Below are positions 1 to 63,408 of a stretch of 63,408 nt of DNA, piece by piece. This DNA comes from an uncultured Prevotella sp. GTDB lineage: Bacteria; Bacteroidota; Bacteroidia; Bacteroidales; Bacteroidaceae. How positions within the stretch are numbered: position 1 is the first letter of the stretch; every line of letters starts with the position of its first letter. The stretch spans positions 1-63,408 of the forward strand of contig ONBG01000014.1 in NCBI GenBank assembly GCA_900316015.1. The letters are read 5' to 3'. The position numbers and the translations under genes are program-made. The notes beneath the pieces are model-generated. The model searched no databases. It was not told the origin of the DNA and worked only from the letters and a program-made list of their open reading frames with translations.

Positions 1-224
1 CGCAGCCTGCTATTTCTTTTATTGTGTCAAAAAAAACAAGTTAAACCAGAATAGCCGTTTTATCGGCTGTTCACAATAGAAACATTTTCGTATGAAAAAT
101 CTCCCTCGCATCCGAGATGCAGACAAGTCCAAACTGTTCTGCCGCCTGACGGCTGGCGGCTAACGATCTCTACAATTTAGCCAGCCTTGTAGAGAGAAAA
201 ACATCAGAAGGCTGACACGACAAG

Positions 225-241
225 CGTCTCACCGTCTCAGT
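225..241. repeat. Inverted copy of the GAGAC repeat
   Basis: CGTCTCACCGTCTCAGT at 225-241 is close to the reverse complement of the repeat array at 342-358; I count 15 of 17 positions complementary. The two arms flank an AT-rich stretch at about 262-320. This could form a long-range stem or be a pair of protein-binding arrays in opposite orientation. The rest of 1-405 holds no gene that I can recognise. Confidence 0.55.
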
Positions 242-335
242 CGGGGAAGTGCGTCACAATCCCTTCTTATACACTTCATAACTAACTAATAATTAGATAG
301 TTATATAAGGAAAGAAGAGACACGCCCCTCTCGAA

Positions 336-367
336 GAGACACTGAGACGCTGAGACACTGAGACGGA
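336..367. repeat. Four tandem 8-bp GAGAC repeats
   Basis: GAGAC starts at 336, 344, 352 and 360, an exact 8-bp period (GAGACACT, GAGACGCT, GAGACACT, GAGACGGA). The array lies 40-70 bp before the start of the DUF3987 remnant, next to a perfect 12-bp palindrome GAAACATGTTTC at 371-382. Arrays of this kind next to a replication module suggest iterons or regulator sites of the former mobile element; that role is inference. Confidence 0.65.
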
Positions 368-405
368 CAGGAAACATGTTTCACCCTTTAAAAGGTTTAT
401 AAACA

Positions 406-1053
406 ATGAATTACAATATCACTCTTTCCACAGCTCCCTCGATGCCGAGACTCGGAAACGGCACGGAGCTCTTGAAATTACTGCTGACACAGGTGTCAAA
501 AGACATGCGACAGCCCCTCGTTCCGATGATCTTCCCTGTACTGGGCGCACACATGAGCGGTGCTGAGTTTCAGTACCCCTACCTCACTTTCAAGGAACCT
601 TGCGGCATGATGGCCAACCTCGTGGCGGAAAGTGGAGGCAACAAGGGACAACTTAGCAACCTCGTGGAGGCACTCTGCCGCAAATTCCGCACGCACGACG
701 AGACGGAACTGCAAAAACTCATCGAGTGGCAGAAACAGGTGAAGTCTAAGTCGGCAAACAAGGAGAAGCCCGTCAGACCCGAAGTGGCCTTCTGGTTCCC
801 ACCCGCCGACGTCACCAACGCCGCCTTCATCCAAAACGCCATGGCATGCGAGAACCTCGGTGGACGAACTCAGTATCTCAACCTGCCCGACACCTTCAAC
901 GAGGGACAACTCGAAGCACTGCACGTCAGCATGGACAAACCTAAGGATGCCAAGCACCAGCTACGCGTCTGGGTCAACCGGGGATTCATCACACGATCAA
1001 ACCAGACCGGACTGTTCACCAAGACACAGGAATATCTCAACCGTGGCAAATGA
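406..1053 (+). pseudogene. DUF3987-type mobile-element protein, internally deleted
   Basis: The first roughly 155 residues look like the DUF3987 domain protein found in Bacteroidales mobile elements (segments such as MPRLGNGTELLKLLL, AESGGNKGQLSNLVEAL and VAFWFPPADVTNAAFIQNAM). After GGRTQYLNLPD the sequence jumps to a short charged tail (QLRVWVNRGFITRS) that reads like the C-terminal end of the same family. The frame is open for 215 codons, yet the family is usually several hundred residues long, so most of the middle appears to be missing through an in-frame deletion. Its stop overlaps the ATG of the primase remnant (ATGA), as expected for an original operon. The function of the intact family is not established; association with CHC2 primases suggests element replication or mobilisation. 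An alternative is that the short form is expressed and functional. Confidence 0.6.
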
Positions 1054-1605
1054 TGGAACGACAGCAACTGCAAATGCTCCGACAACCCCCCATTGAGGGG
1101 GGGCGGATCGACTCGGACTACGAGTTACGCGACATCACTGCCCCTGGCCCTTCCACGACGACACACACCCGAGCCTCTCCTTCCTCGTGAGGAAAAACAC
1201 GTTCAAATGCTTCGTCTGCGGAAAAGCGGGAGGAAACATCGACCTCGTCATGGGTATCCTCCACGTGGGCTTTATCGATGCTTGCCGATGGCTGGACAAT
1301 GAGCATAACGTCGTGCTCACGCAGTGGAAACCCTGTGAGAAGCCACAAACGACGAAGCCCTTTGATACGGCACGCTATGAACGTTTTTTCCAACAGCCAT
1401 GGCTCAGCGATGAGGCTCGCCGCTTCCTCTTTCAGAAGCGACGCATCGCCCCCCGCGCGTAGTCCGGTGGTGCAGGCTCACGTCATGGACTGACCGACAG
1501 GGCACCCACTGACTACAGATTCCCTACTACGACACAACGGAAATGCTCATCGGCATACAGAACCGTAACCTCGACCACCGACAGCACCCAGGATCGCCAC
1601 TCCAG
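1050..1605 (+). pseudogene. CHC2 zinc-finger primase remnant, frameshifted
   Basis: Recognisable DnaG-type CHC2 zinc-finger pieces are spread over several frames. Codons from 1148 read PFHDDTHPSLSFLVRKNTF and continue to FKCFVCGKAGGNIDLVMGI, but the residue before PFH is Trp where the first zinc Cys belongs. The frame from 1187 stops at 1462 (TAG). The protein-like sequence continues in another frame from 1459 (VVRWCRLTSWTDRQGTH), meets a TGA at 1510-1512 where a Trp would be expected, and resumes with LQIPYYDT and IGIQNRNLDH. At least one frameshift and one nonsense codon therefore separate parts of a single ancestral gene. It would have primed DNA synthesis for a mobile element; it cannot be functional now. 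Nothing recognisable continues past about 1605, and 1606-1820 holds only a promoter-like TAACTTTG at about 1700. Confidence 0.75.
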
Positions 1606-1820
1606 GTCAAGCTGATCGTTGACTATCTCGGTGAACCCTGAATCGCGCACAATCGCCTGCCAACGTACAGCAACGTATGAATGACCATCGCAGATTGAGT
1701 AACTTTGTAGTACAAGCAAGGGGCACACGCCTTGAACGGTTCTCGAAGGAACAGCGCATTCCCGACGGACTCACAAGAGCCCCGCAGCACAACACGTTTA
1801 ACATTTAAATTCTTATCATT

Positions 1821-2222
1821 ATGGCAAAAATTACTCCGATCGATATCATCAAGGGCATCAGTGGCAGCTACGGCAACAACAGCGGCGACTACTTCGCAAC
1901 CAACTCTTCCAGCAACAAAATCCGGTTGGCCAAGCTCAAGAACCCTTACAAAGGTCCGGCTACCGAGAAGCAGCTCGCCCAACAGCAGAAGTTCAAGACT
2001 CGGCAAGCTGTCGTCACCACCTGGCTCAACAGCAACAAGCCTTCCAACACTAACGGCGACAAGGGAACCGCAATCTACCAGCAGGCACAGAAGTGGAAGC
2101 GCGCCCTCGGTTTGAGCTCCGTCGCACAGGTACTCTACAAGTATCTCGACGACAAAAACGAGCTCCATCTCCCCACGATTGTTGATGAGGGCACTGACAC
2201 GGGTAAGACGGTCACGCCTTAG
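1821..2222 (+). CDS. Conserved small protein of unknown function
   Basis: A 133-residue basic, Asn/Lys/Gln-rich protein beginning MAKITPIDIIKGISGSYG, with no signal peptide, membrane segment or catalytic motif that I recognise. It resembles small proteins that I associate with Bacteroidales accessory regions, but I cannot name a family. A promoter-like TAACTTTG lies near 1699-1706, about 115 bp upstream, and a strong hairpin terminator follows, so it looks like a complete single-gene unit. It remains intact beside the decayed primase module, which may mean it is selected for independently. The high content of polar residues and central Lys/Gln run would fit a nucleic-acid-binding protein, but that is speculation. 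Confidence 0.6.
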   Translation: MAKITPIDIIKGISGSYGNNSGDYFATNSSSNKIRLAKLKNPYKGPATEKQLAQQQKFKTRQAVVTTWLNSNKPSNTNGDKGTAIYQQAQKWKRALGLSSVAQVLYKYLDDKNELHLPTIVDEGTDTGKTVTP

Positions 2223-2254
2223 GGTGAGTAGCCGCAGATAAGCTGCCGCAAAAG

Positions 2255-2303
2255 AAAGGAGGGTGTATCACCATGAAATTTCATGATGCATCCTCTTTCT
2301 TTT
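2255..2303 (+). terminator. Hairpin terminator after the 133-residue gene
   Basis: AAAGGAGGGTGTATCA (2255-2270) pairs, with G-U wobbles, with TGATGCATCCTCTTT (2284-2298) around an inner perfect palindrome CATGAAATTTCATG. A T-rich run (TTTCTTTTT) follows, as expected for a rho-independent terminator. A similar GGGTGTA hairpin ends the SusCD operon at the right end of the window. Confidence 0.7.
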
Positions 2304-2459
2304 TACAATAAATGCCGCTCCTGGCGCGGAAGGCATCAGGAAAAATTTCATAGCAAACGCTCTCTACGGCATATCGGACAGTGTGCTTCTGAGCATTCCG
2401 TAGAACTCCTTGCCATGAGAGGAGACCCATTCGTAGGTAAAGAATCCATGGTTAAATAG

Positions 2460-3470
2460 CTATGACAAAATCCGAATAGAATCCCTAACAATAACAGAAG
2501 GACTCATTAACAGGTGAGAATCCAAATCCTTTTTCTCCTTAATACTTTCTAAAACCAAATGTAAAGCTGCTATACCCATCCGCTCTACAGGTTGAGCAAC
2601 ACGCGTAATGGGAGGATTCAAATAATCCAAATATATGTTTGAGTCAAAAGAAATGATTGACATATCTTCAGGAATACTCATTTTCTTTTCTTTAAGAGCT
2701 TCAAATGCGCCTAACAATATGCTATTGCTTAAAGTAAATATAGCAGTTGGGCGGTCTGTTTTAGCAAGAGCCAATTGAGTTTCCACATACCCACTTTGTA
2801 TAGAAGACTCATTACCTGAAACTGACAATTGTATGTTCTTTCCTGAGTCATTCACGGCAGCCATACACCCACGAATCCTCTCCTTAAAAGCGATAGATAT
2901 CTCAGGAATGCCCAAACATAATATATTCGTATGTCCTGAATCTATCAGCATTTTTACGGCTTGATATCCTCCTTCATAATTGTTTGTTGAGATATAAGGC
3001 AGAGATGAGTTTTCGAAATATCTATCAACGAGAATCAATGGAATAGTTTGTGCCACCGTTTCAATTCTTTCTGGCGCCCTCTCGCTTGGAACGAGAATAA
3101 TTCCATCTATATTCCTATTTATCAAGGTATCCAAAGCTTTTGATTCAAAAACAGGATCTTCTTGTGTATCTATGAGCACAACTGTATAATTATAGCTATT
3201 CGCCTCTGTAATAATCTTACTAGCCAAATTAGAAAAAAGGAGATTATTAATAGAAGGCAATATCAAGCCAATGGCATTACTCGTCTTATTGCGCAACATT
3301 TGCGCAGCAATATTGGGTCTATAATCAATTCTTTGTGCTATATCTAGAATTTTATTTGTCGCAGTTGCGCTAATCCTATATTCTTTAGACTTTCCATTCA
3401 ACACTCTAGAAATGGTCGTCTTAGAATATCCGGTCTCCTTTACGATATCCTCTAATGTTCCCTTTTTCAT
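2460..3470 (-). CDS. LacI-family transcriptional regulator of the sialic acid cluster
   Basis: A 336-residue LacI/GalR regulator. The N-terminal helix-turn-helix is clear (TLEDIVKETGYSKTTISRVL, about residues 5-24), followed by the hinge helix region PNIAAQMLRNKTSNAIG and a periplasmic-binding-protein-like effector domain. The open frame extends 31 codons further upstream, but the promoter (-33 at 3530-3533, -7 at 3503-3510) lies inside that extension, so the ATG at 3468-3470 (MKKGTLEDIV) is the right start; the leader is then about 27 nt. It is divergent from nanA, with a palindrome at the nanA start point, so it probably represses the cluster until a sialic acid metabolite binds. The effector is not known from sequence. 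Confidence 0.9.
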   Translation of the reverse strand: MKKGTLEDIVKETGYSKTTISRVLNGKSKEYRISATATNKILDIAQRIDYRPNIAAQMLRNKTSNAIGLILPSINNLLFSNLASKIITEANSYNYTVVLIDTQEDPVFESKALDTLINRNIDGIILVPSERAPERIETVAQTIPLILVDRYFENSSLPYISTNNYEGGYQAVKMLIDSGHTNILCLGIPEISIAFKERIRGCMAAVNDSGKNIQLSVSGNESSIQSGYVETQLALAKTDRPTAIFTLSNSILLGAFEALKEKKMSIPEDMSIISFDSNIYLDYLNPPITRVAQPVERMGIAALHLVLESIKEKKDLDSHLLMSPSVIVRDSIRILS

Positions 3471-3502
3471 TCCAAATAAGATATTTATTGCCTTATAATT
3501 CA

Positions 3503-3533
3503 CAAATTTACGGAAAAAACGGGAAAAAACAAA
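3503..3533 (-). promoter_or_regulatory. Promoter of the LacI-type regulator
   Basis: On the minus strand, TTTG (3533-3530), a 19-nt spacer and TAAATTTG (3510-3503) match the Bacteroidetes consensus TTTG-N19-TAnnTTTG exactly. The predicted transcript begins near 3497. Confidence 0.8.
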
Positions 3534-3550
3534 ATTTTCCTCCATTTTAT

Positions 3551-3581
3551 TTTGAACTTTCAAGTTATATTTCTATATTTG
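3551..3581 (+). promoter_or_regulatory. Promoter of the sialic acid operon
   Basis: TTTG at 3551-3554, a 19-nt spacer and TATATTTG at 3574-3581 match the Bacteroidetes consensus. It lies back-to-back with the regulator promoter (17 bp between the -33 elements). Transcription should begin near 3587, inside the palindrome at 3581-3596. Confidence 0.85.
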
Positions 3582-3596
3582 CACAATCGATTGAGC
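3581..3596. promoter_or_regulatory. Probable LacI-type operator
   Basis: The 16-bp site GCACAATCGATTGAGC has seven of eight complementary pairs, with a perfect core CAATCGATTG (3584-3593) and a central CG, as is typical of LacI/GalR operators. It begins at the last base of the -7 element and covers the predicted start point, so binding would block initiation. Confidence 0.75.
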
Positions 3597-3622
3597 TTAT
3601 CAATAATTTAATATTTTACGAC

Positions 3623-4543
3623 ATGAAAAAGAATAAGGAGTACAAAAGGATCAAAGGTTTAATAGCTGCGACCTTCACCCCGATGGATGAAGCAGGAAAT
3701 GTAAACCTAAAAGCCATTGAAGACTATGCAGATCTTATTGCGCATTCAGGGATCACTGGCGTATTCGTTTGCGGGACCACAGGTGAATCTCTTTCACTCA
3801 CCGTTGAAGAACGCAAAGATATTACCGCAAAATGGATAGAATGCGCAAAAAACAGATTTGAAGTCATTGTACATGTTGGGAGTAACTCACAAAAAGAAGC
3901 CATGGAATTGGCCGCTCATGCAGAGAAATCAGGGGCGGATGCGATCGGAGCAATGTCTCCGTGCTTCTTTAAACCTGCTACCATAAATGATTTAATCAAC
4001 TTTTTCATTCCCGTTGCAGAAAGCGCAAAAGGTTTACCCTTCTATTATTATAACATGCCTTCGATGACAGGAGTTAGTCTTTCTGTCCCCAAATTCTTAA
4101 AAGAAGGTAAAAAGGTAATACCTAACCTAGTCGGGACAAAATTTACCCATAACGACTTCATGGAAATGGCACAATGCATCAACCTTAATGACAAAGAATT
4201 TGAAGTATTAAACGGATTCGACGAATGCCTAATTTGCGGTTTGGCATTAGGAGCGAAAGCAGGGGTCGGCAGTACATATAATTATATTCCTCAAATTTAT
4301 CAAGGAATAATGGATGCCATGGACCAAGGTAACATTGAAGAAGCAAGAAGACTCCAAATGAAATCAATTGAAGTCGTGGACATTATTGTCAAATACGGTG
4401 GTGGAATTCGAGGAGGGAAAGCTATTATGAAGTTAATCGGTTGTGACTGCGGAAACTGCCGCTTACCAATTGCACCCTTTACAGATCAGGAATATATGTC
4501 TTTAAAAGAAGATTTGCAAAAACTAGATCTTTTATCTCTCTGA
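3623..4543 (+). CDS. nanA: N-acetylneuraminate lyase
   Basis: A 306-residue member of the DHDPS/NAL aldolase family, which cleaves N-acetylneuraminate to N-acetylmannosamine and pyruvate in the cytoplasm. Visible signatures are the carboxylate-binding loop GTTGES (51-56), the catalytic Tyr in YYYNMP (Tyr143) and the Schiff-base lysine in GTKFTHND (Lys173) followed by Thr175; the KFT arrangement favours NAL over dihydrodipicolinate synthase. The open frame extends upstream through the promoter, so the ATG at 3623 is chosen. It is the first gene of the operon, directly under the LacI-type operator, and is followed after 60 nt by SusC. The family is broad, so the substrate rests partly on the sialidase, mutarotase and transporter downstream. 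Confidence 0.88.
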   Translation: MKKNKEYKRIKGLIAATFTPMDEAGNVNLKAIEDYADLIAHSGITGVFVCGTTGESLSLTVEERKDITAKWIECAKNRFEVIVHVGSNSQKEAMELAAHAEKSGADAIGAMSPCFFKPATINDLINFFIPVAESAKGLPFYYYNMPSMTGVSLSVPKFLKEGKKVIPNLVGTKFTHNDFMEMAQCINLNDKEFEVLNGFDECLICGLALGAKAGVGSTYNYIPQIYQGIMDAMDQGNIEEARRLQMKSIEVVDIIVKYGGGIRGGKAIMKLIGCDCGNCRLPIAPFTDQEYMSLKEDLQKLDLLSL

Positions 4544-4603
4544 TTGACAGTCTATCCGGCTGGTGCTTTATGATTATTGTCTTTTCATTTAAAATCACAA
4601 AAC

Positions 4604-7600
4604 ATGAAAATCTTATTTAAAACAATCTGTATTCTTTTCACGTTTTTAACCTGCGCAGTATGTGTCAATGCGCAAAATATAACCGTACGAGGAACAGTCA
4701 CCGATGACAGTGGAGAAGGACTTCCCGGAGTCTCAATCGTAATCAAAGGTCAAGCAACTGGGGTCATCACGGATGTCAATGGTCATTATGCTCTCTCTGT
4801 TCCAACAGGTGCCATTCTAACTTATACATTTTTAGGATTTGAGTCTCGAGAAATTAAAGCATTAAAAGAAAAGATAGACGTTTCTTTAAAGCCATCATCT
4901 GTTGCCTTATCAGACGTTGTTGTAGTCGGCTATGGGACGCAATCCAGGAAAACATTGACAACTGCCATCGCAAAAGTGAGTGGAGATGTGATTAAGGATG
5001 TTCCAACCTCCACGCTGGGAGAAGGCTTAAAAGGCAAAATTGCAGGAACACGTTTCTACTCGAATAACACAACACCTGGTGAAGAAGTTACCATCAGAAT
5101 TCGCGGAGGATCATCAATCAATAAAAGTAATGAACCTCTCATCTTGGTTGATGGCGTCGAAAGATCTCTCGCTGGCTTGAATAATAATGATATAGAGTCC
5201 ATAGAAGTCCTAAAAGATGCTGCCTCAACTGCAATTTACGGTTCCAGAGCATCAAATGGGGTCGTTCTTGTAACGACCAAGAACGGAACTACCGGTATGG
5301 CACCACAGATTACCTTCGAAGCGACAATCGCGGCACAAGAAGCAGAGACCTTATATGATTTCATGAATGCCAAGGACTACATAAATACAGTACGCTCTGC
5401 CGTAGCTATTGGACCTCATCCTCAATATAATTATATGGACGGATATTCTGCAAGTTCAGGCAATAGCGAGAGTTCAATATATTCAACACGCTATCTTAAG
5501 GATGGAGAAACAGTACCAACAGGATACAAGTCGATGCCTGACCCGTTGGATCCGGCAAAGACTTTAATATTCCAAGACAATGATTTCCAGTCTGAAATTT
5601 ATAAAAGGACCCTTTGGCAGAACTATTATGCGGGCATCAATGGTGGCAGTAAAGACATGAAATACAATGCCAGCATAAGCTATCTTGACGATGATGGTAT
5701 TGCCATTACAACAGGTTACAACAGAATGAATCTCCGCAATAACATGAATGTAAGAATTAATCCAAAGTTATATTTCAGCTTAGGGTTGGACTATTCAAAG
5801 ACGAACTCTTCCGAATTCCCCAATCAGATGAATGTCATTTCAAGAGGTTTGGCAACCCCGCCGACCCAAAAGAAATATAATGCAGATGGAAGTCCCACAA
5901 AAGGTTATAATGCGTCTTCCCCAAATCCTCTTTTTTACCAATACTATAATAGCAACAAGAAAGTCACCAAACGGTTTTCTGGTTTTGGGAAGCTCACATA
6001 TTACATATTACCAGAATTGAAGATTGAGACGGAAATTTCTACATTTGACCAGAACTACAGATACAGTGCCTTTGAAAAAGCTAATATATTCAATGGATTA
6101 AGGACGACGACAGAAAGATATGGGGAGGAAGAAAGAAACAAAATAGAAATATACTCGACATATAGCAAGACCATCCAAGATCACTCTTTCTCTATCCTTG
6201 GAGGTTATTCGTACCAGAAATATAAAGGACAGACCATGAGCGCAACTGTCACAGGAGCAAGCTCCGATAAGGTCCCGACACTATCGGCCGGTCCGAATAA
6301 GAAGTCCGCTGACAGTGATATCTATAAAGATGTTACTATAGGCTACTTTGGACGAGTCTCCTATAGCTTTCAAAAGAAATACTTGCTTTCCGCAACATTC
6401 AGAGAAGATGCTTCTTCAAGGTTTGCAGACGGGCATCGCTGGGGATTCTTTCCAGGTGTATCGGTTGGATGGGTAATTTCCAAAGAGAATTTTATGAAAA
6501 ACATTCCTCATGTTGACGAATTAAAACTACGAATGAGTTATGGTCAAACAGGAAATAATGCTGTTGGCATTTATGACGCATTAGGAAGATACTCGACAGA
6601 TGCAAAATACGGAGGTTATGCGGGAATCGTGCCATCGACCATGCCTAACTATGACTTAACATGGGAAAATACAACTCAATTCGATCCAGGCTTTGATTTA
6701 AGCATGTTCCACAATCGGCTAAATATCATTTTTGACTATTTCGACAAGCGCACTAAAAACTTGCTATTTAGCAAGGAATTACCTAACACATCTGGGTTCA
6801 GTAGTGTGAACACAAATATTGGAGAAGTTAAATTCTACGGATTTGACTTAGAAATCTCTTCTATAAACATCAAAACCAAGGACCTGACTTGGACGTCAAA
6901 ACTGACCTATAGCTTTGTTAAGAACAAAGTATTAAAGCTACCTGATAATGGACGAGACAGGAACCGTATTGGAGGAATAACATTAGCAGACGGAACTGCA
7001 TTTGGTGGAATAGCAGAAGGCGAACCTCTGTATCGGTACTATGGATACAAAGTGGATCATATCTTGCAAAACGAAGCAGAAGCCGATAATGCCATGTATG
7101 ATTCAAAAGCCAAGGGATTCAGGCATTCTGACGGTAAATATGTCGCAGGCAGAAAAGAAGCTGGAGACTATGAATGGAAGAACCGCACAGGAAGTGCAAC
7201 AAAAAATGGAAAAGACTATATCGATAGTCAAGACCAATTCTTCTTGGGCTACACTGTTCCACATTCAACAGGAGGCTTCAATAACACTATTTCCTATAAG
7301 AATTTTACTTTTAACATTTTCTTAGATTGGGCATTAGGTCATTCTATTAATCAAAACTCAGAAATGAGATATTTTATGAACACTTTTGCCAACAATTACA
7401 CATTGATTGATAAAGTAAAGAACTGTTGGAAAAAAGAAGGCGACATGACGAAATATGCTCGATTCACCGCCAATGACCCTGATGATGGGAATGCAAACTT
7501 CAGTCGCACTTCTGACGTATTCAATTACAAGGGCGATTATCTTTGCATCCGTGAAATCAGTATACAATATAGTATGCCAAGACAACTCATTCACAAGCTT

Positions 7601-7765
7601 GGCATGCAGGATGTCACCTTCACTCTGGCGGGAAATAATCTCCATTATTTTACAGCAGTTAAAGGAGTATCACCAGAGGTCGGCACTTCCAGCACTTATG
7701 GCAGCTCATATTATAACTATCCTCCAGTCAGAAAGGTGAGCATCGGAGTTAAGGTAACATTTTAG
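4604..7765 (+). CDS. SusC-like TonB-dependent receptor of the sialic acid operon
   Basis: A 1053-residue outer-membrane receptor. It has a signal peptide ending at about VNAQ (25), a CarboxypepD_reg-like domain (ITVRGTVTDDSGEGLPGVSI, about 27-105), the TonB-box-like DVVVVGYGTQ, a plug domain with ILVDGVERSLAGLNNNDIES and a C-terminal barrel ending in VKVTF. The ATG at 4604 gives a clean signal peptide; a TTG nine codons upstream is unlikely. With the SusD partner 21 nt downstream it should import sialic acid or sialylated oligosaccharides across the outer membrane, equivalent to NanO of Tannerella and Bacteroides. The ligand is inferred from the operon. Confidence 0.9.
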   Translation: MKILFKTICILFTFLTCAVCVNAQNITVRGTVTDDSGEGLPGVSIVIKGQATGVITDVNGHYALSVPTGAILTYTFLGFESREIKALKEKIDVSLKPSSVALSDVVVVGYGTQSRKTLTTAIAKVSGDVIKDVPTSTLGEGLKGKIAGTRFYSNNTTPGEEVTIRIRGGSSINKSNEPLILVDGVERSLAGLNNNDIESIEVLKDAASTAIYGSRASNGVVLVTTKNGTTGMAPQITFEATIAAQEAETLYDFMNAKDYINTVRSAVAIGPHPQYNYMDGYSASSGNSESSIYSTRYLKDGETVPTGYKSMPDPLDPAKTLIFQDNDFQSEIYKRTLWQNYYAGINGGSKDMKYNASISYLDDDGIAITTGYNRMNLRNNMNVRINPKLYFSLGLDYSKTNSSEFPNQMNVISRGLATPPTQKKYNADGSPTKGYNASSPNPLFYQYYNSNKKVTKRFSGFGKLTYYILPELKIETEISTFDQNYRYSAFEKANIFNGLRTTTERYGEEERNKIEIYSTYSKTIQDHSFSILGGYSYQKYKGQTMSATVTGASSDKVPTLSAGPNKKSADSDIYKDVTIGYFGRVSYSFQKKYLLSATFREDASSRFADGHRWGFFPGVSVGWVISKENFMKNIPHVDELKLRMSYGQTGNNAVGIYDALGRYSTDAKYGGYAGIVPSTMPNYDLTWENTTQFDPGFDLSMFHNRLNIIFDYFDKRTKNLLFSKELPNTSGFSSVNTNIGEVKFYGFDLEISSINIKTKDLTWTSKLTYSFVKNKVLKLPDNGRDRNRIGGITLADGTAFGGIAEGEPLYRYYGYKVDHILQNEAEADNAMYDSKAKGFRHSDGKYVAGRKEAGDYEWKNRTGSATKNGKDYIDSQDQFFLGYTVPHSTGGFNNTISYKNFTFNIFLDWALGHSINQNSEMRYFMNTFANNYTLIDKVKNCWKKEGDMTKYARFTANDPDDGNANFSRTSDVFNYKGDYLCIREISIQYSMPRQLIHKLGMQDVTFTLAGNNLHYFTAVKGVSPEVGTSSTYGSSYYNYPPVRKVSIGVKVTF

Positions 7766-7786
7766 CAACATTAAACAAGATTTTCT

Positions 7787-9244
7787 ATGAAACTTAAGAA
7801 TATAATTATACTTTTAATCGTTTCTTTGATGATGCTTCCATCTTGTAATGACGATTTAAATGTAGAAAATATCAGCTCGGTAGCATCTACTTCCATGTGG
7901 AAGGACAAAGATGACGCAGAAGCAGCCATGTATGGGCTTTACAATCAATTCAGGTCTGCTTTTAGTTGGGGCTACATCTTTTGGGGTGAATATAGAACCG
8001 GATTATGGGGAGACGGATTAATCTCCGAAACCTCGCGATGGCAAGTTTTCCAGAATCAGATACCAACAAATCACACTTATGCCGATTGGACTGACCTTTA
8101 TACGACCATAAATGATGCCAACTTGCTTATCAAATATACGCCAAGCATTTCTTTTAAGAATGAAACTGAGAAAAATACAATCTTAGCAAATGCCTATTTT
8201 GTAAGAGCTTTCTGCTATTACTGGATTGGTAGAATATGGGGCGATGCCCCTATCCTCCTCAACGGCTTTGAATCCGACAAAGCTGAAGATTTATATCCTA
8301 CAAGGAATCCTGCCGTGGAAGTCTTTAAACAGGTTGAGAATGATATCCAACAAGCACTATCTTTGATGCCAGATTCCATCAATACAAGGAACCTTGCGTC
8401 ACCTGGAGGAATAAACATGTTGAGAGCAGACTATGATTTGTGGATGTATAAAGTAAGAAATGCTGGGGAATCTTATTTAAACGACGCTAAGGTCGCAATC
8501 CAGACTGTATTAAATGATCCCAATTATAGTCTTGAAGATGATTACAGTAATATATTTGATGACAATTTGGGAAGTGAAATCATCTTTGCTTGGAGTTACA
8601 TTCAAGATGAGTATGAAGGAGGCTTCCCTACTGATTATTTGGTCCCATCCCAATATATCTCTTCTGAGTATATCAATAACCCAGTGACGACTGGAAGTCA
8701 CCAGCAATGGGAATTTTTGACTCCTGATTACGAAGCGTTCCTATCATCTGACCCATCAGACACTCGGACAAAAGAAACCTTTGAGACCTTTTATGATCCC
8801 GGGAAAAAAGCGACCTTTCAATGGATTAACAAATATAAAGGTCATTGGATCAACGACACTAGAATATTCGACTCCGATATTATAGTATATCGTTTAGCTG
8901 ATGCCATCTTATTCGATGCAGAAATCAAAATGTACCAAAAAGATATAGTAGGTGCGACCAAAGATCTCAATGTCATTGCGAGAAGAGCTTACAAGAAGGA
9001 AAATTATTATCATAATATGATGACTGCAGATCAGCTAAAAGAAAGCCTCGTCTCTGAGCGCAAAAAAGAATTCGGTGCAGAGGGTAAGCTTTGGTGGGAT
9101 TTTATTCGATTAGGTGTAGCCTTTAAGGAAAACCCATACTTAACTGGACGAGAGAATGAGAACAATGTGTTATTATGGCCAATTTCCCAATCTTCAATTA
9201 ATAAAAATCCAAACTTAAAACAAACGCCTGGCTATGACAAGTAA
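7787..9244 (+). CDS. SusD-like surface lipoprotein, sialic acid binding partner
   Basis: A 485-residue SusD/RagB-family lipoprotein. The signal peptide ends in lipobox LPSC (Cys20). The N-terminal SusD region is recognisable (AEAAMYGLYNQF), as is the typical end region (KEFGAEGKLWWDFIRLG, then LLWPISQSSINKNPNLKQT). It would form the lid over the SusC barrel and capture ligand at the cell surface, like NanU. It shares the operon with SusC (21-nt gap). The ligand is inferred from nanA, the mutarotase and the sialidase nearby. Confidence 0.9.
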   Translation: MKLKNIIILLIVSLMMLPSCNDDLNVENISSVASTSMWKDKDDAEAAMYGLYNQFRSAFSWGYIFWGEYRTGLWGDGLISETSRWQVFQNQIPTNHTYADWTDLYTTINDANLLIKYTPSISFKNETEKNTILANAYFVRAFCYYWIGRIWGDAPILLNGFESDKAEDLYPTRNPAVEVFKQVENDIQQALSLMPDSINTRNLASPGGINMLRADYDLWMYKVRNAGESYLNDAKVAIQTVLNDPNYSLEDDYSNIFDDNLGSEIIFAWSYIQDEYEGGFPTDYLVPSQYISSEYINNPVTTGSHQQWEFLTPDYEAFLSSDPSDTRTKETFETFYDPGKKATFQWINKYKGHWINDTRIFDSDIIVYRLADAILFDAEIKMYQKDIVGATKDLNVIARRAYKKENYYHNMMTADQLKESLVSERKKEFGAEGKLWWDFIRLGVAFKENPYLTGRENENNVLLWPISQSSINKNPNLKQTPGYDK

Positions 9245-9378
9245 ATAACAATAATCAGTTTCTAACCATCAGTTAGTTTTGCAGATTGATATTAAATCAA
9301 TGATTGAATAGGGTGGGGCTTCTCTCCTGTATCATAGCCCCGCCCCTACTCACTGCAATTACAAATATAAAGGCTTCT

Positions 9379-10428
9379 ATGAATAAGATCTTTCTAATAT
9401 CCATTCTCCTCATAGAGATTATAACAGCATCAGCAAAAGGAATCAAAATACAGGAGCTATCTGGCTTCCCTTCTCAAGAAGATGGTATCTCCTATGGCGT
9501 ATCTGCTTGCTTTGCGGGAATTATAGGAAATCGGCTGATCATGGCTGGTGGTTGTAACTTTCCCAACAAGCCTGCGGCTGAAGGCGGAACAAAAAGATAT
9601 TATAAAGGGATATATGCTTGTACAATCAAGAAGAGCCATCACTTGGATTGGAAACTGATAGGATTCTTACCTGAAGAAGCAGCATATGGTATATCTATTA
9701 CCACGAAAGATGGAATCATTTGCATTGGAGGTAAAAATAATCGTCATTCCTTAACCTCTGTATTCGTCGTTCATCTTGTGAACGATAAAGCTGTCATTAC
9801 TACATTACCTTCACTTCCCTATCCTATTGATAACTCTACAGGATGCAAATCCTCAAAAAACATCTTCATCTATGGAGCAGGGCAAATATGCAAGATGAAT
9901 TTGTCACAAATAGACAAAGGTTGGACTATTTTCGATAAATTCGAGAGACAGCGTTATCAACCGATTAGTGGTATACTTGATGGGAAAATGACTATTTGGG
10001 GAGGATTTCTTCCCAAATCTCAGAATGATACCGCAAGACTCTGTTTGGACGGATTCACTTTCGGAGGAAAAATAACGAAGCGTACGATTCCTGTCGACGA
10101 ACGAAAAGAAAGCATAGCCTTAAGTGGTAGTGCTTCTGTTCAATATGGCTGGAACAAAATATTCGCTATTGGAGGCGTCTGCAAAGACATTTTCTTAATT
10201 GAGTTTAATCATCCGAACAGCACATATTTGCGGCACCCTATAGCATGGTATCGATTCAATCCGCACATTCTTTTATTCGATAGAAACAAATGGAAAATAT
10301 TGGGGACATCCAAGCTTACTGCACGTGCTGGAGCCTCCTTGGCAATTAAAAGGAGGGACATTTACGTTATTGGAGGTGAGGTTAAGCCAGGAATACGTAC
10401 AGCAAGTGTACTCAAAATAATTTATTAG
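9379..10428 (+). CDS. nanM: Kelch-repeat N-acetylneuraminate epimerase (mutarotase)
   Basis: A 349-residue exported kelch beta-propeller protein of the NanM/YjhT type, which speeds conversion of alpha- to beta-N-acetylneuraminate after sialidase release. The ATG at 9379 gives a signal peptide (MNKIFLISILLIEIITASAKG); the longer frame upstream starts at TTG and adds an unlikely N terminus. Kelch features are the repeated Gly-Gly pairs (IMAGGCNFPNKPAAEGG, ICIGGKNN, TIWGGF, IFAIGGV, YVIGGEV). The motif with CNFP near the N terminus and EG after it is typical of NanM. It lies 134 nt after SusD and only 5 nt before the MFS transporter gene. Action is expected in the periplasm. Confidence 0.85.
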   Translation: MNKIFLISILLIEIITASAKGIKIQELSGFPSQEDGISYGVSACFAGIIGNRLIMAGGCNFPNKPAAEGGTKRYYKGIYACTIKKSHHLDWKLIGFLPEEAAYGISITTKDGIICIGGKNNRHSLTSVFVVHLVNDKAVITTLPSLPYPIDNSTGCKSSKNIFIYGAGQICKMNLSQIDKGWTIFDKFERQRYQPISGILDGKMTIWGGFLPKSQNDTARLCLDGFTFGGKITKRTIPVDERKESIALSGSASVQYGWNKIFAIGGVCKDIFLIEFNHPNSTYLRHPIAWYRFNPHILLFDRNKWKILGTSKLTARAGASLAIKRRDIYVIGGEVKPGIRTASVLKIIY

Positions 10429-10433
10429 TTCGT

Positions 10434-11672
10434 ATGAAAAATATATCTAAACATTATCCTTGGATCGTTGTTGCTCTTCTATGGTTTGTGGCATTATTGA
10501 ATTACATGGATCGCCAGATGCTCTCAACCATGCAATTTGCCATGAAGGTAGATATCACTGAGCTGAATAAAGCCGAATCCTTCGGAGCTTTAATGGCTGT
10601 GTTTTTGTGGATATATGGCTTCGTTAGTCCATTTGCCGGGATAATTGCTGATCAAATAAGCCGTAAAAAGCTTATTATAGGGAGTCTATTTGTCTGGTCT
10701 GCAGTCACGTTCTTGATGGGATTTGCCAACACATTCAGCCAACTTTATTGGTTAAGGGCATTTATGGGAGTTAGTGAAGCTCTGTATATCCCTTCAGCAT
10801 TATCATTAATTGCAGATTGGCATGGAGAAAAAACGCGCTCTCTTGCTATCGGAATACATATGACTGGCATTTACGTTGGACAAGCAACAGGTGGTTTTGG
10901 GGCATATATCGCAGACCACCTTTCATGGCACTTAACCTTCCATTGGTTTGGAATCATCGGGATTCTTTACGCTATCGTGTTAATTCTATGTCTAAAAGAC
11001 TACCCTAAACCCAACCAAACATCCAAGATATCCCCACAAAAACGGATGAAAACAGGAGAAGTATTTCAAGGTTTAAAAGCCGTTTTGTCAACATGGGCTT
11101 TCTGGATAATCCTAATTTATTTTGCTTCACCAGGAATCCCTGGATGGGCTGTAAAGAACTGGCTACCTACTCTGTTCTCTGAAAATCTACAAATCCCAAT
11201 GTCAAGTGCAGGACCAATTTCTACCACAACGATTGCAATATTTTCTTTTTTAGGCGTTATCATTGGAGGAATCCTTTCGGATAAATGGGTACAGAGGAAC
11301 ATCAAGGGCAGGATTTATACAAGTGCCATCGGCGTCACCTTTACCATACCTGCTTTATTGCTCATGGGCCTTGGACATGGCCTGATAAATGATATATGTG
11401 CAGGTGCAATGTTTGGAATTGGATTTGGGATGTTCGACGCTAATAATATGCCGATACTTTGCCAAGTAATTCCTTCAAGATACCGTGCTACAGCTTATGG
11501 ATTCATGAATATGGTAGGCGTATTTTCCGGTGCTATGATTACACAAGTACTTGGGAAATTGACGGACAGGGGTAACCTTGGTGAAGGATTTGCAGTGCTA
11601 ACCATCATTGTTTTCATTGCATTAATATTACTACTGACATGCTTACATCCTACGATAGATGAAGTCAAATAA
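10434..11672 (+). CDS. nanT: MFS transporter, probable sialic acid permease
   Basis: A 412-residue major facilitator with about 12 hydrophobic segments. The N-terminal region has WFVALLNYMDRQMLS and the loop 2-3 region ADQISRKKLI, typical of the anion:cation symporter branch of the MFS, which contains sialic acid and hexuronate permeases. It is translationally close to nanM (5 nt), so it most likely imports free N-acetylneuraminate across the inner membrane by proton symport, as NanT does in Bacteroides. Specificity cannot be read from the sequence alone; hexuronate transport is the main alternative, but the operon argues for sialic acid. Confidence 0.8.
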   Translation: MKNISKHYPWIVVALLWFVALLNYMDRQMLSTMQFAMKVDITELNKAESFGALMAVFLWIYGFVSPFAGIIADQISRKKLIIGSLFVWSAVTFLMGFANTFSQLYWLRAFMGVSEALYIPSALSLIADWHGEKTRSLAIGIHMTGIYVGQATGGFGAYIADHLSWHLTFHWFGIIGILYAIVLILCLKDYPKPNQTSKISPQKRMKTGEVFQGLKAVLSTWAFWIILIYFASPGIPGWAVKNWLPTLFSENLQIPMSSAGPISTTTIAIFSFLGVIIGGILSDKWVQRNIKGRIYTSAIGVTFTIPALLLMGLGHGLINDICAGAMFGIGFGMFDANNMPILCQVIPSRYRATAYGFMNMVGVFSGAMITQVLGKLTDRGNLGEGFAVLTIIVFIALILLLTCLHPTIDEVK

Positions 11673-11774
11673 ACTCGAATCTATTTAAGGTTGCTAATAG
11701 ACTTTCAAAATGAAGCATTAAATATAATTACATACGGATCAATGTACAACATTAAATTCATCTATAAACAGAAT

Positions 11775-12968
11775 ATGAAAATGAAGAAAGAAATTACATT
11801 CATACTCATGCTACTCTATTGTGGCGTATCTTGGGGACAGACAGAAAACAACGATAAGATAGATACGTTTATTGATAAATATGAATGCGACCCCATAGGA
11901 ACAACCGTTTTACAACCAGACTACTTGTCTCCGATAGATAGGACTTGCACGTATGTAAGGATTCCCTTCATGGAGATCACGAATAAGGGTACATTATTGT
12001 GCGGTTGCGATTCCAGGAGTTCCCGCAGCGACCAATCGTTGATCAGCTGTGGAATTGCCAGAAGTACAGACAATGGAAGCCATTGGACTTACATGATTGC
12101 AAATCCCCATACTGCGGTCAGCAAGCTCGACAGGAGGATGGACTCAAGTATTCTCTGCGATAGAACCAATAATCAACTTTTTATCTTCTCGCACAAAATA
12201 ACCGGATCTGAAGTATGGGAGAGAATCAACACAGATGGGATATACTCCATGGACTGTATCTTCGTCACATCTAACGATGATGGCATGACTTGGTCTCAAG
12301 AAAGGTCTCTCAGGGACGTCATCACGACTAACGGGGTGAAAGGATCTTATGGTAAATACGTAGTTACGCTCTTTGGTGGAGTGGGAAAAGGGATTACCAT
12401 GCAAAATGGAACTCTTGTATTGCCCATCCAATGTAAGATGGCAACAGAAACTGCCCAACAAGAGGGTGCCGCTGGGATTTATAATATTCAAAGTGGCTTG
12501 ATCTATTCTACAGACCATGGAACTACATGGAAAAGATGTTCTTCCCTTGTCCCTTGCTATTCTTCAGAATGCCAACTGATTGAACTCGCAAATGGAGGAA
12601 TCATGATCAATTGCCGAAGCTATATTGGTCATCGACGCGTGTTCATAACGTATGATCTTGGAAAGACTTGGATCGCACATGCTTCAGATCGATCTTTAAT
12701 TGAGCCCACTGCATGTGAAGGGAGTTTAGGCAGACTGTCTCTTGCCAAATATGCGGGGGGATTTGTAAACCCCAACGACTCTACGGCTCGAAAGAATATG
12801 ACGCTCCAAGTAACAAATGACTTCACGAACTGGAGACCCCTTATCAGATTATCCTCTATCACGAGTGAAGGATATTCCGCCATCGCTGGATATGGAGGAA
12901 AGAATTACGCATTGATAGAGCAGAACAACAAGATCGTTTTATTCGACCTGAATCCTTATGTCAGGTAG
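11775..12968 (+). CDS. nanH: Secreted exo-alpha-sialidase (GH33)
   Basis: A 397-residue sialidase with signal peptide (cleavage after SWG or near GQ). The RIP motif carrying the first carboxylate-binding arginine is present (YVRIPFMEI). Four Asp boxes are visible: STDNGSHW, SNDDGMTW, STDHGTTW and YDLGKTW. The motif EGYSAIAGYG near the C terminus probably contains the nucleophilic tyrosine, and SRSSRSDQS after RIP probably the acid/base Asp. No extra carbohydrate-binding domain is seen, so it is shorter than many Bacteroides sialidases. It would release terminal sialic acid from host glycoconjugates to feed the genes upstream. The 102-nt gap before it lacks a clear promoter. The open frame extends 28 codons upstream, but only the ATG at 11775 gives a signal peptide. 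Confidence 0.88.
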   Translation: MKMKKEITFILMLLYCGVSWGQTENNDKIDTFIDKYECDPIGTTVLQPDYLSPIDRTCTYVRIPFMEITNKGTLLCGCDSRSSRSDQSLISCGIARSTDNGSHWTYMIANPHTAVSKLDRRMDSSILCDRTNNQLFIFSHKITGSEVWERINTDGIYSMDCIFVTSNDDGMTWSQERSLRDVITTNGVKGSYGKYVVTLFGGVGKGITMQNGTLVLPIQCKMATETAQQEGAAGIYNIQSGLIYSTDHGTTWKRCSSLVPCYSSECQLIELANGGIMINCRSYIGHRRVFITYDLGKTWIAHASDRSLIEPTACEGSLGRLSLAKYAGGFVNPNDSTARKNMTLQVTNDFTNWRPLIRLSSITSEGYSAIAGYGGKNYALIEQNNKIVLFDLNPYVR

Positions 12969-12982
12969 TCAACAAAAATGCA

Positions 12983-13070
12983 GGAGATGACCTTTCGTGT
13001 CCCATTAGATAACCTTTTGGAAGGCGGGAGATAACCTTTCGCACCGCGGGAGATGACCTTTTACGATCAT
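12983..13070. repeat. Four 22-bp tandem repeats
   Basis: Related units begin at 12983, 13005, 13027 and 13049, an exact 22-bp period. The core is GGAGATrACCTTTyG and the second half of each unit varies. The last unit carries GAGATGA and is followed by TCATCTC, giving a 7-bp stem. The array sits in the 178-bp gap between the convergent sialidase and ribD genes, downstream of both, so it is not a promoter element of either. Its role is unknown. Confidence 0.75.
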
Positions 13071-13146
13071 CTCTCGCAACCATCATCATCCCCGATCGCG
13101 CCAGGTGTTTCTCTGGTCGTGCCCCTACGCAAGGGAAGCCTTTTCC

Positions 13147-14082
13147 CTACCTGACTCGCTCGTAGGTATCTATGCTATTCCCATCCACCAGTTGATGGGA
13201 CATCAGGCGAAGGCATGAAGGAAGTCGTACAGCCCGGGTGCCATCCCCGATCACCCGCGGAGCGGTCTCAACCCGGATCTCATCCCAAAAGCCTGCATCC
13301 AAGAAGCCCTGATGGGTCGTTGCCCCTCCTTCCACGATTAACGATTGTACCTTCTCTTCGTACAACTTGTCCATCAAGTCGGGAAGAGGAGTGTCATGGG
13401 TAAGGACGATACGCTTGGGGTCTTTCCCACTCCAATGCCTTACATTCAGTTGGGGATGTTCCCGCTCGTCCGTCACCCTTCCCACCAAGATCGCGTCGCT
13501 CTCCGCCCGCAACTGATGGGAGAGCATTTGGGTGAAGGGCGTGGAGAACATCGTAGGATGGTCATGGTCGTCGATGAAGCCATCCAAGGACTGCGCCCAC
13601 TTCAAAAGTATATACGGGCGATGATAGGTTTGATAGACCATGAACCGTTTGTTGGCCTCCCAGCATTCCGCCTCCAAGACACCCACGGTCACGGAGATGC
13701 CTGCCTCCCGCATCCGCTGGATGCCACGTCCCCTGACCTTTGCGAAGGGATCTACGCACCCACAGACACAACGTTTGACCCCCTTACGGATGACCAGGTC
13801 ACAGCAAGGAGGCGTATGTCCCCAATGGGAACAAGGTTCCAAGGAGACATAGAGGGTAGCTTCTTTCAACAAAGGCTCATCCGATGGACGAACGGAGGCA
13901 AAGGCGTTGACCTCTGCATGGGGACCGCCATAGGCTGAGGTGTATCCCTCTCCAAGAATACGACCGTCCTTAGACACGATCACAGCACCCACTGAAGGGT
14001 TCGGCTTCGCCGTCAGCAGTCCGTTACGGGCAATCTGCAAACAGCGACCCATGTATTTTTCATCAACTTCTTCTTGGTTCAT
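13147..14082 (-). CDS. ribD: Riboflavin biosynthesis deaminase/reductase
   Basis: A 311-residue bifunctional RibD. It deaminates diaminohydroxyphosphoribosylaminopyrimidine and then reduces the ribose side chain with NADPH, the second and third steps of riboflavin synthesis. The N-terminal zinc deaminase has HAE (His55-Glu57) and PCSHWGHTPPC (Cys84 and Cys93). The C-terminal reductase shows LKWAQSLDGFI, SDAILVGRVT and SLIVEGGATTHQGF. It is somewhat shorter than many homologues. The gene is divergent from prmC with only 26 bp between the start codons. No FMN riboswitch fits in that space, so regulation by FMN at this gene is unlikely. Confidence 0.93.
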   Translation of the reverse strand: MNQEEVDEKYMGRCLQIARNGLLTAKPNPSVGAVIVSKDGRILGEGYTSAYGGPHAEVNAFASVRPSDEPLLKEATLYVSLEPCSHWGHTPPCCDLVIRKGVKRCVCGCVDPFAKVRGRGIQRMREAGISVTVGVLEAECWEANKRFMVYQTYHRPYILLKWAQSLDGFIDDHDHPTMFSTPFTQMLSHQLRAESDAILVGRVTDEREHPQLNVRHWSGKDPKRIVLTHDTPLPDLMDKLYEEKVQSLIVEGGATTHQGFLDAGFWDEIRVETAPRVIGDGTRAVRLPSCLRLMSHQLVDGNSIDTYERVR

Positions 14083-14104
14083 ATCATTATATTTCGTACA
14101 TTTG
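14074..14104 (+). promoter_or_regulatory. Promoter of prmC, extending into ribD
   Basis: TTG at 14074-14076, a 20-nt spacer and TACATTTG at 14097-14104 fit the Bacteroidetes consensus. The -33 element lies inside the first codons of ribD on the other strand. The -7 element ends four bases before the prmC ATG at 14109, which predicts a transcript with almost no leader. Confidence 0.65.
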
Positions 14105-14108
14105 CATC

Positions 14109-14987
14109 ATGACTTACACACAACTCTGGCAGCGGATCACCCCATTGTATGACCCCGAGGAAGCCAAGGCTATCGTCAGAATGGCACTGGAAGTGCATTT
14201 TGGCATGTCTGCCACAGAGATATACTGTGGCAAAGTTAATGATTTATCTGCAGAAGACCGGGCTTCTTTGGAAAAAATCATGCAAAGGCTTGAAAAATCA
14301 GAACCTGTGCAATATATAATAGGTACGGCTGAGTTTGGGGAAAGGACCTTCCATGTCAGACCAGGCGTGCTTATCCCCCGACCAGAAACGGCTGAGCTTT
14401 GCCAATGGATCGAAGACGGGATCCAGTCGGAAGGCTTATCCGAAGCAACGCGAAGGAAGGCAGGCTGCACGCCAAGGCATGTCTTGGACATTGGGACCGG
14501 ATCAGGGTGCATCGCCATCACGCTCGCCCTTGACATCCCTTCTGCCCAAGTCACAGGGTGGGATATTTCTGAAGACGCCCTTCAGGTGGCATCCGAAAAT
14601 GCTGCAGATCATCATGCCCATGTGTGCTTCATGAAACAAGACGCCTTAGCCGCGCCCTCTGATCACGACCAATGGGACATCATCGTCAGCAACCCTCCCT
14701 ATATCTGCAACCGGGAGAAACAAGCCATGGCGCAGAATGTCCTTGCCTATGAGCCGGGAATCGCCCTCTTTGTGCCAGACGAAGACCCGCTGAAATACTA
14801 TCGTGCCATCAGCAAGTACGCCAAGATTGCCTTGGCAAAGCAAGGACTCTTGTACTTCGAGATCAACCCGTTGCAAGCCGAGCCCCTTCAGGAGATGCTC
14901 CAAGGCGATGGATTTACGGACATCATCCTTCAAGAGGACCTATTCGGGAAAAAGCGATTCCTCAAATGCCACTATCCAAAAACTTAA
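14109..14987 (+). CDS. prmC: Peptide chain release factor N5-glutamine methyltransferase
   Basis: A 292-residue PrmC/HemK that methylates the Gln of the GGQ motif in release factors RF1 and RF2, using S-adenosylmethionine. The N-terminal helical domain is followed by the marker GVLIPRPETAEL, SAM motif I VLDIGTGSGCIAI and the catalytic NPPY (residues 195-198, in VSNPPYI). Length is normal. It heads a cluster with recX, comF and pyrE on the same strand; recX begins 14 nt after its stop. The start at 14109 fits the alignment expected for the family even though it leaves nearly no leader after the predicted promoter. Confidence 0.93.
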   Translation: MTYTQLWQRITPLYDPEEAKAIVRMALEVHFGMSATEIYCGKVNDLSAEDRASLEKIMQRLEKSEPVQYIIGTAEFGERTFHVRPGVLIPRPETAELCQWIEDGIQSEGLSEATRRKAGCTPRHVLDIGTGSGCIAITLALDIPSAQVTGWDISEDALQVASENAADHHAHVCFMKQDALAAPSDHDQWDIIVSNPPYICNREKQAMAQNVLAYEPGIALFVPDEDPLKYYRAISKYAKIALAKQGLLYFEINPLQAEPLQEMLQGDGFTDIILQEDLFGKKRFLKCHYPKT

Positions 14988-15001
14988 AATCATCTATAAC
15001 A

Positions 15002-15469
15002 ATGAAGGAACAACAAGTGCTTTACAAACTGACCGCTATGTGCTCGCAGGCAGAACATTGCTCACAGGAGATGCTTGACAAGATGAAGAAATGGGACATC
15101 CCAGAGGACGTCCAAGCCCGTGTCATGCAATACCTCACCCAAGAGAAGTTCATTGACGATGAACGATATTGCCGATTCTTTGTCAAAGACAAGATCAAAT
15201 ACAACAAATGGGGGCGCAGGAAAGTGGAGCAAGCTCTCTACATGAAACATATCCCATCCTCGATTTCCGGACCGATCTTAGACGAGATCCCGGCAGAAGA
15301 CTACCTCGAAGTCCTCCGCCCGCTACTCAAGAGCAAGCGGAAAACCGTCAAGGCTGCGACAGAATACGAGCGCAACATGAAGCTCATTAAGTTTGCCTTG
15401 GGACGAGGCTTCAGCATGGACATCATCAAGGATTGTATCGACGACGCGACAGAAATATATGAGAGTTAG
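15002..15469 (+). CDS. recX: Regulatory protein RecX
   Basis: A 155-residue RecX-family protein, a modulator of RecA filaments. Helical three-repeat organisation is visible: EMLDKMKKWDIPEDVQARVM, FIDDERYCRFFVKDKIKYNKWGRRKVE and the C-terminal repeat ATEYERNMKLIKFALGRGFS. The second repeat, with the DDxRYAxxFVRDK-like pattern, is the family signature. The open frame extends 12 codons upstream into prmC; the ATG at 15002 leaves a normal 14-nt gap. Its end overlaps the start of comF by 11 nt, which suggests translational coupling. Confidence 0.88.
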   Translation: MKEQQVLYKLTAMCSQAEHCSQEMLDKMKKWDIPEDVQARVMQYLTQEKFIDDERYCRFFVKDKIKYNKWGRRKVEQALYMKHIPSSISGPILDEIPAEDYLEVLRPLLKSKRKTVKAATEYERNMKLIKFALGRGFSMDIIKDCIDDATEIYES

Positions 15470-16157
15470 TTTCTTTGAGCGAGTCCTCGATCTCATCATA
15501 CCGAGGGTCTGTTCCATCTGCGGCCGGAGACTCAGTCCCGGAGAGGACTTCATCTGCGTGGAATGCAACCTACATCTCCCACGCACTTACTATGCAGAAG
15601 ATGCGTATGAGAACGAGATGGCAAAGCTCTTCTGGGGACGTATCCCCATAGAGCGGAGCACGGCTCTTTTCTTTTACGAAGCCGGTTCTGAAGCATGTAG
15701 GATCATCTATGACCTCAAGTACAACCAACGACCGGAATATGGATATTATTTAGGGAAGATGGTTGCCCAGGAAGTCCAAGCCAACGGCTTCTTCACAGGC
15801 ATTGACCTTTTGGTTCCCATCCCTCTTGCCCGGAAACGGCAATGGCAACGAGGCTACAACCAAAGTATGGAAATAGCCAAAGGGGTTGAAGAGGTCACCC
15901 ATATCCCGATCGCCCCTCACGTGATCAGGCGGAACAAGTTCGAAAACAGCCAGACCCAAAAGGACAGATGGGAAAGAATGGAAAATGTCAGCCATGTCTT
16001 CGAGCTCATCCATCCGGAAGAAGTCAAGGACAAACATATCCTTCTCATCGACGACGTGGTCACGACAGGGTCTACGATCTGTGCTTGTGGCAAGCAATTG
16101 GAACAAGCCGGCGGAGTCAAGATCAGCGTCTTATCCATCGGATTCGCAAAGAGTTAA
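15459..16157 (+). CDS. comF: ComF-family phosphoribosyltransferase-like protein
   Basis: A 232-residue ComF/GntX family protein. The N terminus has a four-cysteine zinc-binding motif (CSICGRRL and CVEC). The C-terminal phosphoribosyltransferase fold shows KRQWQRGYNQ, then RNKFENSQTQKDRWERMENV and the PRPP loop ILLIDDVVTTGSTI. In competent bacteria ComF takes part in uptake of single-stranded DNA; its biochemical role is uncertain, and in Bacteroidales no competence can be inferred from it. The start overlaps recX by 11 nt; a longer frame begins inside recX and is less likely. pyrE follows after a 105-nt gap that contains its own promoter. Confidence 0.88.
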   Translation: MRVSFFERVLDLIIPRVCSICGRRLSPGEDFICVECNLHLPRTYYAEDAYENEMAKLFWGRIPIERSTALFFYEAGSEACRIIYDLKYNQRPEYGYYLGKMVAQEVQANGFFTGIDLLVPIPLARKRQWQRGYNQSMEIAKGVEEVTHIPIAPHVIRRNKFENSQTQKDRWERMENVSHVFELIHPEEVKDKHILLIDDVVTTGSTICACGKQLEQAGGVKISVLSIGFAKS

Positions 16158-16178
16158 CATAGAATATTCTTTTTTTAT

Positions 16179-16209
16179 TTTGCCGGATCCAAGATTTGGA
16201 GTATATTTG
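16179..16209 (+). promoter_or_regulatory. Promoter of pyrE
   Basis: TTTG at 16179-16182, a 19-nt spacer and TATATTTG at 16202-16209 match the consensus exactly. The transcript would start near 16215, giving a leader of about 48 nt, in which I see no strong hairpin. Confidence 0.82.
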
Positions 16210-16262
16210 CATCATGTAATCTGATATAGATAGGTTACGACTGTAAATAAAAACAAGACCGT

Positions 16263-16895
16263 ATGGATATTTTAAAGAAAGATTTTGCATCTAAGCTGTT
16301 GAAGATCAAGGCTATCAAGCTTCAGCCCAAGAACCCGTTCACCTGGGCTTCGGGTTGGAAGTCACCCTTTTATTGTGATAACCGTAAGACCTTATCTTAT
16401 CCAGATCTTCGGGATTATGTCAAGCTTGAGATCGTGCATGTGATCCTTGAACAATTCCCTGAGGCAGAGGCGATTGCCGGTGTTGCTACCGGAGCGATTC
16501 CCCAAGGTGCCCTTGTTGCCGATGAGTTGCATCTCCCTTTCGTGTATGTACGCAGCAAACCCAAGGACCACGGTTTGGAAAACCTGATAGAGGGAGAATT
16601 AAAACCAGGCATGAAGGTCGTGGTCATCGAAGACCTGATCTCGACAGGCGGCAGTTCCCTCAAGGCTGTAGAAGCGATTCGCAAGAATGGATGTGAGGTC
16701 ATTGGCATGGTTGCCTCCTATACATACGGCTTCCCCGTGGCAGAAAAAGCCTTCGCCGATGCCCAAGTGAAACTGGTTACCTTGACTGACTATGACCATG
16801 TCGTCGCTCAAGCCCTTGAGACAGGCTATATCGCAGAAAGCGACGTAGAGGTCCTGCATCAGTGGAGGAAAGATCCCGCTCACTGGAACGGATAA
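16263..16895 (+). CDS. pyrE: Orotate phosphoribosyltransferase
   Basis: A 210-residue cytoplasmic enzyme that joins orotate to PRPP to make orotidine 5'-phosphate in pyrimidine synthesis. The PRPP-binding signature VVVIEDLISTGGSS is clear at about residues 119-132. Earlier motifs FTWASGWKSPFYCDNRK and AIAGVATGAIPQGALVA are typical of PyrE. Length is normal. It starts its own transcription unit, apparently followed by the SRPBCC gene, argH and the lipoprotein gene on the same strand. Confidence 0.95.
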   Translation: MDILKKDFASKLLKIKAIKLQPKNPFTWASGWKSPFYCDNRKTLSYPDLRDYVKLEIVHVILEQFPEAEAIAGVATGAIPQGALVADELHLPFVYVRSKPKDHGLENLIEGELKPGMKVVVIEDLISTGGSSLKAVEAIRKNGCEVIGMVASYTYGFPVAEKAFADAQVKLVTLTDYDHVVAQALETGYIAESDVEVLHQWRKDPAHWNG

Positions 16896-16951
16896 GTACA
16901 TCCCTTTCCTGACAAGAGAAGAGACATCACACGCATTAAAACGACTCCATT

Positions 16952-17365
16952 ATGAGCACAAAATTCGAAAGCAGCATCCGCCAGATCAACTATCCACAGC
17001 AAAGCGTCTACAACATGCTCAGCGACCTGAGCCATATTGAGAAAGTCAAGGACCGCCTTCCTGAGGACAAGCTCAAGGACGTACAATTTGATTCTGATTC
17101 CATTTCGATCCAGTCGCCGATGGGTGCCATCCGCCTTTGCATCATTGAGCGGGACGCACCGAAGTGCATTAAATTCGAGACAGAACAGAGTCCCATTCCT
17201 TTTTATTTCTGGATACAAATCCTTCCTGTTACAGAGATGAGCAGCAAGATGAAGCTCACCATCAAGGCTGAACTCAACCCTTTTATCAAGGGGATGGTCC
17301 AGAAACCTCTCCAGGAAGGGATCGAGAAATTGGCTGATGCCTTGCAAATGATCAAATACGAATAG
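16952..17365 (+). CDS. SRPBCC-fold protein of unknown ligand
   Basis: A 137-residue START/SRPBCC-like protein. The N-terminal FESSIRQINYPQQSVYNMLS, a beta-rich middle and a C-terminal amphipathic helix (GMVQKPLQEGIEKLADALQ) suggest the helix-grip fold, which forms a hydrophobic cavity. No signal peptide is present, so it is cytoplasmic. It is placed between pyrE and argH, three nucleotides before the argH start, so the two are probably cotranscribed. I do not recognise a ligand or reaction; the assignment is by fold pattern only. Confidence 0.65.
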   Translation: MSTKFESSIRQINYPQQSVYNMLSDLSHIEKVKDRLPEDKLKDVQFDSDSISIQSPMGAIRLCIIERDAPKCIKFETEQSPIPFYFWIQILPVTEMSSKMKLTIKAELNPFIKGMVQKPLQEGIEKLADALQMIKYE

Positions 17366-17368
17366 ACT

Positions 17369-18706
17369 ATGGCAAACAAACTTTGGGAAAAGAACTTTGA
17401 GGTAAACCAAGAGATCGAACGCTTTACCGTAGGCCATGACCGGGAATTGGATCTCTACCTTGCCAAATACGACGTTCTTGGCTCCATGGCACACATCACG
17501 ATGCTTGAGTCAATCGGGCTCTTGACCCACGATGAACTGCAGATGTTGCTCAAGGAACTGAAGGTCATCTATGCCAGCTGTGAGCGAGGCGAGTTTACCA
17601 TTGAGGACGGCGTAGAGGACGTTCATTCCCAAGTGGAGCTGATGCTCACCCGCAAGCTTGGGGACATGGGAAAGAAGATCCACAGTGGTCGCTCTCGCAA
17701 TGATCAGGTATTGGTTGACCTCAAGTTGTTCACGCGTGAGCAGTTGAAGGAAATCGTAGATGCCGTAAAAGTGCTTTTCGATGAATTGATACAGAAAAGC
17801 AACCAATACAAGGACATCTTGATGCCCGGTTATACCCATCTTCAGATTGCCATGCCCAGCTCTTTTGGACTTTGGTTTGGCGCGTATGCAGAATCATTGG
17901 CAGACGATATGCTCTTCCTATTGGCTGCTTACAAGATGACCAACCGCAATCCGTTGGGATCGGCAGCAGGGTATGGGAGCTCTTTCCCTTTGAACCGCAC
18001 CCTGACCACAAAGCTGTTAGGATTCGACTCCATGGACTACAATGTCGTCTATGCCCAAATGGGACGAGGGAAAATGGAACGCAATGTTGCCTTTGCCATG
18101 GCAACCGTGGCAGGTACCTTAGCAAAGATGGCTTTCGATGCTTGCCTGTTCAACTGCCAGAACTTCTCTTTCATCAAGCTACCCAAGGAATGCACGACTG
18201 GCAGCAGTATCATGCCCCATAAGAAAAACCCTGATGTCTTCGAGCTGATCCGTGCCAAGAGTAATAAGATCCAAAGCCTACCCCAACAGATCATGATGAT
18301 TATGAACAACCTTCCCGTAGGATATTTCCGTGATCTCCAGATCATCAAGGAGGTTTTCCTCCCTGCTTTTGGGGAACTAAAAGACTGCCTGCAGATGGCT
18401 GCCTACATCATCAACAAGATGGAAGTCAACCCGCATATCCTCGACAATCCCATGTACGACCCGATATTCTCTGTCGAAGAAGCCAATCAGTTGGCCGCTG
18501 CGGGAATGCCCTTCCGCGATGCTTACAAGAAAGTAGGCATGGAGATAGAGACTGGCACCTTCCATGCCAACAAGCACATCCACCATACCCACGAAGGTAG
18601 CATAGGCAATCTCTGCAACGACAAGATCCAAGCACTCATAGAAGGCACGCTCAAGCAATTCCATTTCGAGCAGGTAGAAGAAGCTGAGAAGGCTTTACTG
18701 AAATAG
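17369..18706 (+). CDS. argH: Argininosuccinate lyase
   Basis: A 445-residue member of the fumarase/aspartase superfamily that splits argininosuccinate into arginine and fumarate, the last step of arginine synthesis. The superfamily signature GSSIMPHKKNPD is at about residues 277-288 and contains the catalytic serine loop. Other conserved blocks are EDVHSQVE, HSGRSRNDQV and GYTHLQIAMPSS, the last with the catalytic His. Length is normal. The start is 3 nt after the SRPBCC gene, and the lipoprotein gene begins 2 nt after its stop. Confidence 0.95.
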   Translation: MANKLWEKNFEVNQEIERFTVGHDRELDLYLAKYDVLGSMAHITMLESIGLLTHDELQMLLKELKVIYASCERGEFTIEDGVEDVHSQVELMLTRKLGDMGKKIHSGRSRNDQVLVDLKLFTREQLKEIVDAVKVLFDELIQKSNQYKDILMPGYTHLQIAMPSSFGLWFGAYAESLADDMLFLLAAYKMTNRNPLGSAAGYGSSFPLNRTLTTKLLGFDSMDYNVVYAQMGRGKMERNVAFAMATVAGTLAKMAFDACLFNCQNFSFIKLPKECTTGSSIMPHKKNPDVFELIRAKSNKIQSLPQQIMMIMNNLPVGYFRDLQIIKEVFLPAFGELKDCLQMAAYIINKMEVNPHILDNPMYDPIFSVEEANQLAAAGMPFRDAYKKVGMEIETGTFHANKHIHHTHEGSIGNLCNDKIQALIEGTLKQFHFEQVEEAEKALLK

Positions 18707-18708
18707 CA

Positions 18709-19281
18709 ATGATGAAGAAAAGGATCGGCACAATATTAGGGAGCCTGCTCTCCCTTATGCTCCTCTCGTGTACAGCAGACAACGAGTTCAGCACTGCGGC
18801 ATGCTATCTTGTGATAGAGAACAACCTTCACAATGATGCCACACTGGCCAGTGCCATGAACTCCGCATCACCGGGCGTTTTCGTAACGATCACGAAAGTC
18901 ACGACGAAAGGTGCCACCTATTTTCACTTCTATAGCAATCAAGGAGGAAACAGTTCATCCATTTTCAATGCCATTGACGCCAAGAGAAACCTGATCATAG
19001 GCATGAACGGAGGACTGATCGTAGGCTATGGCAATTTAAGTCAGCCCGTCACGTTCTATGCATACGACCGGGAGTGCCCCAACTGCTTTGATCCGAACAA
19101 TATCCCCATGAAAAGTTATCCCATCAACGTCAACAGCAGTGGTATCGGGACCTGTTCCAAATGTGGAAGGAAATACGACTTGAACAATGGTGGAATCATT
19201 TCTTCGGGCGAAGGAGGAAAGAAAATGACCCGCTATCGCTGTGGAACAACAGGTAGTTATGGCGTGTTATCCGTCAATTAA
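18709..19281 (+). CDS. Lipoprotein with a two-CxxC zinc-ribbon-like motif
   Basis: A 190-residue predicted lipoprotein (lipobox LLSC, Cys21). The C-terminal half has two spaced cysteine pairs, ECPNCFDP and CSKCGRKYD, with a final Gly-rich section before another single Cys. Pairs of this kind normally bind zinc or iron, or form disulfides outside the cytoplasm. The layout of paired ligands near a Gly-rich loop is loosely reminiscent of Rieske-type folds, but the His ligands are not seen. It begins 2 nt after argH (tandem ATG codons at 18709 and 18712), so it is probably the last gene of that operon. Its function is unknown. Confidence 0.65.
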   Translation: MMKKRIGTILGSLLSLMLLSCTADNEFSTAACYLVIENNLHNDATLASAMNSASPGVFVTITKVTTKGATYFHFYSNQGGNSSSIFNAIDAKRNLIIGMNGGLIVGYGNLSQPVTFYAYDRECPNCFDPNNIPMKSYPINVNSSGIGTCSKCGRKYDLNNGGIISSGEGGKKMTRYRCGTTGSYGVLSVN

Positions 19282-19323
19282 TGGCAAGAAACGCATATTT
19301 TTGAATTAAAATGTGTTAATACT

Positions 19324-19354
19324 TTTGCCATTAAGAGAAATCCCTTTATCTTTG
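19324..19354 (+). promoter_or_regulatory. Promoter of the tRNA-Gly/tRNA-Leu unit
   Basis: TTTG at 19324-19327, a 19-nt spacer and TATCTTTG at 19347-19354 match the consensus exactly; the tRNA-Gly begins 12 bases after the -7 element. Confidence 0.82.
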
Positions 19355-19366
19355 CACTTCAGAAAT

Positions 19367-19439
19367 GCGGCAATAGCTCAGTTGGTAGAGCGCGACCTTG
19401 CCAAGGTCGAGGTCGCGGGTCCGAGTCCCGTTTGCCGCT
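19367..19439 (+). tRNA. tRNA-Gly (GCC)
   Basis: A 73-nt cloverleaf with acceptor stem GCGGCAA paired to TTGCCGC (19432-19438). D-loop AGCTCAGTTGGTAGAGC, anticodon arm GACCTTGCCAAGGTC with anticodon GCC, and T-loop GGGTCCGAGTCCC. No CCA is encoded, so it must be added after transcription. Confidence 0.95.
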
Positions 19440-19465
19440 CAAGCTTTTTGTCATTAGATATATAG

Positions 19466-19507
19466 GTCAAGGCAGGAAAAGGCTTTTCATACATAAAATG
19501 CCTTGAC
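19466..19507 (+). other. Hairpin in the spacer between the two tRNAs
   Basis: GTCAAGGCA (19466-19474) and TGCCTTGAC (19499-19507) are perfectly complementary over 9 bp, with a smaller AAAAGGCTTTT hairpin in the loop. It has no T run directly after it, so it looks more like an RNA-processing or spacer structure than a terminator. Confidence 0.5.
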
Positions 19508-19525
19508 ATGTGAGGACAGTAAGCG

Positions 19526-19611
19526 GCCGCGATGGTGGAATTGGTAGACACGAGGGACTTAAAATCCCTTGGCCAGAAATGGCTGTACGGGTTCGAGTCC
19601 CGTTCGCGGCA
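19526..19611 (+). tRNA. tRNA-Leu (TAA)
   Basis: An 86-nt class II tRNA with long variable arm. Acceptor GCCGCGA pairs with TCGCGGC (19604-19610), the anticodon stem is GGGACTTAAAATCCC with anticodon TAA, and the T arm has GGGTTCGAGTCCC. No CCA is encoded. Only 22 nt separate its 3' end from the next start codon. Confidence 0.95.
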
Positions 19612-19633
19612 CAACAATCTTAAACACTTTTAT

Positions 19634-21313
19634 ATGATGCATAAAAAACTAATTCTCACATTATCGGCTTGTTCTTTAGTCATTTTCACATCCTGCTCTA
19701 AGCTGGGTGCATTGTCAGCTGATAATTTCACAGTGACTCCGAATCCCCTGGAAACCGTTGGAGGAGAAGTTCCTAACACCATCAATGGTACTTTTCCAGA
19801 GAAGTACATGAAAAAGAATGCTGTCGTAACAGTCATTCCAGAACTCCGTTATGGTAATGGGAAGACCCAGCAGGGCACAACTGCAACCTTCCAAGGAGAG
19901 AAGGTGATGGGCAATAACCAAACGATCTCTTACCGCATGGGCGGTCATTATACGATGAAATCGAATTTCATATACGATGACCCTGAGATGCAGAAATGCG
20001 ATATGTACCTTACTTTTAAGGCTTCCTTAGGCAAGAAGAGTGTTACGATCCCGGCTGTCAAAGTAGCAAGAGGACTGATCACAACCGGCGAGTTGTACAA
20101 GAAGACGCTGATGAATGCTGGGGCTTGTATCGCACCGGATTCTTTCGAGCGCATTAAGGCACAGAAGCAGGAAGCTAATGTGAAATTCCTCATCAACCAG
20201 GCTAATCTTCGCAAGAGCGAGTTGAAGAACAATTCCGTGAAGGAATTTGTTCAGATGCTGAAGAAAATCAATGCTGATCGCGAAGGACTGAACTTGAAGA
20301 ATGTTGAAGTAGCAGCTTATGCTTCTCCAGATGGAGGTTACTCTTTCAACGATAAGTTGGCAAACAAGCGTCAGGACGTTTCCGAGAGCTATGTCAAGAA
20401 CCAGTTGAAGCGCCAGAAGATCTCTACAGATGTAGATGCTCATTATACCGCCCAGGACTGGGACGGATTCCAGAAACTCGTTCAGGCTTCCAACATCCAG
20501 GACAAGGATGTCATCCTGCGCGTCCTTTCTATGTACAAGGACCCAGAGGAACGTGAGAAACAGATCCGCAACATGAGCGAAGGCTTCAGGGAATTAGCCG
20601 ATGGCATCCTTCCTGAGCTTCGTCGTTCACGCTTGATCATTAACTATGAGACTGTAGGTCGTAGCGATGATCAAATCAAGGCACAATACGCAGCTGACCC
20701 AACCAAGCTGAGCGTTGAGGAGCTTCTGTATGCTGCCAGCCTGGAGAACAACGCTAATAAGAAAGAAGATATCTACAAGACAACAGCTAAATTGTATGAC
20801 AAGGACTACCGTGCTTATAACAACCTTGCAGCCCTTGCATTCAATGCTGGCGACGAGACAACGGCAAAGCGGTATCTGTCAGAAGCTTTAAGCAAGAATA
20901 ACAAGGCACCTGAGGCAAATGCCAACTTAGGACTGATTGCCTTGAAGAATGGCAAGATCAAGGATGCTGAAAACTATTTAGCAGAGGCTATTGATGCGAA
21001 TGGCTTTGGTGAGGCACTTGGCAACCTGAATATTGCAAAGGGTAACTATGCACAGGCTGTTGAAAACTTCAAGAACTCAAGCAGCAATAGTGCAGCTTTG
21101 GCACAACTCCTGAATAAGGACTATGCTGCTGCAACATCCACACTTGACCACATCAAGAACCCTGATGCATTGACAAGTTATTTGCACGCAATCGTTGCCG
21201 CACGCCAGAATAACAAGAGCGCAGCTCAGTCATATCTGAAAGAAGCTTTGCAAAAAGATCCTTCTTTGGCTGAATATGCTACAAACGACCTGGAATTTGC
21301 CAACGTCAAATAA
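19634..21313 (+). CDS. OmpA-like and TPR-containing lipoprotein
   Basis: A 559-residue predicted lipoprotein (lipobox FTSC, Cys21). A beta-rich N-terminal region is followed by a segment resembling the OmpA C-terminal fold (VEVAAYASPDGGYSFNDKLA, then KRQDVSESYVKNQL). The C-terminal half has TPR-like helical repeats (AYNNLAALAFNAGDETTAKRYLSEAL, APEANANLGLIALKNGKIKD given here in parts). It may anchor the outer membrane to peptidoglycan or act as scaffold of a surface complex. The open frame runs back through tRNA-Leu, but the ATG at 19634 gives the signal peptide. The next gene begins 4 nt after its stop. No promoter is visible between it and the tRNA. Confidence 0.75.
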   Translation: MMHKKLILTLSACSLVIFTSCSKLGALSADNFTVTPNPLETVGGEVPNTINGTFPEKYMKKNAVVTVIPELRYGNGKTQQGTTATFQGEKVMGNNQTISYRMGGHYTMKSNFIYDDPEMQKCDMYLTFKASLGKKSVTIPAVKVARGLITTGELYKKTLMNAGACIAPDSFERIKAQKQEANVKFLINQANLRKSELKNNSVKEFVQMLKKINADREGLNLKNVEVAAYASPDGGYSFNDKLANKRQDVSESYVKNQLKRQKISTDVDAHYTAQDWDGFQKLVQASNIQDKDVILRVLSMYKDPEEREKQIRNMSEGFRELADGILPELRRSRLIINYETVGRSDDQIKAQYAADPTKLSVEELLYAASLENNANKKEDIYKTTAKLYDKDYRAYNNLAALAFNAGDETTAKRYLSEALSKNNKAPEANANLGLIALKNGKIKDAENYLAEAIDANGFGEALGNLNIAKGNYAQAVENFKNSSSNSAALAQLLNKDYAAATSTLDHIKNPDALTSYLHAIVAARQNNKSAAQSYLKEALQKDPSLAEYATNDLEFANVK

Positions 21314-21317
21314 TTGA

Positions 21318-22316
21318 ATGAAGAATTTCGCATTTCTTATCATACTCACCTTGGTCCTGGTTTCTTGCGGGGAAGACAACGGTCATTTTAAGATCGAAGG
21401 AAAACTCATGAACCTCGACCAAGGTGAGTTTTATATTTACAGTCCTTATGGAGGCATTGATGGAATAGATACCATCAAGGTAGAAGGTGGCAGATTCGCA
21501 TACGAAATGCCATGTACAAACGAGAACATAGTGATGTTAGTATTCCCTAACTTCTCGGAACAGCCCGTCTTTGCCGAACCCGGAGGATCAGTGAATATCA
21601 AGGGAGATGCGTCGCATCTGAAAGAGATGACCATCAAGGGGACAAAGGAAAATGACCTGATGAATAAGTTCCGTCAGCAAATCGTCAGTGCTTCACCCCC
21701 AGAAACAAAGAAGTTCGCAGAGCAATTCATCAAAGACCATCCGGAATCTGCTGTCAGTATTTACTTAGCAAGAAAATATTTCATTGCCAACAATGAACCG
21801 GATTATAAAAAAGCTCTTCAGCTTTTAGAGCTCATCCAAAAGAACCAACCCAAAAATGGAAGAGTAGCAAGAATGTACCAACAGATCAAGAAATTACCGA
21901 ACTCAACAGTAGGCAGTTCCTTACCAGCATTCTCGGTACAAGATATGAACGGCACTATTGTTTCATCCTCCTCCATCACGGGCAGTGGGATCAGTGTCAT
22001 CACGGTATGGGCCTCTTGGAGTTTCGATAGCATGAACCTGCAACGGCAATTGAAACAGTTGCAAAAAAACTCAAAAGGAAAGCTGAAATTGGTAAGCATC
22101 TGCGTAGATGCCAACAAAAAGGAATGCCAAGAAACCCTCAAGCGAGATTCTATATCCTGGCCGAATATCTGCGATCAGCAAATGATTAACAGTCCTGTGC
22201 TGAAAACATTGGGGCTCTATTCAGTACCTGACAACATCGTCATCAAGAATGGGCAAATTGTTGCAAGGGATTTAGATACGGATGCCTTGCTCAGCAAAGT
22301 CCGCTCTCTTCTATAA
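21318..22316 (+). CDS. DUF4369/thioredoxin-fold lipoprotein lacking the CxxC
   Basis: A 332-residue predicted lipoprotein (lipobox LVSC, Cys17). The N-terminal DUF4369-like domain (FKIEGKLMNLDQGEFYIYSP) is followed by a helical linker and a C-terminal TlpA/ResA-type thioredoxin fold (VGSSLPAFSVQDMNGT, then VITVWASWSFDSMN). At the place of the redox CxxC motif it has Ser235 and Ser238 (WSFDS). A cysteine pair elsewhere (VCVDANKKEC-like region, Cys in SICVDANKKEC) does not restore the motif. Oxidoreductase activity of the normal type is therefore not expected. It starts 4 nt after the OmpA/TPR gene and probably forms an operon with it. Confidence 0.75.
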   Translation: MKNFAFLIILTLVLVSCGEDNGHFKIEGKLMNLDQGEFYIYSPYGGIDGIDTIKVEGGRFAYEMPCTNENIVMLVFPNFSEQPVFAEPGGSVNIKGDASHLKEMTIKGTKENDLMNKFRQQIVSASPPETKKFAEQFIKDHPESAVSIYLARKYFIANNEPDYKKALQLLELIQKNQPKNGRVARMYQQIKKLPNSTVGSSLPAFSVQDMNGTIVSSSSITGSGISVITVWASWSFDSMNLQRQLKQLQKNSKGKLKLVSICVDANKKECQETLKRDSISWPNICDQQMINSPVLKTLGLYSVPDNIVIKNGQIVARDLDTDALLSKVRSLL

Positions 22317-22337
22317 TATCCACTACCTATATATACC

Positions 22338-22362
22338 AAGGACAGGGAAAATCCCAGTCCTT
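22338..22362 (+). terminator. Hairpin between the thioredoxin-fold lipoprotein gene and yifB
   Basis: AAGGAC-A-GGG pairs with CCC-A-GTCCTT around AAAAT. The following tract (CTATATTATT) is AT-rich but has no long T run, so termination is likely but may be weak. Confidence 0.5.
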
Positions 22363-22394
22363 CTATATTATTAACTGCTAATTGAATCATTGCC

Positions 22395-23942
22395 ATGTTA
22401 GTGAAAACATACTGTGCCGCGATAAACGGTCTACAAGTTACAACAGTAACCATTGAAGTCAGTCTCAACAAGGGAGTTGCCTACCATTTTACGGGATTAG
22501 GGGACGAAGCCGTAAAGGAGGGAAAGAACCGCATCTCTGCAGCCATGCAATACAATGGATATCGGTTTCCTATCGCTGATATCACGGTCAACATGGCCCC
22601 AGCAGACCTACGAAAAGAAGGCAGCGGGTATGACCTTCCCTTAGCGATAGCGATCTTAGCTGCAAATGGAAGTATTGTCTCCGACCATCTTCAAGAATAC
22701 ATGATGGTAGGAGAACTGAGTTTAGATGGGAAGATACAGCCTGTCAAAGGTGCGCTCCCCATAGCGATCAGGGCTCGGAAAGAACATTTCAAGGGATTGA
22801 TTGTACCCAAGGCGAATGAGTGCGAGGCTGCTGTCGTAAACAACTTAGAGGTATATGGGATGGATTCATTGTATGATGTCATCCAATTCATGACGGGAAC
22901 TGGGCAATACCATCCCAAGATCATAGATACGCGCAAGGTGTTTTTCGAGCAACAAAGCCATTTTGATGTGGACTTCTCCGATGTCAGGGGACAAGAAAAT
23001 ATAAAGCGGGCATTGGAAGTAGCAGCGGCTGGAGGGCATAACCTGATCATGGTAGGTCCTCCGGGATCTGGAAAATCCATGATGGCGAAACGGCTACCCA
23101 CCATTCTACCTCCCCTTTCTCTGGCTGAAAGTTTAGAGACAACGCAAATCCACAGTATTGCAGGAAAGCTCAGCAAAGATACTTCCCTCATATCGCAAAG
23201 ACCTTTCCGCTCTCCTCACCATACCATCTCTGAGGTTGCTCTCGTGGGAGGAGGCACCAATCCCATGCCTGGTGAGATCAGTCTTGCCCATAACGGAGTC
23301 CTTTTCTGTGACGAACTACCAGAATTCAACAAGCACACCTTAGAGATGCTACGCCAACCCCTGGAAGATCGCAAGATAACCATTAGCCGAGCCAAGTACT
23401 CCATCGAATATCCTTGTTCTTTTATGTTCATTGCCAGCATGAACCCTTGCCCTTGTGGCTATTACGGGGATCCTACCCATCATTGCGTATGCACGCCCGG
23501 ACAGATCCAGAAATACATGAATAAGATTAGCGGACCGCTCTTAGACAGGATCGACATACAATGTGAGATACTCCCTGTACCCTTCCAAGAACTAAGTTCC
23601 TATGCCGTGGGAGAAACCAGCGAGCAAATACGAGAAAGAGTGATGATGGCGCGACAAAGACAAGACGAAAGGTTCAAGGGAATTCCTGGCATTCATTGCA
23701 ATGCACAGATGACAGAAAGGATGATCCATCAATATGCAGAACCCGACGAGAAAGGTCTGGAACTATTGAAAAATGCAATGGAAAAGCTAAGCCTGTCGGC
23801 AAGAGCCTATAGCAGGATCTTAAAGGTGGCAAGAACCATTGCCGACCTGTCCGCATGCGACCACGTCCAAGAAGAACATATCGCAGAAGCCGTTTCCTAC
23901 CGTAACTTAGACCGCAGTGACTGGGCAGAAAGAAGCCTATGA
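22395..23942 (+). CDS. YifB/ComM-type Mg-chelatase-like AAA+ ATPase
   Basis: A 515-residue cytoplasmic protein of the YifB/ComM family. The N-terminal Lon-protease-like fold (AINGLQVTTVTIEVSLNKG) precedes the AAA+ Mg-chelatase-like core with Walker A GPPGSGKS (residues 221-228), Walker B-like GVLFCDELPEF and a C-terminal domain with LSARAYSRILKVARTIADL. ComM in naturally competent species is a branch-migration helicase for recombination of incoming DNA; its role in Bacteroidales is not established. The Cys-rich motif NPCPCGYYGDPTHHC is typical. It ends directly against the convergent lipoprotein gene with no gap. Confidence 0.9.
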   Translation: MLVKTYCAAINGLQVTTVTIEVSLNKGVAYHFTGLGDEAVKEGKNRISAAMQYNGYRFPIADITVNMAPADLRKEGSGYDLPLAIAILAANGSIVSDHLQEYMMVGELSLDGKIQPVKGALPIAIRARKEHFKGLIVPKANECEAAVVNNLEVYGMDSLYDVIQFMTGTGQYHPKIIDTRKVFFEQQSHFDVDFSDVRGQENIKRALEVAAAGGHNLIMVGPPGSGKSMMAKRLPTILPPLSLAESLETTQIHSIAGKLSKDTSLISQRPFRSPHHTISEVALVGGGTNPMPGEISLAHNGVLFCDELPEFNKHTLEMLRQPLEDRKITISRAKYSIEYPCSFMFIASMNPCPCGYYGDPTHHCVCTPGQIQKYMNKISGPLLDRIDIQCEILPVPFQELSSYAVGETSEQIRERVMMARQRQDERFKGIPGIHCNAQMTERMIHQYAEPDEKGLELLKNAMEKLSLSARAYSRILKVARTIADLSACDHVQEEHIAEAVSYRNLDRSDWAERSL

Positions 23943-24800
23943 TTACTGCTTTTTCAGATAATAACTAAACGGATAAGTTGTACCAGCGGTCAACGATGAC
24001 ATGACGACGTCTTCCGTAGTGGAATAAACGCTTCCGTCTGCTGTTGTCACCGTGAATTTTGCCGTTGCATAAGGAGCGAACAGAGCCACATAGACAGGCA
24101 AGGTTAAATAGCCGCTCGTAGGTTTCAACACAATCGGCTGACGAACAGGTGTCAAAGAGATTTTAGACGTAGTGAAATCGAAAATACCTTCCGTACACAT
24201 ATTCTCTATCTTCACGGAAGTAATATCCTTGATTTCATCACCATTTTCGTCTACAAAGGAAAACTTGCCGATACTCATCAAGCGCCTGACATAAATCATT
24301 GCAGCCTTAGCGGTAAGGTCTGTCGCAGTCGTTGTTGATATCTTTGCCTTACCATAGGTAAAATTAAACTTGCTATTGATAGTCTCCAGTGTGCCATCCT
24401 GCCCTGAGATATCAAGGGCAAGCAAGCTATCACCACCTTCACTGGCAAGAGAAGTAATCCCTTCACTCCCGACCTTTGGCCAAAAAATCTCCAAGAAATT
24501 ATACCTCTTACAGGTCATATACCCTGTAAAACGAGTCGTATCAGAAGTAGAAGAGGCGGTGAAAGTATCAAAAATATTCGAAGTACGCCTTGTATTATTA
24601 TAGACAGAGACTTCCGTACCCTCCGTCCAAGGCACTGTACTTGCCGCAGTCATTTGGTTGATGGTAACGAATCGCCTTGCTGTCGTTGTGTCTGTTGTTG
24701 ACGACGACGATGATGATGCTGAATCGCTGCCGTGACATCCTAAGAAGACAAGAGGCAAGCACATAACCATCAGTGCTACAAATGCATATTTAACTTTCAT
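23943..24800 (-). CDS. Fimbrillin-like lipoprotein
   Basis: A 285-residue predicted lipoprotein (FLGC, Cys22) with a low-complexity Ser/Thr linker after the lipid anchor. The rest is beta-rich with the layout of Bacteroidales fimbrillin/Mfa-type surface proteins (VTINQMTAAS, WTEGTEVSVYN, then SIGKFSFVDENGDEIKDITS and SLTAGTTYPFSYYL). Such proteins form or decorate fimbriae. No partner fimbrial genes lie nearby, so the call is by general pattern and the exact role is unknown. The serine run is encoded by a simple triplet repeat (TCA/TCG codons), a place where replication slippage could change linker length. Confidence 0.6.
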   Translation of the reverse strand: MKVKYAFVALMVMCLPLVFLGCHGSDSASSSSSSTTDTTTARRFVTINQMTAASTVPWTEGTEVSVYNNTRRTSNIFDTFTASSTSDTTRFTGYMTCKRYNFLEIFWPKVGSEGITSLASEGGDSLLALDISGQDGTLETINSKFNFTYGKAKISTTTATDLTAKAAMIYVRRLMSIGKFSFVDENGDEIKDITSVKIENMCTEGIFDFTTSKISLTPVRQPIVLKPTSGYLTLPVYVALFAPYATAKFTVTTADGSVYSTTEDVVMSSLTAGTTYPFSYYLKKQ

Positions 24801-24828
24801 TCCTATATTCCTTATTGATTTCAGTTTG

Positions 24829-24836
24829 CAAAATTA
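24829..24836 (-). promoter_or_regulatory. Promoter -7 element of the fimbrillin-like gene
   Basis: Minus-strand TAATTTTG (24836-24829) with a TTG at 24857-24855, 18 nt upstream, lies about 30 bp before the start codon. Confidence 0.55.
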
Positions 24837-24920
24837 CTATTTTTATTACAAACGCAAGAATCTTTTATTCTAAACTACTATTTAATTAAGTTAAATGCTA
24901 CATATATTCCCCTTTTTTAG

Positions 24921-24928
24921 TAACTTTG
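24921..24928 (+). promoter_or_regulatory. Promoter -7 element of metG
   Basis: TAACTTTG at 24921-24928 lies 23 bp before the metG ATG. No good -33 element is seen at the usual distance. Confidence 0.6.
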
Positions 24929-24951
24929 CACCCAAATAGGATTAAAGATTT

Positions 24952-27015
24952 ATGGAACAAAAGAAATTCAAACGTACTACTGTAACAGCTGCGCTGCCGT
25001 ATGCCAATGGAGGTGTGCACATCGGTCATCTGGCAGGCGTATATGTACCTGCCGACATTTATGTAAGGTACCTCCGTCTGAAGAAACAGGATGTCATTTT
25101 CATTGGTGGCTCTGATGAGCACGGAGTGCCTATTACGATCCGTGCTAAAAAGGAAGGTGTCAGCCCACAAGCGATCGTTGACAGATACCACTCGCTGATT
25201 AAGAAGAGCTTTGAAGAATTTGGCATCTCGTTTGATATCTACAGCCGTACGACCAGCCCGACCCATAACAAGCTGGCTTCAGATTTCTTCCGTAAGCTTT
25301 ATGATGATGGGAAGTTAATTGAACAGGAAACAGAACAATATTATGATGAGGAAGCCCATCAATTCCTCGCCGACCGTTATATCATGGGACAATGCCCTCA
25401 TTGTGGCAACCCCAATGCGTATGGAGACCAGTGCGAAAAGTGTGGAAGTGACCTCTCGCCAATGGAATTGATCAATCCGCACTCTACTATCAGTGGCTCC
25501 AAACCCGTCATCAAGAAGACAAAGAACTGGTATCTTCCTTTAAACGAATATCAGGACTGGCTGAAAAAATGGATTCTTGATGGACATAAGGAATGGCGCC
25601 CGAATGTGTATGGACAATGCAAAAGCTGGCTTGACATGGACTTACAGCCCCGTGCCATGACCCGCGATCTCGACTGGGGCATCCCAGTACCCGTGGAAGG
25701 CGCAGAAGGCAAGGTCCTTTACGTATGGTTCGATGCGCCAATCGGCTATATTTCCAATACGAAGGAGTTATGTGATCAAGAGCCTGAGAAATGGGGGAAT
25801 TGGGAAAAATGGTGGAAAGACCCAGAGACACGTCTGATCCATTTCATCGGAAAGGACAACATCGTATTCCATTGCCTCATCTTCCCAACCATGCTCCATG
25901 CCCACGGAGGGTATATCCTTCCGGACAACGTACCAGCCAATGAATTCCTGAACTTGGAGAATGACAAGATCTCCACATCCCGCAATTGGGCTGTCTGGCT
26001 CCACGAATACTTACAAGAAATGCCGGGCAAGCAAGATGTCCTACGCTACGTCCTTACAGCCAATGCCCCGGAGACAAAGGATAACAATTTCACTTGGAAA
26101 GACTATCAAGAGCGGAATAACAATGAACTGGTTGCGGTCTACGGCAATTTCGTCAACCGTGCACTGCAATTGACGAAAAAATACTGGAATGGTGTCGTAC
26201 CCGCTTGTGGGGACCTGACCCCTGTCGACAAAAAAACCATTGAAGAGTTCAAGGACGTAAAAGAGAAAGTGGAATCACTTCTTGATGCCTTCAAATTCCG
26301 TGATGCCCAGTTCGAAGCCATGAACCTGGCAAGAATAGGCAATCGCTATATCACGGAATGTGAGCCTTGGAAGGTTTGGAAAACAGACCCAAAGCGTGTT
26401 GAGACCATTCTCTATATTAGCTTGCAACTGGTTGCAAATTTAGCCATTGCCTTTGAACCCTTCCTTCCATTTAGTAGCAAAAGGTTGCGCGACATGATTA
26501 ACCTGACTGACTACAACTGGGACCAGTTAGGATCCATCGACTTATTAAAGCCAGGACATCAGTTAAACGAGCCAAGCCTACTATTTGAAAAAATTGAGGA
26601 CGACGTGATAGAAAAGCAGTTGAAAAAATTGGAGGACACCAAAAAAGCTAATGAAGCTGCACATTATAAGGCAAAAGATATCAAACCAACCATCGATTTC
26701 AAGGAATTCGAGAAGTTGGATATCCGCGTAGGGCACATCAAGAATTGCGAGAAGGTCAAGAAAGCAAGCAAACTGCTGAAGTTTACTCTGGATGATGGCT
26801 CCGGCAACGACCGCACCATTGTCAGTGGAATCGCTAAGTTCTATAAGCCTGAGGACCTAATCGGGAAAGATGTCCTTTTCATTGCCAATCTTGCCCCACG
26901 TACTCTCATGGGCATAGAAAGCCAGGGAATGATCCTGTCGGCAGAAAACTATGACGGGGACTTGAGTGTGACCACGATCCTGAAAGAAGTAAAACCAGGT
27001 AGCATCGTGTGCTAA
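24952..27015 (+). CDS. metG: Methionyl-tRNA synthetase
   Basis: A 687-residue class I aminoacyl-tRNA synthetase that charges tRNA-Met. The HIGH motif is HIGH itself (His23-His26) in [13 protein letters not shown]. The zinc knuckle has two cysteine pairs ([18 protein letters not shown]), and the KMSKS loop appears as KISTS in NDKISTSRN. The C-terminal EMAP/tRNA-binding domain is present ([20 protein letters not shown], then [14 protein letters not shown]), which allows dimerisation and tRNA binding. A clear terminator follows. Confidence 0.95.
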
Positions 27016-27033
27016 TCGAAAATATACCCTTAT

Positions 27034-27063
27034 AAAGGTCTGTCTATTTGGGCAGACCTTTTC
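27034..27063 (+). terminator. Terminator after metG
   Basis: AAAGGTCTG (27034-27042) and CAGACCTTT (27053-27061) form a perfect 9-bp stem with a 10-nt loop, ending in TTTTC. Confidence 0.85.
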
Positions 27064-27168
27064 ACCCCTTTTCTCTATAGGTTAAAGATTCAAAAATAAT
27101 GGATCTTCCTATAACCGAATTAACTGCAAACGCGTATTAGAGTTAGAATATAGAAAAACAATCAGAAT

Positions 27169-29229
27169 ATGAGAAAAGCAATAACCCTGGCACTGCTGCT
27201 AATGATTACGATCTTTGCCAACGCACAGATGATGAACCCTGTCAAGTTTACGTCTCATCTGAAGACCACTCCCAATTCCCCAGAAGGAGAAATCGTCTTC
27301 ACAGGCAAGATTGAACCAGGATGGCATGTCTATTCAACGGGATTAGGCAATGACGGTCCTATTTCTGCCACCTTCAACGTCAACAAGATTGAAGGTGCTA
27401 TGTTAGTTGGGAAACTGACGCCAAAAGGCCATGAGATTTCCAACTTCGACCAATTATTTGGGATGAAGCTCCGTTATTTTGAAGGTTCTGTGCAGTTTGT
27501 GCAAAAAGTTAGGTTCACAAAACCTACCTATAAGATTGATGGATACTTAGAATATGGAGCGTGCAATGACCAAAACTGTTTGCCGCCCACGAATGTGGAT
27601 ATCAAGGTAAACGGTAAATCGCCTGCCGTAGATACGAAAGAAAATCCGACTCCTGAAGCGGTGACTCCTACGATGCCCATAGACACGGTGACCACAGCGA
27701 CCGCGTCCGCAGATTCCACACCTGCTGTAGACACAACTGCGATGGCTGCAACTTTATCAAGCCCAGACACGAAATCACTCTGGAAACCCGTTGTAAAGGA
27801 GCTCCAATCGTTTGGCGGGGGAAATGACATTGCCAACCATTCTATTCTTTGGATCTTTTTGATGGGGCTCGTCGGTGGTCTACTGGCATTGGTAATGCCC
27901 TGTATCTGGCCCATCATCCCCATGACCGTCAGCTTCTTCCTCAAAAGAGCAAAAGATGACAAGAAGAAAGGGATCAAAGACGCTGTCACTTATGGCATAT
28001 CCATCGTCGTTATTTATCTGGCTTTAGGATTGGTGATCACGGCCATCTTTGGTCCCAGCAAGTTAAACGAATTATCGACAAATGCTGTCTTCAACATCTT
28101 CCTTTTCTTGTTGCTGTTGGCATTCGCCTTTTCCTTCTTTGGATGGTTTGAGATCAAACTGCCAGATAGTTGGGCAAACTCCGTCGATTCAAAAGCCAGC
28201 AACGCCACTGGCTTGCTCTCCATTTTTTTGATGGCATTCACTTTGGTCTTGGTTTCTTTCTCATGCACGGCCCCCATTATAGGACTCTTGCTTGTGGAAG
28301 CTGTTACCTCTGGCAACTGGGTAGGACCCGCTGTCGGGATGTTAGGATTTGCACTTGCGCTTGCCATCCCGTTCACCCTCTTCGCCCTGTTCCCTTCCCT
28401 GTTGAAATCAGCGCCGAAATCTGGTTCCTGGATGAACACTATTAAGGTCGTATTAGGATTTATTGAACTTGCTTTCTCCCTGAAGTTCCTGTCTGTCGCC
28501 GACCTTGCCTATGGCTGGCATATCCTGGATCGTGAGACTTTCCTCTGCCTTTGGATTGTTATTTTCGGAGCTTTGGGCATGTACTTGATCGGGAAATTGA
28601 AGTTCCAGAGCGATGAGGTCGGAGGCGACATCAATAAACCCATGCCTGTACCTTGCATCATGTTAGGGCTCTGTTCTGTCGCTTTTGCCATCTATATGAT
28701 TCCTGGGCTTTGGGGAGCCCCATGCAAAGCTGTCAGTGCCTTTGCTCCCCCTATTAACACCCAAGATTTCAATCTCAATACCAAGACTGTAGAGGCTCAA
28801 TATAAGAACTATGAAGAAGGAATGGCTGCTGCCAAAGCACAGGGAAAGCCAGTATTACTTGACTTCACAGGATTTGGGTGTGTCAACTGCCGCAAGATGG
28901 AAGCTGCCGTTTGGACTGACCCTCAGGTAGCAGACAAGTTAACGAAAGATTACGTTCTAATATCACTCTTCGTAGATGACAAAACGCCACTTCCTAAGCC
29001 CATGGAGGTAACCTTTAACGGACAGAAACGTACACTCCGTACCATCGGCGACAAATGGAGCTATCTCCAAAGCAGTAAATTTGGTGCCAATGCCCAACCA
29101 TTCTACGTTGCTGTAGATCCAGACGGCAATCCACTCACCGGTGCTTACTCTTATAAAGAAGACATCCCAGCTTATCTTGATTTCCTCAATAAGGGATTGG
29201 ATCACTTTAAAGATGAGCAACAAAGATAA
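27169..29229 (+). CDS. dsbD: Thiol:disulfide interchange protein DsbD
   Basis: A 686-residue inner-membrane reductant carrier. After a signal peptide, the N-terminal periplasmic domain has the cysteine pair CNDQNC (Cys132 and Cys137). A Pro/Thr/Ala-rich linker (about 155-200) leads to eight or so membrane helices with the redox cysteines Cys245 (VMPCIWPIIPM) and Cys366 (FSCTAPI). The C-terminal thioredoxin-like domain has GFGCVNCRKM (Cys571 and Cys574). All three redox pairs are present, so electrons can pass from cytoplasmic thioredoxin to the periplasm. It has no clear promoter in the 105 nt after the metG terminator. The cysteine desulfidase gene follows after 48 nt. Confidence 0.92.
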   Translation: MRKAITLALLLMITIFANAQMMNPVKFTSHLKTTPNSPEGEIVFTGKIEPGWHVYSTGLGNDGPISATFNVNKIEGAMLVGKLTPKGHEISNFDQLFGMKLRYFEGSVQFVQKVRFTKPTYKIDGYLEYGACNDQNCLPPTNVDIKVNGKSPAVDTKENPTPEAVTPTMPIDTVTTATASADSTPAVDTTAMAATLSSPDTKSLWKPVVKELQSFGGGNDIANHSILWIFLMGLVGGLLALVMPCIWPIIPMTVSFFLKRAKDDKKKGIKDAVTYGISIVVIYLALGLVITAIFGPSKLNELSTNAVFNIFLFLLLLAFAFSFFGWFEIKLPDSWANSVDSKASNATGLLSIFLMAFTLVLVSFSCTAPIIGLLLVEAVTSGNWVGPAVGMLGFALALAIPFTLFALFPSLLKSAPKSGSWMNTIKVVLGFIELAFSLKFLSVADLAYGWHILDRETFLCLWIVIFGALGMYLIGKLKFQSDEVGGDINKPMPVPCIMLGLCSVAFAIYMIPGLWGAPCKAVSAFAPPINTQDFNLNTKTVEAQYKNYEEGMAAAKAQGKPVLLDFTGFGCVNCRKMEAAVWTDPQVADKLTKDYVLISLFVDDKTPLPKPMEVTFNGQKRTLRTIGDKWSYLQSSKFGANAQPFYVAVDPDGNPLTGAYSYKEDIPAYLDFLNKGLDHFKDEQQR

Positions 29230-29277
29230 AAACCTTTACAAGTCATGATTTTATTTTAACGATTGAATATAGAAAAC

Positions 29278-30567
29278 ATGCTGGAAAAAAATATCCGAGA
29301 GCAAATCCTCTCTCTGATCAACAAGGAGGTCGTCCCTGCCGTAGGCTGTACTGAGCCCATGGCAGTGGCACTCTGCACAGCAAGAGCCACAGAGGACCTT
29401 GGTCGTAAACCTGAAAAAATCACCGCTCTGTTGAGTGCGAACATCCTCAAAAATGCCATGGGAGTGGGGATTCCAGGAACGGGAATGATTGGACTGCCTA
29501 TAGCCATTGCTTTGGGAGCACTGATTGGAAAATCAGAATACCAATTAGAAGTCATCAAAGATCTCACCCCAGAGGCTCTCGAAGAGGGGAAAGAATACAT
29601 TAGAGGGCATCATATTGAGATCCAATTGAAAGAAAACATTTCCGAGAAGCTATATGTCGAGGTAATCTGCGAGGCTGAAGACGACAAGGCAACGGCCATC
29701 ATTGCCAACAGCCATACTAATTTTATATATGAAGCCAGAAACGGGAATATTCTTCTTGACAAGCGAATCTGCAATGCCTCCTGTAGGGAAGAAGGGGATA
29801 TTGCCTTGAACATGAGAATGGTCTATGATTTCGCGATGACAACGCCTTTGGATGAGATCGGCTTTATTCTCAAGACAAGAGACTATAATATCAAGGCAGC
29901 CAATCTCTCGATCAAGGGTAATTATGGACATTGCTTAGGCAAAACCATGGATCGCCCATTGAGTCATGGCATTTTCGGAGACAGCATTTTCTCACATATT
30001 ATTTCTAAGACTGCGTCAGCCTGTGATGCCAGAATGGGTGGAGCCATGATTCCGGTAATGAGTAATAGTGGTTCCGGTAACCAAGGCATTTGTGCTACGA
30101 ATCCCGTAGCAGTCTTTGCTGAAGAAAACGAAAACACCATGGAAGAACTGGTCAGGGCATTGACACTGAGCCATCTTACTGCGATTTATATTAAGCAGAG
30201 CCTCGGAAAGCTATCTGCTCTCTGTGGCTGTGTCGTGGCAAGCATCGGAAGTAGTTGTGGCATCACCTACCTGATGGGAGGCGATTATGAGCATATTTGC
30301 CATGCTGTTAAGAATATGATAGCCAACTTGACAGGAATGATCTGTGATGGAGCCAAGCCAAGTTGCTCATTGAAAATTTCTTCTGGCGTATCTACCGCTC
30401 TGCTCTCTGCCTTGCTATCTATGGAAGGAAAATATGTAACGTCAGCCGAAGGCATTATAGATGAGGATGTTGACAAGTCAATACACAATCTGACTTCTAT
30501 TGGTGCAGAAGCAATGTGTTCGACTGATGATATGGTTTTACATATCATGACACACAAAGGGTGCTGA
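29278..30567 (+). CDS. L-cysteine desulfidase family protein (UPF0597)
   Basis: A 429-residue member of the serine dehydratase alpha-chain-like UPF0597/CyuA family, which contains iron-sulfur L-cysteine desulfidases that release pyruvate, ammonia and sulfide. The N-terminal motif VVPAVGCTEPMAVALC carries a conserved Cys; the other likely cluster ligands are in LCGCVVASIGSSCG and CDGAKPSCSLK. The glycine-rich GVGIPGTGMIGLPIA is typical. The ATG at 29278 is preferred to a TTG five codons upstream. It follows dsbD by 48 nt and may share its transcript, a plausible link through cysteine and thiol metabolism. Confidence 0.8.
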   Translation: MLEKNIREQILSLINKEVVPAVGCTEPMAVALCTARATEDLGRKPEKITALLSANILKNAMGVGIPGTGMIGLPIAIALGALIGKSEYQLEVIKDLTPEALEEGKEYIRGHHIEIQLKENISEKLYVEVICEAEDDKATAIIANSHTNFIYEARNGNILLDKRICNASCREEGDIALNMRMVYDFAMTTPLDEIGFILKTRDYNIKAANLSIKGNYGHCLGKTMDRPLSHGIFGDSIFSHIISKTASACDARMGGAMIPVMSNSGSGNQGICATNPVAVFAEENENTMEELVRALTLSHLTAIYIKQSLGKLSALCGCVVASIGSSCGITYLMGGDYEHICHAVKNMIANLTGMICDGAKPSCSLKISSGVSTALLSALLSMEGKYVTSAEGIIDEDVDKSIHNLTSIGAEAMCSTDDMVLHIMTHKGC

Positions 30568-30591
30568 GTCCTATTAGAATCCAATAGAAGG

Positions 30592-30626
30592 AAATCCCCG
30601 CCATGGCATTTCATGACGGGGATTTT
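30592..30626. terminator. Bidirectional terminator between the desulfidase and GH97 genes
   Basis: AAATCCCCG(C)CATG pairs with CATG(A)CGGGGATTT across a six-base loop, ending in TTTTC on the plus strand. The two genes converge on it, so it can stop both transcripts. Confidence 0.85.
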
Positions 30627-30628
30627 CA

Positions 30629-32608
30629 TTACTCAATCTTCAAGGTAAATCCTCCACCTGGAGCCAAATGTACTTTCAGTTTTCCGTCTACAGGGATGGT
30701 AATTTCCTTCTTGACATAATCCTGTGCATTCTTATCGGCATTTACACCATCTCCAAACGAGACAGCCTTCTTACCGCCAGCTTTTATTGCACTCAAATCA
30801 AGGATTATATCACGAGCTGTCCAGTTGGTAAGTACTCCTACGTACCAAGTACTACCTTTCCTGCGAGCGACTGCAGCATATTCTCCCACCTTACCGTCTA
30901 AAGGACAAGTGGCATCCCATGTTGTAGGGACACCAGAGATGAACTCCGTACACTCAGGCTCCTTTTCATAATTCGTAGGACTGTCACATAACATATTCAA
31001 AGGAGAGAAGAATACCGTGTACATCGCTAACTGATGAGCCCGTGTTCCCTGACTCATCGGACAACTATTGGAGGGATGATAGGCATCTCTTGTCCCATTC
31101 AGCATTGCTCCCTGTGTATAGTCCATTTGTCCGACAAGCATACGAGCATAAGGGACAGTCACATCATATTGTACCTGATCATAATCCTTTGTCGTTGCCC
31201 ATTTGTTCTGCTCTTGACCATCAACGCCCTCGAAATTGATGACATTCGGATAAGTACGGTTCAGTCCTGTAGGCTTATAGGTTCCATGGAAATCAACTAA
31301 CAAATGATATTTAGCAGCCATTGCCGCCGCTCTATAATGGAACTGCACCATCAATTCATCGTCTCGATTCATGAAGTCTATCTTGAAGCCCTTGACGCCC
31401 ATCTCCGAATAATATTTGCAAACATGTTCCATATCACGGTCGAAAGCGTAGCATCCTGCCCATAGGATGATGCCAACATTCTTTGATTTTGCATAGTCGA
31501 CAATTTCTTTCAAGTCTATCTCGGGTACGACTTGGAACAAATCTGCCTTTTTGTTGACAGCCCATCCCTCATCCAAAATCACATACTCAATATGATTGCG
31601 ACTTGCGAAATCAATATACGCCTTATAAGTTTGCGTGTTTACGCCAGCCTTGAAGTCAACGCCATAGATACCCCAGTCATTCCACCAATCCCAGGCAACC
31701 TTTCCAGGTTTAATCCAAGAAGTGTCCGAGAAACGTGCAGGAGAGGCCAGACGATATACCATATCATTGTCTAAGAGATCCTTATCCTTAGAAGCAATAT
31801 TGATGATACGCCACGGGAACTTGGCAAAAGCCTTGCTCTTGGCGATATAATTCTCACGAGACAGGACTTGAAGTTCCAAATTATTATGTCCCCCTTGTTT
31901 TACCTCCTTGGGATAAGGAGCAAAGACACCCTTCAACACCGTTCCATGCGTAGCGTTGTTAACAAACATTCCTGGGTAATCTTCCAAGTCAGCTTCAGAC
32001 AAAGCAACCTTCACTCCATGATCTGCCTCAACGATAACTGGAGTAAAAGCTATTTTAGCCGCATTCCACTGAGAAAGCGAAACATGGGTGTAGGTATTCT
32101 CAAACGAGTTACCAAACTGTTTTTCAAAATCACCGTTCTCCCTTGAATAAGGAATAAAGGCCTGCCAGTCCTTAGCAAAATTGAAAGTTGCTTCCTCGGC
32201 CTTCACAATAATATTCTTTTTCAGATTAGAAATGAAGCGATATGCCGCTCCCTGATCATAAACGCGAAAGAGCAGACTAAAATCTCCACACTTCAAGACC
32301 AGTTCATTATAATCATCCTGCACAACTGCTTTCTTATAAGCGAACGCTGTGATCTTACCTCTATGAGGTGTCACCACAGCACTTTTCACCTTTGAGTTAA
32401 CGCCAAAAGTTTTTCCACCCTGCAATTCCATGGAAATAGGGGACGCGTTGATCAAAACATCTCCCTTGAATTGCACGGAATAAGTAAACTGCTTATCAGC
32501 ATTCACGTTTACTTGAATGTTCCCATCTGGAGACTTCACCATGTAAGTCTTTGCCCCAACACAACTACATAAGATTAGTAGGACGAAAGTTAAGATTGAT
32601 TTTTTCAT
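30629..32608 (-). CDS. Glycoside hydrolase family 97 enzyme
   Basis: A 659-residue exported GH97 protein. The N-terminal beta-sandwich (VKSPDGNIQVNVNADKQ), the TIM barrel with VAWDWWNDWGIYGVDFK, YVILDEGWAVN and GFKIDFMNRDDELM, and the C-terminal sheet domain follow the family order. An Asp at about residue 411 in KIDFMNRDD sits where retaining GH97 alpha-galactosidases have their nucleophile, whereas inverting SusB-type glucosidases use Glu bases; this favours an alpha-galactosidase, although I cannot confirm it. The signal sequence contains two cysteines (LCSCVGAK), so either a lipoprotein or a soluble periplasmic form is possible. It is transcribed on its own, with a promoter element near 32671-32678. 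Confidence 0.88.
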   Translation of the reverse strand: MKKSILTFVLLILCSCVGAKTYMVKSPDGNIQVNVNADKQFTYSVQFKGDVLINASPISMELQGGKTFGVNSKVKSAVVTPHRGKITAFAYKKAVVQDDYNELVLKCGDFSLLFRVYDQGAAYRFISNLKKNIIVKAEEATFNFAKDWQAFIPYSRENGDFEKQFGNSFENTYTHVSLSQWNAAKIAFTPVIVEADHGVKVALSEADLEDYPGMFVNNATHGTVLKGVFAPYPKEVKQGGHNNLELQVLSRENYIAKSKAFAKFPWRIINIASKDKDLLDNDMVYRLASPARFSDTSWIKPGKVAWDWWNDWGIYGVDFKAGVNTQTYKAYIDFASRNHIEYVILDEGWAVNKKADLFQVVPEIDLKEIVDYAKSKNVGIILWAGCYAFDRDMEHVCKYYSEMGVKGFKIDFMNRDDELMVQFHYRAAAMAAKYHLLVDFHGTYKPTGLNRTYPNVINFEGVDGQEQNKWATTKDYDQVQYDVTVPYARMLVGQMDYTQGAMLNGTRDAYHPSNSCPMSQGTRAHQLAMYTVFFSPLNMLCDSPTNYEKEPECTEFISGVPTTWDATCPLDGKVGEYAAVARRKGSTWYVGVLTNWTARDIILDLSAIKAGGKKAVSFGDGVNADKNAQDYVKKEITIPVDGKLKVHLAPGGGFTLKIE

Positions 32609-32670
32609 CGTTATTCAAGATTATTATTGATATTTAATTTCAATTTATCACAGATAATGGTAATCTTTTA

Positions 32671-32678
32671 CAAAGATA
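32671..32678 (-). promoter_or_regulatory. Promoter -7 element of the GH97 gene
   Basis: Minus-strand TATCTTTG (32678-32671) lies about 63 bp before the start codon. The -33 region is weak. Confidence 0.55.
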
Positions 32679-32790
32679 GTAAATTCACTGGATTGCTGTT
32701 ATTTTCTCCCGCCTTTTTATAGATAAATTAACAGACAACTTTTCATAAAAGAAATTATGGCTTACACTTTTATGTTTCCATCTTTTTTAT

Positions 32791-32798
32791 TAACTTTG
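32791..32798 (+). promoter_or_regulatory. Promoter -7 element of the yitT-like gene
   Basis: TAACTTTG at 32791-32798, about 70 bp before the start codon; the -33 region is weak. The rest of the 258-bp divergent gap holds nothing further that I recognise. Confidence 0.55.
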
Positions 32799-32866
32799 TG
32801 CCATAATTAAACAGAATCCTGAAAAAAGATTACATATAATTGATCTGAGGAATTAACCAATTCACT

Positions 32867-33793
32867 ATGATGACTAAAAAGAAATTATTCAAAGAGTTGC
32901 ATGATTACATTATCATTGCACTTGCCATGTTAATTGGCAGTATTGGTTGGGTTGTCTTCCTATTACCGAACGATATCGGTACTGGAGGAATACCAGGTAT
33001 CTCATCCATTCTCTATTGGGGATTAAAGATCCCCGTCCAGTTAACCTATCTAATAGTCAATCTGATTCTTTTAGCCTTTGCTCTTAGGATCTTAGGATGG
33101 AAATTTTGTGTCAAGACCATCTATGCAGTATTGTTGTTTACTCTTTTCGTCTCCCTTGTACAAATGCTGACAAAGGGGAATGGGCTGCTACATGATCAAA
33201 AGTTCATGGCAACGATTATTGGTGGATGCTTCTTAGGAAGCAGCGTAGGTCTGGGTTTGTCTTGTAATGGAAGCACTGGAGGCTCAGATGTCATTGCCGC
33301 CATGATCAACAAAAACCATGATATCTCATTAGGACATGTTATCTTGCTCTGTGATCTTTGTGTTATTACGTCCAGCTATTTGGTATTAAAAGACTGGGAA
33401 CAGGTCATGTATGGATATGTCGTACTATTTGTCTCCTCGTTCTGTGTGGATTATGTCGTCAATACCATGCGACAATCCGTTCAATTTTTTATTATCTCTG
33501 ACCATCATGAAGAGATAGGACATGCCATCAATGTTGATGCACAAAGAGGTTGCACGGTGATTGACGGGCATGGATTCTATTCTGGGAAAGAAGTTAAAAT
33601 GCTATTTGTATTGACACGCAAAAGTGAATCCCAGAAAATTTTCCGTCTGATTGACGAAATAGACCCTCAAGCATTCGTTTCTCAAAGTGCAGTCATCGGT
33701 GTCTATGGATTAGGATTTGACAGATTTAAAGTCGGAAACAAGAAAGAGAAGAAAGCTGAGCCGATAGCATCATTCAGCCCTCAGCACTCATAA
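32867..33793 (+). CDS. YitT-family membrane protein
   Basis: A 308-residue inner-membrane protein with five or six helices, beginning YIIIALAMLIGSIGWVVFLLP, the membrane motif GTGGIPGIS and GLSCNGSTGGSDVIAAMIN, and ending in a soluble DUF2179 domain (GCTVIDGHGFYSGKEVKMLF). This is the standard YitT/DUF161-DUF2179 layout. The function of the family is unknown; a transport role is assumed from the structure. It is a single-gene unit that ends near a strong bidirectional terminator. It interrupts the glycan-degrading genes and shows no link to them. Confidence 0.85.
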   Translation: MMTKKKLFKELHDYIIIALAMLIGSIGWVVFLLPNDIGTGGIPGISSILYWGLKIPVQLTYLIVNLILLAFALRILGWKFCVKTIYAVLLFTLFVSLVQMLTKGNGLLHDQKFMATIIGGCFLGSSVGLGLSCNGSTGGSDVIAAMINKNHDISLGHVILLCDLCVITSSYLVLKDWEQVMYGYVVLFVSSFCVDYVVNTMRQSVQFFIISDHHEEIGHAINVDAQRGCTVIDGHGFYSGKEVKMLFVLTRKSESQKIFRLIDEIDPQAFVSQSAVIGVYGLGFDRFKVGNKKEKKAEPIASFSPQHS

Positions 33794-33981
33794 AAATAGC
33801 TTAAAACGAGAAGAACTTTATCGATAGAAATGTTAATATCAAGCGTAAATGCTTAATATACTACAAAATAAGGGGGGATGACTAATCTTTAAGGCACCTA
33901 AATACGTCTTATATACAGATAAAAGATTTTTCATAAAGCATTTATTAGGTTAGTTTTTTTAGGTTAATAGGTTTAAATTAT

Positions 33982-34022
33982 AAATCCCTCATGTTACTGT
34001 GAAGCAATATGAGGGATTTTTG
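33982..34022. terminator. Bidirectional terminator between yitT-like and sulfatase genes
   Basis: AAATCCCTCAT (33982-33992) pairs with ATGAGGGATTT (34009-34019), 11 bp, followed by TTTGTTT. The 248-bp convergent gap contains no other recognisable feature. Confidence 0.85.
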
Positions 34023-34041
34023 TTTATTTCGGTCCGATGGC

Positions 34042-35568
34042 TTAATGCCCTTTTTTGATATTTCTCAGTATCTTCTGGAATTCATAGACTACTTGAGGAT
34101 TTTCGTTTGCTACATTGTGATCCTCATGGACATCAGAACTTACTCGATATAATTGAGGTTTGTCGTCATATCCAGTTTCTATCTTTTCCAATTCCATAAA
34201 TTTATAAGGATTGTCACAAGGCTCAATATATTTCCACTCTCTTGAACGAACGGACAAGGTATGGTTGGCAGCTTCCTCGACTACCCATGCACGATCTTTA
34301 TGGTCTTTCCCTGTCCATGTATCCCAAGCATTGAAACTGTCTGGAGCAGCACCTTTAGGCATACGGGCGTTCAGCATGTGTCCTAAGGATGCCATCAAAT
34401 CAATTTGTGACACAAGGGCATCAGAGGTAGTCCCCGCTGCCACGTGTTTCGGCCACCAAACAATAGCTGGAATACGTGTCCCGCCCTCAAAGGCACTATA
34501 CTTATTTCCGCGTAGGGGACCTGCAGGACGATGACCATTTAAGAGTTCCTCAGCCTGATCCTTATATCCATCATTCACGACTGGACCGTTATCACTACTA
34601 AAGATTACAATCGTCTTATCTTCCAACTTGAGTTTCTTCAAAGCCTTCATCACTTCACCAACGCTCCAATCTAATTGTGCAATGGCGTCTCCACGAAGCC
34701 CCATCTTACTTTTACCACGGAACCTAGCATTAGGAAATCTCGGCACATGAATATCATTTGTAGCCAAATACATAAAAAAGGGCTCTTTCTGATGAAGTTT
34801 CATGAAGTTGACGGCATGTCCAACAATGGAGTCGGCAAGATTTTCGTCTTTCCATAAAGCTTTGCCTCCTCCTTTCATATATCCAATACGCCCAATTCCA
34901 TTGACGATTGCCATGTTATGCCCAAAATCTGATTTCTGATTATAGCAAAGCTCAGGATGCTCCTTTCCCGTAGGTTCACCAGGTATGGGCTTGGTATAAT
35001 CCACTTCAATAGGAGCTGAAGGATCCCAGTTCGCTACCCGCCCATTTTCGATGAACACACAAGGAACACGATCTGCCGTGGCAGCCATAATATAGGAATA
35101 ATCAAATCCCAAGTCATCCAACCCTGTTGGCAATGGCGCATTCCAGTCCTGTGTGCCAGTCTTATCGCCCAAGCCGAGGTGCCATTTTCCAAAAGCGCCT
35201 GTTACATAGCCCTCATTTTTGAACATATCAGCAATCGTATATTGCTCCGGTCGGATAATCATCCCTGCATCTCCACGCGCGATATCAGTCCCTGCCTTGC
35301 GCCAGGCATATTGTCCTGTCAACAAAGAATAGCGGGACGGCGTGCTGGTGGCAGCCACAGCAAAAGCATTGGTGAAACGGCATCCTTCTGCAGCCAAACG
35401 ATTAATCTGTGGAGTTGCGACATTCTGGTCTCCATAACATTCCAAATCACCATATCCAAGGTCATCTGCATAGATAATAATCACATTGGGATGCTGTTGG
35501 GCCTGTACAACACCTCCATACATTGCTGCTAATGATAAAGAGGTGAAATAGAGATAGTTTCTTTTCAT
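34042..35568 (-). CDS. Secreted serine-type sulfatase
   Basis: A 508-residue alkaline-phosphatase-fold sulfatase of the S1 family with a signal peptide (VVQAQQ). The maturation motif is S-T-P-S-R (Ser75-Arg79) in AATSTPSRYSLLTG, so it is of the serine type and needs an anaerobic sulfatase-maturating enzyme (anSME) to turn Ser75 into formylglycine. Metal ligands Asp35 and Asp36 are in IIYADDLGYGD; FSSDNGP is also conserved. It lies 35 nt after the sister sulfatase and is probably cotranscribed with it. The sulfated sugar cannot be told from sequence; mucin O-glycans or glycosaminoglycans fit the neighbouring GH89. Confidence 0.9.
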   Translation of the reverse strand: MKRNYLYFTSLSLAAMYGGVVQAQQHPNVIIIYADDLGYGDLECYGDQNVATPQINRLAAEGCRFTNAFAVAATSTPSRYSLLTGQYAWRKAGTDIARGDAGMIIRPEQYTIADMFKNEGYVTGAFGKWHLGLGDKTGTQDWNAPLPTGLDDLGFDYSYIMAATADRVPCVFIENGRVANWDPSAPIEVDYTKPIPGEPTGKEHPELCYNQKSDFGHNMAIVNGIGRIGYMKGGGKALWKDENLADSIVGHAVNFMKLHQKEPFFMYLATNDIHVPRFPNARFRGKSKMGLRGDAIAQLDWSVGEVMKALKKLKLEDKTIVIFSSDNGPVVNDGYKDQAEELLNGHRPAGPLRGNKYSAFEGGTRIPAIVWWPKHVAAGTTSDALVSQIDLMASLGHMLNARMPKGAAPDSFNAWDTWTGKDHKDRAWVVEEAANHTLSVRSREWKYIEPCDNPYKFMELEKIETGYDDKPQLYRVSSDVHEDHNVANENPQVVYEFQKILRNIKKGH

Positions 35569-35603
35569 AGGAATATTTGATTGAATGAATTTGATTGTAT
35601 CGA

Positions 35604-37127
35604 TTAAATTTTCGGCATTGTCACCTTAAAGTATTTACTCGGGGTATGCTGAGCATAGATGATTCCCACCATTTTCTTCACAATATCGGGATGCTCTGCT
35701 GCCACATCATGGTCCTCATGAAGGTCTGTGGAAAGATTGTACAAATGTGGTACGCCTTTGATCACCACCATTTTCCAATCTCCGACCCGAACGCCAAACT
35801 GATCAGTCTCATGGAACTCCCAATACAGGAAATCATGTTTCTTCTGACCCTCTTTCCCTAAAAGAGTGGGGGCAATGGAAATCCCGTCAAAGTAATCCAC
35901 GTCTTTCTTCTTATTTTTATAATGCTTCACATAATCCTTGATGCCCGCTAAATCACAGAAAGTAGGCATCAAGTCATAAAAGGCAAATTGCAAATCACTT
36001 GTTACTCCTGCTTGTACGTGTCCTGGCCAACGAACGATAAAGGGAATACGAATACCACCTTCATAGCATTGTCTTTTCAAACCACGCAATTTTCCATCAC
36101 GACCGAAAAAAGAAGGATCTGCTCCACCTTCCTCATGAGGACCATTATCGCTGGTAAAGATAACGATTGTATTTTCGTCTAAACCTTTTTCTTTCAACTT
36201 ATCCAGGATTTCCCCAACATATTGGTCAAGCCGTGAAATCATCCCAGCGAACTGAGCATGAGTATGGACTACGGGGTTATACCGGGACCCTTCTTGCCCA
36301 CCCCATGTCTTGTCAACAAAAAATTTCTTCTCATATTTCATGAGAATGGAATCTTCGGGTTGGGCCAGCTCCGCATGGGGCAATGTATAAGTAAAGATGC
36401 CAAAGAAAGGCTGCCTGTTATTTTGCTTGTCCAACCATTCCATCGCCTTCCGGTGAATCAGATCGGCAGAATATTGTGTTCGCTTAAAGTAATCCTTGCC
36501 AAACATAGGATAGCGAATGTTATCCTCAAGGACGACACGAGAGACAGCTGTATCACCCGCAGAACGACTGTATTGATTCAGGAAATTTGGATAGTAGAGG
36601 TGAGCTTGAAACTGGCAAATATAACCATAGAATTCATCAATTCCACGCTTGTCAGGTGTTGAGCACGAACCTTCATATCCACCTGCCCATTTACCAAACA
36701 TTCCCGTTGTGTATCCATTATCTTTCATGATCTCGGGAACAATGACATGATCCGAGGCATAAGGCTCCTGCCCGACGACTGCAAAGTCTTTGTTCTTACC
36801 ATACATCACCATGTGCTTAGGCGACCAATATTCTTTGTTGCCTCGCACCCATGTATGACCTGAGTGCTGCCCTGTCATCAAACAAGCCCGCGAAGGAGCA
36901 CTGACTGGGGATCCTGCGTATGCCTGGGTAAACCGCATACCCTCACTTGCCATTTGGTCAATATGGGGAGTATTGATAAACGGCTGACCATAACATCCCA
37001 GGTCGCCATATCCCATGTCATCACACATGATATAAATAATGTTTGGTTTAACTGCCTTTTTAGCAAAACCATTTACAGCTATGATTCCTAATGTCCCCGT
37101 AAGGACCATTGATGGTTGTATTTTCAT
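35604..37127 (-). CDS. Secreted serine-type sulfatase, paralogue
   Basis: A 507-residue S1-family sulfatase with signal sequence (GIIAVNGFAKKA). Maturation motif S-A-P-S-R (Ser76-Arg80) in VSAPSRACLMTGQHSG; metal ligands in IYIMCDDMGYGD; FTSDNGPHEEGG is conserved. Like its neighbour it needs anSME. It has an own promoter-like element at 37213-37220 and is the first of the pair. Its overall sequence differs much from the second sulfatase, so the two probably act on different sulfate positions. It is immediately downstream of an anti-sigma FecR gene, an arrangement that usually places SusCD there instead. Confidence 0.9.
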   Translation of the reverse strand: MKIQPSMVLTGTLGIIAVNGFAKKAVKPNIIYIMCDDMGYGDLGCYGQPFINTPHIDQMASEGMRFTQAYAGSPVSAPSRACLMTGQHSGHTWVRGNKEYWSPKHMVMYGKNKDFAVVGQEPYASDHVIVPEIMKDNGYTTGMFGKWAGGYEGSCSTPDKRGIDEFYGYICQFQAHLYYPNFLNQYSRSAGDTAVSRVVLEDNIRYPMFGKDYFKRTQYSADLIHRKAMEWLDKQNNRQPFFGIFTYTLPHAELAQPEDSILMKYEKKFFVDKTWGGQEGSRYNPVVHTHAQFAGMISRLDQYVGEILDKLKEKGLDENTIVIFTSDNGPHEEGGADPSFFGRDGKLRGLKRQCYEGGIRIPFIVRWPGHVQAGVTSDLQFAFYDLMPTFCDLAGIKDYVKHYKNKKKDVDYFDGISIAPTLLGKEGQKKHDFLYWEFHETDQFGVRVGDWKMVVIKGVPHLYNLSTDLHEDHDVAAEHPDIVKKMVGIIYAQHTPSKYFKVTMPKI

Positions 37128-37212
37128 TGTTCTCTATAGATTTAATAACGCCTTCTTTTACATCATAAGATTTAGATTGACCAAATAGACTCCGTGATTG
37201 GATATCTGATTG

Positions 37213-37220
37213 CAAAGATA
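37213..37220 (-). promoter_or_regulatory. Promoter -7 element of the sulfatase pair
   Basis: Minus-strand TATCTTTG (37220-37213), about 86 bp upstream of the first sulfatase start. A CCAA (TTGG on the minus strand) lies 22 nt upstream, slightly too far for a good -33. Confidence 0.5.
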
Positions 37221-37252
37221 GTCAAAATATTCTAATATGCCCCAACTTATTC

Positions 37253-38224
37253 TTATTTTCCTATCATCTTCACCTGATTTCCCTCTATTTGATATTTGAA
37301 AGGAATAGAATAGGAAAGGTTTTCCAACACAGTATCTATACTCTCTGATCGCCTTACATCACCGGTATAAGTTGCCTCCTTATCAAGATGAGCAATCGTT
37401 ATCTTTACATGATAGATTTTCTCAAGGACTGATGCGATCTCTGTAATTCTCATATTGACAAACGGTATCATGTTATTATGCCATACCGTGACTGATGGAG
37501 CATATACCATCTCGACCGCCATGGCTCCTGTTGCCTTATCAAAGATAGCCTTTTGGTTCGGTTTAAGAGTAATCAGACCCTTTTGACGAAGGTTTTCCAC
37601 CATCACCTTACCTTCTTGAAGGGTTACCTCTTCACTACCGCCCTTCCCTTGAGTATTAAAATTAAATACGGTACCCAAGACACGAGTTTCCAGACAATCT
37701 CCTTTCACCAGGAAAGGTCTCTTCTTGTCTTTTGTCACATGAAACAAAGCCTCACCCTCTAATTCAACCTTTCTTGTTTCTGTCCCAAAAACCACAGGAT
37801 ATTTTAAGCGTGATGACTTGTTTAGCCAAACATGGGTGCCATCAGGCAGAGTAACTTCCTTCACCTGATTGGTACTGGCGATTTCCACCATACGTGTATC
37901 GCCCTGATAGTAGTAGATGAACACACCCATAAGGACAAGTCCAAAGAAAACAGCTGCATATCTCAGAACAGACTGGATATGTATGCGACGACGTTCCTGC
38001 CTTTCCCGGGATAATTCCTGGAACAACCGAATCTCTGCCCGTTGTATTTTAGCAGGATCAGCATACGGGTTATGTTTACCTGCATAGTACATATCTTCGA
38101 CGGAGAAGAGCCATTTAGCATTCGCCTCTGAACTTTGGATCCAGCGATCTATCTCCTCTAATTCTTTGGTGCTGCACCTGCCCAGCAGATAATCCTTTAA
38201 TATTTTATCACTCAGTTGATCCAT
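37253..38224 (-). CDS. FecR-family anti-sigma factor
   Basis: A 323-residue FecR-like transmembrane anti-sigma factor. The cytoplasmic N terminus (ILKDYLLGRCSTKELEEIDR), one membrane helix (about 86-107, YAAVFFGLVLMGVFIYYY), the periplasmic FecR domain (TLPDGTHVWLNKSSRLKYPV, then GEALFHVTKD) and a C-terminal STN-binding-like region (SVTVWHNNMIPFVNMRITEI) are all present. It should hold the ECF sigma factor, encoded 27 nt upstream, until a TonB receptor with an STN domain signals through it. No such receptor is next to this pair. Confidence 0.9.
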   Translation of the reverse strand: MDQLSDKILKDYLLGRCSTKELEEIDRWIQSSEANAKWLFSVEDMYYAGKHNPYADPAKIQRAEIRLFQELSRERQERRRIHIQSVLRYAAVFFGLVLMGVFIYYYQGDTRMVEIASTNQVKEVTLPDGTHVWLNKSSRLKYPVVFGTETRKVELEGEALFHVTKDKKRPFLVKGDCLETRVLGTVFNFNTQGKGGSEEVTLQEGKVMVENLRQKGLITLKPNQKAIFDKATGAMAVEMVYAPSVTVWHNNMIPFVNMRITEIASVLEKIYHVKITIAHLDKEATYTGDVRRSESIDTVLENLSYSIPFKYQIEGNQVKMIGK

Positions 38225-38251
38225 AAAATAACCTTTTTATAGTTATAACAA

Positions 38252-38824
38252 TTAACAAAAGGAATGAACGTAGTGAAGGAATGCTAAAATCATCAAATCA
38301 AGCTTAACATCCCCTAAATGACCCCTTAGTATCTTCAAAGCCTTGTAAAGGTGTACTTCTACAGTACGAACAGAAATACCCATCACATTCGCTATTTCTT
38401 TATTTTTCATATCATGCATATAGCTCAAAAGAAACACCTGGCGCATTTTATCAGGCAACAAAGCAACAGCTGCATCAATTTGCTTACGTAGCTCTGCATT
38501 TTCAATATTGGAAAGCGTATCATTTAATTCTTCTCCATAATATTCTGCCTTACGCATAGCAATATCCAGCACGGCTTTGGAATACCGATGAACAACATTC
38601 TTGTGCTTGATGAAATTCAACAGATTATTATATACCAACCTATAAAGATAGGCTGTTGCATGAGACTCATCTGAGATTTTATCCAGATGATTCCATAAAG
38701 CGATAAAGGATTCCTGCATGACATCTTCAACGTCCTCCGCATCAATGAAACGCGACGCAAAAAATGCCATTTGGGGATATGTCTTTCGAAAATATACCTT
38801 AAAATCCTTTTCTGTAAATAGCAT
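38252..38824 (-). CDS. ECF-type sigma-70 factor
   Basis: A 190-residue ECF sigma factor. Region 2 is visible in YPQMAFFASRFIDAEDVEDV (and MQESFIALWNHL), and region 4 helix-turn-helix in NKEIANVMGISVRTVEVHLY. The open frame can be extended by 49 codons, but the start at 38824 gives the normal length and N terminus (MLFTEKDFKVYFRK) and lies below the -7 element TACCTTTG (38855-38848, minus strand). It is paired with the FecR gene. Such pairs act as trans-envelope switches in Bacteroidales glycan loci, here presumably for sulfated glycans. Confidence 0.9.
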   Translation of the reverse strand: MLFTEKDFKVYFRKTYPQMAFFASRFIDAEDVEDVMQESFIALWNHLDKISDESHATAYLYRLVYNNLLNFIKHKNVVHRYSKAVLDIAMRKAEYYGEELNDTLSNIENAELRKQIDAAVALLPDKMRQVFLLSYMHDMKNKEIANVMGISVRTVEVHLYKALKILRGHLGDVKLDLMILAFLHYVHSFC

Positions 38825-38919
38825 GACGTACCAGATTATTTCAAATGCAAAGGTAATCAAGTTTCTCAAATAATCATGACGAAAGAGGTACATTATTTTT
38901 ATATTTCTATAAAAAGCAC

Positions 38920-38937
38920 TATCTTTGCAATCGATTG
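38920..38937 (+). promoter_or_regulatory. serB promoter -7 element with adjoining palindrome
   Basis: TATCTTTG at 38920-38927 is followed at once by the perfect palindrome CAATCGATTG at 38928-38937. The same 10-bp palindrome is the core of the operator at the nanA start point, in nearly the same place relative to the -7 element. The -33 region is TTTT at 38897-38900, 19 nt upstream. Confidence 0.6.
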
Positions 38938-38970
38938 GAACGTTTTCCGTTATGCCAAATGATAGGATCA

Positions 38971-38984
38971 AGCCCGCTTGGGCT
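38971..38984 (+). other. Hairpin in the serB leader
   Basis: AGCCC-GCTT-GGGCT can form a compact 5-bp, GC-rich hairpin in the approximately 100-nt region between the predicted transcript start and the serB ATG at 39036. The same region is open in the serB frame from an ATG at 38952, so it may instead encode a 28-residue N-terminal extension. I cannot assign it to a known riboswitch class. Confidence 0.35.
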
Positions 38985-39035
38985 CTACCATGGCGAGGAA
39001 AGGTGCGCGAAAGCCAACATTTAAATCAAGACCGC

Positions 39036-40280
39036 ATGGAACCAACGACGAACAAGAAAGAACAGATACTAATCAGCATCACAGGCTTAGACCGTCCGGG
39101 ACTTACTGCTTCTGTCATGGAAATCCTGGCTAAATACGATACGCAAATTTTAGATATTGGTCAGGCTGACATCCATAGTACACTGTCGCTCGGAATTCTT
39201 ATCCGAATCGAGGAGCACAACTCTGGACAAGTCATGAAAGAGTTGTTGTTCAAAGCAACAGAGTTAAGCGTCAATATCGGATTTCAACCCGTTTCTGATG
39301 ACAAATACGAAGACTGGGTTAGTCGACAAGGCAAGAACAGATATATTCTCACCATAATTGGACGAACGCTTACCGCCAAGCAAATTGAGGCTGCTACGAA
39401 AGTCATAGCCCAGCAGGGACTAAACATAGACTCCATCTTACGCCTCACCGGTCGCCAGAGCATCCGCAAACCCATCAAGAATGTACGCGCTTGTATCGAG
39501 TTCTCCTTACGTGGAACGCCAAAAGACCGAGCACAACTACAAGAAGAGCTGATGAAAATGGCATCAGACATGGATATCGATTTCTCATTTCAGAAAGACG
39601 ACATGTATCGTCGCATGCGCCGACTGATTTGTTTTGATATGGATTCTACGCTAATACAGACAGAATGTATTGATGAACTGGCAAAACGCGCAGGCGTGGG
39701 TGAGGAAGTAAGTGACATCACTGCCAGTGCCATGCGTGGTGAGATTGACTTTAAGGAAAGCTTTACCCGCCGTGTGGCTTTATTGAAAGGACTTGATGTC
39801 AGCGTCATGAAAGACATCGCAGAGCACTTGCCCATTACAGAAGGTGCTGACCGTCTGATGTCTGTACTGAAGAGATGTGGATATAAAATTGCCATTTTAA
39901 GTGGAGGCTTTACCTATTTTGGGGAATATCTGCAGCACCGCTATGGTATTGACTATGTCTATGCCAACGAACTAGAGATAGATGACAATGGTAAGCTGAC
40001 TGGACATTATGTTGGCGAGATTGTAGATGGTCATAGAAAAGCAGAATTACTGAAGTTAATTGCACAAGTGGAGAAAGTAAACCTGGCACAGACTATAGCT
40101 GTTGGTGATGGGGCCAATGATCTGCCCATGATCAGCGAGGCTGGTCTGGGTATTGCTTTCCATGCCAAGCCCAGGGTTGTAGCCAATGCAAAACAGTCGA
40201 TTAACACACTCGGACTTGACGGCGTTCTCTACTTTCTCGGATTCAAGGATAGCTATTTAGGTGAACAAGGGAAGTTCTAA
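39036..40280 (+). CDS. serB: Phosphoserine phosphatase with N-terminal ACT domains
   Basis: A 414-residue SerB that removes phosphate from phosphoserine in the last step of serine synthesis. Two ACT-type regulatory domains cover about residues 1-190 (ISITGLDRPGLTASVMEILA and the second, ILTIIGRTLTAKQIE). The HAD catalytic motif is FDMDST (Asp201 and Asp203), followed by ILSGGFTYF (motif II/III region) and VGDGANDLPM. The ACT domains probably sense serine. The start at 39036 agrees with homologues beginning shortly before ILISITG; in-frame ATGs at 38952 and upstream exist. A strong terminator follows. Confidence 0.92.
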   Translation: MEPTTNKKEQILISITGLDRPGLTASVMEILAKYDTQILDIGQADIHSTLSLGILIRIEEHNSGQVMKELLFKATELSVNIGFQPVSDDKYEDWVSRQGKNRYILTIIGRTLTAKQIEAATKVIAQQGLNIDSILRLTGRQSIRKPIKNVRACIEFSLRGTPKDRAQLQEELMKMASDMDIDFSFQKDDMYRRMRRLICFDMDSTLIQTECIDELAKRAGVGEEVSDITASAMRGEIDFKESFTRRVALLKGLDVSVMKDIAEHLPITEGADRLMSVLKRCGYKIAILSGGFTYFGEYLQHRYGIDYVYANELEIDDNGKLTGHYVGEIVDGHRKAELLKLIAQVEKVNLAQTIAVGDGANDLPMISEAGLGIAFHAKPRVVANAKQSINTLGLDGVLYFLGFKDSYLGEQGKF

Positions 40281-40318
40281 AATCAAAAAAGCAGCTATAA
40301 AGGCTGCTTTTCTTGATT
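40281..40318. terminator. Terminator after serB
   Basis: AATCAA-AAA-AGCAGC (40281-40295) pairs with GCTGCT-TTTC-TTGATT (40303-40318), a stem of two blocks with an A/T-rich bulge. It can act in both directions, for serB and for the small gene on the other strand. Confidence 0.8.
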
Positions 40319-40370
40319 GATTGTCATGTGGAAACATAAAGCTGGTCAACACGACCCGCATCTCTTCACG

Positions 40371-40484
40371 CTAATTGTACCAGATCTCTCCACCTAAAAC
40401 CTGTACGTCATCATCTGTATCCTTCACATTGATAGTCACATCTTTGTAGATACCTTCTTTAATTTTGTTGATATTCGTACGCAT
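40371..40484 (-). CDS. Small protein of 37 residues, unknown function
   Basis: A very short gene with start ATG at 40484-40482 and stop TAG at 40373-40371. The 37-residue product is charged, begins MRTNINKIKEGIYK, has a DTDDD acidic cluster near residues 22-25 and ends in GGEIWYN. It has no signal peptide or membrane helix. Support comes from its own Bacteroidetes promoter (next entry), a leader of about 36 nt and the serB terminator at its 3' side. The rest of the 309-bp gap holds only these elements. It has the look of a genuine small cytoplasmic protein, but without a homologue search this is moderate evidence. An alternative is a regulatory RNA that carries the frame by chance. Confidence 0.55.
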   Translation of the reverse strand: MRTNINKIKEGIYKDVTINVKDTDDDVQVLGGEIWYN

Positions 40485-40526
40485 GATAGTCTATGATTAA
40501 ATTATAGTTGATAATTCTTTTCACTG

Positions 40527-40558
40527 CAAATTTAATAAAGACTTTTATTATATACAAT
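40527..40558 (-). promoter_or_regulatory. Promoter of the 37-residue gene
   Basis: Minus-strand ATTG (40558-40555), a 20-nt spacer and TAAATTTG (40534-40527) fit the consensus. The predicted transcript starts near 40520. Confidence 0.65.
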
Positions 40559-40589
40559 ACTTAGGGTAATATTTTTTGAAGTTTTAATC

Positions 40590-41702
40590 TTATTTAGCCA
40601 TTTGATATATCTGGCACCCTGCTTGTAAAAATGCTCCAACGCCATAAGTCTCTGTCATGTCACGAGTAACCTTCTTAGGATCTGCGCCAATAGGTTGCAA
40701 GTATCCAAGCTTTCCATCACTCTCAACAGCCTTCAGCATTCCCTGCCAGCCCTTGATAATTACCGGCAGGAACTTTCCTTTGTCCAATAAGCCTTGGTTA
40801 ACCCCGTACGCTAACGCATAAGTAATAAACCCTGTTGCACTCGTCTCTGGAGACGGGTATGAGTCTGGGTCTAACAGACTGGCATGCCAATATCCATCCG
40901 CGCATTGCAATTCAGCCAAACGGGTGCAGTTTTCTACGAACAAGTCTTCATAGAACTTTCGATTCTTGTCTCCTCTTGGAAGAATTCTCAACAAGTTTGC
41001 CAAGCCGGCAGCAACCCAGCCGGCACCACGTCCCCAGAAAATTTTCTTACCATTTGCTTCTTTTTGTCCGATATAGCGTACATCCCGATAGAATAAGTGC
41101 TCGCCTTTGTCATAAAGAAGCTCCGATGTTGCCTTCCATTCCTTGTTCATAAAGTCGATATATTTCTTATCACCGGTCAAGGCATACATCTTGGCATATA
41201 CAGGAGGAGCCATAAACAACGCATCGCACCACGACCATCGGTCAAGTGACCGTGGATTATTATATGCCAATTGCATCGTACTAACAGAAGGATGAGATAC
41301 TACCCAATCGGTCCGTGCCTGAACAGGCCAAAGCATAGTTGGATCCTTGTATTTCTGATAGAGATCTATCCAAGTCTGGCAGACCGCAAGATCATCGGCA
41401 TGATACATTCTCTTCCCCGGCTCATAAGCATTTCTCCTTCCAATCTTACGCAACCATTGGAAATAGTAATCATACTGGTCCACCTGTTCACTAAGTTCAG
41501 CCCAGTCTGTCATCCCCACGAATAACGCGCCATTTGTCCAATCAAGATCCTCATGAAGCTGATGAGTGTCATATTCTTTGATTTGCCAATCGGCTACTTT
41601 TCTCATCATGTTTTTAGTTTGCACCTTTGTGAAAGGTATTTGCGCCATCAAGGCTGTGGGAAGTGCACACAGCAGAATCCCAAGTAATGAAGTTCTTTTC
41701 AT
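40590..41702 (-). CDS. GH105-family unsaturated glycuronyl hydrolase
   Basis: A 370-residue exported protein (signal peptide ending ALMAQ) with the (alpha/alpha)6 barrel layout of GH105/YteR. Conserved blocks are WTNGALFVGMTDW, HADDLAVCQTW (Asp103-Asp104), WSWCDALFMAPPVYA (Asp160) and FWGRGAGWVAAGLA. GH105 enzymes remove the unsaturated uronic acid left by polysaccharide lyases acting on rhamnogalacturonan or similar chains. No lyase is in this window, so the substrate supply is not clear. It follows the GH89 gene by 25 nt on the same strand and is probably cotranscribed with it. Confidence 0.85.
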   Translation of the reverse strand: MKRTSLLGILLCALPTALMAQIPFTKVQTKNMMRKVADWQIKEYDTHQLHEDLDWTNGALFVGMTDWAELSEQVDQYDYYFQWLRKIGRRNAYEPGKRMYHADDLAVCQTWIDLYQKYKDPTMLWPVQARTDWVVSHPSVSTMQLAYNNPRSLDRWSWCDALFMAPPVYAKMYALTGDKKYIDFMNKEWKATSELLYDKGEHLFYRDVRYIGQKEANGKKIFWGRGAGWVAAGLANLLRILPRGDKNRKFYEDLFVENCTRLAELQCADGYWHASLLDPDSYPSPETSATGFITYALAYGVNQGLLDKGKFLPVIIKGWQGMLKAVESDGKLGYLQPIGADPKKVTRDMTETYGVGAFLQAGCQIYQMAK

Positions 41703-41727
41703 AATTTTGATTTGTTTTTATTAACGA

Positions 41728-43821
41728 TCAACGACTTTTCTCTCTTGTCCAAGGTTCTTCAATCGAATAGAAATCAATCTTGGGAACCTGTCTCCCCACT
41801 AATCCGGCCATTTGGCTATCTATCCATACCTTCCATCGCTTATAATAGAAGTTACGCAAGATACCCGCCCATTCTTTATGTGCGTAATCGTGCAGTCCTC
41901 CCTCATCAGCCATCACACGATTGCCCCAAACAGTAATCTGGGTTCGTGCATTCCACTCATAAAGATCCTGCTCTGCTTCCGTCTGCCCCATATTTCTTGC
42001 CATCTTGATCCAAGTATTGACATGAAACGCAGGATGTGACGCCAACAGGCTATCTTGTGTCAAGATTAAATTCAGGAATGCCGTGGAACGTTGCCGGAAT
42101 CTATATAGATCTCTATTATTCAATGCCAAGATCATCTTTTGATAAAGCTTCCATCCTCTCTCTGCATTTGCCTGACGCATGATGTCGATCAGATCATAAT
42201 GATAGTTCTTATTCTCCGCAAAGCGATCCTTTGCCTTTGCGAAAAGCTGAGCAGCCAGAATCAGATCGTCCGGATCATAATAACGTTCACTACCTGCCCA
42301 GGAAGACACGCTCTCTATATGACGACTCGGTCGAGCACAGAAGATGGACTCTACCGTGCCCTGACGAGGTACCTTACAATTATAAGATGTTGACCCCAGG
42401 ATTTTCCATGCTGCAGAGATGTCCGCATCTGCATGGCCATAGCGAGCCTTGATGTAAGTCTCTATCCACTCTTCTTTTGAAAACGAATGCTGGCGCCATG
42501 GCAACTCACAAAGAAGCTCATACATGACAGGATTATTCTCAATTCCTTCCATAGTCAGACCTACTCCCTCCAACGTTCTTCCGAAGGAAGACTTCCGAGC
42601 CTGATAATAACCATTTATCAACCAATCCATCCTTCCGAAAAGCCCCACATTCCCGCCAAAGTTTAGCAACATACAATAAAGCCATTGCTTGTCACCATAT
42701 CCATTCTTATAGACGTGGGTAGAAGCCTCATCCTTCCAGTCTGGGACAGTCTCCGCATCCAAGTATAAGATCAACAAGTCCTTGAAAGGAATATTCTCTA
42801 TCATTTTCCTACGTGGATTTGCTTGCCAAGCCTGCATCACCCATACCGCCTTCGGATTTTCAGATTTCATGGCTTTCCAAATTGCCTTTCCTGCAGCATT
42901 CAAGTCTACGCCCTGAGTTTTTCCTCCTTCATGGAAAGGATCCATGCTATAGAAATCTGCCTTACCAAACAGCTTTTCCTGTTCTTGATAATACAATCGG
43001 GCAATCTCTGGAAAGCGCTGGTCTGTAGGCTGCAAAAAGGCAGGGCGCGCAAACGAGCACCATGTTCCTGGATCCTGTACATTTAGCCCCACTTTCTCTT
43101 TTGCATTATGGGGTACCATGCCCGAATACCCGGGGAACACAGGATGAATGCCAATTTCCTTCATCCGCTTCACAATTTTCTTTTGCAAAGTTTCTGAGTG
43201 GCGGTACCAGTTATCAGGATTTGGACCGCCCCATCCCTCCAGATTATTCATCAACCACCAGGCCTGGAAACCAGGTCCCGCAACAAACTGGTTTATTTCC
43301 TCTTTCGAATAACCTAATCTTTCTAATACATGATACCAAACTACATCCGTGCCCACAATGTCAAGCGGAAGATTAATTCCATGCAATGCCATCCAGTCAA
43401 TCTCTTCCTCCCAACGCTTCCAATCCCAGAAAGCCATGGAATAAGAGAAAGTGCAATAATTAAGATAGTATCTGTATTTCAGGTCTGTTGTATGCCGTTC
43501 CTTTTCCTTGACTGCTGGTAACAAGGATGGTAATTTCGCATGCATATTGTTCCAAGTCAAATGAACGCCAGCATAGTATTTCAGATACCAGTTGATACCA
43601 GTAGCAAGACTTACATAATTATTCCCCCTTACTACCACTTTATCCTTGTCCTGATCCAGTTCAAAAAAATCATTGCCATCTCCAGCCTTTTGGACCACCA
43701 GCTCGAATTTCTTTGAAGCTCCTTTCTCTATCCGATCCAACAAGGCATAAACAGGGTTGCCTGCACCCATATTTAAGGCGCAGCATAAAAAAGTCATGAT
43801 GATTACAGTCCTTTTTCCCAT
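41728..43821 (-). CDS. GH89-family alpha-N-acetylglucosaminidase
   Basis: A 697-residue exported GH89 enzyme, homologous to human NAGLU. It has the N-terminal domain (VVVRGNNYVSLATGINWYLK), the TIM barrel (YYLNYCTFSYSMAFWDWKRW, MALHGINLPLDIVGTDVVWY) and MDPFHEGGK with a candidate catalytic Glu near residue 298; the second half contains the all-alpha C-terminal domain. It removes terminal alpha-GlcNAc, found in heparan sulfate and in gastric-type mucin O-glycans. It has its own promoter-like element and leads a two-gene unit with GH105. With the nearby sulfatases this suggests attack on sulfated host glycans. Confidence 0.92.
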   Translation of the reverse strand: MGKRTVIIMTFLCCALNMGAGNPVYALLDRIEKGASKKFELVVQKAGDGNDFFELDQDKDKVVVRGNNYVSLATGINWYLKYYAGVHLTWNNMHAKLPSLLPAVKEKERHTTDLKYRYYLNYCTFSYSMAFWDWKRWEEEIDWMALHGINLPLDIVGTDVVWYHVLERLGYSKEEINQFVAGPGFQAWWLMNNLEGWGGPNPDNWYRHSETLQKKIVKRMKEIGIHPVFPGYSGMVPHNAKEKVGLNVQDPGTWCSFARPAFLQPTDQRFPEIARLYYQEQEKLFGKADFYSMDPFHEGGKTQGVDLNAAGKAIWKAMKSENPKAVWVMQAWQANPRRKMIENIPFKDLLILYLDAETVPDWKDEASTHVYKNGYGDKQWLYCMLLNFGGNVGLFGRMDWLINGYYQARKSSFGRTLEGVGLTMEGIENNPVMYELLCELPWRQHSFSKEEWIETYIKARYGHADADISAAWKILGSTSYNCKVPRQGTVESIFCARPSRHIESVSSWAGSERYYDPDDLILAAQLFAKAKDRFAENKNYHYDLIDIMRQANAERGWKLYQKMILALNNRDLYRFRQRSTAFLNLILTQDSLLASHPAFHVNTWIKMARNMGQTEAEQDLYEWNARTQITVWGNRVMADEGGLHDYAHKEWAGILRNFYYKRWKVWIDSQMAGLVGRQVPKIDFYSIEEPWTREKSR

Positions 43822-43874
43822 TATTATCGTATCAATAGATTTATCACATCAGTTAGTCATTCTCTTTCAGGAAG

Positions 43875-43882
43875 CAAATTTA
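43875..43882 (-). promoter_or_regulatory. Promoter -7 element of the GH89-GH105 unit
   Basis: Minus-strand TAAATTTG (43882-43875), about 53 bp before the GH89 start. Confidence 0.5.
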
Positions 43883-44010
43883 GATAAAATTTCCGATTTA
43901 CGAGTCTGTTGAAGACAGAAAAACGATAGTTTCCTACTGTTTGGCAAGAAATACCTCATAAAAAATATTAAAGCTGTCCAAACACAATGTACAATTTCAG
44001 GAGTTTTCGA

Positions 44011-44018
44011 TAATTTTG
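44011..44018 (+). promoter_or_regulatory. Promoter -7 element of the panE-like gene
   Basis: TAATTTTG at 44011-44018, about 41 bp before the first candidate start codon. The rest of the 238-bp divergent gap shows nothing recognisable. Confidence 0.5.
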
Positions 44019-44059
44019 CAATGATAGTCTGATCTTCCTAAAGACGAGGATTGAGATAA

Positions 44060-45007
44060 ATGCAATCATATAAGCTTATGAATGGACAGAAATTGATATA
44101 CGGGGTCATCGGGACCGGTGCAATTGGGGGCTACTACGGAGGGAAGCTCGCTCATTGCGGCAAAGAGGTACACTTCCTATTCCACAACGACTACGACTAT
44201 GTCAAGAAGCACGGCTTACAGATCAACTCCTGCGACGGGTCGTTCCACTTAGACACCGTCAATGCATATCATAGTACCACCGACATGCCACAGTGCGATG
44301 TGGTACTGGTTTCACTCAAATCGGTCAACAACCATCTACTCCGACAGATGTTACCACCCATACTAAAAGCCGACAGCCTCGTGGTGCTCATCCAGAATGG
44401 TATCGGTGTAGAGAAAGATGTACAAGAGATGTTTCCTGGAGTGCACCTTGCCGCCGGACTGGCTTACATTTGCTCAGCAAAGACAGAGCCCGGGCGTGTA
44501 AACCACCAGTGTTATGGACGCATCAGTCTCGGCAACTACTCCTGCCCTGATGTCAACCGAGTCAAGGCTGTGGTCAATGACTTCATTGATGCGGGCGTGA
44601 AGGCCGACGAAGTGGAATATCGTGAGGCACGATGGAAGAAAGCCGTATGGAACATGACCTTCAACGGTATGAGTGTGGTCCTTAATGCACAGACCAATCA
44701 GCTAATGGACGATCCTGACACGGAAAGACTTCTACACCACCAGATGCTTGAGATCATTCAAGCAGCACAAGCCGTGGGCGTAAAGAATATCACCAAGGAT
44801 TATGCCGATGCCATGCTCGACATGACGCGCAAGATGAAGCCTTATTCCCCCAGCATGAAACTCGACTACGACTTTCATCGCCCCATGGAAATAGGCTATC
44901 TTTACTCATGCCCTATCGAAGAAGCACGTCATGCAGGAGCCTCCATGCCGATGATGGAAATGTTAGAGGCAGAGCTAAAGTTTCTCGACCGCCACAGCCA
45001 ACCTTGA
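44060..45007 (+). CDS. 2-dehydropantoate 2-reductase-like protein
   Basis: A 315-residue ketopantoate reductase family protein. The N-terminal Rossmann motif GVIGTGAIGGYYGGKLAHCG binds NADP; the C-terminal helical domain contains the candidate catalytic lysine in EARWKKAVWNMTFNGMSVVL. PanE makes pantoate for coenzyme A synthesis, but many members of this family act on other 2-keto acids, so the gene symbol is withheld. Two starts are possible (44060 and 44078); the second (MNGQKLIYGV) fits the family better, the first is longer by six codons. It is 27 nt before vsr. Confidence 0.75.
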   Translation: MQSYKLMNGQKLIYGVIGTGAIGGYYGGKLAHCGKEVHFLFHNDYDYVKKHGLQINSCDGSFHLDTVNAYHSTTDMPQCDVVLVSLKSVNNHLLRQMLPPILKADSLVVLIQNGIGVEKDVQEMFPGVHLAAGLAYICSAKTEPGRVNHQCYGRISLGNYSCPDVNRVKAVVNDFIDAGVKADEVEYREARWKKAVWNMTFNGMSVVLNAQTNQLMDDPDTERLLHHQMLEIIQAAQAVGVKNITKDYADAMLDMTRKMKPYSPSMKLDYDFHRPMEIGYLYSCPIEEARHAGASMPMMEMLEAELKFLDRHSQP

Positions 45008-45034
45008 CACAACCCATTTGGAAGGAAGCATACA

Positions 45035-45529
45035 TTGAGAAGTCGTGAACAAACCCACAAAATCATGTCTGCCATACACGGAAAGGACACACGCCCTGAA
45101 CGTATCGTGCGACAATATCTATGGCGCCATGGATTCCGCTATCGGCTCTACAACCCTCGACTACCCGGTCATCCTGATATCGTGTTAAAGAAATACCGTA
45201 CTTGTATCTTCGTTAACGGATGTTTCTGGCATGGACATGAAGGATGCAAATATTTCACACTCCCCAAAACCCATCAGGATTATTGGCTCCAGAAAATCAA
45301 CCGTAACCGTGAGCGCGATTGCAGGGAACAACAGCAACTCGCTCGTATGGGCTGGCATAGTATCACCGTGTGGGAATGCCAGTTGAAGAAGAAGCTGCAG
45401 TCACGTACGCTCGAGTCGCTTGTTTTTACGCTCAACCATATTTTCCTTGAAGATCATTCTGTACCCTATGCAGCTATGGAAGAAGATGGAACTTCACAGA
45501 TGGCCGCAGAACAGATGCCCAAAAGATAG
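45035..45529 (+). CDS. vsr: Very short patch repair endonuclease
   Basis: A 164-residue Vsr endonuclease that nicks T:G mismatches arising from deaminated 5-methylcytosine. Motifs: MSAIHGKDTRPE, PGHPDIVL with the metal ligand Asp48, and FVNGCFWHGHEGCKYF with zinc and catalytic residues (Cys63, His66, His68, Cys71). A TTG at 45035, preceded by GGAAGGA 8 nt upstream, gives the natural N terminus (SREQTHKIM); the ATG at 45065 would cut into it. No cytosine methyltransferase gene is adjacent, although vsr normally travels with one. It lies downstream of the panE-like gene and may share its transcript. Confidence 0.88.
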   Translation: MRSREQTHKIMSAIHGKDTRPERIVRQYLWRHGFRYRLYNPRLPGHPDIVLKKYRTCIFVNGCFWHGHEGCKYFTLPKTHQDYWLQKINRNRERDCREQQQLARMGWHSITVWECQLKKKLQSRTLESLVFTLNHIFLEDHSVPYAAMEEDGTSQMAAEQMPKR

Positions 45530-45619
45530 CGAGCCATCATGAAAAAGAGGAAATAATGCGGAAAGACCTCATCAGAGCAACAGCCCACCGTGCTGGAGGT
45601 AACAACGGAGATCCTTGAC

Positions 45620-45985
45620 TCACGCAAAGAAGCTCACTATCAGAGCAATAATGGCAAGTAAACCTTGCTTGACGAGTATCTTAGGATCACTGGTCAACGC
45701 GCCGAAGAGAGCCACGAGAATGACATAGCCCAAGAGAAGTCTGCACCACAGCAGGTCTTGACTGATCGTGGCAATGATAAGCATCACAGCCAACAGACCG
45801 TTATATATGCCTTGGTTCTTTAGCAGCGTGGAGATATGGTGGTTGCCAAGCTCATCCATTTCAATGTTGAACGTTTTGGAAGTATGCCTGGAGGTTGTCG
45901 CAAAAGTCTCTAAGAATAGAATGTATAAGTGCTCAGCAGCGACGAGCAGGATAAGAATCATTAATAACGTATTCATAACTATCAT
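45620..45985 (-). CDS. DUF1304-family small membrane protein
   Basis: A 121-residue protein with about four membrane segments (NTLLMILILLVAAEHLYIL, GIYNGLLAVMLIIATI, LLLGYVILVALFGAL, LLAIIALIVSFF) and the family hallmark NQGIYNG. The function of DUF1304 is unknown. A promoter -7 element TACCTTTG is on the minus strand at 46007-46000. ATG codons at 45985 and 45976 are both possible starts. It is divergent from the LysE-type exporter gene, and the two may share regulatory sequence. Confidence 0.8.
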   Translation of the reverse strand: MIVMNTLLMILILLVAAEHLYILFLETFATTSRHTSKTFNIEMDELGNHHISTLLKNQGIYNGLLAVMLIIATISQDLLWCRLLLGYVILVALFGALTSDPKILVKQGLLAIIALIVSFFA

Positions 45986-46082
45986 TGTTTTTGAAAGTGC
46001 AAAGGTACTTCAAACAAATGAATTTGAACCCTTTCACATCCACTTTTTCCTATTTAAGAGAACTACTTTCATGAATATTTTA

Positions 46083-46090
46083 TAACTTTG
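46083..46090 (+). promoter_or_regulatory. Promoter -7 element of the LysE-type gene
   Basis: TAACTTTG at 46083-46090, 25 bp before the ATG at 46115; the -33 region is weak. Confidence 0.55.
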
Positions 46091-46114
46091 TTGCAGAAAA
46101 AACAATCAATAAAG

Positions 46115-46705
46115 ATGCCCATTAGACTTATTCCCTCCCTGCTCGCCCTGATCGTCGTATGGGGTTTCACACCTGGTCCAGCAAATATTTACGCCATGGG
46201 CTGCTCCATCCTATATGGACGCCGCCGTACACTAATGATGTGGACTGGCTTACTATGCGGTTTCTCCGTAGCAGCTATTATCGCCGCCATCGTGACCCAT
46301 ATCGTTGGTCCAGCCATGTCACATGGTGTGGCTTACTTGAAATACCTCGGTGGCATCTATATTCTCTGGTTGGCTTTGACCACATTTCGTAACATCCAAA
46401 AAGAGTCTAATGGCGACAACCGCTCATGCACGTTCGCTACGGGTTTCATCGTCCAGTTGACCAATGCCAAGATTATCCTCTTCGACTTCATGGTTTACTC
46501 TGTCTACGTTCTACCCTATTCCTCCCGACTTATCGACCTCTTCTTTGCCGCTGCTCTTCTACTCATCGCCGGGCCTGGAGCCAACTTAGCCTGGCTATTA
46601 GCCGGAGCCACCATGGGCCACTTCTTGAAAAACTATCGTCGGCAAGTCAGTTGGGTAATGGCGGCACTATTGGTTGTATGTGCCGTGATTGTCTTCATAG
46701 GGTAA
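46115..46705 (+). CDS. LysE/RhtB-family exporter
   Basis: A 196-residue inner-membrane protein with about six helices. The N-terminal motif FTPGPANIYAMGCSILYGRR is the hallmark of the LysE/RhtB superfamily, which exports amino acids such as lysine, homoserine or threonine. The substrate cannot be told. The ATG at 46115 is chosen because an upstream frame would start inside the promoter. It stands alone between DUF1304 (divergent) and the GH2 gene, and has no link to the glycan genes that I can see. Confidence 0.82.
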   Translation: MPIRLIPSLLALIVVWGFTPGPANIYAMGCSILYGRRRTLMMWTGLLCGFSVAAIIAAIVTHIVGPAMSHGVAYLKYLGGIYILWLALTTFRNIQKESNGDNRSCTFATGFIVQLTNAKIILFDFMVYSVYVLPYSSRLIDLFFAAALLLIAGPGANLAWLLAGATMGHFLKNYRRQVSWVMAALLVVCAVIVFIG

Positions 46706-46812
46706 ACTGCAATGAGAACACATTCTTTTACATATGAGCATTCAGATGTTTTGACGAATAGTGCCTTCATGCCTCCCAATCATTTTGTCCATCTTTTCTT
46801 TTAGCTTTGTCT

Positions 46813-46844
46813 ATTGTTAAAAGGGATTATTCTCAATAACTTTG
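46813..46844 (+). promoter_or_regulatory. Promoter of the GH2 gene
   Basis: ATTG at 46813-46816, a 20-nt spacer and TAACTTTG at 46837-46844 fit the consensus. Since transcription would start near 46851, the codon at 46842 cannot be the start of the gene. Confidence 0.7.
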
Positions 46845-46868
46845 TGGCGAATATACAACTCTGACTCA

Positions 46869-49667
46869 ATGAAAAGAATCGCATTGACATTATCTTTATG
46901 CTGGTTATTCATCAGTATCCATGCACAGAAATCCATTGACCTGAGTGGTCGTTGGCAATTTCATGAAGGCAGTGAGGAGCTGCCTGCCCAGTTTGATGAC
47001 GCAATCCAATTGCCTGGATCTATGCTCACCAATGGCAAAGGGGATGAAATTTCACTTCAGACTCCTTGGATGATGCAGATCGATGAGCACAATCCTTATT
47101 ACCATGGGACATTCTATGCCAAGTATCGCCAACCTGGGAATATTAAGGTTCCGTTCATCCTGCAACCTGAGAAATACTATGTCGGTCCTGCTTGGTATCA
47201 ACGGATAGTGGAGATCCCCAAGGCATGGAAGGGTCAGATCATCAAACTGAATTTAGAGCGTGCTCATTGGAAGACTGTTGTGTATGTGGATGGCAAGAAC
47301 GCTGGAACGAACAACCGTCTGTGCGCACCCCAAGAATATGATCTTTCTGATTGCCTCACGCCCGGTCGGCATACTTTAAGCATTCTCGTGGATAACAGAA
47401 TCCATGATGTTGATCCCGGGGAGAATGGACATAGCATCAGTGACAACACACAGGGGCTATGGAATGGTATCGTTGGGAATATCAGCCTGAAGGCCTATCC
47501 TCGGGTATGTTTCGACCGAATAGATGTCTATCCTTTGCTGTCAGCCCATACCATCACGGTAAAAATGAATGTGACAAATGCTGGAAAAAAGGTCAAGAAT
47601 GCAGATCTACAGATCGGCGACCAACATTTTCAACAAGTCCTATCTCCTGGAAACAATCATATCGAGAAAACCATTACCATGCCAGAGGGAGTGAAATACT
47701 GGGATGAATTCCATCCAAACCTCTACAAGCTGAGCGTAGCTGTGTCCGTGAAGAAGGAACGGGACGAACGGATGATCAATTATGGCTGTCGTGAATGGGG
47801 GCATCAGGATGGCGCGCTTACCTTGAACGGGCATCCTGTTTTCATGCGCGGAAACGTGGATTGCTGCACGTTCCCCCTCACAGGATATCCCTCTTTTGAC
47901 AAGTCCTATTGGCAACGCGTCTTTAGCGTTTACAAAAACTATGGACTCAACCATGTTAGATTCCATTCTTGGTGCCCACCGGATATAGCCTTCGAGGTAG
48001 CTGACGAGATGGGGATCTATTGCTATGTCGAATGTTCTTCTTGGGCGAACCAGTCGACAACATTAGGGGATGGGAAACCCATCGATGATTTTATCTACCA
48101 AGAATCGGAAGCCATCGTAAAGGCTTATGGTAATCACCCGTCTTTCTGCATGATGTCGTATGGCAACGAACCAGGAGGAGAGAATTGCACGGCTTACCTC
48201 CGCAAGTTCGTTACCTACTGGAAGTCAAAAGACAATCGCAGAATCTACACAACGGCTGCAGGCTGGCCCAATATCGAAGAGAGCGATTGGCTGAGTGACT
48301 CGCACCCACGCATCCAACTTTGGGGTGCAGGATTGAAGAGTATCATTAACTCGCAGGAGCCGTCCACGCGGTACGACTGGTCGAGCTACACTTCGAAGTT
48401 CCGTCAACCTATGATCAGTCATGAGATCGGTCAGTGGTGTGTCTATCCCCGATTTGAGGAAATCAAGAAATATACAGGTGCTTTCAAGGCACATAACTTT
48501 GAGATCTTCCAGGATCGACTCCGCGAGAATCACTTGCTACAGTATGCGGATAGTTTCCTGTTAGCTTCAGGTAAATTGCAGGTGCTTTGCTACAAGGCTG
48601 ATATCGAAGCAGCATTACGGACAAAGAACTTCGGTGGATTCGAGCTACTGGGACTGAATGATTTCCCCGGACAGGGCACTGCCCTGACAGGCGTTGTGGA
48701 TGTATTTTGGGATGACAAAGGTTATGTTACCGGGAAGGAATACCGTCGGTTCTGCAATAGCCTCGTTCCTTTGGCGAGGATGGATAAATTAGTCTTCAAT
48801 AACGACGAGCTTTTCCGTGCAAGTATAGAGATCGCTGATTATCAAGAACCTATCCATGGGGCACAGGTGAGCTGGATGGTGAAAGACCAAGCTGGTAAAC
48901 ACTTGAAGTCAGGTAAATTAGATCCCAAAGACATCAAGATAGGGAATTGCCAGCAGATAGGCAACATTGAATTCCCATTAGACTTTGTGACCACCCCTCA
49001 GCAACTCAATCTTGAGGTCACCATTAATGGCAGAAGCAACGACTGGAATTTCTGGGTGTATCCCCAGCATAAAGTCCAGGCGAGACGGGATATCTTAATC
49101 ACTGACACCCTTGACGCTCAAGCTATCCGAGTATTACATCAAGGGGGAAAGGTGTTGCTGTCATTAGGTCGTGGCAGGGTAAGCAAGGAATACGGCGGAG
49201 ACGTGGTAGTGGGTTTCTCCAGTATTTTCTGGAATACCCTATGGACGAACCATTGTCCACCCCATACCTTGGGTATTCTCTGTGATCCCAATCATCCTGC
49301 ATTCAAGGAGTTTCCGACTACATATCACAGTGATTACCAATGGCAGGATGCGATGAGCCATTCCGATGCGATCCGCTATGACAAGATTTCCAAGGATATC
49401 CGACCGATTGTTCGCATCATCGACGATTGGTTCACGGCTCGCCCCTTGGCAATGGTCTTCGAGGTAAAGGTTGGCAAAGGATCCATAATCGTTTCTGGTG
49501 CAGACTTGATGAATGATCTGGAAAAACGGACATCAGCCCGTCAACTCCGTAAGAGCCTGATAGATTATATGTCGAGTACCAACTTTAAGCCGGCAGTATC
49601 TGTCGAGATAGATACATTACAAAAACTCTTTTTAAACATACAGAATCCGACTAACAAGAAGGATTAA
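46869..49667 (+). CDS. Glycoside hydrolase family 2 enzyme
   Basis: A 932-residue exported GH2 protein (signal peptide ending SIHAQ). The sugar-binding jelly roll (IDLSGRWQFHEGSEELPAQF), the immunoglobulin-like sandwich and the TIM barrel follow in order. The acid/base Glu is Glu434 in MSYGNEPGGEN and the nucleophile is probably Glu519 in MISHEIGQWC. GH2 contains beta-galactosidases, beta-mannosidases and beta-glucuronidases, and the substrate is not clear; the active-site environment HEIGQW is unlike LacZ. The long C-terminal part (about 610-932) forms additional beta domains. It is a single-gene unit that converges with the symporter gene. Confidence 0.88.
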   Translation: MKRIALTLSLCWLFISIHAQKSIDLSGRWQFHEGSEELPAQFDDAIQLPGSMLTNGKGDEISLQTPWMMQIDEHNPYYHGTFYAKYRQPGNIKVPFILQPEKYYVGPAWYQRIVEIPKAWKGQIIKLNLERAHWKTVVYVDGKNAGTNNRLCAPQEYDLSDCLTPGRHTLSILVDNRIHDVDPGENGHSISDNTQGLWNGIVGNISLKAYPRVCFDRIDVYPLLSAHTITVKMNVTNAGKKVKNADLQIGDQHFQQVLSPGNNHIEKTITMPEGVKYWDEFHPNLYKLSVAVSVKKERDERMINYGCREWGHQDGALTLNGHPVFMRGNVDCCTFPLTGYPSFDKSYWQRVFSVYKNYGLNHVRFHSWCPPDIAFEVADEMGIYCYVECSSWANQSTTLGDGKPIDDFIYQESEAIVKAYGNHPSFCMMSYGNEPGGENCTAYLRKFVTYWKSKDNRRIYTTAAGWPNIEESDWLSDSHPRIQLWGAGLKSIINSQEPSTRYDWSSYTSKFRQPMISHEIGQWCVYPRFEEIKKYTGAFKAHNFEIFQDRLRENHLLQYADSFLLASGKLQVLCYKADIEAALRTKNFGGFELLGLNDFPGQGTALTGVVDVFWDDKGYVTGKEYRRFCNSLVPLARMDKLVFNNDELFRASIEIADYQEPIHGAQVSWMVKDQAGKHLKSGKLDPKDIKIGNCQQIGNIEFPLDFVTTPQQLNLEVTINGRSNDWNFWVYPQHKVQARRDILITDTLDAQAIRVLHQGGKVLLSLGRGRVSKEYGGDVVVGFSSIFWNTLWTNHCPPHTLGILCDPNHPAFKEFPTTYHSDYQWQDAMSHSDAIRYDKISKDIRPIVRIIDDWFTARPLAMVFEVKVGKGSIIVSGADLMNDLEKRTSARQLRKSLIDYMSSTNFKPAVSVEIDTLQKLFLNIQNPTNKKD

Positions 49668-49767
49668 ATAATCATCGCAGGCTTCGGTCTGTGGTGATCG
49701 CATTGATGGAAAACAGTATTAAACCATTGGAAACCTTCTATTAGAGAATGATTGACGCTTTTCTCTC

Positions 49768-51018
49768 TTAACGCTTCAGATCTTTGTCTGTCATTGCTGC
49801 CACACAGGAATCCGACCACACATTTTCCGCAGTCTCTACCATGTCGATAATAGTGTAGATCGGTAGGATGACGCCCATGATGCCTACTGGAGCACCCTGT
49901 CCAGTCATCAGCGAGAGTGTAAGGAAGTAGCAGCCCATGGGTACACCGGCATTGCCAATGGCAGAGACCACGGCAATAAGAAGCCACAGCAGCATCATCG
50001 ACAAGGTGAGATGGGTTCCGCCGTTCTGCATCACAAAGAGGGAGGTAACGAGGATGAAAGCAGCGCAACCATTCATGTTAATGGTGGTGCAAATAGGCAA
50101 TACAAAGCGCGAAACCTTTGGGGATACGCCTGCACGCTTTTCCGCTGTATCCATGGTTACGGGCAGTGTGGCTGCCGAGCTCTTGGTGAAGAATGCCATC
50201 AGCACGGCAGGCAGCATACGACTTAAGTGACGTATGGGGTTGATGCCCCGTACCAGGAGGAAGAGCGGAAGAATAACAAAGAACTGCAGGACGTTGCCTC
50301 CTAGGATAACCGCCACATAACGACCTAACGAGTTGGCTACGACCCCTGCCGATACCTGTGCACTGAGCTGCGCAGCAAAGGCAAGGATGCCTAAAGGCAG
50401 GACCCAGATGAGGGCACGAATGAGCATAAAGAGAATGTCTTGCAAGCCTAACAGCAGATTCATCACCGTGTCTCGACGAGGGCTTGCCGGCATCTTCGCC
50501 AGGGCAATACCCACAGCGGCAGCAACAAGCAGTAGCGAGAGCACATTAGCCTCTAAGAAAGGCTGTACGAGGTTGTTGGGTATCACCGAAAGAATATGGT
50601 CATAATAAGTCTCTCCGCCTAATGTCTTGGGGATAGACGCTTGCCCTCCAGCAACCATCTGGGCGGGTAAGTTGCCAGGGCGGATAAGCAGGTAGAGGAT
50701 GAGACCCACGGCTGCGGCGGCGATGGTGGTAAGCAGCGTGTAGGTCACGGCATGACGGAAGATGCGCCCCGTATCCTTCTGTGTACCGATGGAAGCCAAC
50801 GTAGTTGTGATGGCCAACACGATGGTGGGCACAGCGAGGAACTGGAACAGGCGGGTGTAAACAGTGGCGATGAACGTCATCAGTGCGTTGAGCCCCTGCT
50901 GCCCCAACATACCGAGTACAGCACCTACGACAAGGGCTCCAATCCAAAGTACGAGCTGCCGCCGGTTCTTCACTACATTCTGATTGACTTGCGTGTTATC
51001 TTGACTTACTTGATCCAT
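49768..51018 (-). CDS. Dicarboxylate/amino acid:cation symporter
   Basis: A 416-residue DAACS (glutamate/aspartate transporter fold) protein with about eight membrane helices and two re-entrant hairpins. Diagnostic motifs are the serine-rich hairpin FFTKSSAATLPVTMD and the TM7 motif TTINMNGCAAF (equivalent to NMDGT), followed by the hairpin GNAGVPMGCYF. It takes up glutamate, aspartate, C4-dicarboxylates or serine/threonine with Na+ or H+; GVPMG favours amino acids or dicarboxylates but does not decide. No promoter is clear in the 236-bp gap shared with the chelatase operon. Confidence 0.88.
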   Translation of the reverse strand: MDQVSQDNTQVNQNVVKNRRQLVLWIGALVVGAVLGMLGQQGLNALMTFIATVYTRLFQFLAVPTIVLAITTTLASIGTQKDTGRIFRHAVTYTLLTTIAAAAVGLILYLLIRPGNLPAQMVAGGQASIPKTLGGETYYDHILSVIPNNLVQPFLEANVLSLLLVAAAVGIALAKMPASPRRDTVMNLLLGLQDILFMLIRALIWVLPLGILAFAAQLSAQVSAGVVANSLGRYVAVILGGNVLQFFVILPLFLLVRGINPIRHLSRMLPAVLMAFFTKSSAATLPVTMDTAEKRAGVSPKVSRFVLPICTTINMNGCAAFILVTSLFVMQNGGTHLTLSMMLLWLLIAVVSAIGNAGVPMGCYFLTLSLMTGQGAPVGIMGVILPIYTIIDMVETAENVWSDSCVAAMTDKDLKR

Positions 51019-51198
51019 AGAAATCCTTTTTACTATTCTTCTAACGTAGGAGGACTGGGAAATATTTTATAGAGATGTTCTTCTCATTGATCATCGGTCG
51101 ATTTTGTGCAAGAATATCAGCATACAACCCACCACTGTACCCTTTTTCTCACCATTTCTAATGATTTCCCTGCTTTTTTAAAACCCTATTTTTCGGTA

Positions 51199-51229
51199 TT
51201 GTATAGAATGGACCACATCCTTAACTTTG
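51199..51229 (+). promoter_or_regulatory. Promoter of the chelatase-receptor operon
   Basis: TTG at 51199-51201, a 20-nt spacer and TAACTTTG at 51222-51229. The leader to the ATG at 51255 is only about 20 nt, which leaves no space for a cobalamin riboswitch. Confidence 0.72.
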
Positions 51230-51254
51230 CACTTGAATTTTTAACAAGTGGAAT

Positions 51255-52079
51255 ATGAGAAGACTTTTATTATTAATCTGCATGATTCTATCTTTCTCTG
51301 AGGTATCCTTGTCAGAGAATAAGAGAGCGATTTTAATGGTGCATTATGGAACTGCGAATGATACAAGTAGAGCCAGGAACCTCGATGTCTTGAACAAAAA
51401 GGTAGCGGAAGCTTTCCCGGGATATAAGGTCGTAGAGGCTTATTCCTCCAATATGGTGATCGAGGCTCTTGCCAAACGGGGGATTCAAAAGGATCATATC
51501 CGAGAATCGCTACAGAAGTTGCGACAGCAAGGATATACAGATGTGACCATTCAGACTTCCGATCTGCTTGATGGCGTAATGACCGCCTTGATTGACGATG
51601 TCGCAAGAGAAATGCGGTCGGATTTTGACACAATCCGTATTGGGAGACCCCTGCTTTGGGGACTGGATGACTGTAGATGGATCACAAAGGTGCTAACTAC
51701 ACGCATCTCAGCCGGATCCAACGGTATTGTCTTCTTAGTGGGACATGGAACGGAAGGACCAGCCAACGCTATTTATTCTGAACTGGATTATGTATTGCAG
51801 GATATGGGACATAAAAATTATCATGTCGTTACCATTGAAGGATATCCCAATTTTGATAATGCCGTAAAAATCCTAAAAGAAGAGGATCACAAACAGGTCA
51901 CCCTTTACCCACTTCTGATGGTTGCAGGTAATCATGCCGTGAAGGATATCAACGGAAATTGGAGACAAGAACTCACGGAGATGGGATACCAAGTGCAGGT
52001 CATACAGGAAGGCCTTGGCTCCATAAAAGAAGTTCAGGACCATTTGATCTCTCAAATTAGAAAATTAATCAATCAGTAA
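51255..52079 (+). CDS. Exported CbiK-type metal chelatase
   Basis: A 274-residue class II chelatase of the CbiK (sirohydrochlorin cobaltochelatase) family. Unlike cytoplasmic CbiK it starts with a signal peptide (MRRLLLLICMILSFSEVSLS), so it is exported. Metal-ligand residues are retained: His164 in LVGHGTEGPAN, Glu195 in VTIEGYPN and His227 in LMVAGNHAVKDI; the N-terminal motif is RAILMVHYGTANDTSRARN. Periplasmic CbiK proteins are known in Desulfovibrio, where a heme-binding or metal-transport role has been proposed. Here it begins an operon with a TonB-dependent receptor (7 nt) and a PepSY membrane protein. No other cobalamin gene is present. It may insert or remove a metal in a tetrapyrrole taken up by the receptor. 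Confidence 0.85.
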   Translation: MRRLLLLICMILSFSEVSLSENKRAILMVHYGTANDTSRARNLDVLNKKVAEAFPGYKVVEAYSSNMVIEALAKRGIQKDHIRESLQKLRQQGYTDVTIQTSDLLDGVMTALIDDVAREMRSDFDTIRIGRPLLWGLDDCRWITKVLTTRISAGSNGIVFLVGHGTEGPANAIYSELDYVLQDMGHKNYHVVTIEGYPNFDNAVKILKEEDHKQVTLYPLLMVAGNHAVKDINGNWRQELTEMGYQVQVIQEGLGSIKEVQDHLISQIRKLINQ

Positions 52080-52086
52080 GGAAAAC

Positions 52087-54156
52087 ATGAAAAAGAAAGT
52101 TTTAGCTTTGATCCTTCTCCTATGCGGGATTTTCGCGAATGTTTCAGGACAACAAAAGATAAACAAAGACTTAAGCATGACCAATACGGTTCATCAATTG
52201 AACCCAGTCGTCGTAACTGGAAATGGTCATCATGAATACCTAAAATCCTCGACAACTCCGGTCCATGTGATGACATCTCAAGACATCCACCAACAGGGTG
52301 TCAGCACATTCAGTGATGCACTTACCCACTTAATGCCAAATGTAGAGTTTATGCCGAATGCCATGGGATCTTATCTCCGGTTGAACGGCTTGGGTAACAA
52401 GTATGTGCTTATTCTGGTCAATGGAAAGAAATTAGTAGGTGATATCTCCGGCAATGTGGATATAGACAGAATCAACATGGGAGAGGTGAAACGAATAGAA
52501 GTGCTCAATGGTGCTGCCTCTTCTCTTTACGGAAGTGATGCCATCGGAGGCGTGATCAATATAATTACGGATCAGCCGAAGAGCGAACTGGTCAACGTCA
52601 CAGCAAGCTCGCGTTTCTCAGGGAAAGGGCAACAAACGACAAGTGCCAGCTTGAATATCAATTACAAGGGGTTCGGAAGTTATACGAACTTCAAGCATGA
52701 AGAAGCCGACAGCTACCGTAATAACCCATTAGAATATATAAAGGGCAATTCCGGAGACACCCAAGAGAACGTGGACCCGCTCTTCCTCGGATACCATACA
52801 AACGGGATCGGGCAACGTTTCACTTATTCTCCTTTTGCAGCCTTGTCCTTCTATGGGAGTGTCAATTATTCCTATAAGAAGACGGATCGCCCTCTCCCCG
52901 TTGAGGGAAAGGAAGGTGGATATACCTACGACCTGCGTTATAAGTCACTGCGTTTTGACGCCGGTGCGCAATATAAAATAACACCACGCAATTCCCTGCA
53001 ATTTGACTTTACAAGTGACAACTACCGCTACGGCTATGAGTATAACTCTGCCGCGACAGGGAATTATTACAACGGACTCTACGACATGAAGAAGAAACAG
53101 CAATATTATGAGACAGAACTGAAGAGCATCAACCATTTCACGACAAACTCGACAACCACATTCGGTCTTGACTGGCGTAATGATTTCTTGTTGGCAACTG
53201 CCGGAAGCACAGATAATCATGCCTATACGCAATCTGTATATGCTCAGCATGACATGCAAGTAATGCATAACCTACGTGCTACTTTTGGACTGCGTTATGA
53301 CAATCATGAAACGTTCGGAAGTAATTTCTCTCCCAAATTCGCAATGAATTATACTCCAGGCAATTTCAGTTTCCGCTTCAACTATGCCCGCGGCTTCCGT
53401 GCTCCAGGACTGGATGAACTCTACTATCATTATTATAAAGCAAAGATGGGTGGGAAGCCGGTTGTTACCTTCGGCAACAAGGACCTGGATCCGGAGACCA
53501 GCAATTACCTTTCCTTAAGTGCCAGTTACACAACGCAACGTTTCACTTTGACAGTGATGGGGTACTTGAACTTCATCAAGGATATGATCATTAAAGAGAA
53601 TCTTTCCATAGATGATGCTGCCAAAGAAATGCTGAAAAAAGAATTCCCTGATGATATCACCGATGCCACATTTAAAAAGCTTACTTACTATGGTCAATAT
53701 GTGAACAGTGACAAAGGGATTGTCAAGGGCTTAAATATTAATGTAAGCTATCTAATCACGAATGACTTGAACGTTACCGCCAACTATGCGTACACTTATG
53801 CACGCACGAAAACTGGAGGTGTGTGGAAAGTCCTCGACAGAAGTGTGAGAAACTCTGCTACAGCAGCTATCAATTATGGTCATTCATGGGGCGTTTATAC
53901 ATTGAATGCCAACTTGAACGCCCGTTTCCAGAGCTGCACTTACTTTAATGATTATGAGGATGCTCCTGGATATGGCACTGTAAACCTGAACACAACGCAT
54001 ACTTTCAAATTCAACAAGTACCTGACCTTGGAACCCAACCTGGGCATTGAAAACCTTTTTAATAAGGTGGACAAAAGAATAGATACCTCTACCCGCCGTT
54101 ACGCATTTCTCTCACCTGGTAGAGAGTTTGTCGTGGGAATGAAAGTCAAATTCTGA
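52087..54156 (+). CDS. TonB-dependent receptor for a metal complex or tetrapyrrole
   Basis: A 689-residue TonB-dependent outer-membrane receptor. Signal peptide (VSGQQ), TonB box-like NPVVVTGNGH, plug domain (VHVMTSQDIHQQGVSTFSDA, then LVNGKKLVGDISGN and EVLNGAASSLYGSDAIGGVI) and a barrel ending FVVGMKVKF. It has no CarboxypepD_reg domain and no SusD partner, so it is of the siderophore/heme/cobalamin type and not a glycan importer. The barrel motif NYARGFRAPGLDELYYHYYK resembles the FRAP region of heme receptors, although the downstream NPDL-like section reads NKDLDPET; heme, another metallated tetrapyrrole or a metal chelate are possible ligands. It is translationally tied to the genes on either side. 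Confidence 0.85.
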   Translation: MKKKVLALILLLCGIFANVSGQQKINKDLSMTNTVHQLNPVVVTGNGHHEYLKSSTTPVHVMTSQDIHQQGVSTFSDALTHLMPNVEFMPNAMGSYLRLNGLGNKYVLILVNGKKLVGDISGNVDIDRINMGEVKRIEVLNGAASSLYGSDAIGGVINIITDQPKSELVNVTASSRFSGKGQQTTSASLNINYKGFGSYTNFKHEEADSYRNNPLEYIKGNSGDTQENVDPLFLGYHTNGIGQRFTYSPFAALSFYGSVNYSYKKTDRPLPVEGKEGGYTYDLRYKSLRFDAGAQYKITPRNSLQFDFTSDNYRYGYEYNSAATGNYYNGLYDMKKKQQYYETELKSINHFTTNSTTTFGLDWRNDFLLATAGSTDNHAYTQSVYAQHDMQVMHNLRATFGLRYDNHETFGSNFSPKFAMNYTPGNFSFRFNYARGFRAPGLDELYYHYYKAKMGGKPVVTFGNKDLDPETSNYLSLSASYTTQRFTLTVMGYLNFIKDMIIKENLSIDDAAKEMLKKEFPDDITDATFKKLTYYGQYVNSDKGIVKGLNINVSYLITNDLNVTANYAYTYARTKTGGVWKVLDRSVRNSATAAINYGHSWGVYTLNANLNARFQSCTYFNDYEDAPGYGTVNLNTTHTFKFNKYLTLEPNLGIENLFNKVDKRIDTSTRRYAFLSPGREFVVGMKVKF

Positions 54157-55616
54157 TGCAAACGTTCAGCATGAAAAGATGGTTTAGAAAATATCATAAA
54201 TGGGTTGGCTTAGTGCTAACCCCTTTTATCATCCTATTTTGCGTTTCTGGCATCATTCTCAACCATCGCCAGGCTTTTTCATCATACGATATCAGTCGGG
54301 CGTGGATGCCAGAAAATTATGCTTTCCACAATTACAATAATGGGATCATCAGGGGCGTCATCACTACTCATCAAGGCAACATTTTCGCTTATGGGATTGC
54401 AGGGGTCTGGAAGACAGACTCTTGCTTCTCCCATTTCACGGAATATAACCATGGTTTTCCGAAAGGGGTGGACAACCGTAGGATCCTGAATATGACAGAG
54501 ACTGCAGACCATCACCTATGGTGCGTCACACCCTATGCTGTTTACCAAATGGATAACTCTGGGAAATGGCTTCTTGCCTACGAGAGTCACACCGAATTGG
54601 AAGACATGACCACACGTGGTGATTCTTTGCTCATTCTTTCCCGCTCTGAAGTTTTGATTTCTCGCCCTCCATATCAACACTTTATGCCTCATGCGCTCCT
54701 ACCTCCTAACAAGCATTCTGTACGTAAAGTGAATATTCTCTCTATGGTCAGGAAACTGCACAGCGGAGAGCTATTCGGCTTAGGCGGGCGCCTTTTTATG
54801 GATTTGATGGCAGTAGTCATGATCATCTTATGTATAACGGGAATCATCTTTACAGTCTTAAAGTCTTCTATACGCCATTCCTCTCCCCGGCATATAGCGC
54901 GCAAGGCACGGCAAATGAAAGTCGATCTTGCTTGGCATAATCGATTAGGACGATATCTGATCCTTTTCCTTTTATGGATAACTGTCACCGGTATCTGCCT
55001 GAGAGCCCCCATGTCAACGATGCTCAAGAAAGTAAATTTATCGAATCTTTCCTCTGGAGTGATCAGGAATCCCTACCAAGATCAGCTGAGAGGCATCCGG
55101 TGGGATCCTCTTACATCTCAATGGTTGTTGATGACTACTAAAAAGATCTACCACATGAAGGACTTGGACTCTCCCCCTCAGGCGTTTCCCCATCAACCAA
55201 AGATGAGCTCCATGGGAATTACGGTTTTCCAGTGCATGGACCACACTTGGCTAATTGGATCGCTAAGCGGGCTCTATCAGTTCAACACCATGACAGGAGA
55301 AGTCAAGGGTTATCCTCTGCCATCCATTCATCATGCCCAAGTAAGCAAAGGACCGTCTATTGTAGGGTTTTGTCGCCTTCGTCATCATTCTTTTATCTTT
55401 GAGAAACGATCAGGAGTGCATCCCCGTCTCCCCAAGATGCCAGAGACATTGAAAAGACAGCCAATCTCCCTATGGAATGTTGCCGTTGAAATTCATACAG
55501 GAAGAATCTTTGCCGCATTCCTAAAAAAAGCCGTTTCTGGATATGTCCCTGTATGCGGACTTTTGTTGGTCATTCTCCTCATTACCGGATGGAAAGTGGG
55601 CAAAAGGAAAAGGTAA
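54156..55616 (+). CDS. PepSY-associated inner-membrane protein
   Basis: A 486-residue PepSY-TM family protein. The first membrane helix follows WFRKYHKWVGLVLTPFIILF, with HKWVG typical of the family; a periplasmic domain of about 170 residues follows, then helices around LMAVVMIILCITGIIFTVLK and LGRYLILFLLWITVTGICL (with HNRLGRY), another periplasmic region and a final helix near LLLVILLITGWKVG. Members of this family accompany siderophore and heme receptors and some reduce iron in the periplasm. Conserved His residues in the helix starts could bind heme. Its ATG at 54156 overlaps the receptor stop by one base, so translation is coupled. An in-frame ATG at 54171 is an alternative. Confidence 0.82.
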   Translation: MQTFSMKRWFRKYHKWVGLVLTPFIILFCVSGIILNHRQAFSSYDISRAWMPENYAFHNYNNGIIRGVITTHQGNIFAYGIAGVWKTDSCFSHFTEYNHGFPKGVDNRRILNMTETADHHLWCVTPYAVYQMDNSGKWLLAYESHTELEDMTTRGDSLLILSRSEVLISRPPYQHFMPHALLPPNKHSVRKVNILSMVRKLHSGELFGLGGRLFMDLMAVVMIILCITGIIFTVLKSSIRHSSPRHIARKARQMKVDLAWHNRLGRYLILFLLWITVTGICLRAPMSTMLKKVNLSNLSSGVIRNPYQDQLRGIRWDPLTSQWLLMTTKKIYHMKDLDSPPQAFPHQPKMSSMGITVFQCMDHTWLIGSLSGLYQFNTMTGEVKGYPLPSIHHAQVSKGPSIVGFCRLRHHSFIFEKRSGVHPRLPKMPETLKRQPISLWNVAVEIHTGRIFAAFLKKAVSGYVPVCGLLLVILLITGWKVGKRKR

Positions 55617-55802
55617 CTCATGGATGGCATCATCATTAAGCGAATAATGCAGACCTCATCTGGCCAACGATGAATCAGGAACCGTTGAGGATCAATTTGG
55701 AACCTTAGAGATGATGCATGCCTAAAGATGGCTACTACAGCAACCGCGGTAAAGCGTGCTCATATGTAACCCCACTATGAAAATCATATTACGACAATCA
55801 TG

Positions 55803-55832
55803 TTGATAATTGCAAAAAAATGTTTATCTTTG
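55803..55832 (+). promoter_or_regulatory. Promoter of the second ECF sigma gene
   Basis: TTG at 55803-55805, a 19-nt spacer and TATCTTTG at 55825-55832 fit the consensus; the ATG at 55864 is 31 bp downstream. The rest of the 247-bp gap (55617-55863) shows only two GGAACC words 21 bp apart and no gene. Confidence 0.7.
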
Positions 55833-55863
55833 CATTCACCAATGATCTTGAAGTAATATATTT

Positions 55864-56430
55864 ATGGATAAGTTTACAAATAGCACTTTTAAGAAGTTAG
55901 CTCTTGCTGATGGCAACGAGGTAGCTTTTGATGCATTGTTTGTAGAGTACTATCCTAAGGTATTACAGTTTGCAATGCGTTTTTGCCATGATAAGAGCGA
56001 GGCAGAAAACATTGTCCAGGACCTATTTATGGAACTATGGATCAAGCGAGAACGCTTCTCAAAAATTGAGAATCTTGATAACTATTTATTCATTTCTGCT
56101 CGCAATGCGGCGATACGTTGTGTAAAGCAATCACTGATGCATTGTGAGCATGAGTTGGCTACAGACATTCAAGCCAACGATATGTCCGGCGACTTGAAGA
56201 TGTGTTACGACGAACTTTATAATTTTATTTTTCGTGAGATAGACTCAATGCCTGAGCAGCGTCGGCGTGTGTTCATCATGAGCCGTGTTGATGGACTGAG
56301 CAATGCAGACATTGCACAGCGTCTCGGTATTAGCAAGCGTACCGTCGAAACACATATATCAGCTGCTCTTACCCATTTGCGCAAGTTATTGCCATTACTC
56401 TCGATATTAACACTACTTAACTATCGGTAA
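55864..56430 (+). CDS. ECF-type sigma-70 factor of the SusCD locus
   Basis: A 188-residue ECF sigma factor. Region 2 shows in FDALFVEYYPKVLQFAMRF and ENIVQDLFMELWIKRERF, and region 4 in LSNADIAQRLGISKRTVETH. It is followed after 52 nt by FecR, then SusC with an STN domain, then SusD. This is the standard trans-envelope signalling locus of Bacteroidales, in which ligand uptake by SusC releases the sigma factor from FecR and raises expression of the locus. Targets probably include the SusC promoter. Confidence 0.92.
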   Translation: MDKFTNSTFKKLALADGNEVAFDALFVEYYPKVLQFAMRFCHDKSEAENIVQDLFMELWIKRERFSKIENLDNYLFISARNAAIRCVKQSLMHCEHELATDIQANDMSGDLKMCYDELYNFIFREIDSMPEQRRRVFIMSRVDGLSNADIAQRLGISKRTVETHISAALTHLRKLLPLLSILTLLNYR

Positions 56431-56482
56431 CTACGTGTGGTTTATGTCTTTTTTCTCTTTTAAGAGAGAACCATAAACCATT

Positions 56483-57397
56483 ATGCAATCAGATTATACA
56501 AAATATTCAGAATTTACATCTAAAGACGAAGCTTTGCGTCGGTTGTGGAATAAAGAGGTGTCAGACATATCAGAGCAAGAGATATCAGATGCACTTGGAA
56601 TTTTCCGCTCCCGGCGTTATGCTTATAGTCGTGCAAAACGTCGCAAGATGCGTGTACTGAACATCATAAAATATGCGGCGTTACTCCTTGCGCCTATTGT
56701 TACAGCTTTTTTAGTCTGGTACTATTCTGCAGAATATTATGGACAAGAGACGGAGTTGACGCAATATTATGTGCCTACTGGAAGAATGGATAGTCTGATA
56801 TTGTCGGACAACACTTGCGTCAAGCTCGATGCTGGCACGTCAATCATTTATCCAACCCACTTCAGCAGTCACACTCTCAACAGAAATGTATACGTGAATG
56901 GTCGTTGTCATTTTATCGTTAGCAAGGATCCTATGCATCCATTTGTAGTGAATATGTATAATTTGAAGGTGAAGGTTTTAGGTACACACTTCAGTATCGA
57001 ATCATACAATGAGGACGACCAAATCAAGGTAACGCTGGAAGAAGGTCTTGTCGAAGTATTCGACAACAAGCAAGCGATAATGCTCCACCCCAATGAACAG
57101 TTGGTTTACAATCGCAAGGATGGTACCATGCAAAAGGGTCGTATTGACGCATTGGCTTATAACTCATGGGTAGAAGGCAATGTCGATTTTGCCTCGCAAC
57201 CACTCTCTGTAATCATTAAAACCTTGGAACGCAGGTATGGGGTGAAATTCTCCGTAGATAAGAATATTAATCTCAACCGTTGCTACACCATGAACTTCAG
57301 AAAGGGAGAATCGATCGAACGCGTTCTCAAAGTTCTGTCAATGATCTCTGGGAACATACGATATAGTAAGAATGGCAACATGATTCAACTTTATTGA
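56483..57397 (+). CDS. FecR-family anti-sigma factor of the SusCD locus
   Basis: A 304-residue FecR-like protein with a short cytoplasmic N terminus, one membrane helix (about 57-76, IKYAALLLAPIVTAFLVWYY), the FecR domain (LSDNTCVKLDAGTSIIYPTH, then GRCHFIVSKDPMHPFVV) and a C-terminal domain (YNSWVEGNVDFASQPLSVII, then RRYGVKFSV) that would bind the STN domain of the SusC encoded 40 nt downstream. It keeps the preceding sigma factor inactive until signalled. The cognate partner is obvious here, in contrast to the pair near the sulfatases. Confidence 0.9.
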   Translation: MQSDYTKYSEFTSKDEALRRLWNKEVSDISEQEISDALGIFRSRRYAYSRAKRRKMRVLNIIKYAALLLAPIVTAFLVWYYSAEYYGQETELTQYYVPTGRMDSLILSDNTCVKLDAGTSIIYPTHFSSHTLNRNVYVNGRCHFIVSKDPMHPFVVNMYNLKVKVLGTHFSIESYNEDDQIKVTLEEGLVEVFDNKQAIMLHPNEQLVYNRKDGTMQKGRIDALAYNSWVEGNVDFASQPLSVIIKTLERRYGVKFSVDKNINLNRCYTMNFRKGESIERVLKVLSMISGNIRYSKNGNMIQLY

Positions 57398-57437
57398 TAC
57401 TTTATATTCACCATATTTTAAACTAACCCAAACAACA

Positions 57438-60400
57438 ATGAAGAACTTATTAAACAAAAAGACTGTAGCCACACTCACGCTATGCTTGTCGATGTCGGCG
57501 ACAGTGCTCGGACAAAATCAGGTGATTCATCTGCAACAGACTAAGACCTCTGTTTCCTCGATTATCAAGGCAATTCGGAAACAGACCCAGATGTCGGTAG
57601 ACTTTTCACAGAACACCATCAATCTTAACAAAACAGTGAACTTGAAGTCAAAATCGATATCGCTTGGCGAAGCTATGAATCAGATTTTAAGTGGCAACGG
57701 CGACCTATCCTATAAAATTGTCGACCGCCATATCATTATCTTGAAGGGAAATAACACGCAACAAATAAAGAAGGCCCCAGATCGTGGAGCCAAATTTAAA
57801 ATGAATGGTTGTGTGCTTGATCCAAATGGCGACCCGATCATAGGCGCCTCCGTGTTTGAGAAAGGAACCAAGAATGGTACCGTTACAGATATTAATGGCA
57901 ATTATACCTTAATCTCAAACAATGAAAGTCCCACCTTAGAGATCTCTTATATAGGATTTATCACACAACAAGTAAAAGCCCGTAATGGTGTTATCACAAA
58001 TATCACCATGAAGGAGAATGCCCAGAATCTTGAGGAACTTGTAGTTGTCGGATATGGATCACAGAAAAAAGAGAATCTAACAGGATCTGTATCGTCTGTA
58101 TCAAGCAAGGAACTGGAATCACGTCCAATTACATCGGTAAAAGCGGGTATACAAGGACTTGTTCCTGGCTTGCAAGTTACCAATAGTCAGGGACGACCTG
58201 GTGAGGATAACACATCCATGATTGTACGTGGTGTGGGTACTCTTAATAATGCTTCGCCCTATATCCTCATTGATGGTGTTGAAAGTGGCACCATGAGTGC
58301 AATAGACCCTAATGACGTGGAATCAATCTCAGTACTGAAAGACGCAGCCTCTGCTGCCATTTATGGTTCTAAGGCCGCCAATGGAGTCATCTTGATTACC
58401 ACAAAGCGCGGAAAGTCAGGTAAGCCTACAGTCAATTACAATGGTACCGTGGGCTGGCAGGCAGCAACAGGATATGTGAAGCGGATGCATGCTGCAGACG
58501 CTGCAGAATATCTAAACAAGGCATTATTGGCAAGTGGTAAGAGTGCAAGGTTCCTTCCCGAAGACATCGAAAAGTTCCGTGATGGAAGCGATCCGTATGG
58601 ACATCCTGATACTGACTGGCAAGACTTAGCTTATCAAGGCAATGGATTCATGCACCAACACAGTGCTAGCGTGAACGGTGGCAATGACAATGCAAGTTAT
58701 ATGTTGTCAGCAGGGTACCTCAACCAGAATGGCATTATGAAGCATAGCAACCGTGAGCAGTTCAATCTACGCTCAAATGTTGATGTGAAATTATCGAATA
58801 AGTTCTCTGTTCACACAAGTTTGGCTTATATCAATAACAAATATGAAGATCCAACAAACTCATATGTTGGCGGAGGTTCTGATCAGATCATTCGACAAGT
58901 GAATCTTTTTGCGCCGTGGGTTCCCTATAAGAACGAAGATGGGACTTATGGAACACTAGGTGATGGAAACCCTATCGCATGGATCGACCTTGACCAGACC
59001 ATCAAACGTCGTCATCAGAACTTTACGGGTATACTGTCCATTGATTACCAGATACTGAAACAACTGAAGTTTACAGCGAAGGGAGCTTATATTTCCCAAT
59101 GGGAGTCAACCGATGACTTTATGAAGGATATACAATACAATCCAAGCAAATATCACGGACCCAACTCACTCAACTCCCGTCGGTACTCGTGGAACCGCCC
59201 GTCACTCGACCTCCTTCTTAATTATAACCAGAGTTTTGGTAAGCACAATCTCAAAGGATTAGCAGGTTACCATCTCGAGAAATTCAATTATGATGAGCTA
59301 CGTGCATATCGCAACAGCTTCCCCAATAACGAACTCACCGACATGAACGCTGGAACATCATCGTCACAGACGAACTCGGGATATACACGTGAATTGGCAA
59401 TGATGTCGTATTTTGGGCGCATGAATTACGACTATGCAGGACGCTATCTGTTTGAGGCTAACTTCCGTGCTGACGCATCTTCACGCTTTGCCCCTGGTAA
59501 TCATTGGGGATATTATCCATCGTTCTCCGCTGGATGGCGTATCAGTGAGGAAAACTTTATGGAATCGTCGCGCTCTTGGTTGCAAAATCTCAAGCTACGC
59601 GCATCATGGGGAGAACTTGGCAATCAGGATGCTCTCAGCGACTATTATCCATGGCTTGCTACATACAATGTCGGCATAAACTACCCATTTGGTGGACAGT
59701 TAGAATCTGGTGTCGCACAGACCTCACAGAAGCTCTCTACCATCTCTTGGGAGAAGACGACGACATGGGGAATTGGACTTGACGTAATGCTCTTTAACTA
59801 CATTGATTTTACAATTGATTACTACAACCGTAAGACCACTGGTATTATCATGTCTGTACCCGTTCCTGGGTCTTATGGGCTTAGTGCTTACAAGGACAAT
59901 GTCGGTGCCATGCGCAACAGTGGCATAGAAATATCTCTCGGTTTCCATAAACGTTGGGGCGATTGGGGTATCCATGCTACTGGCAACTTTGCCTACAACA
60001 AAAATAAGGTACTCAACTTAGGAGGTGTTACAGAACAAATCGATTCTTACCTGATCAACCGCGTAGGCGAACCTTACCTGTCATTCTATGGATATGTATG
60101 TGATGGAATGTTCCGTACTCAGGAAGAGGCCGATGCCTATACCAAGGAATATGGAAACCCATTTGGGACATCAAAGATTTTTAAGGCAGGCGACCTTCGT
60201 TATAAGGACGTGGACGGCGATGGCAAACTAACTTCCAAAGACCGTACGACAATTGGCACATCACAACCGAAGTTTACATATGGCTTTAATCTGGCTCCAT
60301 CTTGGAAGAATCTCGACATATCAATGCTCTTGCAAGGCGCACTGGGAGTGTATCGTTACTTCAATGGTGAAGTTTACGGCGATTTTACTGGCGACACCAT

Positions 60401-60752
60401 GCATCCATGCACGGCTTGGTTTGATGCCTTTGATGCCGAAACGAATCCTAATGGCAAGTTCCCACGCATTGCCGAAACAAGCAAGACAGCCAGCTATCCT
60501 AATACTGTGTCTTCCTATTGGGTAAAGCGTACGAATTATTTGCGTTTAAAGAACATCCAAGTGGGATACACCCTCCCCAAGCAGTGGCTCTCACATTTTG
60601 GTATCTCGAACCTGCGCGTATTCTATTCAGGTGAAAACCTCTTTAAGGTAGACAACCTTCCCATAAACATTGATCCAGAGTCGCCATCAGGACGTGGCTC
60701 ACACTATCCTCAAGTTAGCACTCATTCATTCGGTATTAATTTAACATTCTAA
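57438..60752 (+). CDS. SusC-like receptor with STN signalling domain
   Basis: An 1104-residue SusC-family TonB-dependent receptor. After the signal peptide (SATVLGQ) comes an STN domain (about 27-105, SVSSIIKAIRKQTQMSVDFS to IVDRHIIILKG), then a CarboxypepD_reg-like domain (FKMNGCVLDPNGDPIIGASV), the TonB-box-like LEELVVVGYGSQ, the plug (ILIDGVESGTMSAIDPNDVE) and the barrel ending FGINLTF. The STN domain allows it to signal through FecR. It partners the SusD encoded 12 nt downstream. The glycan is unknown; STN-type receptors in this phylum are often linked to host glycans such as mucin and N-glycans. Confidence 0.93.
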   Translation: MKNLLNKKTVATLTLCLSMSATVLGQNQVIHLQQTKTSVSSIIKAIRKQTQMSVDFSQNTINLNKTVNLKSKSISLGEAMNQILSGNGDLSYKIVDRHIIILKGNNTQQIKKAPDRGAKFKMNGCVLDPNGDPIIGASVFEKGTKNGTVTDINGNYTLISNNESPTLEISYIGFITQQVKARNGVITNITMKENAQNLEELVVVGYGSQKKENLTGSVSSVSSKELESRPITSVKAGIQGLVPGLQVTNSQGRPGEDNTSMIVRGVGTLNNASPYILIDGVESGTMSAIDPNDVESISVLKDAASAAIYGSKAANGVILITTKRGKSGKPTVNYNGTVGWQAATGYVKRMHAADAAEYLNKALLASGKSARFLPEDIEKFRDGSDPYGHPDTDWQDLAYQGNGFMHQHSASVNGGNDNASYMLSAGYLNQNGIMKHSNREQFNLRSNVDVKLSNKFSVHTSLAYINNKYEDPTNSYVGGGSDQIIRQVNLFAPWVPYKNEDGTYGTLGDGNPIAWIDLDQTIKRRHQNFTGILSIDYQILKQLKFTAKGAYISQWESTDDFMKDIQYNPSKYHGPNSLNSRRYSWNRPSLDLLLNYNQSFGKHNLKGLAGYHLEKFNYDELRAYRNSFPNNELTDMNAGTSSSQTNSGYTRELAMMSYFGRMNYDYAGRYLFEANFRADASSRFAPGNHWGYYPSFSAGWRISEENFMESSRSWLQNLKLRASWGELGNQDALSDYYPWLATYNVGINYPFGGQLESGVAQTSQKLSTISWEKTTTWGIGLDVMLFNYIDFTIDYYNRKTTGIIMSVPVPGSYGLSAYKDNVGAMRNSGIEISLGFHKRWGDWGIHATGNFAYNKNKVLNLGGVTEQIDSYLINRVGEPYLSFYGYVCDGMFRTQEEADAYTKEYGNPFGTSKIFKAGDLRYKDVDGDGKLTSKDRTTIGTSQPKFTYGFNLAPSWKNLDISMLLQGALGVYRYFNGEVYGDFTGDTMHPCTAWFDAFDAETNPNGKFPRIAETSKTASYPNTVSSYWVKRTNYLRLKNIQVGYTLPKQWLSHFGISNLRVFYSGENLFKVDNLPINIDPESPSGRGSHYPQVSTHSFGINLTF

Positions 60753-60764
60753 AGGATTGACATT

Positions 60765-62435
60765 ATGAAAACAAAATATTCTATTTTCGCACTTATGCTT
60801 GTCGGAGGCATACTTACATCATGCTCTGACTTTTTGGAAACAGCTCCAAAGGACGAACTCTCGCCCGCAACTTTCTGGAAGACCCAAACAGACGCAGAAA
60901 AGGCTGTTGTGGCTTGTTACCCCAGTTGGTGCAGCCCTGCCACAGGATCTTCAGAAGTATTCTTCGCTGACTGTATGTCGGATATTGCATATAGCCACAC
61001 GGGGTCAAGCAAATATAAATATGTAGGCAACGGCTCTATGTCACGTTCAAGTACAGTAGCATATTACAACTACTCAACCATACGCCGCTGTAATAACTTT
61101 CTTGCCAACATTGATCATGTGCAAGGAATTAGTGACGCTGTTAAAAAAGACTTGATGGGACAGGTACGCACAATACGCGCGTATCGTTACTTCCAGATGA
61201 ACTACTGGTTTGGCGGTGTTCCTCTTATCACCGACCTGCCACAGCTCGCTGAAGATGCCATGTTGCCACGAGACAGCGAAGAGAAAGTGAAACAGTTTGT
61301 ATATGACGAACTTGACCTGGCTGTAAATGAGTTAAACAAACGGCCTGCCACACGTGGTCGTATTGCCAAGGGTACTGCTCTCGCAATCAAAATGAGAGCT
61401 TCGTTATATTGGGGAGATCTCGATTTGGCTCTTCAAGCAGCCCGCGATATTCAGAATCTGGGAATGTACGAAATAGAAAAGAATTTGTCTTTCCTTGAAT
61501 TATTCAGCCTAAAGGGACGCGATTCTAAAGAAATCATCTGCTCCATGCAGCACCTGCCAACAACTTATGCGTTTTCTAATACCATCCGTTTATTCAACAA
61601 CGCTGATGGTGGATGGGCTTCATTCGTGCCAACTCAAAATCTTGTTGACATGTTCGAGATGAAGAATGGTTTAATGCCCAACGAAGAAGGATCTGGTTAT
61701 GACCCTACACACCCATTCGCCAATCGTGACCCACGTTTGAAGAACACAATCGTGTACTCTGGACAAGACTGGGTGGGATCTGATGGCAAGACACGTGTGT
61801 TCAACGGACTCGACAAGAAGATCAATGGAAAAACCAATTACGACTATTGGAACAAGGAAAACAACTCATCACATACGGGTATGATCTGGGCAAAATACAC
61901 AACACCAAGATCTCAATACTCGGCTTCGCTTGATGATGACGAACTATGCCCCATCCTTTTCAGATATGCAGAAGTATTGCTTACCATTGCCGAAATTAAT
62001 ATTGAGAAGAACCAAAATATTGATGAAGCCTTTAACTATATTGACGAGTTACGCCAACGTGGCGGACAGATAAAGGTTGACCGTGAGAAATATAACACGC
62101 AGGACAAACGCCGTGAACTGATACGACGCGAGCGTTGTATTGAATTGGCTGGGGAGGGACTGCGCCGTCCTGACCTGTTGCGTTGGCATGACAAGAATGG
62201 GAAAATGCTGGCTGAGACTGTTCTTAATGGCAAATGGTATCATGCAATTGGTACTGTCGACTATAGCGAACCCGATCCCGATCGACGTGCCATGATCATA
62301 GCACCAACTGCTGAAAATGAGGCAGAACGCACACTTGACAGACTTGTATTTAAGCCGTATATGCGCTATCTGCCAATACCAGACGCACAGCTTACTACCA
62401 ATCCTAACCTTACTCAGACAGAAGGGTATGATTAG
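60765..62435 (+). CDS. SusD-like surface lipoprotein
   Basis: A 556-residue SusD/RagB-family lipoprotein (lipobox LTSC, Cys20). N-terminal PATFWKTQTDAEKAVVACYP and the TPR-like region (VRTIRAYRYFQMNYWFGGVP) are typical, as is the C-terminal region YIDELRQRGGQIKVDREKYN, then RRELIRRERCIELAGEGLRR and YLPIPDAQLTTNPNLTQTEGYD given here in parts. It caps the SusC barrel and binds glycan at the surface. No glycosidase follows it on the same strand, so the enzymes of this locus must be encoded elsewhere or were lost. Confidence 0.92.
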   Translation: MKTKYSIFALMLVGGILTSCSDFLETAPKDELSPATFWKTQTDAEKAVVACYPSWCSPATGSSEVFFADCMSDIAYSHTGSSKYKYVGNGSMSRSSTVAYYNYSTIRRCNNFLANIDHVQGISDAVKKDLMGQVRTIRAYRYFQMNYWFGGVPLITDLPQLAEDAMLPRDSEEKVKQFVYDELDLAVNELNKRPATRGRIAKGTALAIKMRASLYWGDLDLALQAARDIQNLGMYEIEKNLSFLELFSLKGRDSKEIICSMQHLPTTYAFSNTIRLFNNADGGWASFVPTQNLVDMFEMKNGLMPNEEGSGYDPTHPFANRDPRLKNTIVYSGQDWVGSDGKTRVFNGLDKKINGKTNYDYWNKENNSSHTGMIWAKYTTPRSQYSASLDDDELCPILFRYAEVLLTIAEINIEKNQNIDEAFNYIDELRQRGGQIKVDREKYNTQDKRRELIRRERCIELAGEGLRRPDLLRWHDKNGKMLAETVLNGKWYHAIGTVDYSEPDPDRRAMIIAPTAENEAERTLDRLVFKPYMRYLPIPDAQLTTNPNLTQTEGYD

Positions 62436-62495
62436 TTGGGACATTTACTGTTGAAGCAAAGTGATTATTATTTGATGATCATATAACGAAGCACG

Positions 62496-62540
62496 AAAGA
62501 GGGTGTACCATTCTATCAAGCGATGATACACCCTTTACTC
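62496..62540. terminator. Terminator after the SusCD locus
   Basis: GGGTGTA (62501-62507) pairs with TACACCC (62527-62533), extended by AAAGA/TTT, followed by TTTACTCTT. It lies between convergent genes and may act both ways. Confidence 0.7.
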
Positions 62541-62574
62541 TTATAAGAGGAACGATCGAATAACGGAATTAAGC

Positions 62575-63267
62575 CTAATCACATTTCATCCACTTGATCG
62601 ATTCTGTTTGTCCTCCTTCAAATACTATCTTCACAATATAGTTGTTTTTCCTGAGATCTTTGATAGATAGAGAATCGCTTGGCGTCCCAGCGACTTTCAT
62701 ACCGTCAATAGAGTAGATGAAGAGCTGCTTGACAGTTTTTCCCCCAGAAACCTTCATCATACCGTCGCTGCTTACCATCAGCTGGACTGGATCAGAATCG
62801 CTTTTCTTGATGCCTGTAGGATAATGGGGCGTGACAGAGGTAACGATCGGATCGACATTTGCGTTAAGACCATACGAAACCCATTTTGCCATATTGTATG
62901 GATGTTCAACGGGCACATCGTTGCCCATGTCCCAGTAGAAGATGCCTTTCATATTGTTTGACGTACAAAAACGTGCACGTTTGTAAGCCTGCAATGGGCC
63001 ACAGAAATAATAAGTATACCCATCCTGCTCAGCGAAGTCAACTTCACCATTAGGAATGAAATTCTCATTGAGGAAGTTATTACGCACGCCCTTGATAGGC
63101 GTCTTGGGTTGATCCTTCAAATATCCTTTTGAAGTGGTCGTTGCATACGAAAGGACAACCTTATCCTTTGGATATCCATATTGGAGAAATGCCTTTGCCA
63201 TTTCTTCAAATTTGGAATAAGAAAAGTGCATTTTCTGTGGACCGTACTGCTGGTTGCCGTTACCCAT
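62575..63267 (-). pseudogene. 5'-truncated GH18-like protein with a sorting-type C-terminal domain
   Basis: A 230-codon frame that reads as the C-terminal part of a GH18 (chitinase/endo-N-acetylglucosaminidase-like) barrel: KMHFSYSKFEEMAKAFLQYG, KDKVVLSYATTTSKGYL and the last strand MKGIFYWDMGNDVP. The catalytic DxxDxDxE strand that should precede this is missing. Two codons before the first ATG is an in-frame TGA (63271-63273), and the sequence further upstream does not resemble GH18. The last 65 or so residues (VKQLFIYSIDGMKVA, DLRKNNYIVKIVFEGG) look like a type IX secretion sorting domain. The gene is most likely a remnant after a deletion or insertion near 63268; a frameshift near the window edge is the alternative. 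Confidence 0.6.
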
Positions 63268-63341
63268 TCTTCAAAACACGACTTTAATCGCTGTAAATCA
63301 GCTACTTGCAAATTCTTGTCTCGTGATACAAAATCAGCGAG

Positions 63342-63363
63342 GGACAAAAACGGGACAAAACCA
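63342..63363. repeat. Short direct repeat near the truncation point
   Basis: GGGACAAAAAC is followed directly by GGGACAAAACC, two near-identical 10-11 bp words. They lie about 75 bp beyond the point where the GH18-like gene is broken. A link to an insertion event is possible, but no transposase or integrase is visible before the window ends. Confidence 0.4.
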
Positions 63364-63408
63364 CGGAAAAATAAAGTCAAGAACACTTTGCCCGAAATAT
63401 CCCTTGTG

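Follow-up and report, generated by a model that had tools for sequence, protein, structure and literature searches.

Our analysis suggests that three adjacent genes of an uncultured Prevotella sp. form a chimeric operon for the acquisition of heme (iron-porphyrin) outside the cytoplasm, an idea like that put forward for IhtB/FetB; we give this reading about an even chance of being correct. The trio was studied in a window of 63,408 nt, that is, the whole stretch of DNA that was analyzed. In the proposed mechanism, the receptor would bring heme over the outer membrane, and the exported CbiK-like protein would bind it in the periplasm, with the C-lobe residues His164, Glu195, and His227 set against an altered N-lobe face (Tyr31 and Met109). 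The iron of the bound heme would be freed by reverse chelation, or the heme would be handed on, and the PepSY protein would give electrons so that iron departs as Fe(II). This reading is based on comparison of gene content, export-type leader, lost B12 context, receptor His448, Met109/Tyr31, and PepSY kinship, from which we infer what the ligand is, which way the chelatase reaction runs, and that electrons are transferred. The original prediction was import of a metallated tetrapyrrole followed by insertion or removal of the metal; the exported chelatase and a probable tetrapyrrole uptake stand, while insertion by the window chelatase is the less likely direction.

The three genes are tightly packed, as predicted. 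The exported CbiK-family chelatase (51255..52079, + strand, 274 aa) is followed after 7 nt by the TonB-dependent receptor (52087..54156, + strand, 689 aa), which overlaps by 1 nt, in TGATG, with the gene of the PepSY_TM inner-membrane protein (54156..55616, + strand, 486 aa). A match to TANNTTTG, TAACTTTG (51222..51229, + strand), precedes the chelatase start by 25 nt and is a candidate Bacteroidota -7 promoter box. Since the TANNTTTG motif occurs 71 times on both strands of the window, the box is weak evidence on its own, and a single promoter driving the trio is plausible. Pfam identified an SDF symporter and an ECF sigma factor as the flanking genes. The downstream stretch 55864–60752 is a separate unit, in which the ECF sigma factor (Pfam) is followed by FecR-like and SusC-like proteins recognized by eye. 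The operon consists of the chelatase, receptor, and PepSY genes only; it contains no SusD-like gene, in agreement with the prediction of a receptor lacking a SusD partner, and no DUF4374-type lipoprotein partner. No ABC transporter gene was recognized by eye in 46000–60000, and an Rfam scan of 40000–63408 detected neither a cobalamin riboswitch nor any other Rfam element.

The chelatase matched PF06180 with 208.6 bits (cut-off 26.2; E 1.4e-61) and scored 150.7 bits with the sirohydrochlorin cobaltochelatase equivalog NF047852, below its 400-bit cut-off. Its solved relatives are, best first, FetB (9b86, E 1.6e-28), Salmonella CbiK, and Desulfovibrio CbiKP; 9b86 is taken as IhtB of P. gingivalis, since the FetB sequence overlaps the IhtB leader quoted in the available text of PMC10913741. 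Hydropathy agreed with the predicted signal peptide: approximately residues 1–20 (51255..51314, + strand) form a signal-peptide-like leader, with a Kyte-Doolittle 11-mer mean of 3.13 in the N-terminus MRRLLLLICMILSFSEVSLS-EN, and the N-terminal end is 21 residues longer than that of StCbiK in the alignment. No lipobox Cys ends the leader, MRRLLLLICMILSFSEVSLSEN. A hydrophobic stretch of 2.0–3.3 was present in the first 60 residues of 46/46 full-length CbiK rows, the window included, by this crude hydropathy measure, in which no cytoplasmic control row was among those scored. The hydrophobic leader argues against a cytoplasmic chelatase. A function of CbiK as a cytoplasmic biosynthetic enzyme was rejected on account of the leader in all 46 rows and of the genome's tetrapyrrole methylases, which are only SUMT and RsmI.

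Alignment confirmed that the three predicted metal ligands are kept, namely His164 (51744..51746; StCbiK His145), Glu195 (51837..51839; aligned with the conserved Glu of StCbiK), and His227 (51933..51935; StCbiK His207), all on the + strand. On the N-lobe face, Tyr31 (51345..51347, + strand) occupies the position of StCbiK Phe10 near the tetrapyrrole metal, and Met109 (51579..51581, + strand) that of StCbiK Glu89. The alignments first held 39 rows and were then enlarged to 51. Met at the Glu89 position occurs in 3/51 rows (the window, L031, and L106), which all keep the H/E/H ligands, and Glu occupies it in 44/44 remaining rows with an intact H/E/H site; the site is lost in four rows (L048, L050, L051, and L087). 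Tyr31 is not unique to this lineage, as Tyr also replaces Phe10 in L136, L056, and L087. Likewise, the missing His of the QSLH motif (D103 in the window) is not special to it, because the His is kept in only 5/51 rows (FetB, StCbiK, DvCbiKP, L085, and L086).

Tyr and Met can serve as heme-iron ligands. In StCbiK, Phe10 adjoins the metal and His145 and His207 are described as catalytic (PMC4063343, PMC7689651), and HmuS is reported to hold heme iron via Met and His (PMC12583661). By pseudo-symmetry, the N-lobe counterparts of His145 and His207 would be Phe10 and Glu89, respectively. A weak hhalign match of the N-lobe to the C-lobe (E 0.008, probability 2%) aligned Phe10 with His145 and left a gap at Glu89/His207; the Glu89–His207 pairing therefore rests on a G-D-E/G-D-H motif seen by eye. 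The first chelatase tree united the window, L031, L106, and L087 at 99/98. In the second tree, the three formed a clade at 100/99; this tree and the 44-row count omit the four rows whose site is lost, among which L087 also has a long branch. For L072 and L075, the CbiK rows were gap-stripped tblastn segments (L053, L056). Constraining L136 and the trio as one chelatase clade was not rejected (p-AU 0.089).

The receptor showed the Pfam domains TonB_dep_Rec (1.4e-41) and Plug (2.5e-22). No NCBIfam model scored above its cut-off; the best was the B12 receptor BtuB model TIGR01779 (TonB-B12; 142.2 bits, cut-off 599.7), and heme models scored lower (TIGR01785; 127.8 bits, cut-off 316.85). The best PDB matches were the catecholate receptor Cir and PirA; heme receptors ranked lower. 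A tree of 38 receptors picked by similarity to that of the window placed the four trio-lineage members, united at 100/100, within a set of receptors from B12-type loci. The overall similarity thus lies in part with receptors for other ligands, but the loop His of the receptor points to heme instead. Heme receptors are described as having a conserved His in the FRAP/NPNL loop (PMC3832793), and His448 (53428..53430, + strand) lies in the corresponding FRAP-NPxL loop by its alignment column. His occupies this position in 4/4 trio-lineage receptors, 1/1 of L136, and 3/3 hmu-like receptors, and in 0/15 receptors of B12-type loci (by our own grouping), 0/13 others, and 0/2 receptors of HmuY loci; both of the latter carry a His three residues after position 448.

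The third gene is of the PepSY-TM type, as predicted (PF03929, 76.7 bits, cut-off 28.8; E 3.5e-21). His14, His37, His202, His261, and His447 are invariant in 14 rows, the window included, in line with FoxB, a two-heme reductase according to PMC13038864. The PepSY protein is probably a two-heme membrane reductase, a likely source of the reduction foreseen in the original prediction. At 1e-20, a PepSY search matched 44/389 genomes, and 12 of the loci were inspected in wider stretches, plus L088. These 12 comprise three hmu-like loci (L103, L104, and L108), two of HmuY type, one of DUF4876 type, two of the trio lineage, and four without an adjoining receptor. Pfam confirmed a CobN-type (HmuS-like) protein in L104, HmuY in L110, and DUF4876 in L107; the further hmu-like and HmuY-type loci were assigned by likeness. 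No cobalamin riboswitch was found at L103 and L104 by scanning.

In the PepSY tree, 14 rows (the window lineage, three from hmu-like loci, two of HmuY type, one of DUF4876 type, and four lacking a receptor) were split at 100/100 from 21 rows of CbiK loci; for 14 of these 21, the locus also carries a riboswitch or corrin genes. The split arises partly by selection, because the two sets of rows were gathered differently; no PepSY protein of a B12-type locus fell on the window's side. The PepSY protein looks as if it came from the heme/iron side. Together, receptor His448, chelatase Met109, and the PepSY grouping are three derived features that suggest heme. The four PepSY loci without an adjoining receptor, and the best receptor scores with Cir and the B12 model, were counted against the heme reading.

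The trio is distributed patchily among relatives. The order chelatase–receptor–PepSY is kept in L106 of the same genus (identities 42, 56, and 37%, respectively), and the three genes are separated or incomplete elsewhere, so that their linkage holds in part. L031, the closest relative and a contig of genome G003 in the same family, has the chelatase (58%) and receptor (78%) and is missing PepSY, for which G003 gave no match at 1e-20; L102 has the receptor (71%) and PepSY (45%) and no adjacent chelatase, and in L088 a PepSY gene (39%) comes after remnants of the chelatase. Since each of these three loci lacks a part or shows its decay, none of the parts is essential in every case. The L136 locus, in another family, encodes a receptor at 43% and a chelatase at 33% identity. 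The lower identity of the chelatase (58%) than of the receptor (78%) between the window and L031 could reflect relaxed constraint rather than a new function. A lineage profile at 1e-45 matched 12/393 genomes of the order, our own included; Met109 was found in none of the other 11 and in none of 16 strong matches in the same genus. The Met109 lineage looks rare in these samples, because it is known from three genomes only (G000, G003, and G511). A cobalamin riboswitch was found at 0/5 related loci (L031, L106, L102, L136, and L088) in the stretches scanned, in contrast to 16/17 other CbiK loci scanned. Published work has used this riboswitch to distinguish hmu-like operons of the cobalamin type from those for heme (PMC10100974).

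The surroundings of CbiK in relatives are largely of B12 type. PF06180 is present in 56/151 genomes of the family, and a chelatase protein search matched 47/150 genomes of the genus; strong matches came from our own genome and 16 others (the 16 at 33–46% identity), and the rest were weak, mostly longer proteins. A survey of the neighborhoods of leader-bearing CbiK, proposed with the original prediction, covered 47 loci besides the window (L031–L051, L072–L087, and L127–L136), of which L031 and L136 belong to the window's receptor lineage. Gene labels were assigned by BLAST against reference ORFs named by eye or by reading, and some were confirmed by Pfam/NCBIfam. The fetched stretches held corrin-synthesis genes at 22/47 loci (16/37 in one set and 6/10 in the other, which covers near neighbors only). 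A riboswitch scan of 19/47 loci found the cobalamin riboswitch in 7/9 of a first scan (absent from L031 and L037) and 9/9 of a second, with L136 lacking it. Corrin genes (22) or, failing those, the riboswitch (8) thus mark 30/47 loci. The CbiK gene of L086 is divergent from riboswitch-led genes, so a riboswitch in the stretch does not always mean control.

In Bacteroidales, exported CbiK proteins are commonly encoded near B12-type genes, and the trio is the exception. Those of B12-type loci have the export leader and the C-lobe ligands in common with the window chelatase, and most have riboswitches or corrin genes nearby. Accordingly, the predicted lack of cobalamin genes nearby holds at the trio but is not typical of the CbiK family. 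We found no published statement of exported CbiK near B12-type genes in this order in the available portions of the literature. A B12-type module is the apparent origin of the chelatase and receptor; since 30/47 CbiK loci have corrin genes or a riboswitch, the trio appears to have broken away from it.

The gene content of the organism also bears on the function of the trio. The assembly is 97% complete and holds one CbiK. It gave no match for ferrochelatase (HemH; control matched 8/14 genomes), CobN/HmuS (PF02514; 5/14), or ALAD (11/14); the HmuY profile had no match either, and its control likewise matched nowhere. The two TP_methylases are SUMT and RsmI, with no corrin-ring methylase match. 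The tetrapyrrole genes thus give no sign of a biosynthetic role, which the original prediction had argued against. The cytochrome bd subunit CydA is present even though neither ALAD nor HemH was matched; intact heme is therefore probably needed, and the organism probably needs heme from outside. Such a need favors a narrower form of the heme reading, which we consider unlikely, that the chelatase-like protein is a non-enzymatic periplasmic carrier or buffer passing intact heme inward. The N-lobe change of Glu to Met may weaken catalysis, and the closest solved relative, 9b86, was deposited as a heme-binding protein. However, a mere carrier might not need the H/E/H ligands, all kept in the three lineage members, and no ABC importer was recognized by eye beside the operon.

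It is unlikely that the trio keeps a B12-type job, in which it would import a corrin precursor, either free of metal or carrying cobalt, for cobalt addition or removal by the exported chelatase. The chelatase and receptor do group with families from B12-type loci, and TonB-B12 is the best NCBIfam model of the receptor, far under its cut-off (142 vs 599.7). In contrast, the genome's tetrapyrrole methylases are just SUMT and RsmI, the riboswitch is absent at the trio and related loci, and the receptor has a loop His that is missing from receptors of B12-type loci. In addition, the one cobalamin riboswitch of the genome lies upstream of another receptor, for which TonB-B12 is the best model (below cut-off), in a locus that also holds DUF5074 and Peripla_BP_2 proteins. 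The B12-type uptake locus of the organism probably lies elsewhere, away from the trio.

The trio may also be compared with operons for non-porphyrin metal complexes. The BT2063-2065 operon (XusABC) contains a DUF4374 protein but lacks a chelatase, whereas the trio has a chelatase and no such protein. Both combine a TonB receptor and PepSY in one locus, and BT2063-2065 is described as a xenosiderophore operon (PMC10434189). We regard as very unlikely the possibility that the trio takes up a xenosiderophore or other chelate, with PepSY acting as reductase and the chelatase helping to bind the metal. The PepSY_TM proteins of known activity are ferrisiderophore reductases, according to the available text of PMC13038864, and Cir and PirA are the best PDB matches of the receptor; nevertheless, a tetrapyrrole chelatase is an odd partner for a siderophore, and the lipoprotein gene of BT2063-2065 is missing. 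The least probable alternative is salvage of a metal-free tetrapyrrole precursor for siroheme: siroheme-type genes (SUMT, a precorrin-2 dehydrogenase-like protein, and a sulfite-reductase-like gene) occur at C66 without an ALAD match, but the ALAD absence could be chance in a 97% complete assembly, SUMT acts on uroporphyrinogen III, which precedes any CbiK substrate in the pathway, and receptor His448 suggests an iron porphyrin.

For heme acquisition, the closest known parallel is IhtABCDE/FetB (IhtB) of P. gingivalis, which, like the trio, links an exported CbiK-family protein to a TonB receptor. The window chelatase is 28% identical to IhtB/FetB over 239 columns. IhtB, a lipoprotein, has the ABC transporter IhtCDE among its operon partners (PMC10913741), whereas the window chelatase has no lipobox or recognized ABC partner; IhtB retains Phe and Glu on the N-lobe face where the window chelatase has Tyr31 and Met109, and the window trio, unlike the IhtB system, has a PepSY partner. 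IhtB has been proposed to strip iron from heme (PMC10913741, PMC6460266), a CbiK-like route suggested since 2000 (quoted in PMC6460266). The heme reading calls for caution because of the patchy parts and two reported results: in B. fragilis, cbiK disruption left heme-iron use unaffected (unpublished data quoted in PMC6460266), and the available text of PMC10913741 places IhtB outside PgFur control, with no significant transcript change in iron/heme starvation.

Other systems share single features with the trio. Hmu (HmuYRSTUV) has a TonB receptor with the loop His and the same proposed chemistry, and the hmu-like loci L103, L104, and L108 carry PepSY proteins of the trio's clade. HmuS is a class I CobN-like chelatase (PMC12583661, PMC13227078), whereas the chelatase of the trio is CbiK-type and its own genome has no CobN match. 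CbiKP of Desulfovibrio vulgaris, described as periplasmic (PMC4063343), has the CbiK fold and the same C-lobe ligands; unlike the window chelatase, it keeps the Phe, the Glu, and the QSLH His.

The heme-acquisition reading has a more specific form, which we hold tentatively and consider doubtful. A cobaltochelatase of the B12 pathway would have turned into an extracytoplasmic iron-porphyrin de-chelatase, with Phe/Glu replaced by Tyr/Met, a B12-type receptor that gained the heme-receptor His, and a reductase from a heme locus. If this is true, possible iron ligands would stand on both faces of the bound heme, and the trio would offer, next to the HmuS and Chu-type routes, a third way to obtain heme iron anaerobically. 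How anaerobic gut bacteria free heme iron without oxygen is only partly solved, with HmuS as a demonstrated route (PMC12583661); the question of a CbiK-like route may have moved on with a 2025 IhtB paper cited in PMC13227078. Because its genome has no CobN/HmuS, ferrochelatase, ALAD, or corrin-ring methylase match, the single exported chelatase is cleanly testable, and Tyr31, Met109, and receptor His448 are concrete residues that would predict heme versus B12 function. The lineage also hints at a way in which a B12 module could be put to new use on a different metal-tetrapyrrole.

The genes directly 3' of the chelatase-receptor-PepSY operon (window 55864-60752) encode an ECF sigma factor, a FecR-like protein and a SusC-like protein, and form a unit apart from it. 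The top NCBIfam model for the GH2 protein at 46842-49667 was exo-beta-1,4-galactosidase BT4151, at 1111.7 bits, below the cut-off of 1500. Elsewhere in the source genome, contig C66 carries a sulfite-reductase-like gene and genes for a precorrin-2 dehydrogenase-like protein and SUMT (L139:5773-9303); the genome search of this 97% complete assembly gave no match for ALAD, which bears on where the uroporphyrinogen III for siroheme would come from.

In relatives, a second, longer CbiK family (~330-380 aa), lipoprotein-like, adjoins other TonB receptors (L045:2087-3196 and L049). Exported CbiK-like proteins adjoining FecE-type ATPase genes (L048:7589-8494, L050:10617-11525 and L051:7673-8611) have lost the metal-site His residues in the alignment, and are likely non-enzymatic binders.

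Seven loci from the source genome's own genus (L073, L074 and L078-L082) hold sets of receptor, lipoprotein and exported CbiK together with a 1174-1290 aa protein, which is CobN-type by Pfam in L073 and by likeness in the others. Both chelatase classes are thus encoded together, and a riboswitch was present in all four of these loci that were scanned (L074, L078, L080 and L081).

A predicted export-type leader is carried by many of the Bacteroidales CbiKs whose genes lie close to a cobalamin riboswitch or to corrin genes (loci L032-L051, L072-L087 and L127-L135). A PF06180 profile search showed that the exported CbiK was the sole match in genomes G027, G077, G109 and G032. With no second CbiK-family match in these genomes, an extracytoplasmic site is possible in such Bacteroidales for the insertion of cobalt or for the salvage of precursors.
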